The notes under the pieces: model-generated
Database searches by the model: none
Told to the model about the DNA's origin: nothing
Seen by the model: only the letters and a program-made list of their open reading frames with translations
IMG/VR virus record: IMGVR_UViG_3300005935_000016
Location: 1-55,295 of that record
Strand: one strand, 5' to 3'
Source of the DNA: a virus
Length of the DNA stretch: 55,295 nucleotides
Position numbers and translations under genes: made by a program
Shown: positions 1 through 55,295 of the stretch, piece after piece
Numbering within the stretch: position 1 is the first letter of the stretch
How the letters are laid out: the number at the start of each line of letters is the position of its first letter

Positions 1-23
1 TGGGAGACCACATTTATTATTAT

Positions 24-39
24 ACGAAACAGATTTCGT
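24..39. repeat. Short inverted repeat upstream of the first gene
   Basis: ACGAAA and TTTCGT flank a 4-base loop (CAGA), a perfect 6-bp stem ending about 26 bases before the start codon at 66. It could be a leader hairpin or an operator. No TATA box is visible because the window begins here. Confidence 0.35.
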
Positions 40-65
40 TGAAAAGAGGAAAGGGGAACAAAAAA

Positions 66-2108
66 ATGAGTGAATTTAAAAAAATACAAGAAAAATTAAA
101 AGAACATTTTGAAACAATGTCAAAAGACGCAGATTTTATATACGCCGTTGACACAGAAAAAAACGAGTTGTGGGACATATATCTAAATAGTTTCCCTGAA
201 GGAACGAATGACATATATCGTGAGAGACGAGAACATGACTGTTCTTGTTGTAAACAATTTATTAATGCTATGGGTGGAGTTGTTGGAATCACTAACGGGG
301 AAGTAATCAGTATATGGGACTTTGAATTGAACCATGATGCATATGGACCAGTCGCGAAGGCATTGGCAAAACATGTTAAAGAAAAATTAATTAAAGATGT
401 TTTTATTAGCAAATTCAAAAGCATTGGAACAAAAGAAAATCACGAAGACGACAATGGTAACATCGTCACATGGAACCATTTTCACTTAGATTTACTACCA
501 AAGTTTGTCAATACAAGCAGCGATTCTATAGAAACAGTTAAAGCTAAATATAGAGACATTAAGGATGTATTCAAAAGATCCTTAGAAGAAATTTCAGAAG
601 AGTCAGTGTTAACAGTTTTAGAATTGATTTCACAGAACTCACTTTACAAAGGTGCTGAATGGAAAACAGTTTTAGAAAATTTTCATAAATATCAAAAAGA
701 ATATAAAACTCTTAATGGAGAAGAAAGAGACGTTTATTTATGGGACAAGGCAACATCTGTTGGTGGCGTAATTGGAAAAATAAAAAATCATAGTATTGGA
801 ACTTTGTTAGTAAATGTATCTAAGAATATGGATTTAGATATAGCCGTAAAGAAATATGAAGTGATTGTCGCACCTACTAATTACAAAAGACCAAAGCCAC
901 TTTATACTAAAAAAATGCTTGAAGACGCAAAGAAAAAACTTGAAGAGTTGGGTTTCATGGATTCATTGCAGCGAAGATTCGCAATACTCGAAGATGTAAA
1001 TGTCAACAATGTTCTCTTCGTAAACAGGGACGTTGAAAAGAAACTTCAAAGTAGAGACGTATTTGATGAGCTCGAAAAAGATGTTAAATTCAATCCGAAA
1101 ACATTCAGCAAAGTTGAAGAAGTTCCGGTTAACGATTTCATCGAGAACATTTTACCGACAATAAAGAATATGGAAATATTCGTTGAGGGTAGACATGCTA
1201 CAAATATGGTATCATTAATAGCTCCGTATAAAGCCGATAGCAAAACAATGTTTAAATGGGACAACAACTTTAGTTGGGCATATTCAGGAAACATTGCAGA
1301 TTCGGATATTAAAAAGAACGTGAAGTCTGCTGGTGGAAGAGTTGATGGAGTATTAAGATTTTCAATACAGTGGAATGACGAAAGAGAGCATAACAAGGAT
1401 GACTACGATGCACATTGTATGGAGCCTTGTGGAAATAAGATCTTTTATGCCAGTAAGACCAACCGTAATACAACTGGCGAGTTAGACATAGACATAATCA
1501 ACCCTACCAGAAACGTTCCAGCAGTTGAGAATATCACATGGACGAGAAAAGACAAAATGGGTAAAGGAACATACAAGTTCTTAGTACACAACTATACTCA
1601 CATGGGCGGTCAAGGCGGGTTTAAAGCTGAGATTGAATTTAATGGACAACAATACAACTTTGATTATCCACACCCATTGAAACAAAATGAAAAAGTTCAA
1701 GTAGCCGAGGTAACATTTGACGGAGAAAATTTTACAATTAAAGAAAAATTGCCTTCACAAATGTCATCAAGAGAAATTTGGAACGTAAAGTCGAACAACT
1801 TTGTTCCTGTATCGATAATGATGTATTCACCTAACTACTGGAATGAGCAAAAAGGTATTGGAAACAAACACTTCTTCTTTATGTTGAAAGGTTGTATCAA
1901 CGAGGAAACACCAAACGGATTCTTTAACGAGTATCTAAACAACGAGTTGACGAAACATAGAAAAGTATTTGAAGCATTAGGAAGTAAAATGAAAGTAGAC
2001 GACGCAGATGGTCAATTGTCTGGACTGGGATTCAGTTCGACACAGAAAAATTCAATCGTAGTACGGGTTGAAGGAAACACAAAAAGAGTACTAAAAATAA
2101 AATTTTGA
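66..2108 (+). CDS. Conserved phage-type protein of unknown function, 680 aa, with Cys motif and YfaP-like C-terminal domain
   Basis: The ATG at 66 is chosen because GAGG and GGGG stretches lie just upstream; the frame is open back to a TTG at 39. Near residues 60-70 there is RERREHDCSCCKQF, followed by a glycine-rich strand and SIWDF. I recall this N-terminal pattern in uncharacterised proteins of large phages but know no function. Around residues 440-565 a segment with H-x5-CGNKI-Y, GELDIDI, VENITW and YKFLVHNY resembles the beta-sandwich DUF2135 (YfaP-like) family; this is inference. No signal peptide or membrane segment is seen. It heads a same-strand run leading into RNA-repair genes, so a role in that group is possible but unproven. 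Confidence 0.75.
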   Translation: MSEFKKIQEKLKEHFETMSKDADFIYAVDTEKNELWDIYLNSFPEGTNDIYRERREHDCSCCKQFINAMGGVVGITNGEVISIWDFELNHDAYGPVAKALAKHVKEKLIKDVFISKFKSIGTKENHEDDNGNIVTWNHFHLDLLPKFVNTSSDSIETVKAKYRDIKDVFKRSLEEISEESVLTVLELISQNSLYKGAEWKTVLENFHKYQKEYKTLNGEERDVYLWDKATSVGGVIGKIKNHSIGTLLVNVSKNMDLDIAVKKYEVIVAPTNYKRPKPLYTKKMLEDAKKKLEELGFMDSLQRRFAILEDVNVNNVLFVNRDVEKKLQSRDVFDELEKDVKFNPKTFSKVEEVPVNDFIENILPTIKNMEIFVEGRHATNMVSLIAPYKADSKTMFKWDNNFSWAYSGNIADSDIKKNVKSAGGRVDGVLRFSIQWNDEREHNKDDYDAHCMEPCGNKIFYASKTNRNTTGELDIDIINPTRNVPAVENITWTRKDKMGKGTYKFLVHNYTHMGGQGGFKAEIEFNGQQYNFDYPHPLKQNEKVQVAEVTFDGENFTIKEKLPSQMSSREIWNVKSNNFVPVSIMMYSPNYWNEQKGIGNKHFFFMLKGCINEETPNGFFNEYLNNELTKHRKVFEALGSKMKVDDADGQLSGLGFSSTQKNSIVVRVEGNTKRVLKIKF

Positions 2109-2122
2109 GAGGTAAAAACAAA

Positions 2123-2497
2123 ATGAAAATATATGAAACAGCAGTAAGACAAAAACTAAGGTTTAACTACAAAGGAGTATTAGCAGTCGAGGATCTTTGG
2201 GATTTAAATGTTATGGAATTAGATGAAGTTTATAAAGAATTAAATTCTAAGAAAAAACAAATTTCAGAAGACAGTCTGTTAGAAACGAAAAATGTTGCAG
2301 ATGTTATTTTAGAAACCAAAATAAAAATTGTAAAACATGTTGTAAAGACCAAACAGTTAGAGACTGAAACAAGGAAACTTGCGGCGGAAAGAAGAGAAAA
2401 GAAACAAAAAATTATGGCGATTATTTCAAGAAAACAGGATTCAGAACTTGAAGACAAATCCGCTGAAGAATTACACCAGATGCTTGAATCACTTTAA
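2123..2497 (+). CDS. Small helical coiled-coil protein, unknown function
   Basis: 124 aa. The ATG at 2123 is preceded by GAGAGG at spacing about 9; the SD overlaps the stop of the previous gene, so translation is probably coupled. The protein is almost wholly helical and rich in Lys and Glu, with long heptad-like stretches (residues 35-110). There is no recognisable domain. It could be a structural or adaptor partner of the upstream 680-aa protein. Confidence 0.7.
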   Translation: MKIYETAVRQKLRFNYKGVLAVEDLWDLNVMELDEVYKELNSKKKQISEDSLLETKNVADVILETKIKIVKHVVKTKQLETETRKLAAERREKKQKIMAIISRKQDSELEDKSAEELHQMLESL

Positions 2498-2500
2498 GCA

Positions 2501-2526
2501 TTTATTTTTTTCTTTTTTTAAAAAAA
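2501..2526 (+). terminator. T-tract terminator
   Basis: A nearly pure T run (2501-2519, broken by an A and a C) directly after the stop codon at 2497, continuing into A7. Archaeal transcription terminates at such T tracts. It separates the first two genes from the gene at 2539. Confidence 0.5.
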
Positions 2527-2538
2527 GGGTTAAATAAA

Positions 2539-3177
2539 ATGAAAGAACAAACAAAATTTTTAACTGAACATTGCGAGTTTAATAATCCGTGTGATTGTTA
2601 TGTCTTGTTAGCTGTCAGTAGAAAAAAGGACACTCCCGAAATTACTAACTCTCAAGAAATTGTATTTAGGGACGTTATTAAAAAAGAAGAAGATATTATT
2701 AAAAAGTACAACACAATGTCAGCACAAATTAAAAATTATAAAGACGAGAACGATAAGTCATATCCGTTTTATTTGTATGTATCGCTTAATGCAAGGGATG
2801 CTAAGAAAGCGACGTTCTTGTTAATGAAGAAAATATTACACTGGATCGAGGAAGAAGGCAAAGGTGTCGACAATAGTAAAATGTTTAAGAAGTTGTATGG
2901 TCACTTTTACTCGACGTTGATGACTAAAGAATGTAAAACTTCGAGTCAGAAATATTTTATGATAGATTATGATAGCAAAAAAGGTGTTATTGAATTTAGC
3001 GACAAATTGGAAAAATTTGCCGAAGTTATCGAAGGCCATGTGACAAGAAATGGTTACCATATAAAGACGAAGCCATTTGATAGAAGGAAACTAGAAGAAT
3101 TAAAAAAAGAGTATCCTGTAGAAGTTAAAACAGATGCTAATATTTTTGTAGAGTATATAGAAAATGGGGAGAAATAG
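2539..3177 (+). CDS. Hypothetical protein, 212 aa, next to RNA ligase
   Basis: Mixed alpha/beta protein with two N-terminal cysteines (CDCY near 19-21) and a central YPFYLYVSLNARDAKKA strand-helix segment. I do not recognise a family. It ends two bases before the RNA ligase start, which argues for co-expression and perhaps a shared RNA-repair task. There is no membrane segment. Confidence 0.7.
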   Translation: MKEQTKFLTEHCEFNNPCDCYVLLAVSRKKDTPEITNSQEIVFRDVIKKEEDIIKKYNTMSAQIKNYKDENDKSYPFYLYVSLNARDAKKATFLLMKKILHWIEEEGKGVDNSKMFKKLYGHFYSTLMTKECKTSSQKYFMIDYDSKKGVIEFSDKLEKFAEVIEGHVTRNGYHIKTKPFDRRKLEELKKEYPVEVKTDANIFVEYIENGEK

Positions 3178-3179
3178 AA

Positions 3180-4037
3180 ATGGGATACATGCACATAGAT
3201 AATTTATATAAGAATATAGACATAATGAATTTCAAAGAATGCTATGCATTAGAAAAAATTCACGGTACATCTGCACACATCGGATGGAATCACGAACACC
3301 AAGAAATTAGATATTTTTCTGGTGGAGAAAAACATGAGAAATTTGTAAAACTTTTCGACCATGCACATTTGAAAACTAGGTTTTGCCAAGAATTTCCGGA
3401 CGTGAACGTCGTTTTGCATGGTGAAGCATATGGTGGGAAGCAACAGGGGATGTCTGAAACTTATGGAAAGGAATTAAAGTTTATTGTGTTCGATGTAAAG
3501 ATTGGAGAGACTTGGTTAGACGTGATAAACGCTGAAGATGTTACTAAAAAAATGGGATTGGAATTTGTAGATTATGTTCAGATTAAAACCGACTTGGAAT
3601 TGATTGATGCTGAGAGAGATAAACCATCCACTCAAGCTAAAAGAAACGGGGTAGTAGAAGATAAATTAAGAGAAGGTGTTGTTTTAAGACCTTTAACCGA
3701 ATGCACAAAAAGCAATGGAAAAAGAATAATCGTAAAACACAAACGAGACGAATTCAAAGAAACAAAAACCAAAAGAGAAGTCGACCCAGAAAAACTTAGA
3801 ATATTAAAAGAATCTAAAAAAATAGCAGAAGAATGGGTTACCCCTATGAGATTAAATCATGTATTAGACAAATTGAATAACCCCACAGAAATAGAACAGG
3901 TTAGAAAAGTTATAAGTGCAATGATTGAAGACGTATTAAGAGAAGCCAAAGGAGAAATAGTTGAATCTCAAATGGCTAAAAGTGCTATAGCAAAAGAAAC
4001 TGCACGATTATACAAATTAAGGATATCCAAGGTATAA
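3180..4037 (+). CDS. RNA ligase, Rnl2-like nucleotidyltransferase
   Basis: 285 aa. Joins RNA ends by way of an enzyme-AMP intermediate. All core motifs of the covalent nucleotidyltransferase superfamily are visible in order: motif I EKIHGTSA with the lysine to be adenylylated at K26, motif III VLHGEAYGG (78-86), motif IIIa FIVFDV (101-106), motif IV EGVVLRP (165-171) and motif V IIVKHK (183-188). A helical tail of about 95 residues follows, as in Rnl2-type ligases. Phage RNA ligases commonly repair tRNAs cut by host defence nucleases. The next recognisable gene is a CCA-adding-type enzyme, which supports tRNA repair here; that function is inferred. Confidence 0.93.
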   Translation: MGYMHIDNLYKNIDIMNFKECYALEKIHGTSAHIGWNHEHQEIRYFSGGEKHEKFVKLFDHAHLKTRFCQEFPDVNVVLHGEAYGGKQQGMSETYGKELKFIVFDVKIGETWLDVINAEDVTKKMGLEFVDYVQIKTDLELIDAERDKPSTQAKRNGVVEDKLREGVVLRPLTECTKSNGKRIIVKHKRDEFKETKTKREVDPEKLRILKESKKIAEEWVTPMRLNHVLDKLNNPTEIEQVRKVISAMIEDVLREAKGEIVESQMAKSAIAKETARLYKLRISKV

Positions 4038-4041
4038 TAAA

Positions 4042-4338
4042 ATGAGAGAAGAATTAATGACAAATGAATATTATGATAAATTTAGTGCTAGAAAAATATG
4101 TAAAGTGTTTGAAATTAAGTTCGAGCTATTCGAAGTTCCAGAAATCGAGCTTGAACGTATTAGAGGGGAGGTATTTTTAGCAATTCATTTTAAAAACCGG
4201 ATTATAAGAATATCTCACAACCGAACGATGAATTTTTTAAAATCAAATAACTATGATCATTTTAGAAAATATGATAATTGCGACAATCCAGGAAAAGGAA
4301 AGTATATTTGGGCAGTTAGATATGAGGTAGACAAATGA
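4042..4338 (+). CDS. Small hypothetical protein between RNA ligase and CCA-adding-type enzyme
   Basis: 98 aa, mixed alpha/beta and basic, no recognised motif. Its TGA overlaps the ATG of the next gene (ATGA), showing translational coupling with the nucleotidyltransferase. A second in-frame ATG at 4057 could be the real start because no clear SD precedes 4042. Confidence 0.65.
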   Translation: MREELMTNEYYDKFSARKICKVFEIKFELFEVPEIELERIRGEVFLAIHFKNRIIRISHNRTMNFLKSNNYDHFRKYDNCDNPGKGKYIWAVRYEVDK

Positions 4339-4748
4339 AACTAAAACAATTATTAGAAGAAGTAACAAAAATGATGCACCCTCACCCAGTATACGCAGTC
4401 GGTGGATGTGTTAGAGACTACATCTTAGAAATCGAACCGAAAGATTATGATTTTTGTACACCAGCTGAACCAGACGAAATAGAAAGATTAGTTAAGGAAG
4501 CTAAAAGACGTGCTTATTGTGTCGGGAAAAGGTTTGGAACTATTGGATGTAAGATTGATGGTGAGATGATAGAGATAACTACTTTCAGAACTGAAAAATA
4601 TGAAGAAGGAAACAGGAAACCTAAAGTTGAGTATGTGACTAACATTCACGAAGACTTAAGTAGACGTGACTTCACCATCAACTCCATGTGTATTTCTGGA
4701 AAAAAATTATTAAAACTTATAAAGATGAGGGAGAGAAAAGATGAGTAA
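4335..4748 (+). CDS. CCA-adding enzyme / poly(A) polymerase family, N-terminal catalytic fragment (split gene)
   Basis: 137 aa. Catalytic head of a class II (bacterial-type) tRNA nucleotidyltransferase: AVGGCVRD (21-28) binds the nucleotide, the metal-binding DYD is at 37-39, and RRDFTINSM (110-118) is the conserved end of the palm. After residue 121 the family pattern is lost and replaced by a Lys-rich tail (about 16 aa), while the rest of the enzyme is encoded from 5435 in another frame. An HNH endonuclease gene lies between and overlaps both parts. Whether the two peptides assemble into an active enzyme is unknown. Archaeal hosts normally use class I enzymes, so this gene was probably acquired from a bacterial or phage source. 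Confidence 0.88.
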   Translation: MKLKQLLEEVTKMMHPHPVYAVGGCVRDYILEIEPKDYDFCTPAEPDEIERLVKEAKRRAYCVGKRFGTIGCKIDGEMIEITTFRTEKYEEGNRKPKVEYVTNIHEDLSRRDFTINSMCISGKKLLKLIKMRERKDE

Positions 4749-5451
4749 TTTTTGTGATTGTGGATGTGGTCTAGAAACTAAAAAATATCGTGGAAAATAC
4801 AATAGATTTATTGTTGGCCATAATAATAATTTTAAAAAAGGCCATAATATGAATATTGACAGAATACCTTAGAATAAAGGATTAACAAAAGAAACAGATG
4901 AGAGAGTTAGAAATTATGGAATAACTGAAAGAAAAACCAAGAAAAAAATGTATAGCAATGGAGAATTAACAACATGGAACAAAGGTTTGACCAAAGGAAC
5001 AGATGAGAGAGTAAAAAAAAGTGCAAAAAATTATCCCCAAAAAAGGAAATCCCCAACATATTCTCAAGAAGAATTGAAAAGAAGACAAAATAGTTTTAGA
5101 GGGAAAAATAATCCAAATTTTAATCCAGATAAATCAGAATTTACTAAATATAAATTACAATGCAGATTTAATTTCAATCCAGGTTTATTTCCAGATGAGT
5201 TTGATATTACTAAAATTAGAAACATGTTTCATCCGACTAAAAACAAAACAGGTTATACGATGGATCACATGTTATCTATTTACGATGGCTTTACTAATAA
5301 TATAGACTCTAACATATTAAAACATCCGGCAAATTGTAATATATTATTACATAGAGAAAATTCCAGAAAAAACAAAAATTCATCAATAACTTTAAAACAA
5401 TTAAATAAAAAAATTATAACATGGGGGAAAAATTATGGTGAATATAACTAG
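4741..5451 (+). pseudogene. HNH homing endonuclease with NUMOD3-like repeats, interrupted by an in-frame TAG
   Basis: Reading from ATG 4741 gives an N-terminal Cys cluster (CDCGCG near 5-10, then FIVGHN), a TAG at 4870-4872, then NKGLTKETDERV and, from 4948, a second WNKGLTKGTDERV copy. The C-terminus holds an HNH-type nuclease (MDHMLSIYDGF, HPANCNILLH). The TAG sits where PWNKG is expected, so a TGG to TAG change explains it. An ATG at 4948 could yield a 167-aa product keeping one NUMOD3-like unit and the nuclease. The gene overlaps the upstream CCA fragment by 8 bases and the downstream one by 17, leaving no room for a group I intron. It looks like a free-standing homing gene inserted in the CCA-type gene. 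Confidence 0.85.
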
Positions 5452-6127
5452 AGAAGATATTATAGAATTTTGTTTGATAGACCCATTTAATGGTAGACAA
5501 GATTTAGAAAAAGGGATAATAAGAGCAGTAGGAATACCAAAACATCGTTTCAAGGAAGATAGTTTGCGTATATTGAGAGCGATTAGATTCGCGTCCAGAT
5601 TCGGTTTTGAAATAGAAGAAACTACTTACAAAAAGATGGGACGAATGTCAGTAAAGTTGTTAGAAATTTCTAAAGAAAGATGGATGATGGAAATGGACAA
5701 AATTTTAATGACCGACCATGTTCGAAATGGGCTAGAGAACTTATGGAAGTGCAACTGTTTTAAATATATGATACCAGAGTTATCATTACAATTTGATTAT
5801 GAACAAAACAGTCAGTATCACGATTACACTTTAGACGAACACACTATGAATGTCGTTGAAGATTGTCCTAAAGATTTAAACTTGAGATGGGCGGCTTTGT
5901 TGCACGACATCGGTAAACCTTTCGTAAGAACAAATAAAACAGTTAACGATGTATTCAAATCCAACTATGTAGATCACGAAGTATTGGGAGCAGACATGAT
6001 ATTGAAATTATCACGACATCTTAAATGGTCGAAGGATAGAACTAACACAGTCGTAGACTTAGTAAAAAATCACTTGAAGGAAGATAGTCCACTAAGAAAA
6101 TACGACAACATGAGAAAATTAAAATGA
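5435..6127 (+). CDS. CCA-adding enzyme family, C-terminal fragment with HD domain (split gene)
   Basis: 230 aa. It continues the class II nucleotidyltransferase: IDPFNGRQDL (15-24), the base-selecting EDSLRILRAIRFASRFGF helix (41-58), then an HD phosphohydrolase domain with H136, the H157-D158 pair (LLHDIGKP) and H181. HD domains in this family have phosphatase or phosphodiesterase activity on tRNA 3' ends. Its ATG at 5435 lies inside the 3' end of the HNH gene and is preceded by GGGGG with suitable spacing, so it is probably translated by coupling. The C-terminus at K230 is somewhat short compared with bacterial full-length enzymes. Confidence 0.87.
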   Translation: MVNITREDIIEFCLIDPFNGRQDLEKGIIRAVGIPKHRFKEDSLRILRAIRFASRFGFEIEETTYKKMGRMSVKLLEISKERWMMEMDKILMTDHVRNGLENLWKCNCFKYMIPELSLQFDYEQNSQYHDYTLDEHTMNVVEDCPKDLNLRWAALLHDIGKPFVRTNKTVNDVFKSNYVDHEVLGADMILKLSRHLKWSKDRTNTVVDLVKNHLKEDSPLRKYDNMRKLK

Positions 6128-6933
6128 AAGAAAACAAATTAGAAAACACGCCAGCCGTGTTCATTATATCAACCGGTCGAACCGCTACAAGATTTTTAGC
6201 TAAATACTTCGAACGTTACGATGGAATATTTTCATACCACGAAATCAAACCGGATTTGGTAGAACTCGGAGTCAAGTATGGACATGGTGAACTTACTGAC
6301 GAAGAGGCGTGGGACTTGTTTTATATAGACAGAATACAAATATTAGACAGTATGAAAAAAGAAAACGCAACACTGTGTATTGAATCTAACAACCGTTTCT
6401 ATTCGTTAGTTCCAGTAATTTTAAAAAATATGAAAAATGTTAAAATAATCCACGTAGTTCGAGACGGTCGAGACGTAACTCGGTCAGCAATGAACTGCTG
6501 GAAAACTCAGTCTTACGAATATACTAAACGAGTCGACTGTACATATTTTCCTGATGATAAAAATTTTAAAGATTGGAAAGATTTCGACATATTTCAAAAG
6601 GTTGCATATTGGTGGCGTAAAAAGGATGAACTAATTTACAAAGCTGTACAGGGAAAAGATAATTGCATGACAGTAAAATTCGAAGACATTTTCGACGAAG
6701 AAAACGATTATCCAGGAATGAAAAAGATTATAGATTTTGTTGGATTGGACAAAGAGGTTGATACAGAGTTTATGAAACAAAAAATTAATATTACTAAAGA
6801 ACACTGGTTCCCGCATTGGACACAGTGGGACGACGAAACAACTAAGAAGTTTATGTTAGTCGGTCGAGAATCATTAAAACTATATGGTTATTTAGATGGC
6901 GACGAAATGAAGTGGGAAGATTATCACTATTAA
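6124..6933 (+). CDS. Sulfotransferase family protein
   Basis: 269 aa. Two PAPS-binding signatures are visible: the 5'-phosphosulfate loop STGRTATRF (about 16-24) and the 3'-phosphate element VRDGRDVTRSAM (about 113-124). Such enzymes move sulfate from PAPS to a hydroxyl or amine of a glycan, lipid or protein. The start overlaps the stop of the CCA fragment (ATGA). The downstream GDP-mannose dehydratase and later glycosyltransferases suggest that a glycan is the acceptor; this is inferred. No signal peptide, so it is cytoplasmic. Confidence 0.85.
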   Translation: MKENKLENTPAVFIISTGRTATRFLAKYFERYDGIFSYHEIKPDLVELGVKYGHGELTDEEAWDLFYIDRIQILDSMKKENATLCIESNNRFYSLVPVILKNMKNVKIIHVVRDGRDVTRSAMNCWKTQSYEYTKRVDCTYFPDDKNFKDWKDFDIFQKVAYWWRKKDELIYKAVQGKDNCMTVKFEDIFDEENDYPGMKKIIDFVGLDKEVDTEFMKQKINITKEHWFPHWTQWDDETTKKFMLVGRESLKLYGYLDGDEMKWEDYHY

Positions 6934-6949
6934 GAAGGAGAGAAACGAA

Positions 6950-7231
6950 ATGACAAAAGAAGAAAATCAATATTATGATAACGCTAAATATGAAGTTTTA
7001 GAAAATAAATTCATGATATTAGTATACAAAAAAACACTTTTCGGCAATTTACCTTGGCGCAAATGTTTTGCAACGGAGTTTTACGAGTGGGAAGAGGACG
7101 CAAATATGTTTATTATTAAAAGAAAAAAGAGAATAAGGAGAAATCAAAATGAAAAAAAGAGCACTGATAACTGGGATTACCGGACAAGACGGAAGTTTTC
7201 TAGCAGAATTTTTGCTAGAAAAAGGATATGA
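6950..7231 (+). CDS. Small hypothetical protein overlapping the gmd start
   Basis: 93 aa with a good SD (AAGGAG) before the ATG. The first about 65 residues look like a small folded domain (Trp/Tyr-rich); the last about 27 are basic and are read out of frame through the first 83 bases of gmd. That tail is unusual for this compact genome. A one-base shift would stop the protein at a TAA near 7135 (GAATAAG), so a late frameshift is possible. Confidence 0.55.
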   Translation: MTKEENQYYDNAKYEVLENKFMILVYKKTLFGNLPWRKCFATEFYEWEEDANMFIIKRKKRIRRNQNEKKSTDNWDYRTRRKFSSRIFARKRI

Positions 7232-8168
7232 AGTATTTGGAGTAATTCGCAGAAATTCAACGCCTAACACTCATAGAATAAAACACTTGCTAGATAAAAT
7301 CACATTAATTCCTGGTGATATGACTGACGGCGAATCGATTTACAAAGCAGTCGAAACAGCTAAACCTCACGAGTTTTATAATTTAGCTGCACAATCTTAC
7401 GTTGCCGAATCTTGGTGCACACCGTACTCGACTTGTTTAATAACAGGTATGGGAGTAATACACTGTTTAGAAGCGATTAGAAAATACGAAAAAGATTTAG
7501 ATCATCAAATTAAATTTTACCAAGCTGGATCGTCAGAACAATACGGTTTAGTAGAAGAGACACCACAATCAGAGACAACTCCGTGGCATCCTAGAAGCCC
7601 TTACGCGTGTGCTAAGGTGTTTGCACACGAATTAGTTAGGAACTACAGGGAAAGCTATGGACTTCATGCAAGTGTTGGAATCTTGTTCAATCACGAATCA
7701 GAGAGACGTGGAGAAGAGTTTGTAACTAAGAAAATCACCAACGCTGTAGCACATATTATGACTGGAAAACAAGAACGATTTTCATTGGGTAACATGGACG
7801 CTAAAAGAGATTGGGGATACGCTAAAGACTACGTTGAAGGAATGTGGATGATGCTTCAGATGGAAACACCTGACGATTATGTTATTGGAACAGGTGAAAC
7901 ACATTCAGTTAGAGATTTCGTAGTAGCAGCATTTAAAGCGGTTGATAAAGAAATCATATTCGAAGGTGAAGGACTAAAAGAAAAAGGTTATGTCGACGGA
8001 ACTGTTGTATTAGAAATCAATGAGAAATATTACAGACCAGCAGAAGTTGATTTGTTATTAGCTAATCCAACTAAGGCTAGAACCGTTTTAAACTGGACAG
8101 CTCGAACAACATTCGACGGATTGGTAAAATTAATGGTGGAGCACGATTTAAGATGTTTGACCGAATAA
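7149..8168 (+). CDS. gmd: GDP-mannose 4,6-dehydratase
   Basis: 339 aa, full length for the family. Converts GDP-mannose to GDP-4-keto-6-deoxymannose, the precursor of fucose, rhamnose and perosamine. The extended short-chain dehydrogenase fold shows the NADP loop TGITGQDG (8-15), the GSSEQYG strand (128-133) and the catalytic Y152-x3-K156 (SPYACAKV). NHESERRGEEFVTKKIT is a family signature. An SD (AAGGAG) precedes the ATG. No later enzyme of GDP-fucose synthesis is seen in the window, so the product is either finished by host enzymes or used as the keto sugar. Confidence 0.95.
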   Translation: MKKRALITGITGQDGSFLAEFLLEKGYEVFGVIRRNSTPNTHRIKHLLDKITLIPGDMTDGESIYKAVETAKPHEFYNLAAQSYVAESWCTPYSTCLITGMGVIHCLEAIRKYEKDLDHQIKFYQAGSSEQYGLVEETPQSETTPWHPRSPYACAKVFAHELVRNYRESYGLHASVGILFNHESERRGEEFVTKKITNAVAHIMTGKQERFSLGNMDAKRDWGYAKDYVEGMWMMLQMETPDDYVIGTGETHSVRDFVVAAFKAVDKEIIFEGEGLKEKGYVDGTVVLEINEKYYRPAEVDLLLANPTKARTVLNWTARTTFDGLVKLMVEHDLRCLTE

Positions 8169-8584
8169 CGTTATTTTTCGCAATGTTGAAAATCAAAAAG
8201 AAACTTCGGAAAACTGTAGATACTTCAGAAAAATATTATGGTAAAAAGTTAAACAAAGAGTTGATTTCGATGTCAGAGACAGTTACCACTTTTTTGACTA
8301 GACACCAAAGAAGAAAAGTTCAGTTGCTACAAAAGGCGAGAGAGGATAAGGACGAAAAAATGCAACTGTCTTTATTATCTTTTATCATTGCATTAGATGT
8401 CGAGTTAATAGCTAACATATACAAAGTGTCTCCGAAGAAACAACGACATTTTTATCAGAAAATCGGCAAAATTATTACAGACAACGACAAAATAAGTAGT
8501 GAAGATATAACCAAAATAACGAAAGACGAAATAATGAACTTAGTAAACGACGAAAGTCCAAAACGACCATCATATTTTGGGTGA
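8153..8584 (+). CDS. Hypothetical helical protein, 143 aa
   Basis: Starts inside the 3' end of gmd (16-base overlap). All-helical and basic; the N-terminal segment (MFDRITLFFAMLKI) is short and amphipathic rather than a clear membrane span. No motif recognised. Last gene before a promoter region, so it probably ends this transcription unit. Confidence 0.6.
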   Translation: MFDRITLFFAMLKIKKKLRKTVDTSEKYYGKKLNKELISMSETVTTFLTRHQRRKVQLLQKAREDKDEKMQLSLLSFIIALDVELIANIYKVSPKKQRHFYQKIGKIITDNDKISSEDITKITKDEIMNLVNDESPKRPSYFG

Positions 8585-8607
8585 CTATATACTAGAGGAT
8601 ATAAAAG

Positions 8608-8617
8608 TTTATAAATA
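8608..8617 (+). promoter_or_regulatory. TATA box of the replication/methylation unit
   Basis: TTTATAAATA within the 136-base gap 8585-8720, preceded by an A-rich BRE-like stretch (ATAAAAG). A start site about 25 bases downstream would leave a leader of roughly 80 bases before the ATG at 8721. The rest of the gap shows no other structure. Confidence 0.5.
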
Positions 8618-8720
8618 ACAGAGATTATCATATATTTAAGTAAAGAAGCGGTGATACGAATTCTTTAAATTACGATCAAGACAAGGCAATAAGACCAAGT
8701 CAAGATAGGAAAAAAACAAA

Positions 8721-9080
8721 ATGAGTGAAGAAAAAAAAATGATTGTCCCGACGGCGAAAGCTTGGGACGACGCAACTATGGGTAAATATATTAAATTACC
8801 AAACGACGGAACTAAACTTACATTGGGTATTACCAATTGGTCATTCTCAGAAAAAGTGTTTGATGAATCACAAGGACCTGTGATCATGATTGACATGGAT
8901 GTTTTTGAATACCAAGGAAATCCAGTAACCGACAAGGTATTTTCAAAAAGTGGAGCAAACTTTTTAAGTAAACTAAGACCGCATTTAGAAAGTCTTGAAA
9001 ACACGTCAAGAGTAAAGTTATCATTTTCACAACACGGAACTGGTAATAGTACTGTTTACGTTGTAGAAAAAGTTGAATAA
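8721..9080 (+). CDS. Hypothetical protein, possibly ssDNA-binding
   Basis: 119 aa, predicted mainly beta. The N-terminal MGKYIKLPNDGTKLTLGI and the C-terminal strands resemble the start of phage single-strand-binding-like OB-fold proteins, but without a diagnostic motif this is only a suggestion. It has its own promoter upstream and a strong terminator downstream, a monocistronic arrangement fitting an abundant DNA-binding protein. Confidence 0.6.
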   Translation: MSEEKKMIVPTAKAWDDATMGKYIKLPNDGTKLTLGITNWSFSEKVFDESQGPVIMIDMDVFEYQGNPVTDKVFSKSGANFLSKLRPHLESLENTSRVKLSFSQHGTGNSTVYVVEKVE

Positions 9081-9089
9081 ACTTTTTTA

Positions 9090-9150
9090 GTACAATAATT
9101 GTACACACGCATACAAAAATTGTATGTATTTTTTTATTTTTATTTTTATT
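9090..9150 (+). terminator. Two palindromes followed by a T tract
   Basis: GTACAATAATTGTAC (9090-9104) and CATACAAAAATTGTATG (9110-9126) are both inverted repeats and are followed by a T-rich run (9128-9149). The second hairpin plus T run resembles a terminator for the gene ending at 9080. The first could also act as a repressor site for the unit starting at 9174. Confidence 0.55.
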
Positions 9151-9173
9151 AAAATTTTAAGAGGTGATTTTAA

Positions 9174-9701
9174 ATGAAATATTTTAGTTTATTTAGTGGA
9201 ATAGGTGGGTTTGAAAAAGCCATAGAAACAATAATACCAGATGCAAAATGTGTAGGATATTCAGAAATAGATAAGTATGCTATAAAAACATACGAGAAAA
9301 ATTTTGGACTAGGAGTCAAAAACTACGGAGACATAACAACAATTAACGTAGGTGAATTACCAGATTTCGATTTGTTATTAGGTGGAGTACCATGTCAAAG
9401 TTGGTCTATCGCAGGAAAACGAAAAGGGTTCGAAGACATTAGAGGAACAATGTGGTTTGAATCTTTTAAAATTTTAAAAGAAAAACAACCTAAATATTTT
9501 ATATTTGAAAATGTTAAAGGATTATTATCTCACGATAAGGGGAATAGTTTCGAACGGTTGTGTGAACATATGTGTAGTTTAGGATATGTAATAGATTTCA
9601 CTGTGTTAAACTCTAAAAACTTAGGCGTTCCACAAAATCGAGAACGTGTTTTTATTTGGGGAATAAGAGGTGACTTACTTGACAAAGAACAAATTATATG
9701 A
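9174..9701 (+). CDS. DNA cytosine-C5 methyltransferase, N-terminal fragment (split gene)
   Basis: 175 aa with SD AGAGGTGAT before the ATG. Motif I FSLFSGIGGFEKA (4-16) binds SAM, motif IV GGVPCQSWS holds the nucleophile C74, motif VI ENV is at 112-114 and motif VIII QNRER at 154-158. The family sequence stops after FIWGIRGD, just before the target recognition domain, which is encoded after the HNH gene. Methylation would protect viral DNA from host restriction. The break falls between motifs VIII and IX, a permissive linker site, so reassembly of the two fragments is conceivable. Confidence 0.92.
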   Translation: MKYFSLFSGIGGFEKAIETIIPDAKCVGYSEIDKYAIKTYEKNFGLGVKNYGDITTINVGELPDFDLLLGGVPCQSWSIAGKRKGFEDIRGTMWFESFKILKEKQPKYFIFENVKGLLSHDKGNSFERLCEHMCSLGYVIDFTVLNSKNLGVPQNRERVFIWGIRGDLLDKEQII

Positions 9702-10098
9702 AGAGATGTATTTAAAATATCAAGACGGTTATTCGTTAGCCCAAGTTGGTGATGTGTTTGGAATGACTAGACAGTCCGTTTATTGTGGATTCAAAAGAAG
9801 AAAATTTATTTTAAGAATTAAAAAGAAATTAAAACATCTGATGTTTAATAATGTAAAATTTACTCCACAAAACAATGGATATTATAGGAATACAAACAGA
9901 AAAAAGGATTGCTTAATGCACCGATATGTTTGGGAATTTCACAATGGTAATATACCAAAAGGGTTTGACATACACCACAAAGATAGAGATAAATCGAATA
10001 ACATAATTAAAAATTTGGAGATGATAGAACATGGAAAACATGCCAGTAAATATTCAACCGGAAATAATCAATATACTAAAAAAATGGAGGAACAATAG
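9679..10098 (+). CDS. HNH homing endonuclease with N-terminal helix-turn-helix
   Basis: About 139 aa. I place the start at TTG 9679, six bases after AGAGGTG; GTG 9670 is an alternative. A helix-turn-helix (SLAQVGDVFGMTRQSVYCGF) is followed by an HNH nuclease: LMHRYVWEFHNG, FDIHHKDRDKSNN and NLEMIEHGKHASKY. This is the common free-standing phage homing endonuclease layout. It overlaps the end of the upstream methyltransferase fragment by about 23 bases and stops 3 bases before the downstream fragment, so it is wedged into one ancestral methyltransferase gene without intron sequence around it. Confidence 0.9.
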   Translation: MTKNKLYEEMYLKYQDGYSLAQVGDVFGMTRQSVYCGFKRRKFILRIKKKLKHLMFNNVKFTPQNNGYYRNTNRKKDCLMHRYVWEFHNGNIPKGFDIHHKDRDKSNNIIKNLEMIEHGKHASKYSTGNNQYTKKMEEQ

Positions 10099-10101
10099 CG
10101 A

Positions 10102-10836
10102 ATGGAAAATGAAAAAGAGACTGTTAAACAACTCAAACATTCAGATGTGGTGCAGTCCATTACAACAAATAAAGATAATGAGCGAGTTAAGTCCTATTAT
10201 GACAACATTATCGGAAGTTTTAGAGGAACAAGTGGATCAGAAATATTACCTTTCAGAGAAAGCGATAAATCGACTAACAAGACACACGGGATTCAAGAGC
10301 AAATTGCATCAACTCTAACTACTGCTGAAATGAAAGTAGGCAGGGGTATGAATATGATTGCAGATTTTCGTTACGATGAAGGATTACGAATACGAAAAAA
10401 CAATATTACTCCATGTTTATGTGCTACAAATCATTCTGAAAATGATCCTAGCTCAATGCCTGGAATTGTAATAAGACATCCTTTAAAATTTATTAACAGA
10501 AACCAAAAAAATATAAAAGGAGATTACACATACACGGTAGATTCAGCAAACACTGGAGGAGTGATGATACAATCACATTGTCCTAGAAGTGGCAATCCTA
10601 ATAAAGGCGGTACGGGTTTATTAGAATCATCAAAACATTGTTTTACTTTAGATCGATCACCATATTATGTTAATAAAATTAGACGATTAACACCAACAGA
10701 ATGCGAACGATTACAAGGGTTTCCTGATGGTTGGACTAACAGTGTATCTGACACGCAAAGATATAAACAGTGTGGCAACGCAGTAACAGTTAGTGTGATT
10801 GAAACCATTATGACAAAACTAAAAGAGGTATTATAA
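10102..10836 (+). CDS. DNA cytosine-C5 methyltransferase, C-terminal fragment (frameshifted near its start)
   Basis: 244 aa as read from ATG 10102. It carries motif IX RRLTPTECERLQGFPDGW and motif X QCGNAVTV at the C-terminus, with the target recognition domain before them. The family-like sequence at the beginning is in a different frame (see 10109-10318), so residues 1 to about 62 of this reading are probably artefactual. Restoring one base in the G run at 10288-10290 joins the two frames. Either the gene is decaying or the consensus lost a base. Confidence 0.8.
   Translation: MENEKETVKQLKHSDVVQSITTNKDNERVKSYYDNIIGSFRGTSGSEILPFRESDKSTNKTHGIQEQIASTLTTAEMKVGRGMNMIADFRYDEGLRIRKNNITPCLCATNHSENDPSSMPGIVIRHPLKFINRNQKNIKGDYTYTVDSANTGGVMIQSHCPRSGNPNKGGTGLLESSKHCFTLDRSPYYVNKIRRLTPTECERLQGFPDGWTNSVSDTQRYKQCGNAVTVSVIETIMTKLKEVL
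10109..10318 (+). pseudogene. Out-of-frame first part of the methyltransferase C-terminal fragment
   Basis: From ATG 10109 this frame reads a segment typical of C5 methyltransferases, LSEVLEEQVDQKYYLSEKAI followed by NRLTRHTG, then leaves the family pattern and stops at 10318. The downstream family sequence (IQEQIASTLTTAEM) continues in the other frame from about 10291. One extra G at GGG 10288-10290 would give RLTRHTGIQEQIASTLT as one reading frame. Confidence 0.7.
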
Positions 10837-10837
10837 C

Positions 10838-12613
10838 TTGAGTTTCCCAAAAGACGTACTTATATTCGACATCGAGACGAGAACTCCGACAGGCAAACCT
10901 AATCCAGATGTCGATATTTTTAGATTTTTTGGCGCGAATAGTTATAAACACGGCAAGTATTATTTCTACAACGAACACGAAAAAGAAAACATATTACAAT
11001 TATTATCCGAACATCCTATTATAATTGGATTTAATTCCAAAGAATATGATATGCCAATCATGCAACGAGACGGTATTTGGAGAGAATATAAATCGCACAT
11101 TGATCTTAGGGAGACAATAAAAAAAAGACAAATCCTTTTAGACTGCAAGCAAGAAGCCAAGTCTCTAAAGAACATGGCTATCTTTTTCGGATTAGACGTT
11201 TCTAAGGGAGATTTAGATTATAGTCTTTTGAACAAAGACCGACTAACACGAGAAGAGTTACTAGAAATAGAAAAATATACAATAAAAGATATAGAAGTTA
11301 CTAAAGGTGTGTATGAACATTTGTTTAACTTTTTTTTACCGTTTAAAGGTTATATGAACGATTACGATCAAGAAAAGTTAAAATGGATATCGGCAAGTCC
11401 TGGTGCCTATGCTTATAAAGTTATTTGCCATCAGACTGGAATCCCAGAAGAATACAGTGAAGATACTGAACGAAAAAAATTTGAAGGTGGATTTGTATCA
11501 GCACCGTTTGTTGATTATGCTAAAGATGATATATATTGTTTAGACTTCAATTCCCTTTACCCGCATTGTTTTATTCAAGCTAACTTATACTCACATTCAT
11601 GTATGTGTTGTGATAGAAACGAAAAGTGGGCTGGTAATGAGTTATATCCGGTCAATGGTCGATATTGTACTAAGAAGCGTGGGTTGATTGAAAATTTCCT
11701 AATAAGACTATACAACGAAAGGTTGGAATATAAAAAAACCAAGGATCGTCGAGAGTTTGTAAATAAGATTATTTTGAACACGATGTATGGGATTAGTGGT
11801 TCGCCTATTTTTAAAAATGTTTATAATTATAACACAGCCTCCGATTGTACATTAATGGCACGAAATTCTACTAAGTATGCGCGAAAAGTTTTTCAAGAGG
11901 CGGGTTACCAAGTTTTATATTCTGACACTGATTCTGTCTTTTTGAAAGACGTGTTTAAAGACAAAAAGCGTTTGTTGGATGTTAAGAACAAGATAATAAA
12001 ACACATCAAGGAAAATCTACCATTTCCCATTGACACTTTCAGCATGGGCATTGACGCCGAAATTAAACACATTTGGTTCTTTAAAAAAGATGGCGAATAT
12101 CTAAAGAAACATTATGTGTACGTTGAAAACAATGGCCGAGTTACAGTCAAAGGATTGCCGATGATTAAAGGAGACGGTTCGGGCATTGGACTATTAATAT
12201 TTAATAAATACATGAAAAAACATGTCGAACACGGAAAACTAAAGTTCAGTCTTAGAGAAATTCAAAAATGGTTGGCGCTTGAATTAAAAAATAACATGGA
12301 GATTGTATCGCGGGTTTTTAACGTTCACGATCCAAACACATACAAAAACACTTCACAATTACAATACCAAATTGCTAAGAAGTATGGTGCGGGACGACAT
12401 AGAATAATTGTTAATAAAAAATTTGGGGTCGGTAAATCAAAAAGATATTGTACGATTCAAGAATTCGAACAGTTAGATTTAAAGATACGAGATTTAGACT
12501 TAGGAAAATTCTGGAGTGAAATGGAATACTTTATATCGGAATTTTCAAATTTTAAAAATAGAGCGAAGTTGATTGAGACGGCTTCGAAACATAAAACATT
12601 AGATCCGTGGTGA
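10838..12613 (+). CDS. polB: DNA polymerase, family B (short form)
   Basis: 591 aa, started at TTG 10838 with GAGGT 8-10 bases upstream; the gene begins two bases after the methyltransferase stop. Proofreading motifs: Exo I FDIETRTP (D11, E13), Exo II GFNSKEYD (64-71), Exo III YTIKDIEVT (147-155, D151). Polymerase motifs: A DFNSLYP (236-242), B KIILNTMYG (310-318), C YSDTDSV (361-367). It is shorter than cellular PolB (about 750-800 aa) and lacks an obvious long N-terminal domain. No insertion typical of protein-primed enzymes was identified with confidence. It replicates the viral genome. Confidence 0.95.
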   Translation: MSFPKDVLIFDIETRTPTGKPNPDVDIFRFFGANSYKHGKYYFYNEHEKENILQLLSEHPIIIGFNSKEYDMPIMQRDGIWREYKSHIDLRETIKKRQILLDCKQEAKSLKNMAIFFGLDVSKGDLDYSLLNKDRLTREELLEIEKYTIKDIEVTKGVYEHLFNFFLPFKGYMNDYDQEKLKWISASPGAYAYKVICHQTGIPEEYSEDTERKKFEGGFVSAPFVDYAKDDIYCLDFNSLYPHCFIQANLYSHSCMCCDRNEKWAGNELYPVNGRYCTKKRGLIENFLIRLYNERLEYKKTKDRREFVNKIILNTMYGISGSPIFKNVYNYNTASDCTLMARNSTKYARKVFQEAGYQVLYSDTDSVFLKDVFKDKKRLLDVKNKIIKHIKENLPFPIDTFSMGIDAEIKHIWFFKKDGEYLKKHYVYVENNGRVTVKGLPMIKGDGSGIGLLIFNKYMKKHVEHGKLKFSLREIQKWLALELKNNMEIVSRVFNVHDPNTYKNTSQLQYQIAKKYGAGRHRIIVNKKFGVGKSKRYCTIQEFEQLDLKIRDLDLGKFWSEMEYFISEFSNFKNRAKLIETASKHKTLDPW

Positions 12614-12619
12614 TAAAAA

Positions 12620-12961
12620 ATGAAAAAAGAAAATAAAATGGTACTTGTAGAAAGTCCTTTTGCAGGTGATGTAGAAAAAAATATAATATATGCGAGAAAG
12701 TGTATGAAAGATTGTTTTAGTAGGGGAGAGTTTCCGTTTGCCTCACATTTATTATATACACAAGACGGAATTTTAGACGACGATATTAAAGAGGAAAGAA
12801 CGCTGGGCATTGGCGCAGGTTTAGCATGGGGAAAGTTTGCTAATAAAACTATTGTTTATACTGATTTGGGAATTTCTCGGGGAATGACATTCGGCATTGA
12901 AGAAGCTAAAAAACAAGGAAGAACTATAGAGTATAGGACGTTAGAAAATGAAATTGAATAA
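12620..12961 (+). CDS. DUF7768-type small phage protein
   Basis: 113 aa. LVESPFAGDVEKNIIYARKC, FPFASHLLYTQ, ERTLGIGAGLAWG and VYTDLGISRGM form a pattern I recognise from small phage and bacterial proteins related to the nucleoside 2-deoxyribosyltransferase fold (DUF4406/DUF7768). The biochemical role is not established; nucleotide handling is the usual guess. Its end overlaps the methyltransferase start by 14 bases. Confidence 0.75.
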   Translation: MKKENKMVLVESPFAGDVEKNIIYARKCMKDCFSRGEFPFASHLLYTQDGILDDDIKEERTLGIGAGLAWGKFANKTIVYTDLGISRGMTFGIEEAKKQGRTIEYRTLENEIE

Positions 12962-14103
12962 GATACACAACATGGATTGCCTAGAGGGTATGAAACAGTT
13001 AGACGAAAACAGCATCGATACTATAATCACTGACCCCACCCTATGGGCTAAGTTTCATGGGAAAGAAATGGGACTATGATGTGCCAAGTAAAGACATCTG
13101 GAAAGAATGTCTTAGGGTATTGAAACCTGGTGGCACACTGTTATGTTTCGCTGGAAGTAGGACACAGCACAGAATGGCTGTCAATGTTGAAGATGCTGGA
13201 TTTATTTTAAAAGATTGTATAATGTGGTTGTATGGAAGTGGTTTTCCGAAAGCGACAGATATTAGTAAGCAATTAGACAAAAAGGCTGGAGCAAAAAGAG
13301 AAATAATAGGCAAACAAAAAAATAAATCTGGTATTGGTAATAAAAATTGTGAGCATTACACTGTAGGAGGAACAAAAGCAATAGAAATTAATATTACAGC
13401 ACCATCCACCGAGCCTGCAAAACTCTGGAATGGTTGGAAATCTCACGGCCTAAAGCCTGCATACGAACCGATACTGGTTGCAGTTAAACCTAACGATGGC
13501 ACTTACGCTAACAACGCTTTAAAGTGGGGCGTTAGTGGGTTGTGGATTGATGGGGGAAGGATAGGGACAGATGTTATTCCAGCGCAAAAACGAGGAAACG
13601 CTGTTAATACTGATTTTATGAGTGGTGGTTTTACACCGGAACGAACTGGTCGTTTCCCTGCAAACATCATCCACGATGGTTTGAATGGTGAAGAATGGAG
13701 TAGATATTTTTACTGTGCAAAGGCGTCAAGATCCGAACGAAATCTCGGATGTGATGAAATTAAAAAAAGAGAAAAAGCACAATTAGCAGGCGCAAATAAT
13801 GACAAACCCATTGAAGAATTGGATGATGTTTCTAAAAGATATAGAAGCAAACCAATGTCCAACATACATCCGACAGTCAAACCACTTAAACTAATAGAAT
13901 ATCTGTGCAAACTTACAAAAACACCAACTGGTGGAATTGTATTAGACCCATTCTGTGGTTCAGGAACAACTTGTATTGCTGCATACAAAACTGGAAGAAA
14001 GTTTATAGGATTTGATAGAGAAAAAGAATATTGTGAAATCGCCGAAGCAAGGGTTAAACATCACATGGAGAAAAACGAAGATGACAAACATAAGATTAAG
14101 TAA
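12948..14103 (+). pseudogene. DNA amino-methyltransferase (DPPY type), frameshifted in the catalytic motif
   Basis: The reading frame from ATG 12948 gives KIHNMDCLEGMKQL and IDTIITDP, then runs to a TGA at 13077. The rest of the enzyme continues in the next frame (open to 14103): GLSFMGKKWDYDVP, LKPGGTLLCFAGSRT, VAVKPN, HPTVKPLKLIEYL and the SAM motif DPFCGSGTTCIAA. The catalytic D-P-P-Y would be restored if the run CCCC at 13034-13037 were CCC. This is a beta-class N6-adenine or N4-cytosine methyltransferase. As given, the longest downstream product would start at ATG 13057 and lack DPPY, hence be inactive. Confidence 0.88.
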
Positions 14104-14773
14104 TAGTAAGATTGGATCATTCGATTCATGTCAGTGGAAATACAAACTAAGTTACATTGACAAAATCAGGTCGACGAAAACACCAGAACAATTAAAGATT
14201 GGAATTGAAGTTCACGATATATTCGATTTGAGCTATAAAGAAAACAGCACACCGGAAGAACTCGAGAAATGGATTAAAAGTCATAAAAAGTATGATGAAT
14301 ACAAACTTCACTTAGACAACTTTTTAAATTTAAATAAACATTTGTACAAGTTCCATAACAAGATTAAGCCCGAGTATGCTGAATTAAAATTGTACAATGA
14401 AGAGTGGAATTTCGTGGGAATCATCGACCGAGTTGACGTATATGGTGACAAGGTAATAATGATAGACTATAAAACTGGTAAAGAAAAACAGATTAAAGAA
14501 TTTTATCAACAGCTAGCGTCTTACGTTAAATTGTTCGAAGATCAATATGGAAAAAAAGTCACACACTGGGGAATTTTCTTTAGTAAAACTGGTGGTTACA
14601 TAATAGAAAAGGTGAAACCTAACGAAGTTGTAAAAGCTGATTCAAAAATCCATAAGTCGAGAAGTAAGATTTTGACTAAGATGAGCGACCCGAACGCGGT
14701 ATGGGCTAAAAATACGTGGCTGTGTAGATGGTGTTCATACTACCCAGACATCTGTAATGGTAAAAATGACTAA
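14081..14773 (+). CDS. Cas4/RecB-like PD-(D/E)XK nuclease with Fe-S cysteines
   Basis: 230 aa from ATG 14081, overlapping the methyltransferase end. Nuclease core: IGIEVHDIF (histidine motif), FVGIIDRVDV, then MIDYKTGKEKQ (D-x-K) and QQLASYVKLF. Cysteines C17, C215, C218 and C225 match the layout of the 4Fe-4S cluster in Cas4 and AddB-type nucleases. Viral Cas4-like proteins are thought to act as exonucleases in recombination or replication, and the polymerase neighbour supports that. No cas1 or CRISPR array is present here. Confidence 0.88.
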   Translation: MTNIRLSNSKIGSFDSCQWKYKLSYIDKIRSTKTPEQLKIGIEVHDIFDLSYKENSTPEELEKWIKSHKKYDEYKLHLDNFLNLNKHLYKFHNKIKPEYAELKLYNEEWNFVGIIDRVDVYGDKVIMIDYKTGKEKQIKEFYQQLASYVKLFEDQYGKKVTHWGIFFSKTGGYIIEKVKPNEVVKADSKIHKSRSKILTKMSDPNAVWAKNTWLCRWCSYYPDICNGKND

Positions 14774-15059
14774 GAGTATAAAGGATTTGATAATGCACGA
14801 GAATGCGTTTAAGATTTTAAAGGGAATATGTTACTTCCCCAAAGATTCGGTTTTTAGTATTTGGTCTTTGTCTAAAAATCTTGGAATGTATAATCACACT
14901 GCATTGTCTATTATGAATGACCTTGAAAAGTTTGAGTTAATAGAATGGACGAGAAAATCGTCCAAAACCACTCATATCTGTTTATCGGAAAAGGGAAAGT
15001 ACGCGTTAAATTTGTTGGAGTACATCTATACCTGTATGGATAATATATATACTAAGTAA
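14766..15059 (+). CDS. Winged-helix DNA-binding protein
   Basis: About 97 aa; the ATG at 14757 is an alternative start and both overlap the nuclease gene. The sequence AFKILKGICYFP, SIWSLSKNLGMYNHTALSIMN, LEKFELIEW and CLSEKGKYALNLL matches a MarR/TrmB-like winged helix with recognition helix and wing. It is a likely viral transcription regulator. It is followed directly by a promoter, so it may control the next unit. Confidence 0.75.
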   Translation: MTKSIKDLIMHENAFKILKGICYFPKDSVFSIWSLSKNLGMYNHTALSIMNDLEKFELIEWTRKSSKTTHICLSEKGKYALNLLEYIYTCMDNIYTK

Positions 15060-15067
15060 TAATAAAG

Positions 15068-15075
15068 TTTATAAA
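15068..15075 (+). promoter_or_regulatory. TATA box for a leaderless transcript
   Basis: TTTATAAA lies 22 bases before the ATG at 15098, the archaeal spacing for transcription starting at the start codon. No SD sequence precedes that ATG. A second TATA-like stretch (TTTATATATATAAA) fills 15085-15097. Confidence 0.55.
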
Positions 15076-15097
15076 GGGTGAAGGTTTATATATATAA

Positions 15098-15487
15098 ATG
15101 GACACGTCTACAATTTTAAAAGATTTCGTTGGTCTTCCACAAAAAATTTATAACTCAGAGACACGTTATTTCGAACTAGAGACCACTAAAGAATCTCTGA
15201 TTCGGACTCTGAAAGAGTTAAAAATGAATTATATGAAACAAATAATTTTAGAAGTCTGTGAGAATAATCAAAAAAAGTTTAAAAATGAAACTCACCGTAA
15301 TTCAGAATTGAATGCTAGGTTAAAAATGGACGTAATATATTTAAAATTAACCACCGATATAACCAACGTCAACAATTTATTAAATGATATTAAAGCAACA
15401 TTAAACCTATTAAACAATACTCGAGTAGTATACGATAGGATTTTACAATTCACCAGTAAATCAACCATAACAAATGATTTACGCTAA
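15098..15487 (+). CDS. Hypothetical coiled-coil protein, leaderless
   Basis: 129 aa, helical throughout, Asn/Lys/Leu-rich with heptad character around residues 20-115. No SD; translation is probably leaderless from the TATA box at 15068. Begins the operon that leads into the glycan genes. Function unknown. Confidence 0.65.
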   Translation: MDTSTILKDFVGLPQKIYNSETRYFELETTKESLIRTLKELKMNYMKQIILEVCENNQKKFKNETHRNSELNARLKMDVIYLKLTTDITNVNNLLNDIKATLNLLNNTRVVYDRILQFTSKSTITNDLR

Positions 15488-15496
15488 TCATAAAAC

Positions 15497-15706
15497 ATGA
15501 AAAGAAAATACGAATTAGGCAGTATCGCCGGGATTTCGTCCCGAACTAAAGTTAAATTAAGAGTATTAGGAAACAACCAAGGCAAATCTGTGTATGGCGT
15601 TACGTTACCACGACAAATTGCTTTGGGTTTCTTAGAAATCGACAGCTTTCTAGTCTACACGAGTGGATTAGGAATAGTATTAGAACCTGCAGCCCAGGAA
15701 CAGTAA
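15497..15706 (+). CDS. Small protein, possible AbrB-like fold
   Basis: 69 aa. The C-terminal half YGVTLPRQIALGFLEIDSFL followed by a strand ending VLEPA resembles the swapped-hairpin AbrB/SpoVT DNA-binding fold (strand-LPxxI-helix-strand), which is common in archaea. The similarity is short, so the regulator role is tentative. The stop overlaps the next start by one base. Confidence 0.6.
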   Translation: MKRKYELGSIAGISSRTKVKLRVLGNNQGKSVYGVTLPRQIALGFLEIDSFLVYTSGLGIVLEPAAQEQ

Positions 15707-16101
15707 TGACAAAAATATTAACGTGTGATAACACAACAATTTTCAGACCAAATTTCAGTAATATAAGATTTACTGGCGAATTCTCTATAACAGATAGTCC
15801 GCGCTATGGAGTAACGACTCCACTATTTCCAGGCATCGTGACTTGGAAATGTACTAGTTGCAGAAACATTTTACCAGTTAAAGATATTACTGCACTACAA
15901 TTAGACTTAGTACAAACAAACAAATTTAGAATACCTTACAATTCTGGAGTATTATACGTTTGCCCCTGTTGTTTTGAACCATTGTACATTTTTGGTTTAG
16001 GGGATATTGCAATTTATAATGACAGAGAGATAGCCATCATCAACATGTGTAATTGGCTAAAAAAAGAATACGACAAACAAGAGAACGAAAACAATGGTTA
16101 A
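15706..16101 (+). CDS. Zinc-ribbon-like protein, unknown function
   Basis: 131 aa. Two CxxC-type pairs about 40 residues apart (WKCTSC and VCPCC) would coordinate one zinc. Overlaps the downstream glycosyltransferase by 8 bases, suggesting coupled translation. No catalytic motif seen. Confidence 0.65.
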   Translation: MTKILTCDNTTIFRPNFSNIRFTGEFSITDSPRYGVTTPLFPGIVTWKCTSCRNILPVKDITALQLDLVQTNKFRIPYNSGVLYVCPCCFEPLYIFGLGDIAIYNDREIAIINMCNWLKKEYDKQENENNG

Positions 16102-17404
16102 AATAAACGAACTTCCATATAGGATTTTAGGATTAAGCGATAGTCCTTTGACATGTACTGGCTTTGCCACATGTACTAAAGAATTATTAAACGGATTATC
16201 AAAAAACGCACACTTAGACGTACATTACTTGGCACACAATTATTTGGGTCAGAAACTAATGCCAGGCGTAGAATTTGAAGATGGCACTAAGTTAAATTTC
16301 AAATTACACGGACATGGTATGAGACCATATTGTGAAGATGTAATTGAACCAGTAATCAAAGATCTAAAAGCTAACATTTTCTATGTATGTTTAGACACGT
16401 TTATGTTGTGGCCATGGTTCTTAAATAAAAACTTAACACCAGCTAAAACTATATTCCATTTCCCTAGTGACGGTGCGGGCAATCTTCCAGCACAAGATGA
16501 AGGAAATGATTGTATGAGAATTTTACAAAAAGTAGATTTACCAGTTGCAATGAGTAAGTTTGCACAACGTCAAGTTAAGGAAAAATATAATATGGAAGTT
16601 CCATACATACCATTAGGCGTTCACACATCTAAGTTTTTTCCATTTCCAGCTGAATTAAAAGCTCAAAATAGACAACAGATGGGATTATTTACTATTAACT
16701 CAGTAACTAAACAGAAAGTTCAAGTTCCAAACTCAGTGTTACAAAACAAGTTTATCATTGGTTCGGTGTTTAGAAATCAACCGAGAAAATTCCCGGATAG
16801 AATAGTTAAAACATTGAAGGTATTATTACACGAAAAGAAAGTTGAAGATTTTATTTGTATTTTACACACTGACCCGACAGATTTAGCAGCACCGTTTAAC
16901 ATACAGTATTTAGCTAACAGAGAAGGAGTTGGTCATAAGATATTATTTACTGACATGACGTTCTATAAAGGTCTTCCATCCGAAAAGATGGTTAACGTTT
17001 ATAACCTGTTTGATATATTTTATTTGCCAACATCTGGAGAAGGTTTCGGTATTCCATATCTCGAAGCAATGTCTTGCGGGATTCCGATCGTAGGAACTAA
17101 TTATACAACTATCCCAGAACTGGCATTAGAAGATGGTCAATGCGGAGAAGTAGTAGACTTAGTTGGCACTGAAAAAGATTCTCAACAAATTTACCACAAC
17201 GGTGAAATCACTGGATCGTGGACAGTTGAAAGAGGATTGGCCGATGTATTCGACGCAGCAGACAAGATTTTAAAACTAAAGAACAGTCCTGGTTTGATTG
17301 AACAATACGGAAAAGTCGGAAGAGAAAAAGCAATCAAATTTTACGATTGGTCTGTGTTGATTCCGCAATGGGAAAAGTTAATATTAGATTTAATCGAAAA
17401 ATGA
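16094..17404 (+). CDS. Glycosyltransferase, GT4 / GT-B fold
   Basis: 436 aa. N-terminal acceptor domain, then the nucleotide-sugar domain with the GT4 signature EGFGIPYLEAMSCGIPIVGT and the following IPEL loop. The donor is probably a nucleotide-linked hexose; the acceptor is unknown. The atypical N-terminal half (LGLSDSPLTCTGFATCTKEL) resembles the start of other viral GT4 enzymes. First gene of the glycan block. Confidence 0.9.
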   Translation: MVKINELPYRILGLSDSPLTCTGFATCTKELLNGLSKNAHLDVHYLAHNYLGQKLMPGVEFEDGTKLNFKLHGHGMRPYCEDVIEPVIKDLKANIFYVCLDTFMLWPWFLNKNLTPAKTIFHFPSDGAGNLPAQDEGNDCMRILQKVDLPVAMSKFAQRQVKEKYNMEVPYIPLGVHTSKFFPFPAELKAQNRQQMGLFTINSVTKQKVQVPNSVLQNKFIIGSVFRNQPRKFPDRIVKTLKVLLHEKKVEDFICILHTDPTDLAAPFNIQYLANREGVGHKILFTDMTFYKGLPSEKMVNVYNLFDIFYLPTSGEGFGIPYLEAMSCGIPIVGTNYTTIPELALEDGQCGEVVDLVGTEKDSQQIYHNGEITGSWTVERGLADVFDAADKILKLKNSPGLIEQYGKVGREKAIKFYDWSVLIPQWEKLILDLIEK

Positions 17405-17432
17405 TGTTTCATAAATAACAGACTAAATAAAA

Positions 17433-18650
17433 ATGAGTAAACATAGATTACTATTAGTAAACCCATCTGAAAGAGAAATTCTCGAATGTGCTGGTGACAG
17501 ACCGCCTTTGGGTTTAGCATACACAGCCGCTAACACAATCAAACACAGTTACCCAACTAGGATAATAGATCTAAATCACCAATCAGTTGGAGATATGTTT
17601 AGACTAGTCGCAGACTTTGAACCAACACACATTGGAATTGGTTTCACCACACCACTCGCTTACCAAGGTATGAATTTAGCTAGCAGATTATCAGAAGAAA
17701 CAGATGCAATTTTAATAGCCGGCGGAGCACATCCTTCGGCATTACCAAAATCACTAGAACAATATTTCGATGTAGTTATCAAAGGCGAAGGTGAACAAGC
17801 AACATTGGAAGTATTATCTCAAGACATAAGGGGGATACACCGTTCTAGATTAATACCAGACATAGACGTCTTACCATTACCAGCACGATATTTATTAGAC
17901 ATGGATAACTATGGCGTCGAACAGAACGGACAACGTACGGCCACTCTGATAACTTCTAGAGGGTGTTATGGTAAATGTGGGTATTGTTCTAAACAGGTGT
18001 TCGGCGGATCGGTTAGAATGTTGTCACCGGAACGAGTAGAAAGAGAAGTTAGACAATTGGTTGAGCAATATGGTTATAACTCATTATATTTCTTAGACGA
18101 TACATTTACTGCGAGTAAAGACAGGGTCGTTGATATCGCCGACAGAATATCTAAATTTGATTTAACATATAGAATAACAACTAGGGCTGATAGTATTGAC
18201 GAAATGACATTACAAGTACTGAGAAATTCGGGTTTATCAATGATCAGTCTCGGAATCGAACACGCTGACAATGAAGTATTAGAACACTCAAACAAGGGTA
18301 TGACAATAGAACAAAATCGAAAAATAATTCGAGCCGCACGAGAAATGGGAATTTATGTCAAAGGATTTTTTATACTAAATCTCCCTGGAGCGACTAAAGA
18401 AACGGCTTTAAGAACAGTAGAATTTGGACAAACCGAATGTGATTCAGCAGATTATTATCCACTAACATTATACCCGGGAACTAAGTTTTGGCAAAACCCT
18501 AATCGGTTTGGAATAACTAAACTATCTGAAAGTTTTGATTTCACTCAAGCTGGCAAAGAACAAAAGACCACTGGTGATTTCAATGCAGTTACAGATAGCA
18601 TGACATTAGATGAATTATTAGAAGTAATGGAGACAATTAAAGATGACTAA
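17433..18650 (+). CDS. B12-binding-domain radical SAM protein
   Basis: 405 aa. Residues 1-135 form a cobalamin-binding Rossmann domain (LLLVNPSERE, PPLGLAYTAA, ILIAGGAHPSA), followed by the radical SAM core with the cluster motif C178-x3-C182-x2-C185 (RGCYGKCGYC). ITTRAD, SLGIEHAD and VKGFFILNLPG are standard barrel segments. Such class B enzymes methylate unreactive carbons or modify glycans and lipids. The position between glycosyltransferases points to a sugar or lipid-carrier substrate. Confidence 0.92.
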   Translation: MSKHRLLLVNPSEREILECAGDRPPLGLAYTAANTIKHSYPTRIIDLNHQSVGDMFRLVADFEPTHIGIGFTTPLAYQGMNLASRLSEETDAILIAGGAHPSALPKSLEQYFDVVIKGEGEQATLEVLSQDIRGIHRSRLIPDIDVLPLPARYLLDMDNYGVEQNGQRTATLITSRGCYGKCGYCSKQVFGGSVRMLSPERVEREVRQLVEQYGYNSLYFLDDTFTASKDRVVDIADRISKFDLTYRITTRADSIDEMTLQVLRNSGLSMISLGIEHADNEVLEHSNKGMTIEQNRKIIRAAREMGIYVKGFFILNLPGATKETALRTVEFGQTECDSADYYPLTLYPGTKFWQNPNRFGITKLSESFDFTQAGKEQKTTGDFNAVTDSMTLDELLEVMETIKDD

Positions 18651-19371
18651 AATAAAACTCGTGATTGCGTATATTGTCCAGAACGAAGAGTTTTGGATGC
18701 CGTTAAGTTTAAAATCGGTATTACCAGTCGCAGACAAAATTATTATCATAGACGGATTTTCTAAAGATAAAACCTTAGAAAAAATAGACGAATTTAATGA
18801 CGAAAGAATAGAAATACATTCGATCAGATATAAAAGTGAATTAAAAACTGCTAATGGTAAACAACGTAATGAATACATCAAAATATTAAAAGAAAAATAT
18901 CCAGACTATTGGTGTTTAGTTTTAGATGCCGACGAAATCGTTAACGACAATTTTTATATGTTAAAAAAAGCACTCGAAAAGGCTGAGACAGACAACTTTA
19001 CTCATTTCGATATTCACATGGAACATTTTATTTGGAACTTATCATTGGTCGATAGTATTTCTGAAAGACATTATGTTCCCAGAAGATTGTTTAAGGTCTC
19101 TGACGTTAACAAATATCCAACCGTGGAACACCCAATATTATCAGTCAATGGACAATTAGGTAAAATGGACATGTTTACGATATTTCATTACGGGTATCTC
19201 AACGGTGTTAAAGATGTTATGAAAAAATATCACAATCATATAAAAAAGTCTAACATACATTCGAAAGAATTTTTAGATTCGTGGAAAATTTGTCATGTGT
19301 TGGGATCGTATCCAGTAAAAGAATACACAGGAACTCACCCAAAAGTTATTAAAGATTTTTTTGGAATATGA
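18643..19371 (+). CDS. Glycosyltransferase, GT2 family (GT-A fold)
   Basis: 242 aa. The Rossmann start IAYIVQNEEFWMPLSL and ADKIIIIDGFSKDKTLE bind the nucleotide; VLDADEIV gives the metal-binding DxD. Overlaps the radical SAM gene by 8 bases. Cytoplasmic, without membrane spans. Confidence 0.88.
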   Translation: MTKIKLVIAYIVQNEEFWMPLSLKSVLPVADKIIIIDGFSKDKTLEKIDEFNDERIEIHSIRYKSELKTANGKQRNEYIKILKEKYPDYWCLVLDADEIVNDNFYMLKKALEKAETDNFTHFDIHMEHFIWNLSLVDSISERHYVPRRLFKVSDVNKYPTVEHPILSVNGQLGKMDMFTIFHYGYLNGVKDVMKKYHNHIKKSNIHSKEFLDSWKICHVLGSYPVKEYTGTHPKVIKDFFGI

Positions 19372-19517
19372 TAAAAGACAAATATAATAAATTTATATGT
19401 TGGAAATTTGGACATTGTTACGATATAGTTTTCGAAGTATTAAAAAAACAGGGAAATATTGAATACACAAAATTGTATGCCAAATGTTCTCGGTGTCATA
19501 ATAAGAAGGAAGTTTAA
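19368..19517 (+). CDS. Tiny Cys-containing protein (49 aa)
   Basis: ATGA overlap with the preceding stop. Four cysteines (C11, C17, C40, C43) in a Cx5C...CxxC pattern suggest a zinc ribbon. Function unknown; its tight packing between two glycan genes supports that it is a real gene. Confidence 0.6.
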   Translation: MIKDKYNKFICWKFGHCYDIVFEVLKKQGNIEYTKLYAKCSRCHNKKEV

Positions 19518-19518
19518 A

Positions 19519-20256
19519 ATGAACGAAAAAAAGTGGAATGAATATATTCAAAGACTCAAAGTACCTAAAACCAATTCAGGTATTAATATAACTATAAGAA
19601 AAAGCGACATAGAGTTTATTTCTAAATTTGCTGATATTTCAAACAAAAAAATATTAGACATCGGCTGTGAAGAGGGTGCGACATTAGAACATTTTAAAAA
19701 ACGGTTTAATTGTGAAATATATGGTGCTACTCTCGGTGATACTAATAAAGAATACATAACAAAATGTGATATGCATGAATTAGATTTTGATGATGATTCT
19801 TTTGATATCGTATTTATTTCTCATACATTAGAACATTCTATTTCACCTTATATAGTATTACACGAAATACGAAGAGTACTAAAAAAGGGTGGAATTGTTA
19901 TTATTATAATGCCAGAAGAAGGTGATATTTGGACTTCTGTTAAACAACATTATTCGACAATGACATTTAGACAATTATTTAATTTGCTAAATAAATTATC
20001 ATTTCGTTCTAAGATGAATTTCAGGAAAGAATATATGATAAACATGAGAGAAAATAAACGTGATATATTATCGATATGGACAAATCATAAAGGTACTATA
20101 CAAACAATAAATGATAACATATCTTTAATACCAGTCCCGATAAAATGTAACATTATATTCGATGAACATAATACCAAGTTTACATACATCGACGTTATGG
20201 TCGCTAGTGATAGGGAGATATGTCATTTTCTGAATCGAACAGATAGTTTAACATAA
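19519..20256 (+). CDS. SAM-dependent methyltransferase (class I)
   Basis: 245 aa from ATG 19519 with SD AAGGAAG. Motif I ILDIGCEEGATLEHF, then an acidic post-I region, FDIVFISHTLEHS and VLHEIRRVLKKGGIVIIIMP are typical of Methyltransf_11 enzymes. Probably methylates a sugar of the glycan assembled by neighbours. Confidence 0.88.
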   Translation: MNEKKWNEYIQRLKVPKTNSGINITIRKSDIEFISKFADISNKKILDIGCEEGATLEHFKKRFNCEIYGATLGDTNKEYITKCDMHELDFDDDSFDIVFISHTLEHSISPYIVLHEIRRVLKKGGIVIIIMPEEGDIWTSVKQHYSTMTFRQLFNLLNKLSFRSKMNFRKEYMINMRENKRDILSIWTNHKGTIQTINDNISLIPVPIKCNIIFDEHNTKFTYIDVMVASDREICHFLNRTDSLT

Positions 20257-20276
20257 AATATAAAAATAGGAAAAAG

Positions 20277-20780
20277 ATGAATCACAGACAATTAACATTT
20301 AGAGCAATCGACAAACTAAACTTGTAACCTGGTAAAGTTTTAGACGTCGGTTGTGGAAGACAGACAGAAACTAAACAATACTTTGAAGAGAAAGGATTTG
20401 AGTGGAGTGGGTGTGATACAATACCACAAAAAGACGAAAATATAAAAGTTTGTAACATGGAAGATTTAAACGTATACAAAGATGAATCATTTGATGTCGT
20501 GTTCGTTTGTCATTCGTTCGAACACTGTATGTCACCCTTTAGTTCATTATACGAGTTTAAACGAATATTAAAAGACGGTGGTAAACTACTATTAAGTACT
20601 CCACTATACTGCACAGAACAAGTTTTATATAGAGACGACGATCACTATTTCGTGTTAACTGGAGAACAGTTAGCTAAATTATTACATACTTGTCGATATA
20701 AAAACATTAACGGATGGGAAGAATTGCAGCCAAATAAAGATATTCCTAACAGCAGTCAAATAATGTATGCGGAGAAATAA
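20277..20780 (+). pseudogene. SAM-dependent methyltransferase with in-frame TAA
   Basis: The frame from ATG 20277 reads LTFRAIDKLNL, TAA at 20325, then PGKVLDVGCGRQTETKQYF, which is the SAM-binding motif I, and on to SFDVVFVCHSFEHC and FKRILKDGGKLLLST. A lysine or similar codon is expected at the TAA. A start at ATG 20457 would remove motif I and give an inactive 107-aa protein. It is a paralogue of the methyltransferase just upstream. Confidence 0.8.
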
Positions 20781-20781
20781 G

Positions 20782-21351
20782 ATGAAATACGGAAAAGAAT
20801 ATTTCGAAAATCGTGGCTTACACAAACATTTATTTTTTGAATTCGTGAAATGGTTACGATACTTAAACGCTGACGGAATACTAGAACCGCGGTTTATGTT
20901 TTTAGGTTGCGGTTTAGGACATAGGGTATATATAGCGAGTTATTATGAAACACTTGCTCACGGGATAGATTTAGAATATCCAATAAAAAATACACCATAC
21001 GATAGAATTAAAAAACAATTGGCGTTCGGTGATATAGCTAAAGACGAAACATTTAACTCAATACCAGACAGTTTTTATAATGTTGTATGTGCGTATGACG
21101 TGTTAGAACACATGGACGGAATTCAACAAGTTGAAAATACTCTAAAAAACATGTATAAAATATCTAACAAATATGTTATCATAAGTGTTCCAGTTATCGG
21201 TGATAAGAACTTAGAAGCAGATCCAACTCACAATATTAAAAAATCGTTAGAATGGTGGCATTATACGATAGGCAAAGCGGGTTTTAATATAATAGAAACT
21301 CCGTCAGATTGGTTGTATCGACACCAAATCATATTGGGCGTCAAAAAATGA
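20782..21351 (+). CDS. Methyltransferase-like protein (class I fold)
   Basis: 189 aa from ATG 20782. FMFLGCGLGHRVYIASYY replaces motif I, and YNVVCAYDVLEHMDGIQQVE plus NKYVIISVPVIGD give the later strands. It keeps the fold, though the glycine loop is less canonical (GCGLGH). Third methyltransferase in a row in the glycan block. Confidence 0.8.
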   Translation: MKYGKEYFENRGLHKHLFFEFVKWLRYLNADGILEPRFMFLGCGLGHRVYIASYYETLAHGIDLEYPIKNTPYDRIKKQLAFGDIAKDETFNSIPDSFYNVVCAYDVLEHMDGIQQVENTLKNMYKISNKYVIISVPVIGDKNLEADPTHNIKKSLEWWHYTIGKAGFNIIETPSDWLYRHQIILGVKK

Positions 21352-21539
21352 AAACTCCAGAATTATGCAAAGGGTGTTACCGTTGGGATAAATGGAAAAC
21401 AAAATGTGTATATTATTGGAAAGATAAAGGAAACGTCTATTCGACATACAACGATAACAAACCATTTTGCCCGAGTAAAGTTAGAGACGAAGAGGAGTTA
21501 TTCGCACTAAGTAGACGAAGAGAAACATTATTTTTATAG
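21348..21539 (+). CDS. Small Cys-rich protein, zinc-ribbon type
   Basis: 63 aa, overlapping the previous stop (ATGA). CKGCYRWDKWKTKC and KPFCPSK give four cysteines suitable for zinc binding. I recognise the general pattern of short phage proteins but no function. Confidence 0.6.
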   Translation: MKTPELCKGCYRWDKWKTKCVYYWKDKGNVYSTYNDNKPFCPSKVRDEEELFALSRRRETLFL

Positions 21540-21548
21540 GAGATGATT

Positions 21549-22442
21549 ATGAAAACAGTTAAAGAATTAGAAAAAGAATATTGTATTGATATTCAAGTTT
21601 GCTCTAAGAACAGAGTAGGAGAGTTGTGTTTGTTACTACAATCTCTAAGGACACAGAGTTTTACCAATTTTAACGTGTTAATATTAGACGACGGGAGCAC
21701 TACACCAAATACGTCACACGACATGTTTAATAAAGTTATACACAGAGTGAAACAAGAAAAGCATAAATTGTTTATGTTTAGAAATGACATGAGTGTTGGA
21801 GTATGTAAAGCTAGAAATAGATTGATCGAAGAATCTAATAAAGAAAACACCGGAGCTAACTTATTTTGTCGTCTGGATGATGACGTGATTTGTGAATCAG
21901 ATTATTTAGAAAGATTAGTTCGAGTAATCGACATGGGTTATGATATGTCTTCGGGGATTACTCCACCCGCAGCAAATCCAGAGTTTTTAAGAAGAGCTGA
22001 ATTTGTCAAACCGATTATTAACAGATTACACTTCGAACAAGATGGTAATGTTACAGTAGTTGGTGACGATTGTGGACATAGTTATTACGACGACACAGTA
22101 ATCCCAGCCCACCACTTGAGAAGTTGTTTCATGTATAAAAAAGAGGTTACCGATTCAGGTATAAGACACGAATTGGGGCTAAATTGGTTTAGAGAAGAAA
22201 CGTTCTTTAGCGCTAGAGCAATCTTAAATGGTTTTACTATGGCAGTTGATACGATGGCCAAGGTTATTCATTTAATAACTCCAAGCGGCGGTTGTAGAAG
22301 CGTGTACCCTTTAGCTAACTTAGATGAAGAAAACTTTCAATCTTGGATGAAACGAAAATTCGAGAAGCATGGTGATTTCTTAGATGAATACGAAAAGAAA
22401 GTTTTAGTTAAACATAAAAAGATTATGGAGAATCAACAATGA
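21549..22442 (+). CDS. Glycosyltransferase, GT2 family
   Basis: 297 aa. Start at ATG 21549, seven bases after GGAG. DIQVCSKNRVGELCLLLQSL, VLILDDGS and the metal-binding RLDDDV identify a GT-A enzyme. CKARNRLIEES is the usual conserved helix. Overlaps the next gene by ATGA. Confidence 0.88.
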   Translation: MKTVKELEKEYCIDIQVCSKNRVGELCLLLQSLRTQSFTNFNVLILDDGSTTPNTSHDMFNKVIHRVKQEKHKLFMFRNDMSVGVCKARNRLIEESNKENTGANLFCRLDDDVICESDYLERLVRVIDMGYDMSSGITPPAANPEFLRRAEFVKPIINRLHFEQDGNVTVVGDDCGHSYYDDTVIPAHHLRSCFMYKKEVTDSGIRHELGLNWFREETFFSARAILNGFTMAVDTMAKVIHLITPSGGCRSVYPLANLDEENFQSWMKRKFEKHGDFLDEYEKKVLVKHKKIMENQQ

Positions 22443-23527
22443 AAATAGAAAATATAACAATATTAGGACCAGCATTCACACAAGACGGCTATGGTAGTCA
22501 TGTCAGACAATTATCTTACGCAATAAATAAACATCTTCCAGTAAGATTAGAAACAAATAAACCAGACGGCTGGGAACACCAATCATCACAAGAGATGATA
22601 GATATGTGTAATAGAAATTTCAGAGGAGATGCTACTGTCTTTATCGGGCTTCCACATTTTTGGGAATTGGCGTTATCAACTAACCCTAAAAACTTTGTCG
22701 GGTTTCTAGTTTGGGAATGCGACAAGATACCTCAACAATGGGCAGACATTTGTAACGATGAAAGAGTTAAACAGATTTGGACACCGTCTAAATTTACTAA
22801 GGAATCTCTTGTGAAGTCTGGAGTACCAGAAGATAAAGTATTCGTAGTTAGTCACGGAGTTAATTTAGACAAGTTTAAACCGACCGAAAGTCCTAATAAG
22901 AATGATAAGTTTACATTCCTGTATTGTAAGGGCTGGGTTAAGGGGTCTACTGACAGATCTGGTTTCCAATATTTAGTAAAAGCATTCAGTGAAGAATTCG
23001 GGAAAGATGAACCGGTTAGATTGATAGCTAAACTAAACCAAGCATATCTACACCAAGGTTGGGACTTCAAGATCGAGTTAGATAAACTAAACTTAGACTT
23101 AGAAAACTCGGCCGAAATCGGTGCAATACTAGAAAATGTACCATTCGATAAGCTGTTAGGTATATATGCAATGGCTGACGTGATGTGTGTACCAACATGT
23201 GGGGAAGGATTTGGTTTAACTTATGCCGAATCTATGGCCTGTGGGGTACCCTGTATTGCTACAGAGTTTGGCGGACAAACCGATTTTGTTACTAAGGACA
23301 ACGGTTGGTTAATTCCTCATGGAATGCAACCGGCTAATGATGGTGTAATGTATGAGGAATGCTCGTGGGCTAAACCTGACATCAAAGAATTGAAGAAGGT
23401 TTTAAGACATGTATATAATAATAGAGACGAAGTGGCTAACAAAGCTAAGAAGTCTTTAGAAGATATACAAACCTGGACATGGGACAATACCGCGAAATTG
23501 GCTTTAGATGCTTTATCTAAGCTTTAA
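22439..23527 (+). CDS. Glycosyltransferase, GT4 family
   Basis: 362 aa. Starts ILGPAFTQDGYGSHVRQL, then VVSHGVNLDKF, VCVPTCGEGFGLTYAESMAC (donor-binding E-x7-E region) and FGGQTDFV. Similar in kind to the GT4 gene at 16094 but only distantly alike. Last gene of the glycan block and followed by a T-rich terminator. Confidence 0.9.
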   Translation: MKIENITILGPAFTQDGYGSHVRQLSYAINKHLPVRLETNKPDGWEHQSSQEMIDMCNRNFRGDATVFIGLPHFWELALSTNPKNFVGFLVWECDKIPQQWADICNDERVKQIWTPSKFTKESLVKSGVPEDKVFVVSHGVNLDKFKPTESPNKNDKFTFLYCKGWVKGSTDRSGFQYLVKAFSEEFGKDEPVRLIAKLNQAYLHQGWDFKIELDKLNLDLENSAEIGAILENVPFDKLLGIYAMADVMCVPTCGEGFGLTYAESMACGVPCIATEFGGQTDFVTKDNGWLIPHGMQPANDGVMYEECSWAKPDIKELKKVLRHVYNNRDEVANKAKKSLEDIQTWTWDNTAKLALDALSKL

Positions 23528-23555
23528 TTTTTCTTTTTTTATTACCTTTTTATTT
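23526..23555 (+). terminator. T-tract terminator after the glycan block
   Basis: Two T-rich stretches follow the stop at 23525-23527. The remaining gap to 23652 holds the promoter region of the next unit. Confidence 0.5.
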
Positions 23556-23622
23556 CTGTAAATATATCTTAACTTGAATCCTTTATAAATGAATTAAAAC
23601 CTTTAATCAAATAATAGAAACC

Positions 23623-23630
23623 TTTATATA
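23623..23630 (+). promoter_or_regulatory. TATA box of the small-gene cluster
   Basis: TTTATATA, 22 bases before ATG 23653, fits leaderless transcription. The element CCTTTA occurs three times at about 27- and 22-base intervals (23580-23626), each after AT-rich sequence. The copies may be alternative promoters or a binding array. Confidence 0.5.
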
Positions 23631-23652
23631 CTGGTAATGTTTATAATCATAT

Positions 23653-23811
23653 ATGGAAACAAAGGACATAACAAAAATGGAACAACTAAAAAAAGAAAAA
23701 ATTGAACATGATGTTTTCATGGATGTACATCGTGAAGAAAGACAATATCAAAAAAAGATTGAATCGCGAACAGCTTGTATTATTAGATGTTTGCCTACTG
23801 GAGGATTTTAG
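23653..23811 (+). CDS. Small charged protein (52 aa)
   Basis: Charged, helical, Lys/Glu-rich, ending in RCLPTGGF. It carries the SD (GGAGG) of the next gene in its last codons, so the two are coupled. Probably leaderless from the TATA box at 23623. Function unknown. Confidence 0.5.
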   Translation: METKDITKMEQLKKEKIEHDVFMDVHREERQYQKKIESRTACIIRCLPTGGF

Positions 23812-23812
23812 A

Positions 23813-24043
23813 ATGGAAGAATTAAAAATATTAGAACAAAAACTCGAACAATTCGATTACACTTACATGATGAGTGACGATCATCGTGTTTGGCAAGCTG
23901 GAGTAGATCAAGAAGATTTAGTAAGAGCATTAATTCGGAAAACGTTAAAAGAAAATCCTGGATACAAACAACACGTAAAAGACTTAATATTAAAACACAA
24001 ACCTGAATACGGAACTAACTTTATTGAAGAGGACGAAAAATAA
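23813..24043 (+). CDS. Small helical protein (76 aa)
   Basis: ATG 23813 has GGAGG eight bases upstream. Helical, acidic and aromatic; YMMSDDHRVWQAGV in the middle is the most distinctive part. No known family recognised. Part of the tiny-gene cluster. Confidence 0.6.
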   Translation: MEELKILEQKLEQFDYTYMMSDDHRVWQAGVDQEDLVRALIRKTLKENPGYKQHVKDLILKHKPEYGTNFIEEDEK

Positions 24044-24044
24044 A

Positions 24045-24248
24045 ATGGGAAACATTGAAGAAGGAATAGTAGAACAAATTGTAAAAATTTGTAAAGAAAG
24101 AGATTTAGAAGTTGGACAAATCGTTGATTTATTACCAGACGAAGAACAAGAAGAGTTATTAGAACAACTAACAACAACGTGTATCTGTGGTAATACCTTC
24201 GAAGACGATAGCGACATTGAAATCGGAATATGTAAGGATTGCAGATGA
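24045..24248 (+). CDS. Small acidic protein with C-terminal Cys pairs (67 aa)
   Basis: Acidic helical N-terminus, then CICGNTF and ICKDC giving two CxC/CxxC pairs near the end (possible zinc ribbon). Stop overlaps the next start (ATGA). Function unknown. Confidence 0.6.
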   Translation: MGNIEEGIVEQIVKICKERDLEVGQIVDLLPDEEQEELLEQLTTTCICGNTFEDDSDIEIGICKDCR

Positions 24249-24385
24249 ATTGTAATGTTAAAAGGTGCAGAGGATTCAGAAGTCTAATATACTACGACCG
24301 AAACGTTTGTCCTAAACATTGGATTAAACACTGCGACGACGATGATAAGTTCGATTTGAAGAAGGAGTTTGGTATTACAAAATGA
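24245..24385 (+). CDS. Tiny Cys/His-rich protein (46 aa)
   Basis: C3, C8, C22, H25, H29 and C30 suggest a zinc-binding fold. Overlaps both neighbours by four bases. Function unknown. Confidence 0.5.
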   Translation: MNCNVKRCRGFRSLIYYDRNVCPKHWIKHCDDDDKFDLKKEFGITK

Positions 24386-24507
24386 TTGAATGTAAACACC
24401 CAATAACCAAGGTTAGAAAGGCACACAAGACAGATGGCGGTGAACAGGTTTACCGTTGTTTAGAATGTGATCACACTTTTACTAAAATAAAATATAGGAG
24501 GACATGA
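24382..24507 (+). CDS. Tiny zinc-finger-like protein (41 aa)
   Basis: IECKHP at the start and YRCLECDHTF near residue 25 give a C-x-H...C-x2-C-x-H arrangement. Basic C-terminus. Stop overlaps the next start. Confidence 0.5.
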   Translation: MIECKHPITKVRKAHKTDGGEQVYRCLECDHTFTKIKYRRT

Positions 24508-24677
24508 ACAAAATGGTAAGAACAACACTAAGTAAGATCGGAGAAGCATTATTCTACGTATCATTACTCGTTTCAGCATTGTTTACTTTTGGCGCTACGA
24601 TAGCTGCATACTTTATTCTGAGATACACAATATTCTATGCACTACAAGATCACGAAGCATCAAAAAGCAAGAAGTAA
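24504..24677 (+). CDS. Small membrane protein (57 aa)
   Basis: A long hydrophobic stretch (about residues 15-45, including VSLLVSALFTFGATIAAYFI) predicts one or two membrane spans, followed by a charged tail. ATG 24513 is an alternative start because AGGAGG sits 11 bases before it. It might alter the host membrane or act in exclusion; unproven. Confidence 0.55.
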   Translation: MNKMVRTTLSKIGEALFYVSLLVSALFTFGATIAAYFILRYTIFYALQDHEASKSKK

Positions 24678-24723
24678 TACAATACGAGTTAAATACAAGC
24701 CCATACAGACATTCTTTTCTTTT

Positions 24724-24734
24724 TTATATATATA
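24724..24734 (+). promoter_or_regulatory. TATA-like element before the last + strand gene
   Basis: A T-rich tract runs into TATATATATAA about 48 bases before ATG 24782. A second candidate, TTAAAATATA, lies at 24743-24752. The T tract (24713-24725) may also terminate the cluster upstream. Confidence 0.4.
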
Positions 24735-24781
24735 ACCATAGCTTAAAATATATTGTCTTAAATGACACAGGATTAACCACA

Positions 24782-24967
24782 ATGATAATAGAGAACAGAA
24801 AGGATAAAAAAGAATACGATATCAGTGAATTATTAGAACTTCCAGAAATACAACAACTAATAAAAGACAAGAAAGATAAACGGAACGAATATTTCCGAGA
24901 GTATTATAAAAAAAATAAAAAAAAGAAAAAAAGTAAAGAAAAAATTACGCCTGAATCTTCAGGGTAA
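24782..24967 (+). CDS. Small, highly basic protein (61 aa)
   Basis: Acidic-amphipathic first half, then a run dominated by Lys and Tyr (residues 33-52). Could bind nucleic acid. Its last 23 bases overlap the convergent - strand lipoprotein gene, marking the meeting point of the two arms. Confidence 0.5.
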   Translation: MIIENRKDKKEYDISELLELPEIQQLIKDKKDKRNEYFREYYKKNKKKKKSKEKITPESSG

Positions 24968-26561
24968 CTTCTAATTTTTCTTCTGGTAACATCAACTTAG
25001 CTTCATCATTATCAGCGCCATTTTCTGGTTCTGAAATAACAACTCCAAATGCAGTTAATACATCATATTCTGAAGTACCAACATTATTACCATTATAAGT
25101 CAAGTCGTCTGCTTCTGCATCTTCTTCTTCAAGTCCAAATCTTTCTTCTGAAGCATCTGCGTTAACTACAATAACATTTCCATCTTCGTCTGTTAATGAA
25201 ACTGCACCTTCTAAGTCGAAAGCCAATTCATAAACAACACCATCAAGATCAATTGTTGCGGTTAAATCAGTTAAAACAACATAATCGTTGTCTTCTTCAT
25301 AGTATAAACTTGTACCATCTGAGTAGATAACATTAACATTTTCGTCATCAACTTCTAAAACATCGTCGTCTGCTGAGATTGCTGTTACTTGAACGTCAAC
25401 TCCAGCTACATCGATTTCGTCGAAGTAAATTTCTAGTTCCACGTAATCAACTTCGCTAACTGAATCTAAACACAATGTAATATATTCGTTAGGGAAAGAT
25501 AGACATTCTGAAACTGCTAATGCTGTAACATCTGAATCTAATTTGTTAAATTTCTCATCTAATGCTAATGAAATACTTAATAAGTTAGTTCCATCGTCTT
25601 CAATGTTCCATTCCCACATTTCTGCTTCATCTAAATAGTCACCAGATTCGATTGTCTGTTTAGCACTTTCACCTAAAATCAACATAGCTGAACTATCTGA
25701 TTTAGTGTCTTTGTTAAATAAACTTTCGACGTAAACTGTAAGACCATTAACTGTTTCAGTTTGACCCTCGCTTACTATTTCTGTTAAACCATCAACATCG
25801 ATAACAACTGCTGAAGAACCAACATCAATTAAAGTTAGTGTTTTTTCTTCTACTGTTACTGTATCATCGACAGTTACATAATTAGACTCTGTTCCAAGGT
25901 ATGTTAACTCACCAGATTCTGCGTTTACTATTTCCATATCAATTCCTAATACTGAGATTGATAACGGTGTTTCATCGCTAATATCTGTTAGAGCAACATC
26001 ATCTTCAAATGTGTAAACATATGAAACGGTGTCTCTTACTGAACCAACTAAATATGGATCAGCTCCAAATTCGTCTTCGAAATCTGCATTTCCTGAATAA
26101 GCAACGAATAAATCGTCACCTAATACCACAGACTCTTTTACTTCTATTTCTTCATCATCAAAGGTAATTTTTCCATCGTATAATACAGCTAACTCATTAT
26201 CATCTAATGTTTTAGAAATACTATCACCAAGTGAATACTCCTTTGTATATTCAACAACTTCATCGGTCTCTTCTGTTTCTGTCACTTCATCTGTTGTTGC
26301 ATCGTCGGTCACCTCATCGGTTACCGGTTCTGTTTCTTCGGAAGTTTCTTCTTCTTCTGAAACTTGATTTTCTACTAGTTGTGTATACTCATCAGAGTTT
26401 TTATATTCATCTATTGAGGATTCTGCTGCATTTGCGATCGCGTCACTTAGCTGATCTTCTGTGTATGTAACTTCTTGTTCTGTACATCCACTGATCATAG
26501 CCATAGCCAAAAGCAAAACAACGATTCCAACAATTGTGAATTTTGTTTTTTTTGTAGACAT
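24945..26561 (-). CDS. Lipoprotein resembling DPANN S-layer-like proteins
   Basis: 538 aa. A lipoprotein-type signal (VGIVVLLLAMAMISGC, lipobox Cys26) is followed by a coiled acidic segment and a Glu/Thr/Asp-rich linker to about residue 110. Then come beta-rich repeats with SLGDSISKTL, DGKITFDD, ADPYLVGSVRDT, TVEEKTLTLIDVGSSAVVID, QTETVNGLTVYVESLF and DEAEMWEWNIEDDG. This order closely matches my recollection of S-layer-like proteins in Woesearchaeota and Pacearchaeota. SD GGAGG precedes the ATG. It should be exported and anchored on the infected cell. It could mask receptors against superinfection or alter the host coat; the role is inferred. Strongly acidic overall. Confidence 0.8.
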   Translation of the reverse strand: MSTKKTKFTIVGIVVLLLAMAMISGCTEQEVTYTEDQLSDAIANAAESSIDEYKNSDEYTQLVENQVSEEEETSEETEPVTDEVTDDATTDEVTETEETDEVVEYTKEYSLGDSISKTLDDNELAVLYDGKITFDDEEIEVKESVVLGDDLFVAYSGNADFEDEFGADPYLVGSVRDTVSYVYTFEDDVALTDISDETPLSISVLGIDMEIVNAESGELTYLGTESNYVTVDDTVTVEEKTLTLIDVGSSAVVIDVDGLTEIVSEGQTETVNGLTVYVESLFNKDTKSDSSAMLILGESAKQTIESGDYLDEAEMWEWNIEDDGTNLLSISLALDEKFNKLDSDVTALAVSECLSFPNEYITLCLDSVSEVDYVELEIYFDEIDVAGVDVQVTAISADDDVLEVDDENVNVIYSDGTSLYYEEDNDYVVLTDLTATIDLDGVVYELAFDLEGAVSLTDEDGNVIVVNADASEERFGLEEEDAEADDLTYNGNNVGTSEYDVLTAFGVVISEPENGADNDEAKLMLPEEKLEVTLKIQA

Positions 26562-26584
26562 TTTATAGCCTCCTGTGTATTTTT

Positions 26585-26638
26585 GTATAGTAATAACTAT
26601 ACTTTGTTATTTATAAACTTTATTATTTATAAAAATTA
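26585..26638 (-). promoter_or_regulatory. Promoter with two TATA boxes and an operator-like palindrome
   Basis: On the - strand, two TTTATAAATAA-type boxes (about 26624-26636 and 26607-26617) precede the lipoprotein gene. GTATAG-TAATAA-CTATAC (26585-26602), a perfect 6-bp inverted repeat, sits just downstream of the second box, where a repressor would block initiation. SD GGAGG and ATG follow. Confidence 0.5.
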
Positions 26639-26645
26639 TATAATT

Positions 26646-26855
26646 TTAGTACAGTTTTATTGCACTACTTGTTTTCATTCTTAATAAGACATTTCCAACG
26701 ATCATTACGATACTAAATATTTGTAATGCTACGCCTGAAAGTAATCCTGAATCGATTAATGCGGTTGCTACTGTTGCGATTGCAGCTAAAACATTAAACC
26801 AAAACGTCCAACTTTCCCATATCTTTTTAACTATAACTTCTTCTTTTTTTGCCAT
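26646..26855 (-). CDS. Holin-like small membrane protein
   Basis: 69 aa. Two predicted membrane helices (about 18-34 and 41-57) after a charged N-terminus with WESWTFWFNVLAAIA, ending in a basic tail. This WTFWFN pattern is common in small phage membrane proteins annotated as holins. Strong SD (GGAGGAA). Neighbours suggest a lysis group. Confidence 0.65.
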   Translation of the reverse strand: MAKKEEVIVKKIWESWTFWFNVLAAIATVATALIDSGLLSGVALQIFSIVMIVGNVLLRMKTSSAIKLY

Positions 26856-26868
26856 TATTATTCCTCCA

Positions 26869-27111
26869 TCATATTACTGATTGAATTATTACAACCACAA
26901 CGGATGTGAACACTGCTGTTACGACACCAGTAGTGCCGATAATTTTAGCTAATTTTAAACTATTAGTTTTAATTTCCCGTTCGTGTTCTGCAACTTTACC
27001 GTTAAGTTGTTTTAGATGTTCACCAATGTTTTTCATTTCATTCTTAATAACTGCGACATCTGTCGTCAAGTTTATTAACATATCTTTGTTTGTCATTCCA
27101 CTGTTTCTCAT
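26869..27111 (-). CDS. XhlA-like membrane-associated protein (holin accessory)
   Basis: 80 aa. N-terminal heptad region (about 12-50, VAVIKNEMKNIGEHLKQLNG) and one C-terminal membrane span (GVVTAVFTSVVVVIIQSVI) match the shape of haemolysin XhlA-type proteins of phage lysis modules. SD GGAGA at 9 bases. Confidence 0.65.
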   Translation of the reverse strand: MRNSGMTNKDMLINLTTDVAVIKNEMKNIGEHLKQLNGKVAEHEREIKTNSLKLAKIIGTTGVVTAVFTSVVVVIIQSVI

Positions 27112-27123
27112 TTTTTGCGTCTC

Positions 27124-27873
27124 CTATATTAAAGTACTTTTTTGTGCCCACGAATATTCGTTGTTAAACGTCCACCAGATATCTTTATATTTTTTCATAT
27201 CATTGTGTGGGACTTTTTTAAATGATTTCACACTTTCATTATACCAATAACACCAATCTAATACATACCATTGATCGTCATCGGCTAAATAAATTACATA
27301 TGCGTGACCGACTTGTTTCTTTTTGTTACTTGGATTCTCAACGAAACCACAACATACCTTTACCCGGTAACTCGGTACACCAGCAATCAACATCATACTA
27401 GCTAACAATAATGCACCATCTTCACAATCGCCCTTTTTAGTTTGATAAGTTTCTTCTGGTGTTTGCCAATATTCTGCCTGTTTATGAGTAACGAAATCGC
27501 CAACATATGTTAAACGTTTTTTAACGTATTTTAACATACCTAACGCGGTATCGTCGTGTGTTTGTTTTTGTTTACTTTTAGACAATTTGTCTAATATATG
27601 TGATTTGTTAAATATTAAATTTCTTACATCTGCAGTTAACTTGCTTGAAACACTGTATGTAATACTATTCTTTTTCCATTTATTATTCCAATCATTAGCA
27701 ATTTTTTCTAGTTGTGTTTTACTAGTTAAAACCAGTAATTCACTGACAAGTTTACTATTTTCGCTAGACAACTTTTCAACTTCTAATAATGAATCATCAT
27801 ATAACTGTTGTTCTTCATCGAACACCAAATCGTAAATCGTTTGTTTTATTTTATGTATTAAGAGTTGTTTCAT
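27124..27873 (-). CDS. Transglutaminase-like cysteine protein, candidate cell-wall peptidase
   Basis: 249 aa. Helical N-terminus (1-100), then a transglutaminase core with C150 (KKGDCEDGALLLASM), H190 (VGHAYVIYL) and D206 (YVLDWCYWY) as the Cys-His-Asp triad. Archaeal virus enzymes of this fold include pseudomurein endoisopeptidases. Next to two holin-like genes, a role in host envelope opening is plausible. Transglutaminase-like proteins also occur in tails, and this gene directly follows the fibre gene, so a virion role remains possible. No signal peptide. Confidence 0.75.
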   Translation of the reverse strand: MKQLLIHKIKQTIYDLVFDEEQQLYDDSLLEVEKLSSENSKLVSELLVLTSKTQLEKIANDWNNKWKKNSITYSVSSKLTADVRNLIFNKSHILDKLSKSKQKQTHDDTALGMLKYVKKRLTYVGDFVTHKQAEYWQTPEETYQTKKGDCEDGALLLASMMLIAGVPSYRVKVCCGFVENPSNKKKQVGHAYVIYLADDDQWYVLDWCYWYNESVKSFKKVPHNDMKKYKDIWWTFNNEYSWAQKSTLI

Positions 27874-27874
27874 T

Positions 27875-28936
27875 TTATTTGTTACTCGTGTCTATGTTGT
27901 ACACGTACCCCATGCACGAAAAACCTTCGTCTGCTGGCGTTGTCACGACTATTTTCCATGATGCACTTGTGCCAGTCGTCGAAAAATAATGTGGTCGTTC
28001 TAGTACAGAAGTCTCGAAGTCACTATCGTTCGCGCTAAGGCTAAGAGTCATGTTAGTGTATGCTGAATTAGTATACCCAGTCGTAATGTTTGGAAAAAAC
28101 AATGCTGAGTATGCTGTGTCAGTGTTAACCAACGTTTGTCCAGTTACTTGTATTGTACCAGTTACTCCGCCACCTTGAACATACCGTACTTCTAACACCT
28201 GCATTGAAGCCGTTTGTGCTGCACCAACATTAGTTTGTACTCCAATAAAATATGTTGCACCAAGTCCCGACAAGTCTACTGCGCCAGACCAAGCTGACCA
28301 TTCTGTTCCTGCAGTCGAAAATGAACGATAGTATGCGTTCTCTGTTGCTGCATCATAATAAATTTCGTATAATGTGTTAGAAGTTACACTTGAGAATATT
28401 GTGCTATAAGACGACGGTCCATCTGCTGCGATAATTCTTCCAGTACCGCCAGATGTTGTTACTGTCCCAACATGAATGAATACTGTACAATCTCCGTCAG
28501 TTAACTTGAAATCTGTTACTGAACCATCAGAAAATACTGTATTGTTTGCACTACCAACTGCCGGCAAAGCTTCAGAAGATATCGTTAATATTCCACCACT
28601 TACAGTAGTAGTGTTTGATCCATCTGATACAGCAGCTTGTGAATTTGTCCACAACGTTGTATCTAATGCAACGCCAGGGAATGTGTCATACAAGTTTGCA
28701 ATGTATGTTACACCATAATCTGAACCGGCATTGACAGAATCTCCACTATCATAATCTTCTGAACCGTTTCTTACTAAAATTGAATATTGTCCACTTTCTT
28801 CTCTATCAGACTCTGCGTCAATTAACCATTTTAAAGCAACACCTCTAAAGTTAGATCCTATAGTATCTAAAATCCTGTCTATGTCCGCGGCATAAAATAT
28901 TTCGCCGTCAGTTTTTGGTAAATCTCCAGCAGCCAT
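27875..28936 (-). CDS. Tail fibre-like protein
   Basis: 353 aa, beta-rich and Ser/Thr/Gly-rich, without signal peptide. The N-terminus (TDGEIFYAADIDRILDTIG) resembles fibre attachment regions. A central part (about 80-255, VALDTTLWTN, GILTIS, YEIYYDAATENAYYR) looks like a concanavalin-type lectin sandwich. Likely binds host glycans. It sits after the baseplate genes, where receptor-binding proteins usually are. Confidence 0.7.
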   Translation of the reverse strand: MAAGDLPKTDGEIFYAADIDRILDTIGSNFRGVALKWLIDAESDREESGQYSILVRNGSEDYDSGDSVNAGSDYGVTYIANLYDTFPGVALDTTLWTNSQAAVSDGSNTTTVSGGILTISSEALPAVGSANNTVFSDGSVTDFKLTDGDCTVFIHVGTVTTSGGTGRIIAADGPSSYSTIFSSVTSNTLYEIYYDAATENAYYRSFSTAGTEWSAWSGAVDLSGLGATYFIGVQTNVGAAQTASMQVLEVRYVQGGGVTGTIQVTGQTLVNTDTAYSALFFPNITTGYTNSAYTNMTLSLSANDSDFETSVLERPHYFSTTGTSASWKIVVTTPADEGFSCMGYVYNIDTSNK

Positions 28937-28979
28937 TTTAAATCGTATCTCCTGTTGTATAATTATTTTTTATCATTAT

Positions 28980-29234
28980 TTATTCTCCTATTTCGAAGTG
29001 TGGTCTTAATTCACCATTTACTTCTTTTGTCATCAAATCGTTTCTTAAATTTAATATTGAACATAATTCCCTAACCCTTCCAGCCATTTCTTGTTGATTC
29101 ATTACTATAATGTGTCCAATACCATACATACTTGCAGACCATGGATAGTCTTTAGCTTCTAATTCGTTGAATACGCCAATATAACTACCAAGCTTGCAAT
29201 GTAATATTTTTTTATTTTTTTCGTCGATTTCCAT
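28980..29234 (-). CDS. Hypothetical protein, 84 aa, in the baseplate region
   Basis: I choose ATG 29234 (MEIDEKNKK), adjacent to the preceding stop. Small alpha/beta protein with HIIVMNQQEMAGRVRELCSI. No family recognised. Possibly a small tail component or chaperone. Confidence 0.6.
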   Translation of the reverse strand: MEIDEKNKKILHCKLGSYIGVFNELEAKDYPWSASMYGIGHIIVMNQQEMAGRVRELCSILNLRNDLMTKEVNGELRPHFEIGE

Positions 29235-29235
29235 T

Positions 29236-29598
29236 TTAATATATTTGAAATGTGATTTGTACTTGTAATTCGTTAGTGCCGTCAAAATTTATTCCAACAA
29301 AACCTTCGTAATTCCACAACGTTCCACTTAACGATGCTCCGCTGCTAAATATTCCTATTTCTGATATTGATGTTCCGCTTAGATCGATAGCTGCAAAGTC
29401 TGTCGTGTAAGTAACATTTTTTTGTATTGATGAATCTGTCGATGCGAATGCATTTCTCTGATATTCGTTGTCTAATAAAACTGTAGATGGCGAAAACGCA
29501 ACGCTACCACTACCCAACGCACAATACGCCGGTCTATTAACCACTGAACCAGATAACAATAAAGCTAACCCGCTTAGTCCTGAATCTACTATTCCCAT
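29236..29598 (-). CDS. Tail/baseplate protein, fibre-attachment type
   Basis: 120 aa. ALGSGSVAFSPSTVLLDNEY, then YTTDFAAIDLSGTSISEIGI and LWNYEGF follow the pattern of short phage tail proteins that join fibres to the baseplate (new phage value followed by GIF strand). Overlaps its upstream neighbour by one base. Confidence 0.65.
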   Translation of the reverse strand: MGIVDSGLSGLALLLSGSVVNRPAYCALGSGSVAFSPSTVLLDNEYQRNAFASTDSSIQKNVTYTTDFAAIDLSGTSISEIGIFSSGASLSGTLWNYEGFVGINFDGTNELQVQITFQIY

Positions 29599-31130
29599 TA
29601 TGTTTCTCCTCCACTTACTTGAAAAGCATAACTTTTAGCAAAGCTTCCCGCCAAGTATGGTTGTGTCCCAGTAACGACTCCAAGTCGGCCGTTGTCTGGG
29701 TGTGCTAATATAAACTTACTACCGATATCCCACGTTTGTGCTGTCCATGAGCTAACGATAAAACCAAAACTACCAGTTCCCGTTTTTAATCTAGTGATGA
29801 CATCAGCCGAGTTTACATCAGCTGCTTGTAATTTTTTAACATCTAAAATCAACTGTTTTAAAGTATCGACAACATCTTTCAACGTGTTGCTAACTGTTAC
29901 TTTTATAACTGATTCCGAAAATACTGTAGTTGAATTGAATTGATATTTAACTGATGTCATTGTTAACACTTCGTTAGAAACATTGTGGTATGGTAAATTT
30001 ACAACCGCTGTCTCTCCCGGTGTTAATAATGAAACACCTTTTAATTGCAAAGTCCCTTCCTTCTTCGGATCTTTGTTTAATGATAACTGACTTTGTACTA
30101 TATCGATCGCTGTGTTAGGATCTTCTATATTATTATCTTGAATTACTTTACTACGTTTGCCATACTGTGAAATACTGGATTCATCCTGACCTTGTTTAAT
30201 TATTGGTGAATTTCTATAATAGTCCATTGTTATCGTATCACCAGAAGGTGGCATGTTATCGCTAGCAACTGTTCCAGACGTAAATATAATCAATTTATCA
30301 TTAAAACTTACCAAATATTGTTCAGTTGAACCAGGTACTGATACCATTTCGAAAACACCACCAGTAAAGATACTACCAGCAACATCGATTGTTGTATTGT
30401 ATGGACTATATTTTAAAGTGTATTCTGAACCAGCTCCATCTGAAGTAAATATTTCTCGTATCGCCGTTAAAGTCGAACCGCCGAAAACCCAAACATCGTT
30501 ATATATTTCGTTTCCAGATGTTTTGAATTTAGCATTCAACGTGTTAGTATTATTAAAAGTTAATCCGCTAGATGTCGTTTCATTTTCTTCGAAGTGTAAA
30601 TCATTATCGTCATCTACATAAAATTTGAAATTAGATAATTCAGCTAATTGTTCCAAAGCATCATAGACGCTTATGTTTGAAAATGTAATTCGTTCTAATG
30701 TAGTAGTAGTTGTGTTGACATTAACTCTAGTCAAACCACCTGTAACGTATTTATCGAAAATATCTATAACAGTCAAACTAACTTCTTGAGTATTATAAAC
30801 TTCGGGTTCGACTAAATTATCCATCAATCTTGACGTTCCATAATCCAAACCGCTAATAGTTAATATTTCAGTGTTTGGTTTCCCAGTATATTTAATATCT
30901 CTAATGATTGCCGTGATGATCGTCTGTGTTGGTGGAGTAACATCTTCTTCTGCTTTGATTGTTAGTTGTTCTCCAACTGTAAACTCATCATCATATATAC
31001 CATCGAAATTATCGAAATCTATTGACCATGTTGATGCTGCACTAAAGTCCGATGTTTTTTTAGTTACCTTAATGTTTTTAGCATCCGGGTATTCTGTACC
31101 ACCTTTATCAATTAGAGTATATATAACCAT
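29598..31130 (-). CDS. Baseplate hub / tail-associated protein
   Basis: 510 aa, beta-rich. The first about 330 residues (FDNFDGIYDDEFTVGEQLTI, ISGLDYGTSRLMDNLV, DIFDKYVT, SVYDALEQLAELSNFKFYVD) resemble phage hub proteins of the gp27/Tal type. It directly follows the tape measure, the usual place for this gene. The C-terminus contains a short helical part and a Gly/Ser strand region. Confidence 0.75.
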   Translation of the reverse strand: MVIYTLIDKGGTEYPDAKNIKVTKKTSDFSAASTWSIDFDNFDGIYDDEFTVGEQLTIKAEEDVTPPTQTIITAIIRDIKYTGKPNTEILTISGLDYGTSRLMDNLVEPEVYNTQEVSLTVIDIFDKYVTGGLTRVNVNTTTTTLERITFSNISVYDALEQLAELSNFKFYVDDDNDLHFEENETTSSGLTFNNTNTLNAKFKTSGNEIYNDVWVFGGSTLTAIREIFTSDGAGSEYTLKYSPYNTTIDVAGSIFTGGVFEMVSVPGSTEQYLVSFNDKLIIFTSGTVASDNMPPSGDTITMDYYRNSPIIKQGQDESSISQYGKRSKVIQDNNIEDPNTAIDIVQSQLSLNKDPKKEGTLQLKGVSLLTPGETAVVNLPYHNVSNEVLTMTSVKYQFNSTTVFSESVIKVTVSNTLKDVVDTLKQLILDVKKLQAADVNSADVITRLKTGTGSFGFIVSSWTAQTWDIGSKFILAHPDNGRLGVVTGTQPYLAGSFAKSYAFQVSGGET

Positions 31131-31131
31131 T

Positions 31132-33027
31132 TTAGTATGAAATCATCGTGCTAAGTTTTGATTGTAATGCTTCTGCCACTACGTCTGCGTCTAACCCGTT
31201 GACATTTTCAATTTGTACCATCACACTCATACCACTTAAATCACTCTGGTTTGGTTCTGATAATTGAAAATTGTCTGGAGATGTTTGTAAAAGTTGTTCA
31301 GTATCGCCACCTTGTAATAAATTGCCCGCTTGTTGTACCATCACACTCATACCACTTAAATCACTCTGGTTTGGTTCTAATAATTGAAAATTGTCTGGAG
31401 TTGTTTGTAAAAGTTGTTCAGTATCGCCACCTTGTAATAAATTGCCCGCTTGTTGACCAAGACCACTCATGCCGAGTGTCGCCACATTAAGACTTGTTGC
31501 TGGTATTGATTCTGAAAAAGTACCAAGAAAACTGTCAGATAACATATCGTTTATGTCTTTAATAATATCATAAACGTCTGTTAAAGCATCGGAAACGATT
31601 GCTAATGCATCTGCTAATAAAACAAATAAAGATAAAATATCTTCTAAATATCCACTTTCTATTAAAATGTTCACCATTCCCACAAAACTTTCTAGTATAT
31701 TTCCAGTAAATGTTGCCATGTTAGAAAACAATGATGTAATATCGTCCTTATTATCAATCAAAAAATTAAACATTTTTTCAGTAGTTTCTTTTAATAACTC
31801 CCAATCCAACTCTTCAACAAATGTTGTAGCAGTATCAGTCACTGTTTGTAATGCCCCTGCAAATGTATCCATTAATCCAGTGAATACTTCACTTTCAGTT
31901 ATTGTATTTATAAGAGTTTGAAATTTTTCAGTCAATGGGGTAATTACTGGTAATAACTCAGTAAGAATAGAATCACCAATGTCAGTCATTGCGCTTCCAA
32001 TTGTATTCTTCATTTGGTTAAACAAATTTTCCGATGTCCCAGACATAATTTCGAATTGTGATTGTGCCATACCAGTCGAATCTGAAACACTTTCTATAGA
32101 TGCCGCAACGTCGTCGGACGCCGCTCCTAAAAGTGGTAATACAGCTCTTAATGCTTCTTCAGAATTAAACAATTTAGCCAATGATTCTGTGTCGTCACCA
32201 ACAACATCGGCCAATGATTCTAATGTTCCAACAAGACCCAATTCTTCAATTGCTGCTTGTCCAGATTCAAAGCCTAGAAATTCTAACGCCTCTTGCATTT
32301 CTTTAGTCGGCTTAATTAATTTAGTAAGTGTAGAATTTAATGCAGTTGCTGCTTGTTCGGGACTTGCCATTACTTTAGTCAATCCAGCGAAAATTCCCGC
32401 TGTTTCTTCTAATGAAACTCCCATCTCACCAGCACTAGCAGAAACTCTTGGGAATGCACTAGCCAGTTGATCCATCGTAGTTTGACCCGCAGCTACTGTT
32501 GCTGCGAATACATCAAATACTCTACCAGAATCTTCAGCCTCTATACCGAACGCAGCCATAGTTTTTGTACTTGCTTCGATAACAGAAGATAATTCAGCTG
32601 AACCACCTATAGATGCTTTAGTCGCTTCTTCTAAAAATGCAGTAGCTGTTGCAGTATCTGTAATACCAGCGGAAACAGTTTGATACAAACCAGCAGCCGC
32701 TTCTAACTCTCCACCGGCTAATCCAAATTCAGATGCTAAACTCTGTGTCGAGTTAGCTAATGCTTCCATGTCTTCATCAGTTCCGACTAGCAATGTTTCT
32801 ACATTAGACATCGATGTTTCAAAACTAGCAGCACTTTTCACTGCTTCGACTCCGAATATGGTTGCTGCAACACCGACAGCGGCAAATGCAGTTCCAACAG
32901 ATAATGCAGCGGTTGAAAAACTTTTCATACTCGATTCTGCTGAATTAAAAGTAGAACTAAAGTTATCGACAGCGTTGATTAAAATATTAACACTAGCAGC
33001 TCCACCAAATGCACCTAAACTTACCAT
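31132..33027 (-). CDS. Tail tape measure protein (TP901 type)
   Basis: 631 aa. The conserved TP901 core is clear: FETSMSNVETLLVGTDEDM, ALANSTQSLASEFGL, AAGLYQTVSAGI, FDVFAATVAAGQTTMDQLAS, FPRVSASAGEMGVSLEET and FAGLTKVMASPEQAATALNS. Hydrophobic segments near 45-62 and 420-440 are usual. Ala/Ser/Thr-rich helices set tail length. At the C-terminus a 40-residue unit is duplicated. Its ATG overlaps the stop of the frameshifted chaperone (TAATG). The size implies a rather short tail. Confidence 0.92.
   Translation of the reverse strand: MVSLGAFGGAASVNILINAVDNFSSTFNSAESSMKSFSTAALSVGTAFAAVGVAATIFGVEAVKSAASFETSMSNVETLLVGTDEDMEALANSTQSLASEFGLAGGELEAAAGLYQTVSAGITDTATATAFLEEATKASIGGSAELSSVIEASTKTMAAFGIEAEDSGRVFDVFAATVAAGQTTMDQLASAFPRVSASAGEMGVSLEETAGIFAGLTKVMASPEQAATALNSTLTKLIKPTKEMQEALEFLGFESGQAAIEELGLVGTLESLADVVGDDTESLAKLFNSEEALRAVLPLLGAASDDVAASIESVSDSTGMAQSQFEIMSGTSENLFNQMKNTIGSAMTDIGDSILTELLPVITPLTEKFQTLINTITESEVFTGLMDTFAGALQTVTDTATTFVEELDWELLKETTEKMFNFLIDNKDDITSLFSNMATFTGNILESFVGMVNILIESGYLEDILSLFVLLADALAIVSDALTDVYDIIKDINDMLSDSFLGTFSESIPATSLNVATLGMSGLGQQAGNLLQGGDTEQLLQTTPDNFQLLEPNQSDLSGMSVMVQQAGNLLQGGDTEQLLQTSPDNFQLSEPNQSDLSGMSVMVQIENVNGLDADVVAEALQSKLSTMISY
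31214..31453 (-). repeat. Tandem 120-bp duplication in the tape measure gene
   Basis: Two adjacent copies of 120 bp (40 codons) differ at only about two positions. The protein unit contains QQAGNLLQGGDTEQLLQ and EPNQSDLSGMSVMVQ. Such near identity means a recent duplication in frame. Confidence 0.85.
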
Positions 33028-33601
33028 TATCTTCTTCGTCCTCTTTTTCTTTTAGCTTTGTTTTTCTGTGCTGCTTTTTTCTTTTGTCTAATGTCATCGT
33101 TATGTTGTTTTATTAACACTTCGATTTCCATCATAGTTAACTGCGGTATATTAAAAAAATTATATCCTCGGACATGTAACATAGTTATTAAGTCCGACTC
33201 ATTTTTTATTCTTTTTTTGATTGCACTTCTTTCATCGCTTTATTCAAAACTTCTTTTTTATTACTGTTAAATTTAGATTGTTCCCAACCAGTACTGATTG
33301 CAAAAATCGCTTTAACTATCGCATCGGCAAATTTTGGTTGCATTGATTCAATCTCTGACTCTGTATACTTTGGAGTATGACAGTGTTTTAAAATTAATTC
33401 GTCGTCTTGCGATTTAGACGTGTCTTTTGATTTACTTTCAGCTACAACTCTTTGTAACTCACCCTTTTTTAATGGTATAACCATTATGGTAGGTTTATTG
33501 CCATCGTCGACTTTTAAAGTCTCTAATACTACCTCTTGTGGTAGTAAATTATTGTTTTCGTCTCTTAAAAATAACGTGTCTGTTTTTTCTAATAATGCCA
33601 T
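33027..33601 (-). CDS. Tail assembly chaperone, long frameshift form (G-T type)
   Basis: Read in frame 0 from 33601 to the slip site, then shifted by -1 at A-AAA-AAA-G (33218-33211). The shifted frame adds 61 residues: RIKNESDLITMLHVRGYNFF and on to a basic end RKRGRRR, stopping one base into the tape measure start. The product is about 191 aa. Nearly all long-tailed phages make two chaperone forms this way from the genes before the tape measure. Frame, slip site, position and length all fit. Confidence 0.85.
33206..33601 (-). CDS. Tail assembly chaperone, short form (G type)
   Basis: 131 aa, SD GGAGG before the ATG. Beta N-terminus (DTLFLRDENNNLLPQEVVLE), charged linker, then a helical C-terminal part. 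Ends in QSKKE right after the slippery A run. It binds the tape measure protein during tail assembly together with the longer form. Confidence 0.8.
   Translation of the reverse strand: MALLEKTDTLFLRDENNNLLPQEVVLETLKVDDGNKPTIMVIPLKKGELQRVVAESKSKDTSKSQDDELILKHCHTPKYTESEIESMQPKFADAIVKAIFAISTGWEQSKFNSNKKEVLNKAMKEVQSKKE
33211..33218 (-). other. -1 ribosomal frameshift (slippery) site
   Basis: Sequence A-AAA-AAA-G read on the - strand, with frame-0 codons TCA AAA AAA GAA TAA. Slipping back by one base gives AGA ATA and an open frame to the tape measure. The frame-0 stop lies only one codon downstream. Confidence 0.8.
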
Positions 33602-33614
33602 GTCTTTACCCTCC

Positions 33615-33642
33615 TAAAGATAAAAAAATAAAAAATAAAAAA
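33615..33642 (-). terminator. T-tract after the tail tube gene
   Basis: On the - strand a run almost only of T (with single A's) fills the gap between the tail tube stop and the chaperone SD. It probably reduces read-through, so the tube protein is made in excess. Confidence 0.45.
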
Positions 33643-34644
33643 TTACCAAGCGTTGTATTGCTCAGTAGTATCTGCAACAACCACGCTCGCAGTTTGCGGA
33701 ATGATTGTTATTGTTTGTTCGTTTACACCTTCAATCGGTGTTGGTGAACTCATATCGTCTAATACACAACCGCTTAAACTCATAAGCATGCTAGCACTTC
33801 CAGCTCTTGCTGTGTCGTTAACTTCGAATAATACGTTGAACTTGCTACCAGTTAAGAAATATGTGTTATACAATGTTTGTGTCCATTCAGTGGACTCATC
33901 TAATGTTAAAGACAACTCGTAATCTCGTGTTGTTGGTATTGGTAACTCGATAACTTGACTTCCATTTAGATAATGTCTAGCAACTAAGTTGTTGTTAACT
34001 GTAAGACTAACATCTTTAAGTCCATCAATTGTATTTCCTGATTCTAAGTGAACTTTGAAATCTTGCCATTTATACGGTCTACTAGTATCTTGTGTGATTG
34101 CGGTTCTTTCTCCTGATCCAGCTGTTACATTTTGTGCGATGTAATTAACTTCAACAGTAGCCATTTCTCCTTCTGCAGAACTCACAGAAAAACTGTCTAC
34201 CATACAACCTACCACTGTTCTTACAAAATTATTACTACCGGGTTGTGGTCCCATGTGAGAATCTTCGATTGTAAAACTCGTAAAAGGATTCTTTGTTCCA
34301 CTTGTTGCATAATTTCCGTTATCTGAATTAACTTCGCTAATCACGTGTGAATAGGGTGAAGGTGATCCAGCATCAACATTACTTCCTAAAGCAAATGCTA
34401 AAAATTTCCAATCTTGTGGATATATCGATAACGTTCCCGTTACGTCTTTTGTACTATTTTCGAATTGCGAGACATTCCTATCCCCAGTTCCTGTATATCT
34501 AATTCTTTCTTTAGTTACAGTTTCGTCAACCTCGTGGTTTTGTACCAAACCAGGCCAATGCAATGTAGTCCCTAAGGTACTTGCGTATGTTCCAGATTCA
34601 TAAAAGAATCCTACATAATTTTGATCACTAATCATATATGCCAT
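33643..34644 (-). CDS. Major tail tube protein
   Basis: 333 aa. YVGFFYESGTYASTLGTTLH, WPGLVQNHEV, GTLSIYPQDWKFLAFALGS and YELSLTLDESTEWTQTLYNT follow the pattern of phage tail tube proteins (two beta sandwiches, 300-340 aa). The position just before the chaperone and tape measure supports this. SD GGAG. A clear T tract follows. Confidence 0.85.
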   Translation of the reverse strand: MAYMISDQNYVGFFYESGTYASTLGTTLHWPGLVQNHEVDETVTKERIRYTGTGDRNVSQFENSTKDVTGTLSIYPQDWKFLAFALGSNVDAGSPSPYSHVISEVNSDNGNYATSGTKNPFTSFTIEDSHMGPQPGSNNFVRTVVGCMVDSFSVSSAEGEMATVEVNYIAQNVTAGSGERTAITQDTSRPYKWQDFKVHLESGNTIDGLKDVSLTVNNNLVARHYLNGSQVIELPIPTTRDYELSLTLDESTEWTQTLYNTYFLTGSKFNVLFEVNDTARAGSASMLMSLSGCVLDDMSSPTPIEGVNEQTITIIPQTASVVVADTTEQYNAW

Positions 34645-34659
34645 TTTTATTTTCTCCTA

Positions 34660-35109
34660 TTATGTTATAACTTGATAATTTATATCAAAAACTTTACTTT
34701 TTATACCGTTTGCGCCGTCTTCATCAACGTTTACTGCCGAATTTATATTAAATCCCCATAGATTTTGTTCGACAGTACCTTCGCCACTATCAAATTGTTT
34801 AGTCCTCAGAGTGGTATATAACTCTTGAGCCAATTTGTCTTTTTCTTTTTCGTTTCGCCCCCAAACTCGTACCTCGACTTTCATGTTAACAAGACTTTGT
34901 TCGCTTGCTAAACCTAATCTCCTAGTCGAGAAATTGTTTTGTTTGACGGTGATATGTGGATAGTTTACATACCTAGATGGATAACCAGTTACCACAAAGC
35001 TACTATTACCACTTCTGGTCGAAGTAATCGGATCTGTTACTCCAGATGCTATTACGCTCCTTAATAATAAAATAGAGTCTTGTATAAAAGTTGCTTCGTT
35101 TACTGTCAT
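34660..35109 (-). CDS. Tail completion / tail terminator protein
   Basis: 149 aa alpha/beta protein. ATFIQDSILLLRSVI, YPHITVKQNNF, VEVRVWGRNEKEKDKLAQEL match the shape of tail terminator proteins (gpU or gp17 type). Located between the HK97 gp10-like protein and the tube gene, its standard place. Preceded by the conserved late-promoter motif. Confidence 0.7.
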   Translation of the reverse strand: MTVNEATFIQDSILLLRSVIASGVTDPITSTRSGNSSFVVTGYPSRYVNYPHITVKQNNFSTRRLGLASEQSLVNMKVEVRVWGRNEKEKDKLAQELYTTLRTKQFDSGEGTVEQNLWGFNINSAVNVDEDGANGIKSKVFDINYQVIT

Positions 35110-35166
35110 TTTCCACCTGGAATATAAAATCGCACATGCGATAGATTGTTACATATATTAATATGA

Positions 35167-35200
35167 TTATTACATTTATAAACCTAATTTCTAGATATAT
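35167..35200 (-). promoter_or_regulatory. Conserved late-promoter motif, copy 1
   Basis: Contains TTTATAAA, two bases (CC here) and TAATTTCTAGATATATAT as read on the + strand. On the - strand, TCTAGA lies upstream of the TATA box and the gene at 35109 follows 60-90 bases later. The same motif occurs at 45679 and 49767. It begins at the stop codon of the upstream gene. Confidence 0.65.
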
Positions 35201-35202
35201 AT

Positions 35203-35583
35203 TTATAACGCAGATTTAATCTCGTCTTCGATAAATTCTTTAACTTTAGATTCTTCTCGATTCGCGGTGTTACCAAAATGACTTCTTGCTGTAATCTTAG
35301 ACGTACCAAACTCTAAATATACGGCATAATCTAATGGAGAAAAAACTTGAGCACTTAAATCATCAGATTCACTTCGTATAGAATTTTGGAACCGACCAGT
35401 GTCGACCGATTTTGGTTCTGCTCGACGACCAGCAATACTTTCGACAACTTCGCTTTCGATAAATAATGCAGCTTTAGTTATAGCAGTTTGAGCCGCCTTT
35501 AACGCTTCAGAACTAGATTTTGCTAATTTAGAAATCGCTTGACTTTCGCCCTCGATTTCAATGCTAAAAGAATTTTTAGCCAT
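35203..35583 (-). CDS. HK97 gp10-like neck/tail component
   Basis: 126 aa. AITKAALFIESEVVESIAG, VDTGRFQNSI and YAVYLEFGTSKITARSHFG are the hallmarks of the HK97 gp10 family (minor capsid or neck protein). Overlaps the upstream connector by one base. Confidence 0.85.
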   Translation of the reverse strand: MAKNSFSIEIEGESQAISKLAKSSSEALKAAQTAITKAALFIESEVVESIAGRRAEPKSVDTGRFQNSIRSESDDLSAQVFSPLDYAVYLEFGTSKITARSHFGNTANREESKVKEFIEDEIKSAL

Positions 35584-36011
35584 TATACTTCACCAATAAA
35601 TGAACCAGCGTTTAATACTCGAATAAAACATTTGTAATATACGTCGTCTGGTCCAACACTATAAACCAAGTTACCATTATCGATAATAGAATAGTTAACA
35701 AAATTCGGTGAACCTACTCCAATCTTTGTATATCTGTCTAAATCTGTTGCTAAACTACCAGCTATATACAACTTAGAATCGTCAAATTGAATTTGACCTT
35801 GTGTTAATAACTTAAAATCTTCGCCACCAGTTGAAGACGTGACAGGGAATCGTAACCCGCTAATATAAATATCAGCGCCACTTTTAGTTAAAAATGCATC
35901 GTCATAATCTGCTCCAGAATAAGATTCTACATAGTACTTTAATCTAAGTACTTCTCCATAGTCATTAAAAATTCCAATGACATCATCTCGTAAATCTGTT
36001 CCAAAGCTCAT
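35583..36011 (-). CDS. Head closure / head-tail connector protein
   Basis: 142 aa, beta-rich. DVIGIFNDYGEVLRLKYY near the N-terminus and VNYSIIDNGNLVYSVGP near the C-terminus fit head closure (stopper) proteins by size, composition and gene order. Direct motif evidence is weak. Confidence 0.6.
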   Translation of the reverse strand: MSFGTDLRDDVIGIFNDYGEVLRLKYYVESYSGADYDDAFLTKSGADIYISGLRFPVTSSTGGEDFKLLTQGQIQFDDSKLYIAGSLATDLDRYTKIGVGSPNFVNYSIIDNGNLVYSVGPDDVYYKCFIRVLNAGSFIGEV

Positions 36012-36020
36012 TTTTTATTT

Positions 36021-36407
36021 TTAAGAATTTGCTTTAAATAGTTTTATTCTTCTACCTAAAATTCTTAATTCTTCTGACAACATTTTGTCTGCACTTATAC
36101 GTGAATTAGAAATATTAGAATTTCCACCTTTAGAAATCGATAGGTCTCCTAATTTGACATTACTAACATCTGTTCCAATAACTTCTAACACGCCATAAAC
36201 GTCGTACATTGTCTTGTATAAAATTGAGTTGTGATATTTTTGGTCGATACTAACACTTCCGATAGTATAACCAGTTCGTTGTTCAATATGAGAAATGGCT
36301 CTTTCTATAATACCATACATATCAGTTCCACTTATCGATATCGGTACATTGTCTATTAACTTCTGTACTTCCGCTTGAGCGCTTCCTAGATTCCATAATG
36401 TTGCCAT
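36021..36407 (-). CDS. Head-tail adaptor (gp6-like)
   Basis: 128 aa, helical. MYGIIERAISHIEQRTGYTIG and ILYKTMYDVYGVLEVIG match the helical fold of phage connector proteins such as HK97 gp6. No SD is visible, the gene starting in an AT-rich gap after its neighbour. Confidence 0.65.
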   Translation of the reverse strand: MATLWNLGSAQAEVQKLIDNVPISISGTDMYGIIERAISHIEQRTGYTIGSVSIDQKYHNSILYKTMYDVYGVLEVIGTDVSNVKLGDLSISKGGNSNISNSRISADKMLSEELRILGRRIKLFKANS

Positions 36408-36416
36408 TTTAAATTA

Positions 36417-36716
36417 TTAAATATATTTAGCCGAAGATAGACGACCCAATATTTCCTTTTTAGTATCTCTCTCGATATTGTACTCGATGTCGATATTATT
36501 ATCTACCATCCAAGCTTTGATTTCTTTTTCTTTCCAACTTAGCTCTGGTATAATAGAAAATTTTGTTTTACTTTTAACTTGTGGTTTTGTTTCTTCGATA
36601 TTATCTAAATATCTACCCAGTCCAGATTCAACTAACTTTTTAGCATCATGTTCATTCAGATATTCGATTCGATGAGGTCCATGTGACCCAGTGTATTCAA
36701 TTCTAACTTTTTTCAT
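36417..36716 (-). CDS. Small protein with HeH/SAP-like C-terminal motif
   Basis: 99 aa. The N-terminal 35 residues (RIEYTGSHGPHRIEYLNEHD) form a small beta unit seen in phage head genes. The C-terminal 35 (SWKEKEIKAWMVDNNIDIEY, then TKKEILGRL) resembles the HeH/LEM-like helix-extended loop-helix often found in small phage neck proteins. Confidence 0.6.
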   Translation of the reverse strand: MKKVRIEYTGSHGPHRIEYLNEHDAKKLVESGLGRYLDNIEETKPQVKSKTKFSIIPELSWKEKEIKAWMVDNNIDIEYNIERDTKKEILGRLSSAKYI

Positions 36717-36717
36717 T

Positions 36718-39615
36718 TTATCTTCTCCTATTTTGTATGGTTTCTGCCCATGTATATGACCGACTGCTATCGTATAGCCAACCAGTTGATGTGTTTAATT
36801 CTGACGTTAAAGATTTAGCTGGATAAGCAGGATCTCTTTTTGAACTAGAGTTAGTATCAAAGTATATTACAAACCATTTTGTCGAGTTAACTACTAAATC
36901 AGTTACTGTCTTCCACACGTATTGTACAGAATCAGTTGTTGTCTCTTTATAGTATCCAAATTCTATTAAGTTTACTACTGGCGTTTCGATTGCAGTATCA
37001 CTCATTAACAAACACTGTGCCTGTACATATCTAGATTCGTTTAAATTAGTTAACGTTGTGTTTTGATAATAATATGATGACCAGTTGTAAAATGATGTAA
37101 CCTCGTTTTGTGATAACGATCTATTGTATATAGCAACTTCGTCGATAGTACCATTAAACTGATCGATAATGTGATCACCAGTATTAAAGTGTCTAGCTCC
37201 AATAAAAAATCCAGTGGTTGATGAAACAAATCCAGCGTGCCAAGTTTCACTATCTTCTAAATTACCATTCACATACATAAGAACATCAGTTCCATTATAT
37301 GTCGCCAACACGTTATACCAACTAGTGTTGAGTATTTCAGTACGACCATTCAAAAATGTAGATCGATCTGTACCATTTCCTATTCTAAAATCTAAAAGAT
37401 TATTATCCCTAATTCTAAAATAAAATCCATCGTAAGTAACATCTGGAATACCAACTGCGATGATTGATTGATACGAGTCAGACTCGGATTTTTTAATCCA
37501 TGCTGATACTGTAAAATCTCCTGATATATTTAATGCAGGGTCTGTAATATTTATCATTCCATTATCTAAATCGAATGCTGACGCATTTTCGCCACTAAAT
37601 ACTCCGTATGTCGAATTAGGACATATCACACAAGTTCCATTAAAATTTCCTTGTTCATCTACAAATATATTGTAAGTTTCTCCAAGAGTAGCATTATTAT
37701 TTAATTTATAATATGATACTAATGATGTATCTGTAATATTAGGTCTTAACAAATCCGCGTTTCGTATTCTACAACTAAAATTACTCGGTTTATATATTGT
37801 TGACGTAAATATTCTTCGATATTCTACGAAATTTACACTAGGTCCAGCATCTATGATAGACGTTGTAAAATTACCGACTGTCGCGAACAGACCAAAATCA
37901 AATATTTCTTTTACGTTTGTTGGTGATAATGTACGATTCCATAAAGCGACTTCGTCGATTGACCCGTTAATTGATACGGTCGGTGACGAAACATAAAAAA
38001 CATTAGATGATTTTAATACTGTAGAACTATTTAATAACGAAGTACCAACCAATGAGCCATCGTAATAAGCCGACAAATATGTGTCATTCGTACTAACACA
38101 TACATGATGCCACTTGTAATCAAAATTTGATCTGCTAGGAACACTAAATGAATATGTAGAATCTGCAGTCCCATATAAATCGTAGTCTTCATATCTAACT
38201 ATATAATTTATATCTTCTGTATCATAATTATAATCAATATGTCTAAATCCATAAGCACCAGACGTGATAACTCTTGGATACATTAAGGTTGAATTACCAA
38301 CGATATAAAACCATGCACAAGTTGTAACATTATAACCACCGGTTTTGTTTATTTCACTAGCCCCGACAACAGTTAAAGAATCATCATCATTATCAAAATC
38401 ATATCTTTCGTGTACATGTATTATATTAGCAGATGGAGTTAAATCATAACCATTACCGCTAGTGTCTTTTGCATCCTTAGTAAATGGATAATTTGCAACT
38501 AGTCCAAAATTTAAAATATTAGTAGTGTTAAAATGTACATTTACGAACTCGATAGTGTCATCTGATGATATGTTATATGATTCGTACAACGAATTTAAAT
38601 CCGCAGTAATTGTAAATACAGTAGAATGAAATCCAGTCTTATATTGACCAGTGTTAATATCGAATTCAATTACAGATTCTGTTGATGGATCATAATATTT
38701 TATGTCGTCAACAGAGCCGATGTCATTATAATTATATATCGGTACACCACGTTGTGATAAGACAGATTGTTCTGCTGTTGATAATGATAGTTTTTCAATA
38801 GATTCTGTTGTCAATGGTTCACAAATTAACTGTACTTTATCGTTAAAAACAAATTCGCAATTATCTTCTTTTTCGTATACGTTTATAACGTAATATCCTA
38901 AAATACCCCCAGTTGGTATGATATATGTGTCTAAAATTGATTGTTCGGAAATAGAAGTTTTTTCTATATCTACCCCATCATCTAATTCGATGACAGGATC
39001 GATGTCTATATTACCATATTGTGGTTTGTAAGTATAATAAATTTTTCCGTTATATTGAGTAACGTAATTTAATTTTTCGATGTCAGTAGAGTAATCGAAA
39101 ATTAACCAACCATCTTGTATTGATGTGATGTTAGTTTTCTCTTGATTGACAGAATATATAGTTCCTTCATTCGTTACATCTAACTCTGTGTTTTTGTTAC
39201 GTAAATAACATTTAGAGTCTTGATCTTCGGGTGTCCAAGTAACACTGTCTTTAATACCAGACGATGTAATTACTAAACTACGTGTTAAATTTCCCTTTGA
39301 ATAATAAATGTCTTGTGAGATAATATATTTGTTATCTTCTTCTTCGTAGTGTATCTCACTATATTTTGTACCACGTTGTTTATACACAGTTTTATAACGA
39401 CTGTCTGACAAACAATATGGTTGCCATACACTTTCGCCGAGGTTTGAATAACCTTGTTTTATTTTTAACATTCCGTCATTAAAATATAAATCATAATCTT
39501 TACTTAATTCGTTTGGTATAGTAATTAATGCAGTGTCCTGTGTTATATATATTCCCATACCGCCAAACACGATAAGCGCAATTAATGCGTAATTAATAAT
39601 ATCTTCTTTTTTCAT
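36718..39615 (-). CDS. Membrane-anchored LamG-domain surface protein (965 aa)
   Basis: A hydrophobic N-terminal segment (residues 8-25, YALIALIVFGGMGIYI) predicts a signal anchor. Beta-rich region to about 380, then two LamG/concanavalin domains: one with DTSGNGYDL, WHHVCVSTND and GSIDEVALWNRTLSPTNVKE, the next with NGTIDEVAIYNRSLSQNEVT. Many N-x-S/T sites are present, consistent with an N-glycosylated extracellular protein. LamG proteins of exactly this wording are very common in DPANN genomes. Lying inside the virion gene order it may be an adhesin, but a signal anchor is unusual for a tail fibre. Confidence 0.8.
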   Translation of the reverse strand: MKKEDIINYALIALIVFGGMGIYITQDTALITIPNELSKDYDLYFNDGMLKIKQGYSNLGESVWQPYCLSDSRYKTVYKQRGTKYSEIHYEEEDNKYIISQDIYYSKGNLTRSLVITSSGIKDSVTWTPEDQDSKCYLRNKNTELDVTNEGTIYSVNQEKTNITSIQDGWLIFDYSTDIEKLNYVTQYNGKIYYTYKPQYGNIDIDPVIELDDGVDIEKTSISEQSILDTYIIPTGGILGYYVINVYEKEDNCEFVFNDKVQLICEPLTTESIEKLSLSTAEQSVLSQRGVPIYNYNDIGSVDDIKYYDPSTESVIEFDINTGQYKTGFHSTVFTITADLNSLYESYNISSDDTIEFVNVHFNTTNILNFGLVANYPFTKDAKDTSGNGYDLTPSANIIHVHERYDFDNDDDSLTVVGASEINKTGGYNVTTCAWFYIVGNSTLMYPRVITSGAYGFRHIDYNYDTEDINYIVRYEDYDLYGTADSTYSFSVPSRSNFDYKWHHVCVSTNDTYLSAYYDGSLVGTSLLNSSTVLKSSNVFYVSSPTVSINGSIDEVALWNRTLSPTNVKEIFDFGLFATVGNFTTSIIDAGPSVNFVEYRRIFTSTIYKPSNFSCRIRNADLLRPNITDTSLVSYYKLNNNATLGETYNIFVDEQGNFNGTCVICPNSTYGVFSGENASAFDLDNGMINITDPALNISGDFTVSAWIKKSESDSYQSIIAVGIPDVTYDGFYFRIRDNNLLDFRIGNGTDRSTFLNGRTEILNTSWYNVLATYNGTDVLMYVNGNLEDSETWHAGFVSSTTGFFIGARHFNTGDHIIDQFNGTIDEVAIYNRSLSQNEVTSFYNWSSYYYQNTTLTNLNESRYVQAQCLLMSDTAIETPVVNLIEFGYYKETTTDSVQYVWKTVTDLVVNSTKWFVIYFDTNSSSKRDPAYPAKSLTSELNTSTGWLYDSSRSYTWAETIQNRRR

Positions 39616-39616
39616 T

Positions 39617-41386
39617 TTATATACCTATCAACTCTGTAATATCTGCAGATTCATATGGCAATGCGTAACATTGATTGTTTACATAATCTACAACGCCTGA
39701 CGCGTTTAAACATTGTCCGTATTGGTTTACTTCATAAACTCTAATCGAATTTTGGTCGACATAGACCTTATCTGATTTACTAGAGTCGTATAATTGTAGT
39801 ACATCATCAGCCGACAATGTTTTATTAAGTATAATTAAACTATCAACTGTTCCGTTCATTGAATTATAAGCAGTAATATATATTTGAGTTTTGCCTAAAT
39901 TTATTGCACCGTCAACAAAACCTGATGCGACTTCGTCTACACCATCATAATATATCGTTGCATTTTTGTCTGTTTTATTATAAGTTAAACAAGTAAAATG
40001 CCAATCCCTGTCTGTATAATTTCCTAAACCATAGTTACCTATCACTATATTAGAATTATTTTCTGTATCAATTCTAGCGTATATTTGATTAGTGTCGTGA
40101 ATACCAGTAAAATGTAATCTAAATCGTCCTAAAGACCCGTTTCCAAGAGTAGATAATGATTCGTAATCTGTATATTCGTCTTCTTCTAATTTAGACCAAA
40201 TACACATCGAGATGTTATCATTCGACAAATCTAAATCTGATACAGCAGAATGCAAATACGAGTTATACCCGTCACAATAAACACCTTTTAAAATCTTCCC
40301 ATCATATACCCAATCAGTGTTAAAATCTGTCAGTGTATTATCGCCAACGATATCGTCAGTTTGACTTTCTTCGAATGGGTAATACGAAATAATATTATCT
40401 TCCATCCCAGATAAATCGTAATTTTGTGGACCAAGACCCAACTCTAAAAACTCTGTATCCCAATCGATAGTGTGATTAAATACTGGGATCGTCCAATTTC
40501 TTGGTCTATATGAATTATAAACATAAGTAATTTCTTCATCTGTCAATGATCTATTCCATATCATAAATTCGTCAACTGACCCGTTAAAATCGTTAACTTG
40601 ATTACCGTTAGCTAATAAACCGCCAATTAATATTTTAGCGTTTGAATCAAAAACCTGAGTTACTGTTTGGTTTAACACTGTTGTCACATCTTCCTGTTCA
40701 CCGTCTATATACATTTTAAAACTGCCATTATTAAACACGAAACCGATATGATGCCACTCGTCGTCTCCAACATCTGTTGTCGATCTAAATAGTTTTTGAG
40801 CTCCGATTGTTCCAGTTTGTTGAACTCTCATGTCTAATTTTGAAGGGACATTCCTAGAATATACCATATGCCATGAACGTTGATTGTTACCGAAATCGAA
40901 ATGTGAAACTGGACTACCGCCAGACTGAGACGGTCCTTTTGTCCATGCAAATACACTTAATTGTGTTCTGTTGTAACCAGTCTCTGGATAATCGGGAATA
41001 GTAATATAATCATTTTTTCCATCCACGAGATAACAGTCTTGTATTTTACAAGCCTCATACGAACCAGAAAACTCTGTTCCGTCGTGAGTAGAAATACTAT
41101 CTTCAGCGTTATTTTCTAAACGATACCATGCTGTTAAGCCATCGTAAACACTAGAAGTAGAAATAATTGGTGCTCTTTCATAATTTTCAATGCTAAATAT
41201 TGTGGCGAATGTCCACGTTTCGTTTTCTAATGCATCATGAACTATTGACCACGAGGGTATAGTCGACAATCCAATGTTTCTAATCGAATCAGAAATTGGA
41301 AAGCCAGAAATTATACTAATAACTAATAAAAGCAAAATAAGTATGCTTAATAAAATACAAAAAATTTTTTTGTTAACTTGTTTCAT
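39617..41386 (-). CDS. Membrane-anchored LamG-domain surface protein (589 aa)
   Basis: I choose ATG 41386; an upstream TTG at 41395 is possible. One hydrophobic N-terminal helix (IFCILLSILILLLLVISII) anchors or exports it. LamG domain 1 spans about 80-290 (GLTAWYRLENNAEDS, WHHIGFVFNNG, GSVDEFMIWNRSLTDEEIT) and domain 2 about 330-560 (IISYYPFEES, WHFTCLTYNKTD, GTVDSLIILNKTLSADDVL). Related in design to the larger protein next to it. It probably binds sugars at the cell or virion surface. Confidence 0.8.
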   Translation of the reverse strand: MKQVNKKIFCILLSILILLLLVISIISGFPISDSIRNIGLSTIPSWSIVHDALENETWTFATIFSIENYERAPIISTSSVYDGLTAWYRLENNAEDSISTHDGTEFSGSYEACKIQDCYLVDGKNDYITIPDYPETGYNRTQLSVFAWTKGPSQSGGSPVSHFDFGNNQRSWHMVYSRNVPSKLDMRVQQTGTIGAQKLFRSTTDVGDDEWHHIGFVFNNGSFKMYIDGEQEDVTTVLNQTVTQVFDSNAKILIGGLLANGNQVNDFNGSVDEFMIWNRSLTDEEITYVYNSYRPRNWTIPVFNHTIDWDTEFLELGLGPQNYDLSGMEDNIISYYPFEESQTDDIVGDNTLTDFNTDWVYDGKILKGVYCDGYNSYLHSAVSDLDLSNDNISMCIWSKLEEDEYTDYESLSTLGNGSLGRFRLHFTGIHDTNQIYARIDTENNSNIVIGNYGLGNYTDRDWHFTCLTYNKTDKNATIYYDGVDEVASGFVDGAINLGKTQIYITAYNSMNGTVDSLIILNKTLSADDVLQLYDSSKSDKVYVDQNSIRVYEVNQYGQCLNASGVVDYVNNQCYALPYESADITELIGI

Positions 41387-41387
41387 T

Positions 41388-41780
41388 TTATGCAATTGTA
41401 TGCTTGTAAACGACTGTCACATAAATCGTATGTGTAGTAATCCCAGCTGCACAATGCAGTCTAATAGGAACAGTGCTTAAATCTGAAAAGTTGTCAAACT
41501 CGATTCGTTTAGTACTACCTAAATTAGCATAATAAAATTGTGCTTGTAATACCCCATCACTATCCTCGTGTGCGGGATCTCTCTCGTTTGCTGTACTCGC
41601 CGTAGCTTTTCGTAGTAAAGTGAATTTTGCGTCAGCGTCTGCTGCTACTGAATATACGTATAATGCCTGAACACTCCATTTAGTATCACGGTTTAGTGTT
41701 AGTGCTTGTTCATAGTCATCTGAACCGTTATAAGCTAATGAATATGTTTCTGTAAAAAGTTGATAATCTGATTGTCCCAT
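41388..41780 (-). CDS. Hypothetical virion-region protein, beta-sandwich (130 aa)
   Basis: Beta-rich, no signal, with SVQALYVYSVAADADAKFTL and IRLHCAAGITTHTIYVTVVY. Such small beta proteins between capsid and fibre genes are often virion decoration or fibre adaptors. Its stop lies just before the LamG gene start. SD GGAG. Confidence 0.55.
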   Translation of the reverse strand: MGQSDYQLFTETYSLAYNGSDDYEQALTLNRDTKWSVQALYVYSVAADADAKFTLLRKATASTANERDPAHEDSDGVLQAQFYYANLGSTKRIEFDNFSDLSTVPIRLHCAAGITTHTIYVTVVYKHTIA

Positions 41781-41808
41781 TGTTTGTTAATCTCCGAAAT
41801 GTTTTTTG

Positions 41809-41843
41809 TTTAAATATATATAAAAAAATAAAAAAAAGAAAAA
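41809..41843 (-). terminator. T-tract followed by TATA-like element
   Basis: Read on the - strand, a T-rich run (41843-41821) follows the fibre gene and merges into TATATATATTTAAAC (about 41822-41808), about 30 bases before ATG 41780. It looks like a terminator and a promoter back to back, separating capsid genes from the LamG genes. Confidence 0.5.
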
Positions 41844-41854
41844 CCCAGCTATAT

Positions 41855-42613
41855 TTATACTGGATTTCCGTCTGCTTTCCATGCAAACAGTTTTGATGGA
41901 TCTGAACTTTCTACTCCGAATGATCCAGCTTGTGTGTAAATCAAACCAAATGATGTTCCTAAAGCCCCTGATCCAGCGTTAACCGATACTATTGGTGCGT
42001 CGAAAAATGGTGTTCCGAATACTACATCTAGTTTACTTCCAGCTCCTGTTTCTCCGGTAGCTCTGAGGGTTGTAGTTTGTGTCCATGCTGTTGGACTTCC
42101 GTTGAGTGCAGTCCGTGGCATTCTGTGAACACCTGCTTCAGAAATGTTAGATCCTTGTATATCACCTGTTGAATAAACTTGAGCTCCTGAGATCATTACG
42201 TCTCCAAACACTCTACCTGCTTCTACACTTCCTGTTGCGAATACATTCAATCCTGATACATGTGTTGCTCCAATTACTGTGTCACCAGTCACGCTTGCGT
42301 TTGCGTAAACGTTGTTTCCTGATACATGTGTTGCTCCAATTACTGTGTCACCAGTCACGCTTGCGTTTGCGTAAACGTTGTTTCCTGAAACCATTACGTC
42401 TGCTACAACTTTGTCTGCTTGTACACTGCCTGCTGCGAATACATTAGTTCCGCTTATGGTTGGTGTCGTGAATGATGTTGTTGCATATATAGTTGTACCA
42501 CTAATTGTTGCTGATTGCACACTAGTTGCACCATAAACATTAGTTCCGCTAATAACCGCTGTTGAGGTTACTGCTTGATTTACTTCTTCAAATCCTAATC
42601 CGTCTGTTGTCAT
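41855..42613 (-). CDS. Head fibre / repeat-containing virion protein
   Basis: 252 aa. The first 160 residues are repeats of about 22 with a core such as SGNNVYANASVTGDTVIGAT, suggesting a trimeric beta-helix shaft. A C-terminal knob of about 90 residues follows (TTLRATGETGAGSKLDVVFG). Its place directly after the capsid gene suggests a head fibre. SD GGAGG. A terminator-like T tract lies on both sides. Confidence 0.65.
   Translation of the reverse strand: MTTDGLGFEEVNQAVTSTAVISGTNVYGATSVQSATISGTTIYATTSFTTPTISGTNVFAAGSVQADKVVADVMVSGNNVYANASVTGDTVIGATHVSGNNVYANASVTGDTVIGATHVSGLNVFATGSVEAGRVFGDVMISGAQVYSTGDIQGSNISEAGVHRMPRTALNGSPTAWTQTTTLRATGETGAGSKLDVVFGTPFFDAPIVSVNAGSGALGTSFGLIYTQAGSFGVESSDPSKLFAWKADGNPV
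42252..42383 (-). repeat. Perfect 66-bp tandem repeat in the fibre gene
   Basis: Two adjacent 66-bp units (22 codons) are identical at the base level as far as I can see. Flanking units are diverged versions of the same 22-residue pattern, so the array expands by recent duplication. Confidence 0.8.
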
Positions 42614-42628
42614 ATTGTTTTACCTCCT

Positions 42629-42651
42629 AAAATAAAAACTAAAAATCAAAA
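42629..42651 (-). terminator. T-rich stretch before the major capsid gene end region
   Basis: On the - strand, T-rich sequence follows the capsid gene stop (42658) and precedes the SD of the fibre gene. As after the tail tube gene, it may partly stop transcription and favour capsid expression. Confidence 0.4.
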
Positions 42652-42657
42652 CCCCAA

Positions 42658-43509
42658 TTAAGAGGTTGTGATTTTTGCAATTGCATTTGTTCTTACTGCT
42701 TTTGCAGTAATTCTTTGTGTAATTGCTGCGCCTTTACTATCTAATAAAGGTAAATCGAAATTCTCAACAGTTAAAGGTCTTTTTTCTCCAATTACGTATG
42801 CAAATTCTCTGTCAAATACGTATGATGATGTTGTTGTCATACCAGCATTTGTTGAAACTTTATATACTTTCATACCGTAAATGTTTCCAATAAAACCTCT
42901 TGATAACATGTCGTTACTTCCAGATTTATCCACTTCTGTAAATGTGTCAATGTTTCTAATATCGTTAGCAACTTCCATTCCTAAAGCAAATGTTGTAGGA
43001 TTAAAGTCGTTATCTTCTAAATATTGCATTGCTCTTGTGATGTTTGCAATAGTAATTGCAGCTCCACCACCAATTGTATTTGCAGCTGTGTCTAATTGTG
43101 TAACAATTAGTGAGTTTTCGTTTTCAGCTAATCTTTTTCCAGCAACTCTAATGTTGTGCTGTAATAAATTAAATTGTGCGTCTTCTAATAAATCTTTAGT
43201 GATTCTAATTGAAACACCGTATTTTGCAGGTCTAATATTTATATTGGTGTAATCAACTTCATCCATTTCGATTTCGTTGTACTCTCCAAGTTGTCTAACC
43301 TGTAAACTATCTGGTGTTGCCAAGTTTAAATCCAAACTTGAAGCTGTAATCTGTGATGGACCTAAATACATCATTGCTTCACTTCGTGGAATTAAAGCTT
43401 TCTCGGTTTCCTCGATCAACATTGCGTGGATCTTCTTAGGAATCAACAGTGAACCCTCTGTACCTTTTGCAGTACTTAAAAATTCTTTAACATATTGAAA
43501 TTCTGTCAT
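42658..43509 (-). CDS. Major capsid protein, HK97 fold
   Basis: 283 aa. FLSTAKGTEGSLLIPKKIHA at the N-terminus, then YTNINIRPAKYGVSIRITKD, LLEDAQFNLLQHNI, AGKRLAENENSLIV, FALGMEVANDIRN, GFIGNIYGMKVYKV and AVRTNAIAKITT match phage HK97-type capsid proteins, with the P-domain helix in the middle. SD AAGGAGA. No long delta domain is present; scaffold function is supplied by the upstream protease gene. Confidence 0.92.
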   Translation of the reverse strand: MTEFQYVKEFLSTAKGTEGSLLIPKKIHAMLIEETEKALIPRSEAMMYLGPSQITASSLDLNLATPDSLQVRQLGEYNEIEMDEVDYTNINIRPAKYGVSIRITKDLLEDAQFNLLQHNIRVAGKRLAENENSLIVTQLDTAANTIGGGAAITIANITRAMQYLEDNDFNPTTFALGMEVANDIRNIDTFTEVDKSGSNDMLSRGFIGNIYGMKVYKVSTNAGMTTTSSYVFDREFAYVIGEKRPLTVENFDLPLLDSKGAAITQRITAKAVRTNAIAKITTS

Positions 43510-43526
43510 TTTTTTCTATTCTCCTT

Positions 43527-43964
43527 TTAATAAGCCCCGATAGTTACTACTGTGTAACCTTCAGAACCTGCACTTGTTACAGCTCTTCCGATCGGTACGT
43601 TTCCGCCTGACCATGCTGCTGCGTCAATGTCTGCAACCCCATCAGTTCCGTTTGTAACTACTGGTTGCCCTGCTGTTGTGTCTCCGTATGCTCCTACGAT
43701 ACAATCTCCAGCCCTATGTACTACTACTAATGCTCCGCTTGCTGCGTTATGCATTGCGATTCCAGTGAATGCTCCACCGCTTGCACTTACTGCAAATTCG
43801 ATGTCTGATCTTACTAAACTAGTAGCTCCTGAAATGTTTACTTTACCTGTTGCGCCTGAGCAATATACGAATTGTCCGCCTGAAATTACTTCTCTTGCAA
43901 TTCCACCTAGGGTTCGTGGTACTCCGCCGTCTAATACAGGTTCATATTGTGTTGTGAATGCCAT
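43527..43964 (-). CDS. Capsid decoration protein (DUF2190-like)
   Basis: 145 aa, small, Gly/Ala-rich. LGGIAREVISGGQFVYCSGA, GIAMHNAASGALVVVHRAGD and GNVPIGRAVTSAGSEGYTVV match DUF2190 proteins, which trimerise on HK97-type capsids. Adjacent to the capsid gene. SD GGAGG. Confidence 0.82.
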   Translation of the reverse strand: MAFTTQYEPVLDGGVPRTLGGIAREVISGGQFVYCSGATGKVNISGATSLVRSDIEFAVSASGGAFTGIAMHNAASGALVVVHRAGDCIVGAYGDTTAGQPVVTNGTDGVADIDAAAWSGGNVPIGRAVTSAGSEGYTVVTIGAY

Positions 43965-43978
43965 TTTTTAATCCTCCA

Positions 43979-44344
43979 TTAATAGCTACCGCTCTGGTTT
44001 GGCATTTTCCAAAATGAGTATTTCCCATTTGCCATTTTTTCCATACAGTAACCGTTAAAATCTTCACCAACTTCTGCTGTTTCAACTACACTCTTAGTGA
44101 CTGTTTCTTCAGCTTTCTCGTCTTCTTTTGTTTCTTTTTCTGCTTCCTTCTCTTCAGCTTCTTCTTTAACAGCTTTTAATTCTGCTAATTCAGCTTTCAG
44201 TGGAGCAATTTTGTCTTCTAAAACTTGAGCAATTGATTCTGTTAACTTACTCATGTCAAAAGCTTCTTGCTTAGTTTCTACAACTGTTTCAGTTTCAGTA
44301 TTTTCTGCAACTGTTTCAGTTTTTACTACTTTTTCTTCTGTCAT
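43979..44344 (-). CDS. Putative internally started scaffold protein (nested in protease gene)
   Basis: In-frame ATG 44344 inside the protease gene is preceded by CGGAGGAGAG, a strong SD at 7-8 bases. It would yield a 121-aa coiled-coil protein (MTEEKVVKTETVAENTETET onward) equal to the C-terminal scaffold. Lambda makes its Nu3 scaffold from the C gene in the same way. No expression evidence; inferred from the SD. Confidence 0.6.
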   Translation of the reverse strand: MTEEKVVKTETVAENTETETVVETKQEAFDMSKLTESIAQVLEDKIAPLKAELAELKAVKEEAEEKEAEKETKEDEKAEETVTKSVVETAEVGEDFNGYCMEKMANGKYSFWKMPNQSGSY

Positions 44345-45427
44345 TTTACTCTCCTCCGAATAATTTTCGTTTAATTCTAATTCAACGTTTTCTGCACCGG
44401 ATTTTAACGCTTTCGCGTGTGCTTCTAGGTGTGTTCGTGATGCAGTTTTTTGTGTTGATGTCAAATCAGTTTGGTCTAATCTAGCCAAAGCAATTTTCAA
44501 CTGTGGTAAGTCCACTGTTGTATGCTCCATACCAGATTTTACACCAGTTCCATGATGTGGTAATTTTCTCAAACTTATGAGAACTGTTTTCCCGTCGTCA
44601 TCCTTTTTACCACTAGGTAATATAATTGCAAATGCCTCGTCTGGCAATTCACTAATAAACTTTGTATCCCAAAGTGCTTCTGTGTTTGAAGTTTCTTCGG
44701 TTTCAACAGTTTCTTCCTTTTCTTCTTTTGTTTCTTTTTCAGTTTCTTCTTCAGATTCAGTTTCTTTCTCCGGAGTTTCTTCGGTTTCTTCTGCGTCTGC
44801 AATTTCTTCCTCAGTACCCTTTGATTCTTCTTCTGTATCTTCAGTTTTTGTTTCTGATTCTTTTTTAGGTTCTTCTGTTTTAACTTCTGATTCTTCTTTA
44901 GGATCTTCTTCTTTTTCTTTAACTTTAAAATCTCCAACACTTTCTAATATTGGTTGAATTCGTCGTTTATCGCTTTCAGTTTTAAATTTGTCCATCTGTT
45001 TCAATGTTTGTTTCATAGATGTTCCATTTACCCCTGGTGTTGGTGTTGTGCTAAGTTCCATGTAATGAATCCCCTTCGCTATAACGAAATCAGAATCCTC
45101 ACTCTCCTTTACTAACTTATCCACCATAGCACCGATACTAACTTCTTTGATCCGACCGTCAGATATTCGTTCAGTAATCTGACTTCCGTCCTCTTTTACC
45201 CAGCCACTATACGATAAACCAACACCGTTTTCGTCAACGACGAAAGAAGCTTCTAAAGTTCTGCCAATAACATTATCGGTCTTTGAAATATGATCTTTTA
45301 AAATTGGTTTGTCTGACAACTCAGCTGCCGTCAATTTAATTTCTTCTTCGGAATACATTATTCCGTTTTTACTAAGACCTGGTCTTAGTGCAATACCTTC
45401 AACATGAATAACTCTTTCTTCTATCAT
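43979..45427 (-). CDS. Prohead protease fused to scaffold
   Basis: 482 aa. Residues 1-150 form a capsid maturation protease: GIALRPGLSKNGIMYSEEEI, H46 (LKDHISKTDNVIGR) and S97 (GRIKEVSIGAMVD) as catalytic candidates. A very acidic Glu/Thr/Lys region (150-255) follows, then a conserved module with LPDEAFAIILPSGKKDDDG, ISLRKLPHHG and ALARLDQTD seen in other prohead proteases, and a coiled coil (355-450) acting as scaffold. It processes the capsid shell during assembly. Also carries a nested start at 44344. Confidence 0.85.
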   Translation of the reverse strand: MIEERVIHVEGIALRPGLSKNGIMYSEEEIKLTAAELSDKPILKDHISKTDNVIGRTLEASFVVDENGVGLSYSGWVKEDGSQITERISDGRIKEVSIGAMVDKLVKESEDSDFVIAKGIHYMELSTTPTPGVNGTSMKQTLKQMDKFKTESDKRRIQPILESVGDFKVKEKEEDPKEESEVKTEEPKKESETKTEDTEEESKGTEEEIADAEETEETPEKETESEEETEKETKEEKEETVETEETSNTEALWDTKFISELPDEAFAIILPSGKKDDDGKTVLISLRKLPHHGTGVKSGMEHTTVDLPQLKIALARLDQTDLTSTQKTASRTHLEAHAKALKSGAENVELELNENYSEESKMTEEKVVKTETVAENTETETVVETKQEAFDMSKLTESIAQVLEDKIAPLKAELAELKAVKEEAEEKEAEKETKEDEKAEETVTKSVVETAEVGEDFNGYCMEKMANGKYSFWKMPNQSGSY

Positions 45428-45428
45428 T

Positions 45429-45596
45429 TTAGTTATCCTCTGTTACCTGTATATACGTTGTAAAAATTACTGGAACGTGTTCTGCTACTATTATCATTCC
45501 ATCTTCATCAAGCTTAACTTCTTTCTTTTTTTCGAGTTGTAAGTCTTCGTTGATAATATCAGTTGTTTTGTCTGCTTCTTGTTTTAAATCTGTCAT
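45429..45596 (-). CDS. Small protein before the protease gene (55 aa)
   Basis: ATG 45596 with SD CGGAGGA. MTDLKQEADKTTD at the start, then a Lys/Glu and beta-like C-terminus. Lies one base from the protease start. Function unknown. Confidence 0.6.
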   Translation of the reverse strand: MTDLKQEADKTTDIINEDLQLEKKKEVKLDEDGMIIVAEHVPVIFTTYIQVTEDN

Positions 45597-45678
45597 TTTA
45601 GAATCCTCCGAGTTGCCTTTTTAATATTATTTATTTTTTAGACGTTATAAAAATTATATATATAATATAGTTAAATAT

Positions 45679-45712
45679 GATTTATAAATGTAATTTCTAG
45701 ATATATATTTAA
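45679..45712 (-). promoter_or_regulatory. Conserved late-promoter motif, copy 2
   Basis: ATTTATAAATGTAATTTC followed by TAGATATATATTTA on the + strand. It extends into the stop region of the gene ending at 45709. The head gene block from 45596 downward would be its target, with a leader of about 60 bases. Confidence 0.65.
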
Positions 45713-46056
45713 TCCTCAGATTCTATATACCTTAAAGTTATTTTAACTAAATTATGTGGTGATGTTCTTACTTCAATTAGTAAGATGTCGAACAAACACA
45801 TTTCTGCGACACTATGTAAATACACTTCTTCGTCATTCCCAGTAAACGCTTTTTTCCTAATATTATATTCCCTAGTTCCTAAAATTGATTTGTGATCGAA
45901 AACTCGAATTCCTTTCGTGGTCTCTATTAATATATTAGCAGACTTGTCTGTTTCCACGATTACACTTTTTAATATTCCACGAATAAGTGGTGTGTCTATG
46001 AATACTTCGCCAATGTCTCCGCCGTTTGCTCTTACTTCTAATTGTTGTATTTTCAT
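45709..46056 (-). CDS. Hypothetical protein, 115 aa, beta-rich
   Basis: Beta-rich (LEVRANGGDIGEVFIDTPLI, SVIVETDKSANILIE, NIRKKAFTGNDEEVYL). Found between the portal and the protease genes, with the fibre-like repeat protein upstream. It could be a minor virion component; no family recognised. Confidence 0.6.
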   Translation of the reverse strand: MKIQQLEVRANGGDIGEVFIDTPLIRGILKSVIVETDKSANILIETTKGIRVFDHKSILGTREYNIRKKAFTGNDEEVYLHSVAEMCLFDILLIEVRTSPHNLVKITLRYIESED

Positions 46057-46059
46057 TTT

Positions 46060-47412
46060 TTAATTTTTATTAGTATGTTCATACCACTCTCCACAGTATG
46101 TTACAATATTATCATCATCTGCTGATGCGATCTCAAATCTATATGTCGTTCCAGATTTCAAAATGATCTCACGGTTTCTGTTCACAATTCCTTGACTGGA
46201 TGCCTTTGAAGGCGTTGCTCCAGCTAGTCCATTACTCTGAGAATAAATTATTGTTCCAGGTACTGTTACAGATGGATTCATAGCTAAAGTTGCAGCACTT
46301 GTATTAGAACTATTACGATTATTATTAAAAGGAGATACAGTTACACCACCACTAACGGTAGCATCTTCATATATTATCATTTCAGTTTGTGACGTACCTT
46401 CTATTTCAAACGTCATATGTAACCATTTTGCTGTATTTGGAGTTGACACCGAAAAATCGGCCGATACTCCACTGTCTAATGTTTCGAAACTACATACATA
46501 ATAATGATCACCACTATGAATTTCTTTATGCTCATATTCAATTGTTGTTAATGCATGTGTAACACCATCCATGCTTACGGGTCTAACAGTAGAATCATTA
46601 ATTCGCGAATATAAAGTACTCGCTGTTATTAAACCGTATTTTTCATCTATATTATCAGTTGTACCTGAAATGAATTGTGCATCTATAATATTCCCTACAG
46701 CGTCAACTACTTGGGTTTTTTGCGAGCCATCTGTTTGATTCGTATCAGTTGATAATCCACTTTTGTTTATATCTACAGTATTAGTAACCGCGACTGAACC
46801 TAACATATCTACTGTATTAGTAACAACCACTGAGCCTGTCATATCAACAATATTAGTGACAGATACTGAGCCTATCATGTCGACGACGTTGGTCACGGCA
46901 ACAGAGCCCAAAATGTCTACTGTATTAGTAATAACCGCAGAACCTAAAACATCCACTGTATTAGTAACTGCAACAGAACCTAAAATATCTACAGTGTTAG
47001 TAACCGCAACTGAGCCAACAACGTGAACCGAACCTAAAATAGGAACCCCGCCACTGGCAATGTTTACAAATCCAGCATTTATCGCGTTGTCGAATATTTC
47101 GTTACCAGCACCGTTATAATTTACAATACCAAAATAACTTCCGGCTGTTAATTTTAATCTATCCCAGCTGACACCGTTGTAACCCATCAATCTAGAATTT
47201 GTATATAAACCAGTAATAGAATTAACTCGAGAATCTTGACCACCATCAGTAACGCCGGTATCTTCGCTGCCATTGGTAAGAATAACTCGTCCGATTATAG
47301 CACTACCGGCGTGAAGACCACTAACATTAACAACTCCGACCGCGGTTAAACCAGACTCGTACTCGATGAACTTGTTCATCTCTCGATCTTTCTCTGCTGG
47401 ACTAAATACCAT
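46060..47412 (-). CDS. Fibre/spike-like protein with 12-residue repeats
   Basis: 450 aa. N-terminal capping region (1-125), then about seven repeats of the type GSVAVTNTVDIL (about 130-220), then a globular C-terminus (about 235-450). Repeats of this wording form beta-prism or beta-helix shafts in phage head fibres. The gene lies just downstream of the portal/MuF and Zn-ribbon genes, so a head or neck fibre is plausible. Confidence 0.65.
   Translation of the reverse strand: MVFSPAEKDREMNKFIEYESGLTAVGVVNVSGLHAGSAIIGRVILTNGSEDTGVTDGGQDSRVNSITGLYTNSRLMGYNGVSWDRLKLTAGSYFGIVNYNGAGNEIFDNAINAGFVNIASGGVPILGSVHVVGSVAVTNTVDILGSVAVTNTVDVLGSAVITNTVDILGSVAVTNVVDMIGSVSVTNIVDMTGSVVVTNTVDMLGSVAVTNTVDINKSGLSTDTNQTDGSQKTQVVDAVGNIIDAQFISGTTDNIDEKYGLITASTLYSRINDSTVRPVSMDGVTHALTTIEYEHKEIHSGDHYYVCSFETLDSGVSADFSVSTPNTAKWLHMTFEIEGTSQTEMIIYEDATVSGGVTVSPFNNNRNSSNTSAATLAMNPSVTVPGTIIYSQSNGLAGATPSKASSQGIVNRNREIILKSGTTYRFEIASADDDNIVTYCGEWYEHTNKN
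46766..47020 (-). repeat. Array of about seven 36-bp coding repeats
   Basis: Each unit encodes 12 residues with consensus G-S-V-x-V-T-N-T-V-D-hydrophobic-hydrophobic. Base sequences differ between copies (synonymous changes), so the array is older than the 66-bp repeat at 42252. It is translated throughout, so not CRISPR. Confidence 0.8.
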
Positions 47413-47744
47413 TAATCACAACCCCCGTTTACATCTTCGATAAATTCTAAATGTTGTCGTTGTCTGTGAGTTCCTTTTCTTGCACCACGTGGACTTCGAT
47501 CTTCTTCAGTCTCACCATCACAAATATAAGCCTCAGAATACATTAAATCGTTTTGAATACCAGCAACTTTTAGCTGAGAAGGTCCCACTGTTCCAGAACC
47601 CGTATAATCTGTCCAATCTCCGATAGCGACCACATCTTCTTGGTCTAATGTTGGGTTTCCGCTGTGACATTGGTGACTAACATCTGAAACACCGATAGGC
47701 ACTGCATATTTTTTTCGACACCTGGGGCAAATTCTAATCGTCAT
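47412..47744 (-). CDS. Zinc-ribbon head-region protein (110 aa)
   Basis: RICPRCRKKYAVP and HQCHSGNPTLDQEDVV give three N-terminal cysteines and a histidine; another C is at the end. I recognise this layout from small proteins next to MuF-type minor head genes. It overlaps the portal/MuF stop by four bases. Function unknown. Confidence 0.7.
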   Translation of the reverse strand: MTIRICPRCRKKYAVPIGVSDVSHQCHSGNPTLDQEDVVAIGDWTDYTGSGTVGPSQLKVAGIQNDLMYSEAYICDGETEEDRSPRGARKGTHRQRQHLEFIEDVNGGCD

Positions 47745-49720
47745 TTTTTGCTAAGACCTTCGATAATCGGGACGAATCTACATCGACACTGTGGGTGAAT
47801 TGGAAGTACACCACTAGCATCTTTAATCTCGTAAACCATTCCATTCATTGGCCCGCAAATATCACACGTTCTTTCAGACAATGCTGACACCCATCGAACT
47901 TTTTCTACGTCTCTTTTTTCATAAACTTTTAAAGCACCGTTGTTGCTCAATCGAACAACTTCAGTCCTTGCAATCATAATTGGTCTAAACTTTTTAGACA
48001 ACTGTGTTTTAGGGTTTCCATCTGCATCTAAATCTAAATCGCCTTCTTTATTCATCTTTAACAAATCTGCCGGTTTAACTTCTCGTTCGATTTGTTTAGC
48101 AATTTCGTTCATTGACCAGTTGTTAGTAATACCATCATTTAAAACTACTCTCAATGAATCAATTTGTACAGTTGATAATTTTCCAGCACTTGCTTCGATT
48201 AAATTTTTCGCCCTAACCAAATCAAACCCGTCCTTTTTAATTGAATCTAAAATTTCTTCAGTATAATCTAAATAATTGAAATTTACAAACTCGGAAATCG
48301 TGAAATCTTTTGCATCATCAAACTGGTCAAAAGCTCCACCCTCGTGAACATGACATCCACATAATTGTTCTTGTCGAACCTGTGTCGGTACGATAGGTTG
48401 TCGTTCTTCTTGTTCTCTGGCCCTTTCTTCTTCTGGAGCTTCTTCAAAACTTACACCTATTAACTCACCCACAACTTTTTCAATCTCGATTCTTAATCTA
48501 AGATCTAAATCAGTTATTTTTAAAATTTCTACTAACCTAGTTAATCTAGCATTCTTTTCTGACGTTGATGGTAATCCCCAAACAAACTCTGCGTCTGCAT
48601 CAGCAAAACCGTTAACTTCTAATATTTGTTTAAATATTTGTTCTTCGATAACTTTTTCTAATTCTTCTTGTAAACTTGAAACTCGTCTTTCGAATGCATC
48701 TAATTGTACATCGGCTAAACCTTCCGATACGTTACCATCACCCAATAAAACTTCGGGTACTTGCACTGTAGTGAAAAACATTCTCCAGTTGTCTGCTAAC
48801 ACCGGTTCAAACTTTTCTGATATTTTACCGTAATCGATAACGCTTAACTCAACAAATGGACCAGTTGCGAACTCGGTCTTGTTGTTCATATATTCTAATT
48901 CTTGGCCAAACGTGTTAACATCGTCTTCAGTCGGCTCAATAGGGTCTCCATCTGCTCCCTTTCCACCCAACTTCGCCCATAATGGAGAATTTGCTTTTCG
49001 TTTTATCAACGTAAACATATCTTTTCTTGTACTGAGAATGTTATCAACGATAGGAAGTGTACAATTTACAATACCTTGTCCGTATGGACTAGTACCAACC
49101 CTGTTAATATCAAATACAGCGACTTCAGCAACATCAAATTTAATTGGATCTTCTTGTTTAGTTCCGATCACCTGACAATATCCAACTACCTTACCTTTAT
49201 TATCTTGTCTAATAAAAAACGTAGTCGGTTCAATAATCTTATATTCTTTTACGTCGCCCTCTTTATTTTTACCAATTTCTAAACCCACTGTGCCCGTAAT
49301 TAAGGCTGTTGTGATAACGTTGTCTAACACAGAATGAAATTGTGTGTCTTTCATATGTTTGTTAAGAAGGGCTGAAACACGTTCGTCTTTTGAGGTGACA
49401 TGAAAACCTGGACCCAGAATAAAATCTGTGTATTTATCAACAACAGCCTTAATAGGACCGAAAGATTTGTATAAAGCGAGAACTTGATCGTAATCAAACG
49501 GATGTTCACGAAGATCTTTACATTTTTTTGATGCTTGAGTAAAAGGAGTTTCGACTTCGTTTAATTGAGATTTAAACTCTTCTTCAACAATCTGTTTGTC
49601 TCGTTCTTTTTTGTTATAAATTATTTTGTATCTGCTTTTGTTTGTAACCGGAATTGCAGTTTTCCGCGTTTTAGAATCTCTAGATATTATATTAGAGAGA
49701 AATGATTTGTTTTTAGCCAT
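47741..49720 (-). CDS. Portal protein fused to MuF/SPP1 gp7-type minor head protein
   Basis: 659 aa. The N-terminal 420 residues are a portal: YKSFGPIKAVVDKYTDFILG, IIEPTTFFIRQ, VGTSPYGQGIVNCTLPIVDN, LLGDGNVSEGLADVQLDAFE. The C-terminal about 200 residues are a MuF domain: ARTEVVRLSNNGAL, ERTCDICGPMNGMVYEI and LPIHPQCRCRFVP. In most phages these are two adjacent genes. The portal forms the DNA gate; MuF proteins associate with it inside the head. Promoter motif copy 3 lies just upstream. Confidence 0.9.
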   Translation of the reverse strand: MAKNKSFLSNIISRDSKTRKTAIPVTNKSRYKIIYNKKERDKQIVEEEFKSQLNEVETPFTQASKKCKDLREHPFDYDQVLALYKSFGPIKAVVDKYTDFILGPGFHVTSKDERVSALLNKHMKDTQFHSVLDNVITTALITGTVGLEIGKNKEGDVKEYKIIEPTTFFIRQDNKGKVVGYCQVIGTKQEDPIKFDVAEVAVFDINRVGTSPYGQGIVNCTLPIVDNILSTRKDMFTLIKRKANSPLWAKLGGKGADGDPIEPTEDDVNTFGQELEYMNNKTEFATGPFVELSVIDYGKISEKFEPVLADNWRMFFTTVQVPEVLLGDGNVSEGLADVQLDAFERRVSSLQEELEKVIEEQIFKQILEVNGFADADAEFVWGLPSTSEKNARLTRLVEILKITDLDLRLRIEIEKVVGELIGVSFEEAPEEERAREQEERQPIVPTQVRQEQLCGCHVHEGGAFDQFDDAKDFTISEFVNFNYLDYTEEILDSIKKDGFDLVRAKNLIEASAGKLSTVQIDSLRVVLNDGITNNWSMNEIAKQIEREVKPADLLKMNKEGDLDLDADGNPKTQLSKKFRPIMIARTEVVRLSNNGALKVYEKRDVEKVRWVSALSERTCDICGPMNGMVYEIKDASGVLPIHPQCRCRFVPIIEGLSKK

Positions 49721-49766
49721 CGTAAGAACCTCAAAATTCAGTATATATTATATTAGTAAAAACAAT

Positions 49767-49800
49767 TTATAAATGTAATTTCTAGATATATATTTATAAT
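49767..49800 (-). promoter_or_regulatory. Conserved late-promoter motif, copy 3
   Basis: TTTATAAATGTAATTTCTAG then ATATATATTTATA on the + strand, matching copy 2 nearly exactly. On the - strand the TATA box is about 45-50 bases before ATG 49720. The 137-base gap 49721-49857 has no gene besides this. Confidence 0.65.
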
Positions 49801-49857
49801 TGCACAAATAGCATAAAATCACACTTTTTCATAGAATAATACAATCGACGACCGAAT

Positions 49858-51369
49858 TTACCTTATTGCAAATCTACCAGAACTAGACTTTCGCCGTTCT
49901 TTCATTTTGGTAATACCCAAACAAGCTAATGCTAATGAATCACAAAAATCGTCGTGATAACCAGCACCTTCAGGGTGGTGACATTTCCATATGTCTCCCT
50001 TGACCTCAACCTGGAAATCCATCATCTGTCTAATGAACCTTTCTTTTTCGGGACTTTGTTTTTTTGGTATTTTTAATTTTGGTTCTTCGATAACTTCACC
50101 TTTAAAAATCACTGGGTGTAATAACGAGTGTAAACTTTTAAACATAAAATCTTTACCTTGTGAACTCATATTATATCCGATAATCTGAACCGGTAATCCC
50201 TTGCATCGTTGTCTAAGCATACTAACTCCCATGTCTTGGTTTCCAGTACTATCACACCAGATTTTACGCAATGAACTGTTGTATTTATTGTTGATAATAT
50301 CATAAATCTCTTCTACCTGAGACGCATAATCAACACCGCTGATTTCTTTCCACATGATTATTCGACCATCTGCGTCAATAACCGTGAACACTGTTGAATC
50401 GTATTGTTTACCCCAATCAATCCCGCCATATAGTTCATAAGCTCTACCATAAGTATCGAACACTTCATACTCAGTCTCTAAATCTATCAATTTCTTATAT
50501 TCGATAAACTGTCCCTTACCCAATACCCAGATTAGCTTGTATTGAACCTTGTACGCATCCGAATCTTCACTAAGGTTAAGCTCTCGCAATTCCTTATCGA
50601 TAGACTTTTGATAATTCTGATAAATAGTATCACCAGTTTTTTTGAACATTTCATCTCGTTCTTTGATTGTAACATCTACTGGAGAAACAACTTTAAAATC
50701 TTCGGGCAATGTTTCTAACATCTCCCAGAATCTACAACGCTTATAACCAGCAGTCCCGATATACAATTTGGTCGCACGTGTGTGCATACCCATGGGTGCG
50801 ATAGTGTTATCAATAACATCGTCTAACAACTTTTGTGCTTCTTCTAAAATTATTAAATTCAGCGTTTTAGATTCTGTATTAGAAGTTGATGATGCTGAGA
50901 AGCAATAAATCTGTATTGGAATATGCCCAGGTGTTTCTAATAACAATGAATTACCGTTTGCTTCGGATACTTTAAACCCATAACCTTGTTCCATTAAATC
51001 TTTCAAGTAACGTTTAATTCTATCGAAATCTGTTTTACTCTGTTGATACTGTGGAGCAAAAATTCCAATATTAAAAAATCCGGTGTTGGGTAAATTAAAC
51101 TTCTTAACTATCACCGAATAAAACATCGCAATATAAAGTACAGATATGACAAGAGATTCTGTCTTGCCACTCTGTCGGCTGAACTCTGCCGCTAGTGTCC
51201 AACCCTCGTTATTTACTACACTCTCGATTAGCTTATTTGAAAATCGCTGCTGTGATCTAAACAAACGTTTACCGAAATGTGTAAAACTGAATGCGTCTCT
51301 TGTCTTAAAAATCTTTTTTAATTGTTCTTCGTCTAATTTTGTGTTCTTATCTATTACTATTTCTGTCAT
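49858..51369 (-). CDS. terL: Terminase large subunit
   Basis: 503 aa. DNA-packaging motor with ATPase motifs Walker A SRQSGKTE (64-71) and Walker B LIILEEAQ (172-179), then the RNase H-like nuclease: YGGIDWGKQYDSTVF, IWCDSTGNQDMG and HDDFCDSLALAC. Cuts and pumps DNA into the prohead. No small terminase was recognised near it. The start ATG 51369 follows TAG of the glycyl-like gene by 45 bases. Confidence 0.93.
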   Translation of the reverse strand: MTEIVIDKNTKLDEEQLKKIFKTRDAFSFTHFGKRLFRSQQRFSNKLIESVVNNEGWTLAAEFSRQSGKTESLVISVLYIAMFYSVIVKKFNLPNTGFFNIGIFAPQYQQSKTDFDRIKRYLKDLMEQGYGFKVSEANGNSLLLETPGHIPIQIYCFSASSTSNTESKTLNLIILEEAQKLLDDVIDNTIAPMGMHTRATKLYIGTAGYKRCRFWEMLETLPEDFKVVSPVDVTIKERDEMFKKTGDTIYQNYQKSIDKELRELNLSEDSDAYKVQYKLIWVLGKGQFIEYKKLIDLETEYEVFDTYGRAYELYGGIDWGKQYDSTVFTVIDADGRIIMWKEISGVDYASQVEEIYDIINNKYNSSLRKIWCDSTGNQDMGVSMLRQRCKGLPVQIIGYNMSSQGKDFMFKSLHSLLHPVIFKGEVIEEPKLKIPKKQSPEKERFIRQMMDFQVEVKGDIWKCHHPEGAGYHDDFCDSLALACLGITKMKERRKSSSGRFAIR

Positions 51370-51414
51370 CTTCTACATACCAACCTTTCCAAATTGCCGA
51401 TATAGATGTAATCT

Positions 51415-51570
51415 CTATTTTTTACTCTCTAAACTTAACGTTTCATCAAAAACAATCCTGTCTTTAAACTCCGCTCGTTTACCCACATTCCAGTTTTGTA
51501 TCGGTCTAATATAACCCACCACTCGACTAAATATTTCGCATTTAGTTCGTTTTAATTTTACTTCTTCCAT
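51415..51570 (-). CDS. Stand-alone glycyl-radical-like peptide, NrdD C-terminus type (51 aa)
   Basis: The core KCEIFSRVVGYIRPIQNWNV followed by GKRAEFKDRI is very like the C-terminal end of class III anaerobic ribonucleotide reductase, where the glycine in R-x-x-G-Y carries the radical. Only this end is encoded; there is no catalytic barrel or activase in the window. Such short proteins are known to me from archaeal and phage genomes as NrdD-like fragments. It may repair or complement a host enzyme whose radical site is damaged. SD-like AGGCAAAG upstream is weak. Confidence 0.7.
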   Translation of the reverse strand: MEEVKLKRTKCEIFSRVVGYIRPIQNWNVGKRAEFKDRIVFDETLSLESKK

Positions 51571-51571
51571 T

Positions 51572-51934
51572 TTATCTTTGCCTCCCGATATATTTCCAAT
51601 CGTAACTTAATCCATTATAAATTACGAGCTTTCTAACAATCCTGTGTGGTTCAACGTCGAACATCTGTTCTAAGAATCGTCGACCTTGCATAAGTTGTCG
51701 TTTTGCTTTACTTGAATCATGGCCATTAGCCTTCAGCTCGACCACTAAATATTTATCAGTGTAAAAGTATGCTATCAAATCCGGCATACTGTATTGTTGA
51801 ATTTTACCATCAGGGTGCCATATCGGCTCTTTAATCACCCACGCCAAGTCTTCTCGACTTTCCCCTATCAGATGTACATGATGACACAGATAGTCCAACG
51901 ATCGTTCGTGTGATGCTCTTCCTCGTTTAGTCAT
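51572..51934 (-). CDS. PD-(D/E)XK-type nuclease-like protein
   Basis: 120 aa. SMPDLIAYFYTDKYLVVELKA contains the PD...ExK nuclease motif, followed by DSSKAKRQLMQGRRFLEQMF. Such small proteins resemble Holliday junction resolvases or phage restriction-like nucleases. It starts in the end of the preceding gene. A role in trimming replicated DNA before packaging is reasonable next to terminase. Confidence 0.75.
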   Translation of the reverse strand: MTKRGRASHERSLDYLCHHVHLIGESREDLAWVIKEPIWHPDGKIQQYSMPDLIAYFYTDKYLVVELKANGHDSSKAKRQLMQGRRFLEQMFDVEPHRIVRKLVIYNGLSYDWKYIGRQR

Positions 51935-52160
51935 ACGGTTTCACCATTCTTAACACATACTGCTCAGCCATGCAATAAGGCATCATACGTCCCAATCCAG
52001 CCACCCGTTGTAATGGACAATATAGTTTACCTCCACACATAACTCCAACTGAATCAACCCGAAATGAACCCCGAGCGTTGCATATACATCGTCTTACCTT
52101 ATCATCAAGGTTGCTGAACTCGTTATCTGTTAATCCTAATTGTCTATGCTTGATTTTTAA
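51927..52160 (-). CDS. Small Cys-rich protein with lost or non-standard start codon
   Basis: The frame is open for 77 codons up to 52160 and overlaps both neighbours in the compact way typical here, but no ATG, GTG or TTG exists before an internal ATG (about 52041). The first codon after the stop is TTA, exactly at SD spacing (GGAG-5-TTA). A TTG to TTA change or an ATC start is possible. Product features: CICNARGS, MCGGKLYCPL, MMPYCMAEQY (five cysteines). Function unknown. Confidence 0.5.
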   Translation of the reverse strand, partial: LKIKHRQLGLTDNEFSNLDDKVRRCICNARGSFRVDSVGVMCGGKLYCPLQRVAGLGRMMPYCMAEQYVLRMVKPYD

Positions 52161-52579
52161 TCAATCTCCTTCTCAACTAAGAAGTCTAAATAAGCTTCCT
52201 GTTGCATTACCTCTCGTTCGATAGCTCTACTCGATACAGTAATGATTGGAACTTGACTAATTGTGTTGGTAATATCTGGGTCTAACTCCATCCTCATACT
52301 AAAATATGGTGTTAAAACTGGGTCGCCTTCAACATCTTTGTGATCTTGTCGATAAGCTAAACACTTAACGACTGCACGTTCGTAACGTTGTCCCGTTGGG
52401 TCGGTTTTTGGTAACATTTCGTAACCAACGATGTGTAACTGATACTCTAAGGTTCCCAGACCGTGTTGTCTCGCTAAATATAACCCGTTCTCTCCCTCTG
52501 TCTCTAAAAATTGATTCGCCTCTTCGTGTGTTAAAGCTTTCCATTCTCTAAACACCATTAATGCTAAATTACTCGTCAT
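52157..52579 (-). CDS. Hypothetical protein, 140 aa
   Basis: ATG 52579, overlapping the metallopeptidase stop. Contains ALMVFREWKALTHEEANQFL, then LHIVGYEMLPKTDPTGQRYE and a beta C-terminal half (VLTPYFSMRMELDPDI). No family recognised. Part of the small-gene run upstream of terminase. Confidence 0.6.
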   Translation of the reverse strand: MTSNLALMVFREWKALTHEEANQFLETEGENGLYLARQHGLGTLEYQLHIVGYEMLPKTDPTGQRYERAVVKCLAYRQDHKDVEGDPVLTPYFSMRMELDPDITNTISQVPIITVSSRAIEREVMQQEAYLDFLVEKEID

Positions 52580-52886
52580 GTGACCAATACCTCCCGATTT
52601 CGTCATAAAAATACATGTGTAAATATGCGCGTAAGTCTGGATCTTCGACAGTCTCCAACGCGATTTCTTCGATCGTCAACTCTGATAACCTGTCCGAATC
52701 GTAATGGTGAGCTAATTCGTGAAATATTGTTATCATAAACTCACGACCTGAAGCTATCTCATACGGATTGTAAAAAATCGTTGATTGACTCGGCTCATAA
52801 AGTCCGCTTAGCCCGACTTTATAAAATCTTTTAACTTCTAATTCGGCCAAACCGTCAACGATATCATCTAAAGATAATACAAACAA
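52569..52886 (-). CDS. HExxH zinc metallopeptidase-like protein
   Basis: 105 aa, TTG start with GGAGG five bases upstream. FHELAHHYDS (55-64) is a zincin active site (H56-E57-x-x-H60), with candidate third ligands in the following helices (ETVEDPDLRAYL). Small zincins of this size are found in phages; ImmA/IrrE-like proteases, which cut repressors, are the nearest idea but not proven. Confidence 0.7.
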   Translation of the reverse strand: MFVLSLDDIVDGLAELEVKRFYKVGLSGLYEPSQSTIFYNPYEIASGREFMITIFHELAHHYDSDRLSELTIEEIALETVEDPDLRAYLHMYFYDEIGRYWSHDE

Positions 52887-52973
52887 TTTGACCTCCGATA
52901 ATATTAAAAAAAGTTTTAGAATTATATTGTGTTTGGATAGCGCACATTTTATATTTATAGTTAACCTCTTGAT

Positions 52974-53075
52974 TTATTTAAATGTTATTTCTAAATATAT
53001 ATCTGAACGGTCGAATGTGTCTACACCGACTACTCTAAATTTTCCACTGGGTGCTTTTAATTCTAAGCGCGTCAT
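52974..53075 (-). CDS. Tiny beta protein (33 aa)
   Basis: ATG overlaps the stop of the preceding gene (ATGA). LELKAPSGKFRVVGVDTFDR is a pattern I have seen in small phage proteins (FRVVGVDTFD). Ends in a motif-like AT-rich stretch. Function unknown. Confidence 0.5.
   Translation of the reverse strand: MTRLELKAPSGKFRVVGVDTFDRSDIYLEITFK
52976..53010 (-). promoter_or_regulatory. Degenerate copy of the late-promoter motif
   Basis: ATGTTATTTCTAAATATATA resembles the TAATTTCTAGATATATAT core but with TCTAAA for TCTAGA and TTTAAAT for the TATA box. It lies at the end of the 33-aa gene, the same gene-end position as the other copies, and about 90 bases before the TTG at 52886. A second TATA-like stretch (TATAAATATAAAATG as read on the - strand, 52945-52959) is nearer. 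Confidence 0.4.
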
Positions 53076-53536
53076 TGTTCGTCCTCACTTTTTTCCGCGA
53101 TCGGAACCAACGACACACTCTGCAACTCATCGCCTTCAAACGTCGGAACAATCTTAGCAGTACCATCGTCTAATTTGTGTATAGTTTCGCTAAGATGTTC
53201 AGTTGTCTGTCTAAAAGTCGCATCATATTCATGCGCATAATCAACTCCCATAACAACATCTGATTTGTCGAACTTCACCTTAAAACCGATATCTTCCGAT
53301 AACTCACTCTTAATAACCCCATACAACTTCTTACAGTCCCAAAGCGCCTGTTGTATAATATTCCTAATAACTCTTTCACGAATCTCGACACCTTTATATT
53401 GGTTATTACCACCACGTCTGTTAAGTTGATTAATCGCCTTTTCCACGATATCGTCTGAGTTGCTAATAGAGTACATCGGCACTAACTTCTTTTTTACTTC
53501 TTCATCTACTAATTCTTTCTCTTTTGTTTCTTTCAA
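53072..53536 (-). CDS. Hypothetical acidic protein, 154 aa
   Basis: TTG start at 53536 after AGAGGTGAT. Helical N-terminal half (VEKAINQLNRRGGNNQYKGV, RVIRNIIQQALWDC) and a charged C-terminus. No family recognised. Second clear use of a TTG start with a strong SD in this region. Confidence 0.6.
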   Translation of the reverse strand: MKETKEKELVDEEVKKKLVPMYSISNSDDIVEKAINQLNRRGGNNQYKGVEIRERVIRNIIQQALWDCKKLYGVIKSELSEDIGFKVKFDKSDVVMGVDYAHEYDATFRQTTEHLSETIHKLDDGTAKIVPTFEGDELQSVSLVPIAEKSEDEQ

Positions 53537-53561
53537 ATTATATCACCTCTTTTAACTATGA

Positions 53562-53774
53562 TTAATGACGCGGACACTTGCGGTATTGACGTGTTGATGT
53601 TTGTGATTCTTGAGCTGGTAATTCGCGATATTTGACGCACCGGCCACTTTGTTCTTTGTATGCGCAACTACCGTCTAATGAACAAATGTAAACGTTAATT
53701 CCTTCGCCGGTTATTTGGTGCAACGGGTCTTCAGATGTTCTACATGCTTCGATTCGGTCTTCGATTGTTGTCAT
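53562..53774 (-). CDS. Small Cys-rich protein, 70 aa
   Basis: ATG 53774 next to the preceding stop. Five cysteines (RIEACRTSED, YICSLDGSCAYKE, RCVKY, KCPRH) may bind zinc or iron. Pattern resembles small phage zinc ribbons. Function unknown. Confidence 0.55.
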   Translation of the reverse strand: MTTIEDRIEACRTSEDPLHQITGEGINVYICSLDGSCAYKEQSGRCVKYRELPAQESQTSTRQYRKCPRH

Positions 53775-53959
53775 TGTATTCTGTACCACGCAGCTTCTCC
53801 AGAGCGTTGATGATATAAGTTAGTCGATTGTTTTTGATTACATCGATGACACGTTCTCACGCTTGGTTGATATATTTCGTTATCGTTACTATTAGTAAAT
53901 TTAATAACACTCGAATACACCCACTCGTGAAACCCTAACCAACATCTAACTGAACTCAT
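53771..53959 (-). CDS. Small zinc-ribbon-like protein, 62 aa
   Basis: RCWLGFHEWVYSS near the start and RTCHRCNQKQ later give Cys/His ligands; this CWLGFHxWVY wording is common in short phage proteins. Four-base overlaps on both sides. Confidence 0.6.
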   Translation of the reverse strand: MSSVRCWLGFHEWVYSSVIKFTNSNDNEIYQPSVRTCHRCNQKQSTNLYHQRSGEAAWYRIQ

Positions 53960-54255
53960 CTAAACAGCTTCTCCCAAAACGTTTTCTTTCGCCGCTTCTT
54001 CGGCTTAACTTCCTCGGCATCTTCAGTTAATATAACCTCAATCAGCTCGTCTAAATTCAACATCAGCGGGTTGTGGCCGTTGTATGTCATCGCGCCTAAA
54101 TTCAAAACAGCCATGTACGATTTTGGACTTGCTAAATACCTTACAACATATACACAGTTTAATAAAAAGTCGGGCCGAACGGTCACAAAATAATCGTTGG
54201 TCTCTAATGCGTTTAATCGCAATTCGTCTAAAATTTGTTCTTTTGTTAATTCCAT
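53956..54255 (-). CDS. Hypothetical protein, 99 aa
   Basis: I choose ATG 54255 (MELTKEQILDELRL) because GAGGTGAT precedes it; the frame is open further upstream. Alpha/beta core (YFVTVRPDFLLNCVYVVRYL) and a basic C-terminal tail (KPKKRRKKTFWEKLF). Function unknown. Confidence 0.6.
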   Translation of the reverse strand: MELTKEQILDELRLNALETNDYFVTVRPDFLLNCVYVVRYLASPKSYMAVLNLGAMTYNGHNPLMLNLDELIEVILTEDAEEVKPKKRRKKTFWEKLFR

Positions 54256-54634
54256 AGTATCACCTCGGGGAAATAGCGGGACGATTATAGTCGCGCCCAC
54301 GACTTTGCATGAAAATGGACCCACCAACCAGGTGAGACTATTAAAACGTAGTGAGTATGATTTGTTAGCAACTTCACTTGTTTATAAATATATACAACCA
54401 TACTAGTTTATAAATATTATTATTCTATAGAATATACTTCGCTAAAATAGCTCAGATAACAATTGTTAACGGAATCCAAATGTACTAAGAAGTTAATACG
54501 ACTTGTAATGCAGACAAATCCTGGTGTCTATATCTAAATGATAAAAGACCCGAAACAAAAATTATTGTGAATAAGCTGACTAAATATTTTGCGAATAACT
54601 TTTTGATGAATTTAATCATGAGGATCATCGTTTG
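54256..54634 (-). promoter_or_regulatory. 379-base non-coding stretch: promoters and a GC-richer leader
   Basis: No convincing gene. On the - strand two TATA boxes occur, ATTTATAAAC (about 54408-54417) and ATTTATAAAC (about 54378-54388), with the palindrome TTCTATAGAA (about 54423-54432) upstream. Between them and ATG 54255 lies a leader unusually rich in G and C (54262-54330) with short complementary parts (GTCG/CGAC, GGG/CCC), possibly folded. The part 54440-54634 shows only short open frames. Confidence 0.5.
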
Positions 54635-55117
54635 TCATCTCTCACCCTCGCTCTTAACATCGTCCAAACACTCATCACATAGGTAACTCTTAGTCACCAA
54701 GCTGCTAACTTCCCAGTCGCAATTCTCTGCCCGGAACACGTTAACATATTGGTCAGGAGTGTGGACTGCTGCCCTTGCCCCACACACCTGACACGTTCCG
54801 TAACACTCTTTTGAAATTTTAGTAGAGTCTCCACCCAACAAATGAATAAATGCGAGTCTGTCGAAATAAGTAATCGGTACTAAGTTGCTAAGTAAAGTCG
54901 CCTCAACGAATTTCCCAGCATCTTCAAGCTCGTGTACCTTTCTAAGAATAATAAACTTAACCGCGAACATAAAGTCGCCACGGTCGCACTCTAACTGAGT
55001 TAACAATTGTTTATTGTCAACGTTTTTCATGTTAGAATGTTTAAAATCTTTGTGCAACTTACCGATAGTGTCGATGTCTTTGAAATTGATTCCTTTGATT
55101 GTTTTGTTGTCTTTCAT
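54635..55117 (-). CDS. Hypothetical protein with C-terminal zinc ribbon, 160 aa
   Basis: Helical first 110 residues, then YGTCQVCGARAAVH and YLCDECLDDV giving a CxxC-CxxC zinc site. The gene overlaps its upstream neighbour by ATGA. No family recognised; a DNA-binding or packaging accessory role is possible. Confidence 0.65.
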   Translation of the reverse strand: MKDNKTIKGINFKDIDTIGKLHKDFKHSNMKNVDNKQLLTQLECDRGDFMFAVKFIILRKVHELEDAGKFVEATLLSNLVPITYFDRLAFIHLLGGDSTKISKECYGTCQVCGARAAVHTPDQYVNVFRAENCDWEVSSLVTKSYLCDECLDDVKSEGER

Positions 55118-55295
55118 TTTATAATTTTAATATTTTCTTTTGGTATATTGCCCCAACATAACACTTCCGAACCATCGAGGTTCTCTTCGAAGCATGTTAG
55201 TTTGCTATCGCCAGTTTCGACTTCTAGTAACACTCCACCTTCATGTAGTGTATCCCATCTATCTGGAAACTTTGTTAAGTACGAAAAACCAATAC
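55114..55295 (-). CDS. Partial hypothetical protein, 5' end beyond the window
   Basis: At least 59 codons, running off the right edge. Contains FPDRWDTLHEGGVLLEVE and LTCFEENLDGSEVLCWGN. The stop overlaps the next start (ATGA). No family recognised. Confidence 0.55.
   Translation of the reverse strand, partial: IGFSYLTKFPDRWDTLHEGGVLLEVETGDSKLTCFEENLDGSEVLCWGNIPKENIKIIK

What the first reader, a model, noticed from the sequence alone, without database searches (positions are those of the whole stretch)
4335..6127. CCA-adding-type enzyme split in two by a free-standing HNH gene
The catalytic head (4335-4748) and the base-selection/HD part (5435-6127) of one class II nucleotidyltransferase lie in different frames with an HNH gene between that overlaps both. 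There is no space for a group I intron or intein. A known parallel is the ribonucleotide reductase gene nrdA of Aeromonas phage Aeh1, split by the HNH gene mobE, whose two peptides form an active enzyme. Here each half keeps its own start, and the second has its SD inside the HNH gene, which suggests a two-subunit enzyme rather than decay.
Basis: partly seen in the sequence, partly recalled or inferred. Interest (0 to 1): 0.75.

Follow-up and report, generated by a model that had tools for sequence, protein, structure and literature searches.

The report
tRNA-end enzyme split by endonuclease gene
In this uncultivated virus, the gene for an enzyme that builds or repairs the 3' ends of tRNAs has been cut in two by an inserted selfish DNA-cutting gene; both pieces look intact enough to be made separately and rejoin as a two-chain enzyme, while the invader's own reading frame is already broken.

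Summary
4335-4748 encodes the head and 5435-6127 the neck plus HD region of one class II tRNA nucleotidyltransferase; an HNH cassette fills the gap. Some twenty near relatives are uninterrupted single genes (closest: L002, 66%/59% identity; L058, in a Pacearchaeota bin). Against them nothing essential is missing: the window keeps 62 of 62 invariant positions, and its end branch (0.26) is no longer than its sisters' (0.31, 0.30). The break falls at the end of the last head hairpin, just before 'DPF'. Only about 55 nt of insert lie outside the HNH frame, and Rfam finds no intron.

One correction: the HNH frame is not intact. It has an in-frame TAG at 4870-4872, so the endonuclease is probably crippled while the enzyme halves persist.

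Best reading: a two-chain enzyme like Aeh1 NrdA, newly seen for this enzyme class. This is inferred, not shown; the main rival is a very recent split gene that has not yet decayed. CCA specificity is also unproven. A second gene, a cytosine-5 methyltransferase (9174-10836), is split the same way by a different HNH gene. New member of a known kind.

The parts
4324..4328 (+). SD-like GAGGT of the N-chain
   Evidence: sequence
4335..4748 (+). N-chain: catalytic head of a class II tRNA nucleotidyltransferase (GG, DYD, RRD motifs), 137 aa; the last ~8-12 residues come from the insert
   Evidence: Pfam PF01743; intact relatives; AlphaFold of the chain alone
4709..5473 (+). Inserted segment, edges approximate (left edge 4709-4722)
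   Evidence: comparison with uninterrupted relatives
4727..4733 (+). SD-like GAGGGAG of the HNH frame
   Evidence: sequence
4741..5451 (+). HNH endonuclease frame, 236 codons, interrupted at codon 44; nuclease domain in the second half
4870..4872 (+). In-frame TAG in the HNH frame, at the first of two NKGLTK-TDERV repeats (the second repeat has TGG there)
4948..5451 (+). Open remainder of the HNH frame (167 aa) holding the HNH domain; no SD-like sequence before its start
5423..5428 (+). SD-like GGGGGA of the C-chain, inside the HNH frame
   Evidence: sequence
5435..6127 (+). C-chain: LIDPF segment, neck (KEDSLRILR) and HD region, 230 aa; first ~13 residues come from the insert
   Evidence: Pfam PF12627 and PF01966; intact relatives
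3180..4037 (+). Rnl2-like RNA ligase two genes upstream (context)
   Evidence: Pfam PF09414 E 1.7e-11; TIGR02307 below its cut-off

Best explanation
A free-standing HNH homing-endonuclease gene inserted into a viral class II tRNA nucleotidyltransferase gene, between the last hairpin of the catalytic head and the 'DPF' step into the neck. The interrupted gene now makes two polypeptides from one mRNA: the N-chain from its original start, ending at a stop just inside the insert, and the C-chain from a new start at the end of the insert with its own SD. The two chains are proposed to associate at the former head-neck connection and rebuild the active enzyme, which adds or repairs nucleotides at tRNA 3' ends. 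The HNH gene has since acquired a nonsense codon, so the fission has probably outlived an active invader. Shown: the split, its precision, the retained residues, the lack of an intron signature, the broken HNH frame. Inferred: one mRNA, expression of both chains, association, activity, substrate.
For: Uninterrupted relatives at the same site. The halves align end to end with 6ibp (N to residue 160, C from 163) and with phrog_2244 (to 103, from 108). All 62 columns invariant in 19 intact relatives are kept, and 81 of 83 columns at least 90% conserved; intact members left out in turn break 0-4 and 0-8. End branch 0.26 against 0.31 and 0.30 in the sister group. Both halves have starts and SD-like sequences and no stable fold hides that of the C-chain. 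The N-chain alone is predicted to complete its sheet with its own last two short strands (modest confidence there). Close relatives lie near tRNA genes of repair type: Thg1 and PTH2 in L002, PTH2 and RtcB in L058, PTH2 or RtcB hits near L003, L012, L023, L036. Precedent: the halves of Aeh1 NrdA and of phage 25 gp43 are active together (PMC2988022).
Against: No RNA, protein or activity data. Zero changes in 62 invariant columns only bounds neutral change to about 5% per site, so a very recent split would look the same. One contig only; near-identical sibling contigs do not cover this region. No relative shares the split, so long-term maintenance is not shown. No tRNA gene is seen in the 68 kb examined.
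Confidence: 0.62

Rival explanations
1. A recently inactivated gene: the HNH insertion destroyed the enzyme, and the halves are still open only because little time has passed.
For: No shared split in any relative; the HNH frame is otherwise open with one disabling change, which fits a short history; class II head and neck must work together.
Against: All invariant residues kept and no longer branch; both halves have usable starts, the C-chain start with an SD; a second gene in the same genome is split with both parts preserved.
Confidence: 0.22
2. Only one piece still works alone, for example the head as a minimal nucleotidyltransferase or the HD part as a phosphohydrolase, and the other is a passenger.
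For: A head-only relative of 179 aa exists in another virus (L042/L043), and L045 has head and neck without HD.
Against: Conserved residues are kept equally in both halves; the head-only relatives have not been shown to work either.
Confidence: 0.1
3. The protein is rejoined at RNA level or in translation (unrecognised intron, or ribosomal bypass), giving one chain.
For: Bypass of a short interruption is known in T4 gene 60 (general knowledge), and the Rfam library need not hold every intron type.
Against: No Rfam hit at E<=5; about 55 nt of insert outside the HNH frame; the interruption is about 760 nt; the N-terminal HNH region is alignable with the L010 protein, so it is coding by origin; both halves have their own start and stop.
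Confidence: 0.04
4. TAG is read as an amino acid in this virus's host, so the HNH gene is whole and the 'broken' frame is a false alarm; the split enzyme reading is unaffected.
For: TAG is a rare stop here (4 of 66 listed ORFs of at least 90 aa) and read-through would give a full HNH protein.
Against: ORF 2539-3177 ends in TAG with the next gene starting at 3180 and two more TAGs within 15 codons; the HNH frame itself ends in TAG at 5449-5451.
Confidence: 0.05

Closest known systems
Aeromonas phage Aeh1 nrdA split by mobE (described in PMC2988022)
   Same: Free-standing HNH gene inserted in a critical part of an enzyme gene, leaving two coding regions, with no splicing
   Different: Different host enzyme; here the HNH frame carries a stop codon; activity of the halves is not shown; no hairpin hiding the HNH SD was found
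T4 topoisomerase gene 60/39 with mobA, and gene 43A/43B of Aeromonas phage 25 (PMC2988022)
   Same: Homing-endonuclease insertion associated with a two-chain phage enzyme
   Different: Different enzymes; phage 25 carries a Seg (GIY-YIG type) gene and may have been split beforehand
Class II CCA-adding enzymes, such as 6ibp/6qy6 and 1miv
   Same: Sequence match of both halves and fold of the uninterrupted relative L002 (Foldseek E 8e-20), same motif order
   Different: Split into two chains; short C-terminus ending soon after the HD region, as in all near viral relatives; specificity unknown
Split B-type DNA polymerase of Methanobacterium and HNH-associated split cox2 of Campsomeris wasps (PMC5374615)
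   Same: Gene fission ascribed to a homing nuclease, giving complementary polypeptides
   Different: Cellular or mitochondrial genes, other enzymes

Membership tests
Class II tRNA nucleotidyltransferase / poly(A) polymerase superfamily | Head with GG, DxD and RRD motifs | tested here: met
   VGGCVRD, KDYDF and SRRDFTIN in the N-chain, invariant in relatives
Class II tRNA nucleotidyltransferase / poly(A) polymerase superfamily | Neck with EDxxR motif and RNA-binding helices | tested here: met
   KEDSLRILR and PF12627 in the C-chain
Class II tRNA nucleotidyltransferase / poly(A) polymerase superfamily | Single polypeptide | tested here: not met
   two ORFs in different frames with their own starts and stops
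CCA-adding enzyme (equivalog) | Score above a curated CCA cut-off | tested here: not met
   Intact relative P0001: 245.9 bits to TIGR02692 against 438.8, and 220.1 to NF009814 against 290; pcnB 166.7 against 305.65 is not met either
CCA-adding enzyme (equivalog) | Adds C, C, A to tRNA 3' ends | not testable with these tools
   needs an enzyme assay
Gene in pieces by free-standing homing endonuclease (Aeh1 nrdA type) | Uninterrupted orthologues; insertion without loss of conserved host codons | tested here: met
Gene in pieces by free-standing homing endonuclease (Aeh1 nrdA type) | No intron or intein around the endonuclease gene | tested here: met
   no Rfam hit; about 55 nt outside the HNH frame; frames differ and have stops
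Gene in pieces by free-standing homing endonuclease (Aeh1 nrdA type) | The two polypeptides form an active enzyme | not testable with these tools
   needs co-expression
HNH homing endonuclease | HNH catalytic residues, shared with free-standing phage genes | tested here: met
   D175, H176, N186, H195, N198 and N207 invariant with L010, GAP32_472, the pEa_SNUABM_44 gene and VR26_179; contexts
HNH homing endonuclease | Open frame able to make the whole protein | tested here: not met
   TAG at 4870-4872
HNH homing endonuclease | Site-specific cutting and homing | not testable with these tools
   needs cleavage and mixed-infection tests
Group I intron | Catalytic core recognised by a covariance model | tested here: not met

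The most novel reading that the evidence does not exclude
A working two-chain tRNA nucleotidyltransferase made by an HNH insertion, in which the split has outlived a functional endonuclease and has become a lasting property of the virus; with a second two-chain enzyme (cytosine-5 methyltransferase) made the same way in the same genome, fission by selfish genes would be a recurring source of multi-subunit enzymes in this virus.
Probability: 0.4. Interest if true: 0.6.

Novelty: new member of a known kind. Interest (0 to 1): 0.45.

Why it matters
Few enzymes are known to have been split by a homing endonuclease and still work; none that I found is a tRNA nucleotidyltransferase, a template-free polymerase whose head and neck must cooperate at each addition. 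If the chains work together, this is a natural test of how that cooperation survives a chain break, and of whether a gene fission persists after the selfish gene that caused it is itself broken.

Tried and rejected
Intron: Rfam at gathering scores and at E<=5 gave nothing. Recoded TAG: rejected because TAG ends ORF 2539-3177 cleanly. Other HNH-split nucleotidyltransferases: 37 virus loci and 32 genome loci looked at, none; the doubled annotation in Pseudaeromonas phage KLEP7 is two ORFs in one frame with no HNH gene between. Sibling contigs as population evidence: three nearly identical contigs found through TerL cover only 25.5-55.3 kb and 12.8 kb beyond the window. The scan with the C-half alone found nothing. 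HNH against PDB sequences: no hit. A hairpin hiding the HNH SD, as in Aeh1, was not found. Codon usage does not set the HNH frame apart, though its G+C is lower (26% against 34-35%). No paper on a split tRNA nucleotidyltransferase was found, within an open-access library only. A joint model of the two chains could not be run: the structure tool takes one chain.

Full report
What is there. The window is a virus record of 55,295 bases, probably a fragment, with tailed-virus structural genes (terminase, portal, HK97-type capsid and protease). On the + strand, ORF 4335-4748 matches the Pfam head domain of class II nucleotidyltransferases and ORF 5435-6127 matches the RNA-binding and HD domains that follow it. 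PHROG family 2244 (tRNA nucleotidyltransferase) is matched by the first ORF at positions 4-103 and by the second at 108-310. Between them lies an HNH frame, 4741-5451, overlapping both.

Is it one gene in two pieces? Yes. A scan of virus contigs with the first half returned eight loci (L002-L009), and in all of them the two regions follow each other directly; the seven read out are single continuous ORFs. The closest, L002, is 66% and 59% identical to the two halves. An alignment-based scan added more virus loci and, among genome bins, L058, a contig binned as Pacearchaeota. No locus is split by an HNH gene. Two virus loci (L042, L043) carry a head without neck.

Where is the break? Against the solved enzyme 6ibp the first half aligns to residue 160 and the second from 163. 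In the AlphaFold model of L002 (mean pLDDT 92.6), whose best structural matches are CCA-adding enzymes, the break corresponds to the last head hairpin (strands 122-126 and 129-133), just before the conserved DPF. The N-chain modelled alone forms two short strands there with its own residues, at modest confidence, and only its last nine residues fall below pLDDT 50. So the first half is nearly the whole head, and the LIDPF segment that leads into the neck is on the second half. The left edge of the insert is uncertain by about a dozen bases.

Is it decaying? I compared the joined halves with 19 intact relatives. Of 62 columns invariant in all of them the window keeps 62; of 83 columns at least 90% conserved it keeps 81. 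Intact members, left out in turn, break 0-4 and 0-8. In the tree the window joins L002 and L058 (support 92/89) with an end branch of 0.26 against 0.31 and 0.30. This argues against old decay. It does not exclude a very recent split: zero of 62 only bounds neutral change to roughly 5% per site (my arithmetic).

The HNH frame. Its C-terminal part has relatives among free-standing phage genes: PHROG 23051 (E 2.4e-25), a gene among tRNA genes in Cronobacter phage GAP32 and in an Erwinia phage, and a gene between tail genes of phage VR26. In L010 a relative sits between two genes, starting 2 bases after one stop and overlapping the next start. The catalytic D-H and N residues are conserved. But the window frame has a TAG at codon 44 (4870-4872), in the first of two NKGLTK-TDERV repeats; the second repeat has TGG at that place. 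TAG is a genuine though rare stop in this virus. The next start, 4948, has no SD-like sequence. The simplest reading is a recent nonsense mutation; a sequencing error or a rare variant cannot be excluded from one contig.

How it would work. Each half has an SD-like sequence at normal distance; that of the C-chain lies inside the HNH frame and is not in a stable fold. Because the HNH frame stops early, ribosomes that start on it would not reach the C-chain start, so the C-chain's own SD matters. The two chains would meet at the former head-neck link. This is inference by analogy with Aeh1 NrdA and phage 25 gp43, whose halves are active together (PMC2988022). The substrate is probably tRNA: close relatives lie near Thg1, PTH2 and RtcB genes, the window has an Rnl2-like RNA ligase two genes upstream with a 51% identical relative in the record of L017, and CCA enzymes of large phages are proposed to restore tRNA ends (PMC7824862). 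No curated cut-off for a CCA-adding enzyme or poly(A) polymerase is reached, so the specificity is open. No tRNA gene was found in the window or in the 12.8 kb by which sibling contigs extend it.

A second case in the same genome. A cytosine-5 methyltransferase is split into 9174-9701 and 10102-10836 by a different HNH gene (HNH_3, 9670-10098). Against the intact enzyme of Arthrobacter phage Pitbull the first part aligns to residue 172, and a weak match places the second from residue 170. This supports repeated HNH invasion of this virus but was followed only partly.

Verdict. The two-chain enzyme is the best supported reading (0.62); it is a new member of a known kind, the first for this enzyme class that I could find.

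Noticed in passing
window 9174-10836: A cytosine-5 DNA methyltransferase split by a different HNH gene (HNH_3): N part 9174-9701, HNH 9670-10098, C part 10102-10836. HNH gene and C part are in the same frame, separated by one TAG and one codon.
   Followed up: partly
window 9670-9701 and about 10200-10260: In the methyltransferase the tail of the N part (FIWGIRG) and the start of the C part (IIGSFRG) both resemble the same stretch of the intact enzyme; in the nucleotidyltransferase both halves carry an 'LI' at the junction. This may reflect short duplicated host sequence at the insertion edges.
   Followed up: no
L042 and L043, 2992-3531: A stand-alone class II nucleotidyltransferase head of 179 aa with the head motifs and no neck, followed by what looks like a terminase gene.
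   Followed up: partly
L002 8604-9738; L058 4474-6342: Close relatives of the enzyme lie near Thg1 and PTH2 (L002) and PTH2 and RtcB (L058), a neighbourhood typical of tRNA repair; L058 comes from a contig binned as Pacearchaeota.
   Followed up: partly
L052 9763-20000 and L053: Sibling contig G002 (99.98% identical to the window's right end over 9762 bases) extends the virus 12.8 kb beyond the window; more ORFs, no tRNA genes.
   Followed up: partly
L054 10892-10992 versus window 42235-42401: Sibling contig G003 differs from the window at a repeated stretch of ORF 41855-42613 (overlapping match pieces), which suggests variation in repeat number between strains.
   Followed up: no

What the first reader, a model, noticed from the sequence alone, without database searches (positions are those of the whole stretch)
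24945..26561. Viral lipoprotein built from an S-layer-like module of DPANN archaea
A lipobox signal plus an acidic stalk plus the ordered segments DVGSSAVVID, TVNGLTVYVESLF and WEWNIEDDG recall host S-layer-like proteins. A virus placing an S-layer mimic on the cell could block receptors, disturb the coat for exit, or cover the cell with a self marker. It also gives the best clue to the host group.
Basis: partly seen in the sequence, partly recalled or inferred. Interest (0 to 1): 0.72.

Follow-up and report, generated by a model that had tools for sequence, protein, structure and literature searches.

The report
Virus copy of its host's coat protein
A virus that probably infects tiny DPANN archaea carries a lipid-anchored copy of the middle of its host's protein coat (S-layer), with the coat's own anchor removed, which suggests that it alters the infected cell's surface, perhaps to shut out rival viruses or to help its own release.

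Summary
Window 24945-26561 (-) encodes a 538-aa protein: lipobox ISGC, an acidic stalk, and a module (about 115-538) homologous to the middle of DPANN S-layer proteins (best E 3.2e-43, 36% identity). Matches occur in 62 of 371, 26 of 156 and 10 of 34 genomes of three archaeal phyla; controls gave 0 of 196 and 0 of 21. Of 37 diverse cellular relatives, 36 carry the split domain PF05124 around this middle; a relative of that domain was crystallised as the S-layer's dimeric anchor. The viral protein keeps the middle, stops where the anchor half would begin, and has a lipid anchor instead. A second, mostly different virus has a 46%-identical copy with the same truncation; the two form one clade inside the cellular tree. 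Both modules lack N-glycosylation sequons (cellular: 3-9). In the window virus the gene has its own TATA/operator-like upstream region sharing exact 17- and 18-mers with two early-strand promoter regions. Best reading: a membrane-tethered S-layer subunit that masks or replaces the receptor surface. A lattice poison for release is the main rival. Function is untested.

The parts
24945..26561 (-). Gene of the S-layer-derived viral lipoprotein (538 aa, P0001)
   Evidence: identical over residues 1-342 in a second contig of the same virus, which ends there
26484..26561 (-). Residues 1-26: signal peptide with lipobox ISGC, Cys26 the predicted lipid-modified residue
   Evidence: regex; same in virus 2 (LSAC); 0 of 61 cellular S-layer ORFs have such a motif near the start
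26220..26483 (-). Residues 27-114: acidic stalk of low complexity, not aligned with cellular S-layer proteins
24948..26219 (-). Residues 115-538: S-layer middle (core) module, ending where the C-terminal half of the anchor domain begins in cellular proteins
25797..25826 (-). DVGSSAVVID (246-255), conserved S-layer segment
25716..25754 (-). TVNGLTVYVESLF (270-282), conserved S-layer segment
25590..25616 (-). WEWNIEDDG (316-324), conserved W-x-W segment
26605..26621 (-). Archaeal-type TATA/BRE-like element AAAGTTTATAAATAACA; occurs exactly twice in the window, the other at 8604 (+) before an early-strand gene; a second TATA-like box lies at 26625-26633
   Evidence: expected exact occurrences 0.0002 under a first-order model
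26585..26602 (-). Inverted repeat GTATAGT-TATT-ACTATAC, 23 nt before the ATG: operator-like
24950..24963 (-). Terminator-like stem followed by T-rich DNA at the 3' end of the gene
   Evidence: 5 such sites found in the region against 2.0 expected; weak
26646..26855 (-). Small hydrophobic (holin-like?) protein next to the lipoprotein gene; virus 2 has a 69-aa hydrophobic protein on the other side of its copy
   Evidence: (DUF7940, below cut-off)
26869..27111 (-). Coiled-coil plus membrane-segment protein, weakly XhlA/haemolysin-like
   Evidence: below curated cut-off
27124..27873 (-). Transglutaminase-like (papain-fold peptidase-like) protein
   Evidence: PF01841 1.5e-10
27875..28936 (-). Fibre-like protein upstream of the cassette; virus 2 has a fibre-like gene at the same place (shared start PKTDG[ED]IFY by eye only; no significant BLAST match)

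Best explanation
The virus captured a host S-layer gene, kept only the part inserted in the anchor domain (by analogy the lattice-building core), lost both halves of the split anchor domain, and replaced them with a signal peptide, a lipid anchor and a 66-88 residue stalk. During infection the protein is exported, tethered to the outside of the cell membrane, and held at the level of the S-layer, where it pairs with or substitutes for host subunits. Most likely this masks or replaces the S-layer surface that the virus itself uses as its receptor, so that other virions do not adsorb to an infected cell and progeny do not stick to debris; it would work like the lipoprotein Llp of phage T5 but by lattice substitution. 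Shown: the homology, the domain removal, the lipobox motif, the virus-specific clade in two viruses, the genomic position, the upstream elements. [quoted passage not shown]
For: Homology to S-layer proteins over 115-538. In five singly scanned relatives PF05124 aligns from residue 26-38 to residue 634-714 with the middle as an insert; 36 of 37 cellular relatives have PF05124 and neither viral protein does. The C-terminal half of that domain matches PDB 9FSA (E 1.9e-4), the M. voltae S-layer fragment (24-75 + 484-576) crystallised as the dimeric anchor (PMC11410804, passages). Virus 2 has the same architecture at 44-46% identity. Both viral modules have 0 N-X-S/T sequons, the 37 cellular ones 3-9, as expected of a surface freed of glycan receptors. 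The window gene has its own upstream region sharing a 17-mer with one and an 18-mer with another early-strand promoter region, whereas three late-strand promoter regions carry a different motif, TCTAGAAATTA; an early lipoprotein is the T5 Llp pattern (PMC9586334, passages). S-layer proteins are receptors of the haloarchaeal viruses HFTV1 and HRPV-6 (PMC9973310, passages).
Against: Sequon loss is weak statistically (p about 0.04 for each protein from its own composition, and the two are related). The gene lies at the end of the structural cluster next to small membrane proteins, which fits lysis as well. In virus 2 no matching promoter was seen and a short ORF fills the gap upstream. HFTV1 itself shows no exclusion at adsorption. 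Nothing shows that the module still assembles; the structure prediction failed (pLDDT 42.7). The receptor of this virus is unknown.
Confidence: 0.42

Rival explanations
1. Lattice poison for release: late in infection the anchor-less, membrane-tethered subunit inserts in the S-layer, breaks its lattice or its link to the cell, and so opens the coat for exit, a functional counterpart of spanins in a cell without peptidoglycan.
For: Position after tail genes and beside small membrane proteins in both viruses; in the window the neighbours include an XhlA-like protein (below cut-off) and a transglutaminase-like peptidase fold, in virus 2 an S26-peptidase-like protein. Loss of the dimerising anchor is what a dominant-negative subunit would show.
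Against: Own upstream region with early-strand-type elements in the window virus. The lysis assignments of the neighbours are all weak. A poison need not keep the whole module conserved at 46%.
Confidence: 0.27
2. Surface marker or decoy directed outwards: the viral subunit changes how neighbours see the cell, for example attachment of competing viruses with other receptors, host-symbiont contact, or predation.
For: Same display logic; DPANN archaea depend on cell contact (abstracts in the listing).
Against: No specific evidence; does not explain the loss of the anchor better than the others.
Confidence: 0.12
3. Generic secreted protein that reuses the module for an unrelated job (adhesin, ligand binding), as a cellular protein seems to do (L064: same middle, other C-terminus, no PF05124).
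For: L064 shows that cells also detach the middle from the anchor domain.
Against: The viral copy adds only an anchor and a stalk, no new domain; the whole middle up to its C-terminal end is kept in two diverged viruses.
Confidence: 0.12
4. Not viral or not real: a host contig, chimera or chance similarity.
For: None found beyond low complexity of the stalk.
Against: Same gene at 100% in a second assembly and an ortholog among tail genes of a second virus; shuffles and control genomes negative.
Confidence: 0.02

Closest known systems
DPANN / Methanococcus-type S-layer proteins (Pfam PF05124; M. voltae anchor structure PDB 9FSA)
   Same: The middle, about 420 residues, aligns end to end at 24-36% identity and keeps the invariant columns; the pair CxxFPxxYxxxC is kept as in many cellular members
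   Different: Both halves of the split anchor domain are absent; lipobox and stalk added; no N-glycosylation sequons in the module; more acidic; encoded by viruses
Phage T5 Llp (superinfection-exclusion lipoprotein; recalled relatives: Cor of N15/phi80)
   Same: Small viral lipoprotein placed in the envelope; for Llp, early expression (PMC9586334, passages)
   Different: No sequence relation is claimed or was tested; Llp binds the receptor FhuA in the periplasm and acts by allostery, whereas this would imitate the receptor layer itself
S-layer-type protein annotated in the OM43 phage Melnitz (PMC9004378, passages)
   Same: A phage gene annotated as S-layer type, with superinfection protection postulated by its authors
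   Different: Bacterial host and annotation only; no anchor swap described in the passages read; its sequence was not compared here

Membership tests
PF05124-type archaeal S-layer protein | Split anchor ('outer') domain PF05124 at both ends | tested here: not met
   No hit for P0001 or P0002; 36 of 37 cellular relatives have it
PF05124-type archaeal S-layer protein | Middle module homologous to that of the family | tested here: met
   E to 3.2e-43; 37 of 37 relatives by BLAST; nested in the family tree
PF05124-type archaeal S-layer protein | Forms a two-dimensional lattice | not testable with these tools
   AlphaFold model uninformative
Archaeal lipoprotein | Signal peptide with lipobox cysteine | tested here: met
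   ISGC at 23-26, LSAC in virus 2; a lipobox-like protein also in a cellular Nanoarchaeota MAG (L132)
Archaeal lipoprotein | Actual lipid modification | not testable with these tools
   Needs mass spectrometry or a Cys mutant
Superinfection-exclusion lipoprotein (T5 Llp type) | Early expression | tested here: inconclusive
   Upstream elements shared with two early-strand promoter regions in the window virus; not seen in virus 2
Superinfection-exclusion lipoprotein (T5 Llp type) | Blocks adsorption of the same virus | not testable with these tools
   No culture; receptor unknown

The most novel reading that the evidence does not exclude
The virus gives the infected cell a substitute coat: lipid-anchored S-layer subunits without glycans and without the host's anchor displace host subunits from the lattice, so that the cell keeps a coat but loses the surface that viruses recognise. 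That would be superinfection exclusion by replacing the receptor layer and not by blocking a receptor.
Probability: 0.2. Interest if true: 0.85.

Novelty: new variant of a known kind. Interest (0 to 1): 0.68.

Why it matters
How viruses deal with the archaeal S-layer at entry, exclusion and exit is largely open, and very little is known about viruses of DPANN archaea. A virus-borne S-layer core with a swapped anchor turns the question into a direct experiment: one gene, a defined domain change, a testable binding partner. It also ties two otherwise mostly different tailed viruses to DPANN hosts, and names the host layer that is probably under viral attack.

Tried and rejected
Family libraries and PDB by sequence with P0001 alone: only weak hits. 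Exact-peptide scans missed all cellular relatives (genome contigs) and found in viral contigs only the same virus; hence the detour through LamG domains of the window to obtain DPANN genomes. No match in annotated phages for P0001 or P0002. Further viral-contig scans with alignments found only the window virus and virus 2 or nothing, so prevalence is unknown; these scans need short conserved peptides and can miss relatives.

AlphaFold on two aligned viral sequences gave pLDDT 42.7 and Foldseek no match at E<=0.001: rejected as evidence. The cellular relatives were not handed to the folding tool because its stated rule admits only loci from certain searches. A profile of the module found nothing convincing in PDB (best 0.51, nanobody chains).

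Considered and dropped: acidity as a special property of the stalk (the module is nearly as acidic); the shared fibre start as evidence of homology (no significant BLAST match). L053 and L104 are flagged as long branches in the tree; no rows were removed.

Full report
What is there. The window is an IMG/VR virus record. The ORF at 24945-26561 (-) encodes 538 aa. It starts with a signal peptide ending in the lipobox ISGC (Cys26), continues with an acidic stalk to about residue 114, and then a module to the stop codon. The record belongs to a tailed virus: terminase (PHROG hit 3.3e-28), portal with a Mu F-like domain, HK97-type capsid protein and tape-measure protein. Three other contigs carry the same virus; one of them holds this gene, 100% identical up to the contig's end at residue 342, and all three run beyond the right end of the window, so the window is not the whole genome.

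Is the S-layer claim true? With the protein alone, Pfam, PHROGs, NCBIfam and PDB give no credible match. I therefore obtained DPANN genomes through LamG domains of two window proteins and searched their phyla with the protein. Matches at E<=0.001: 10 of 34 genomes in the phylum of an unnamed 'archaeon' MAG, 62 of 371 in the phylum of a Pacearchaeota MAG (best 3.2e-43, 36% identity over residues 87-536), 26 of 156 in the phylum of an Aenigmatarchaeota MAG (best 8.3e-40). With an alignment of the two viral proteins, 37 of 287 genomes of the order of G198 match (overlaps). Controls: 0 of 196 in the phylum of a Micrarchaeota MAG and 0 of 21 bacterial genomes that share only LamG domains. In one search at most three candidates per genome were scored, so its count is a lower bound. 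500 shuffles of the module gave no hit below 0.003 against the 37 relatives, the real one 9e-48.

Domain anatomy. I took 37 diverse cellular relatives (out of 52 ORFs of 640 aa or more among 61 loci, thinned at 60% identity). 36 of them carry PF05124 (S_layer_C, 'outer domain'); the exception is L064. In five relatives scanned singly, the PF05124 profile aligned across nearly the whole protein, from residue 26-38 to residue 634-714, so the domain is split and the middle is an insertion in it; in L044 the best stretch was the C-terminal half only. The C-terminal half of L085 matches PDB 9FSA (E 1.9e-4). According to the SymProFold paper, 9FSA is residues 24-75 plus 484-576 of the Methanococcus voltae S-layer protein, crystallised as the domain that dimerises the anchor (PMC11410804, passages read). 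The viral protein aligns only with the inserted middle and stops within a few residues of the point where the cellular proteins go on into the C-terminal anchor half. None of the 61 cellular ORFs has a lipobox-like motif in its first 60 residues by a simple regular expression (L051 and L054 are the same ORF, and some ORFs are incomplete at the N-terminus).

A second virus. A scan with an alignment of the module found a 59,634-base record, IMGVR_UViG_3300005326_000008, with a 514-aa ortholog: lipobox LSAC, stalk, same truncation. Identity is 46% over 432 residues. Apart from this gene the two genomes share little by BLASTP: part of one tail protein, a 103-residue stretch of a small protein, and some glycosyltransferase- and methyltransferase-like genes; the window portal finds no match in it, although it has its own Mu-type portal. 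In both viruses the gene lies at the end of the structural cluster after tail and fibre-like genes. In a tree of 39 sequences the two viral proteins form one clade (support 100/100, stem 1.23) inside the cellular sequences, next to L069 (98/93). So the capture happened once and is old, or one virus lineage passed the gene to the other. Both viral rows are flagged for unusual composition, which may disturb their exact place.

Differences from the cellular module. Both viral modules have no N-X-S/T sequon; the 37 cellular ones have 3-9 (total 226, 205 expected from composition). From their own composition 3.0 and 2.9 would be expected (p 0.039 and 0.041). This is suggestive, not proof. Two LamG proteins of the same virus have about twice the expected number (31 against 15.2; 17 against 8.0), so the absence is not a general feature of the virus. 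The viral modules are more acidic (25.6% and 25.5% D+E) than any of the 37 (maximum 23.6%).

Expression. Upstream of the window gene lie two TATA-like boxes and an inverted repeat GTATAGT-TATT-ACTATAC 23 nt before the ATG. The 17-mer AAAGTTTATAAATAACA occurs exactly twice in the window, here and before the early-strand gene at 8721; an 18-mer overlapping it, AATAATAAAGTTTATAAA, recurs before the early-strand gene at 15098. Three late-strand sites carry another element, TCTAGAAATTA next to TTTATAAAT. This suggests expression apart from the late operon. In virus 2 the upstream gap is filled by a short ORF (read from the sequence) and shows no such element. 'Early' is my reading of the strand and gene content; no expression data exist.

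Host. A capsid relative (54% identity) lies on a 27.8-kb contig of a genome in the phylum of G198; G198 itself came out of the search of the phylum of the Pacearchaeota MAG. Portal, protease and tRNA-nucleotidyltransferase genes also match there. In all, 6 of 371 genomes have a capsid relative, the other five at 25-28%. Virus 2 carries an S26-peptidase-like protein 38% identical over 132 residues to one from a Nanoarchaeota MAG. A DPANN host is therefore well supported at phylum level; no species is named, and MAG binning of viral contigs is a caveat.

How it may work. Shown: the module, the anchor loss, the lipobox motif, two viruses. Inferred: the lipid tether and stalk hold the module at the height of the S-layer; for Nanoarchaeum a space of 20 nm below the layer is reported (PMC5744192, passages), which a stalk of 66-88 residues could span if extended (my estimate). 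There it would pair with host subunits. S-layer proteins serve as receptors for HFTV1 and HRPV-6 (PMC9973310, passages); T5 Llp shows that a lytic phage can use an early lipoprotein to exclude superinfection and to keep progeny off debris (PMC9586334, passages). I therefore favour masking or replacement of the receptor layer (0.42) over a lattice poison for release (0.27).

Known or new. Of ten literature searches, bear on this; their listings show no report of a virus-encoded archaeal S-layer module. The nearest is an S-layer-type annotation in the bacterial phage Melnitz with a postulated role against superinfection (PMC9004378, passages). Only open-licence papers are held, so absence from print is not shown. 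I call it a new variant of a known kind: not a member of the PF05124 S-layer family as such, because the defining domain is missing, but built from its middle.

Noticed in passing
36718-41395 (-): Two LamG proteins (592 and 965 aa) with N-terminal hydrophobic segments lie inside the structural cluster and have about twice the expected number of N-glycosylation sequons (17 against 8.0, 31 against 15.2): likely glycosylated surface or virion proteins.
   Followed up: partly
35185-35195, 45691-45701, 49776-49786 (-): Repeated late-strand promoter-like element TCTAGAAATTA next to TTTATAAAT, before three late genes; may be the site of a viral late regulator.
   Followed up: partly
4335-6127 (+): A tRNA CCA-adding-enzyme-like gene split in two around an HNH-endonuclease-like ORF (4948-5451); in the related virus contig of G232 the matching parts lie close together: probable intron or homing element.
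   Followed up: partly
9174-10836 (+): A DNA cytosine methyltransferase-like gene appears split around another HNH-like ORF (9670-10098), by reading the translations.
   Followed up: no
41855-42613 (-): Gene with near-identical tandem repeats of about 66-72 bases; BLAST pieces suggest that another contig of the same virus differs in copy number (L004).
   Followed up: no
L064 / L133:3579-5867: Cellular protein with the S-layer middle but without PF05124 and with another C-terminal part; cells also detach the module from its anchor.
   Followed up: partly
L143:5364-6422: A different lipobox-type protein gene between portal and protease-like genes of a likely provirus in a DPANN genome (421-kb contig): lipoproteins may be common in viruses of these archaea.
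   Followed up: no
window right end; L012: Contigs of the same virus extend up to about 12.8 kb beyond the window; the record is a partial genome.
   Followed up: yes
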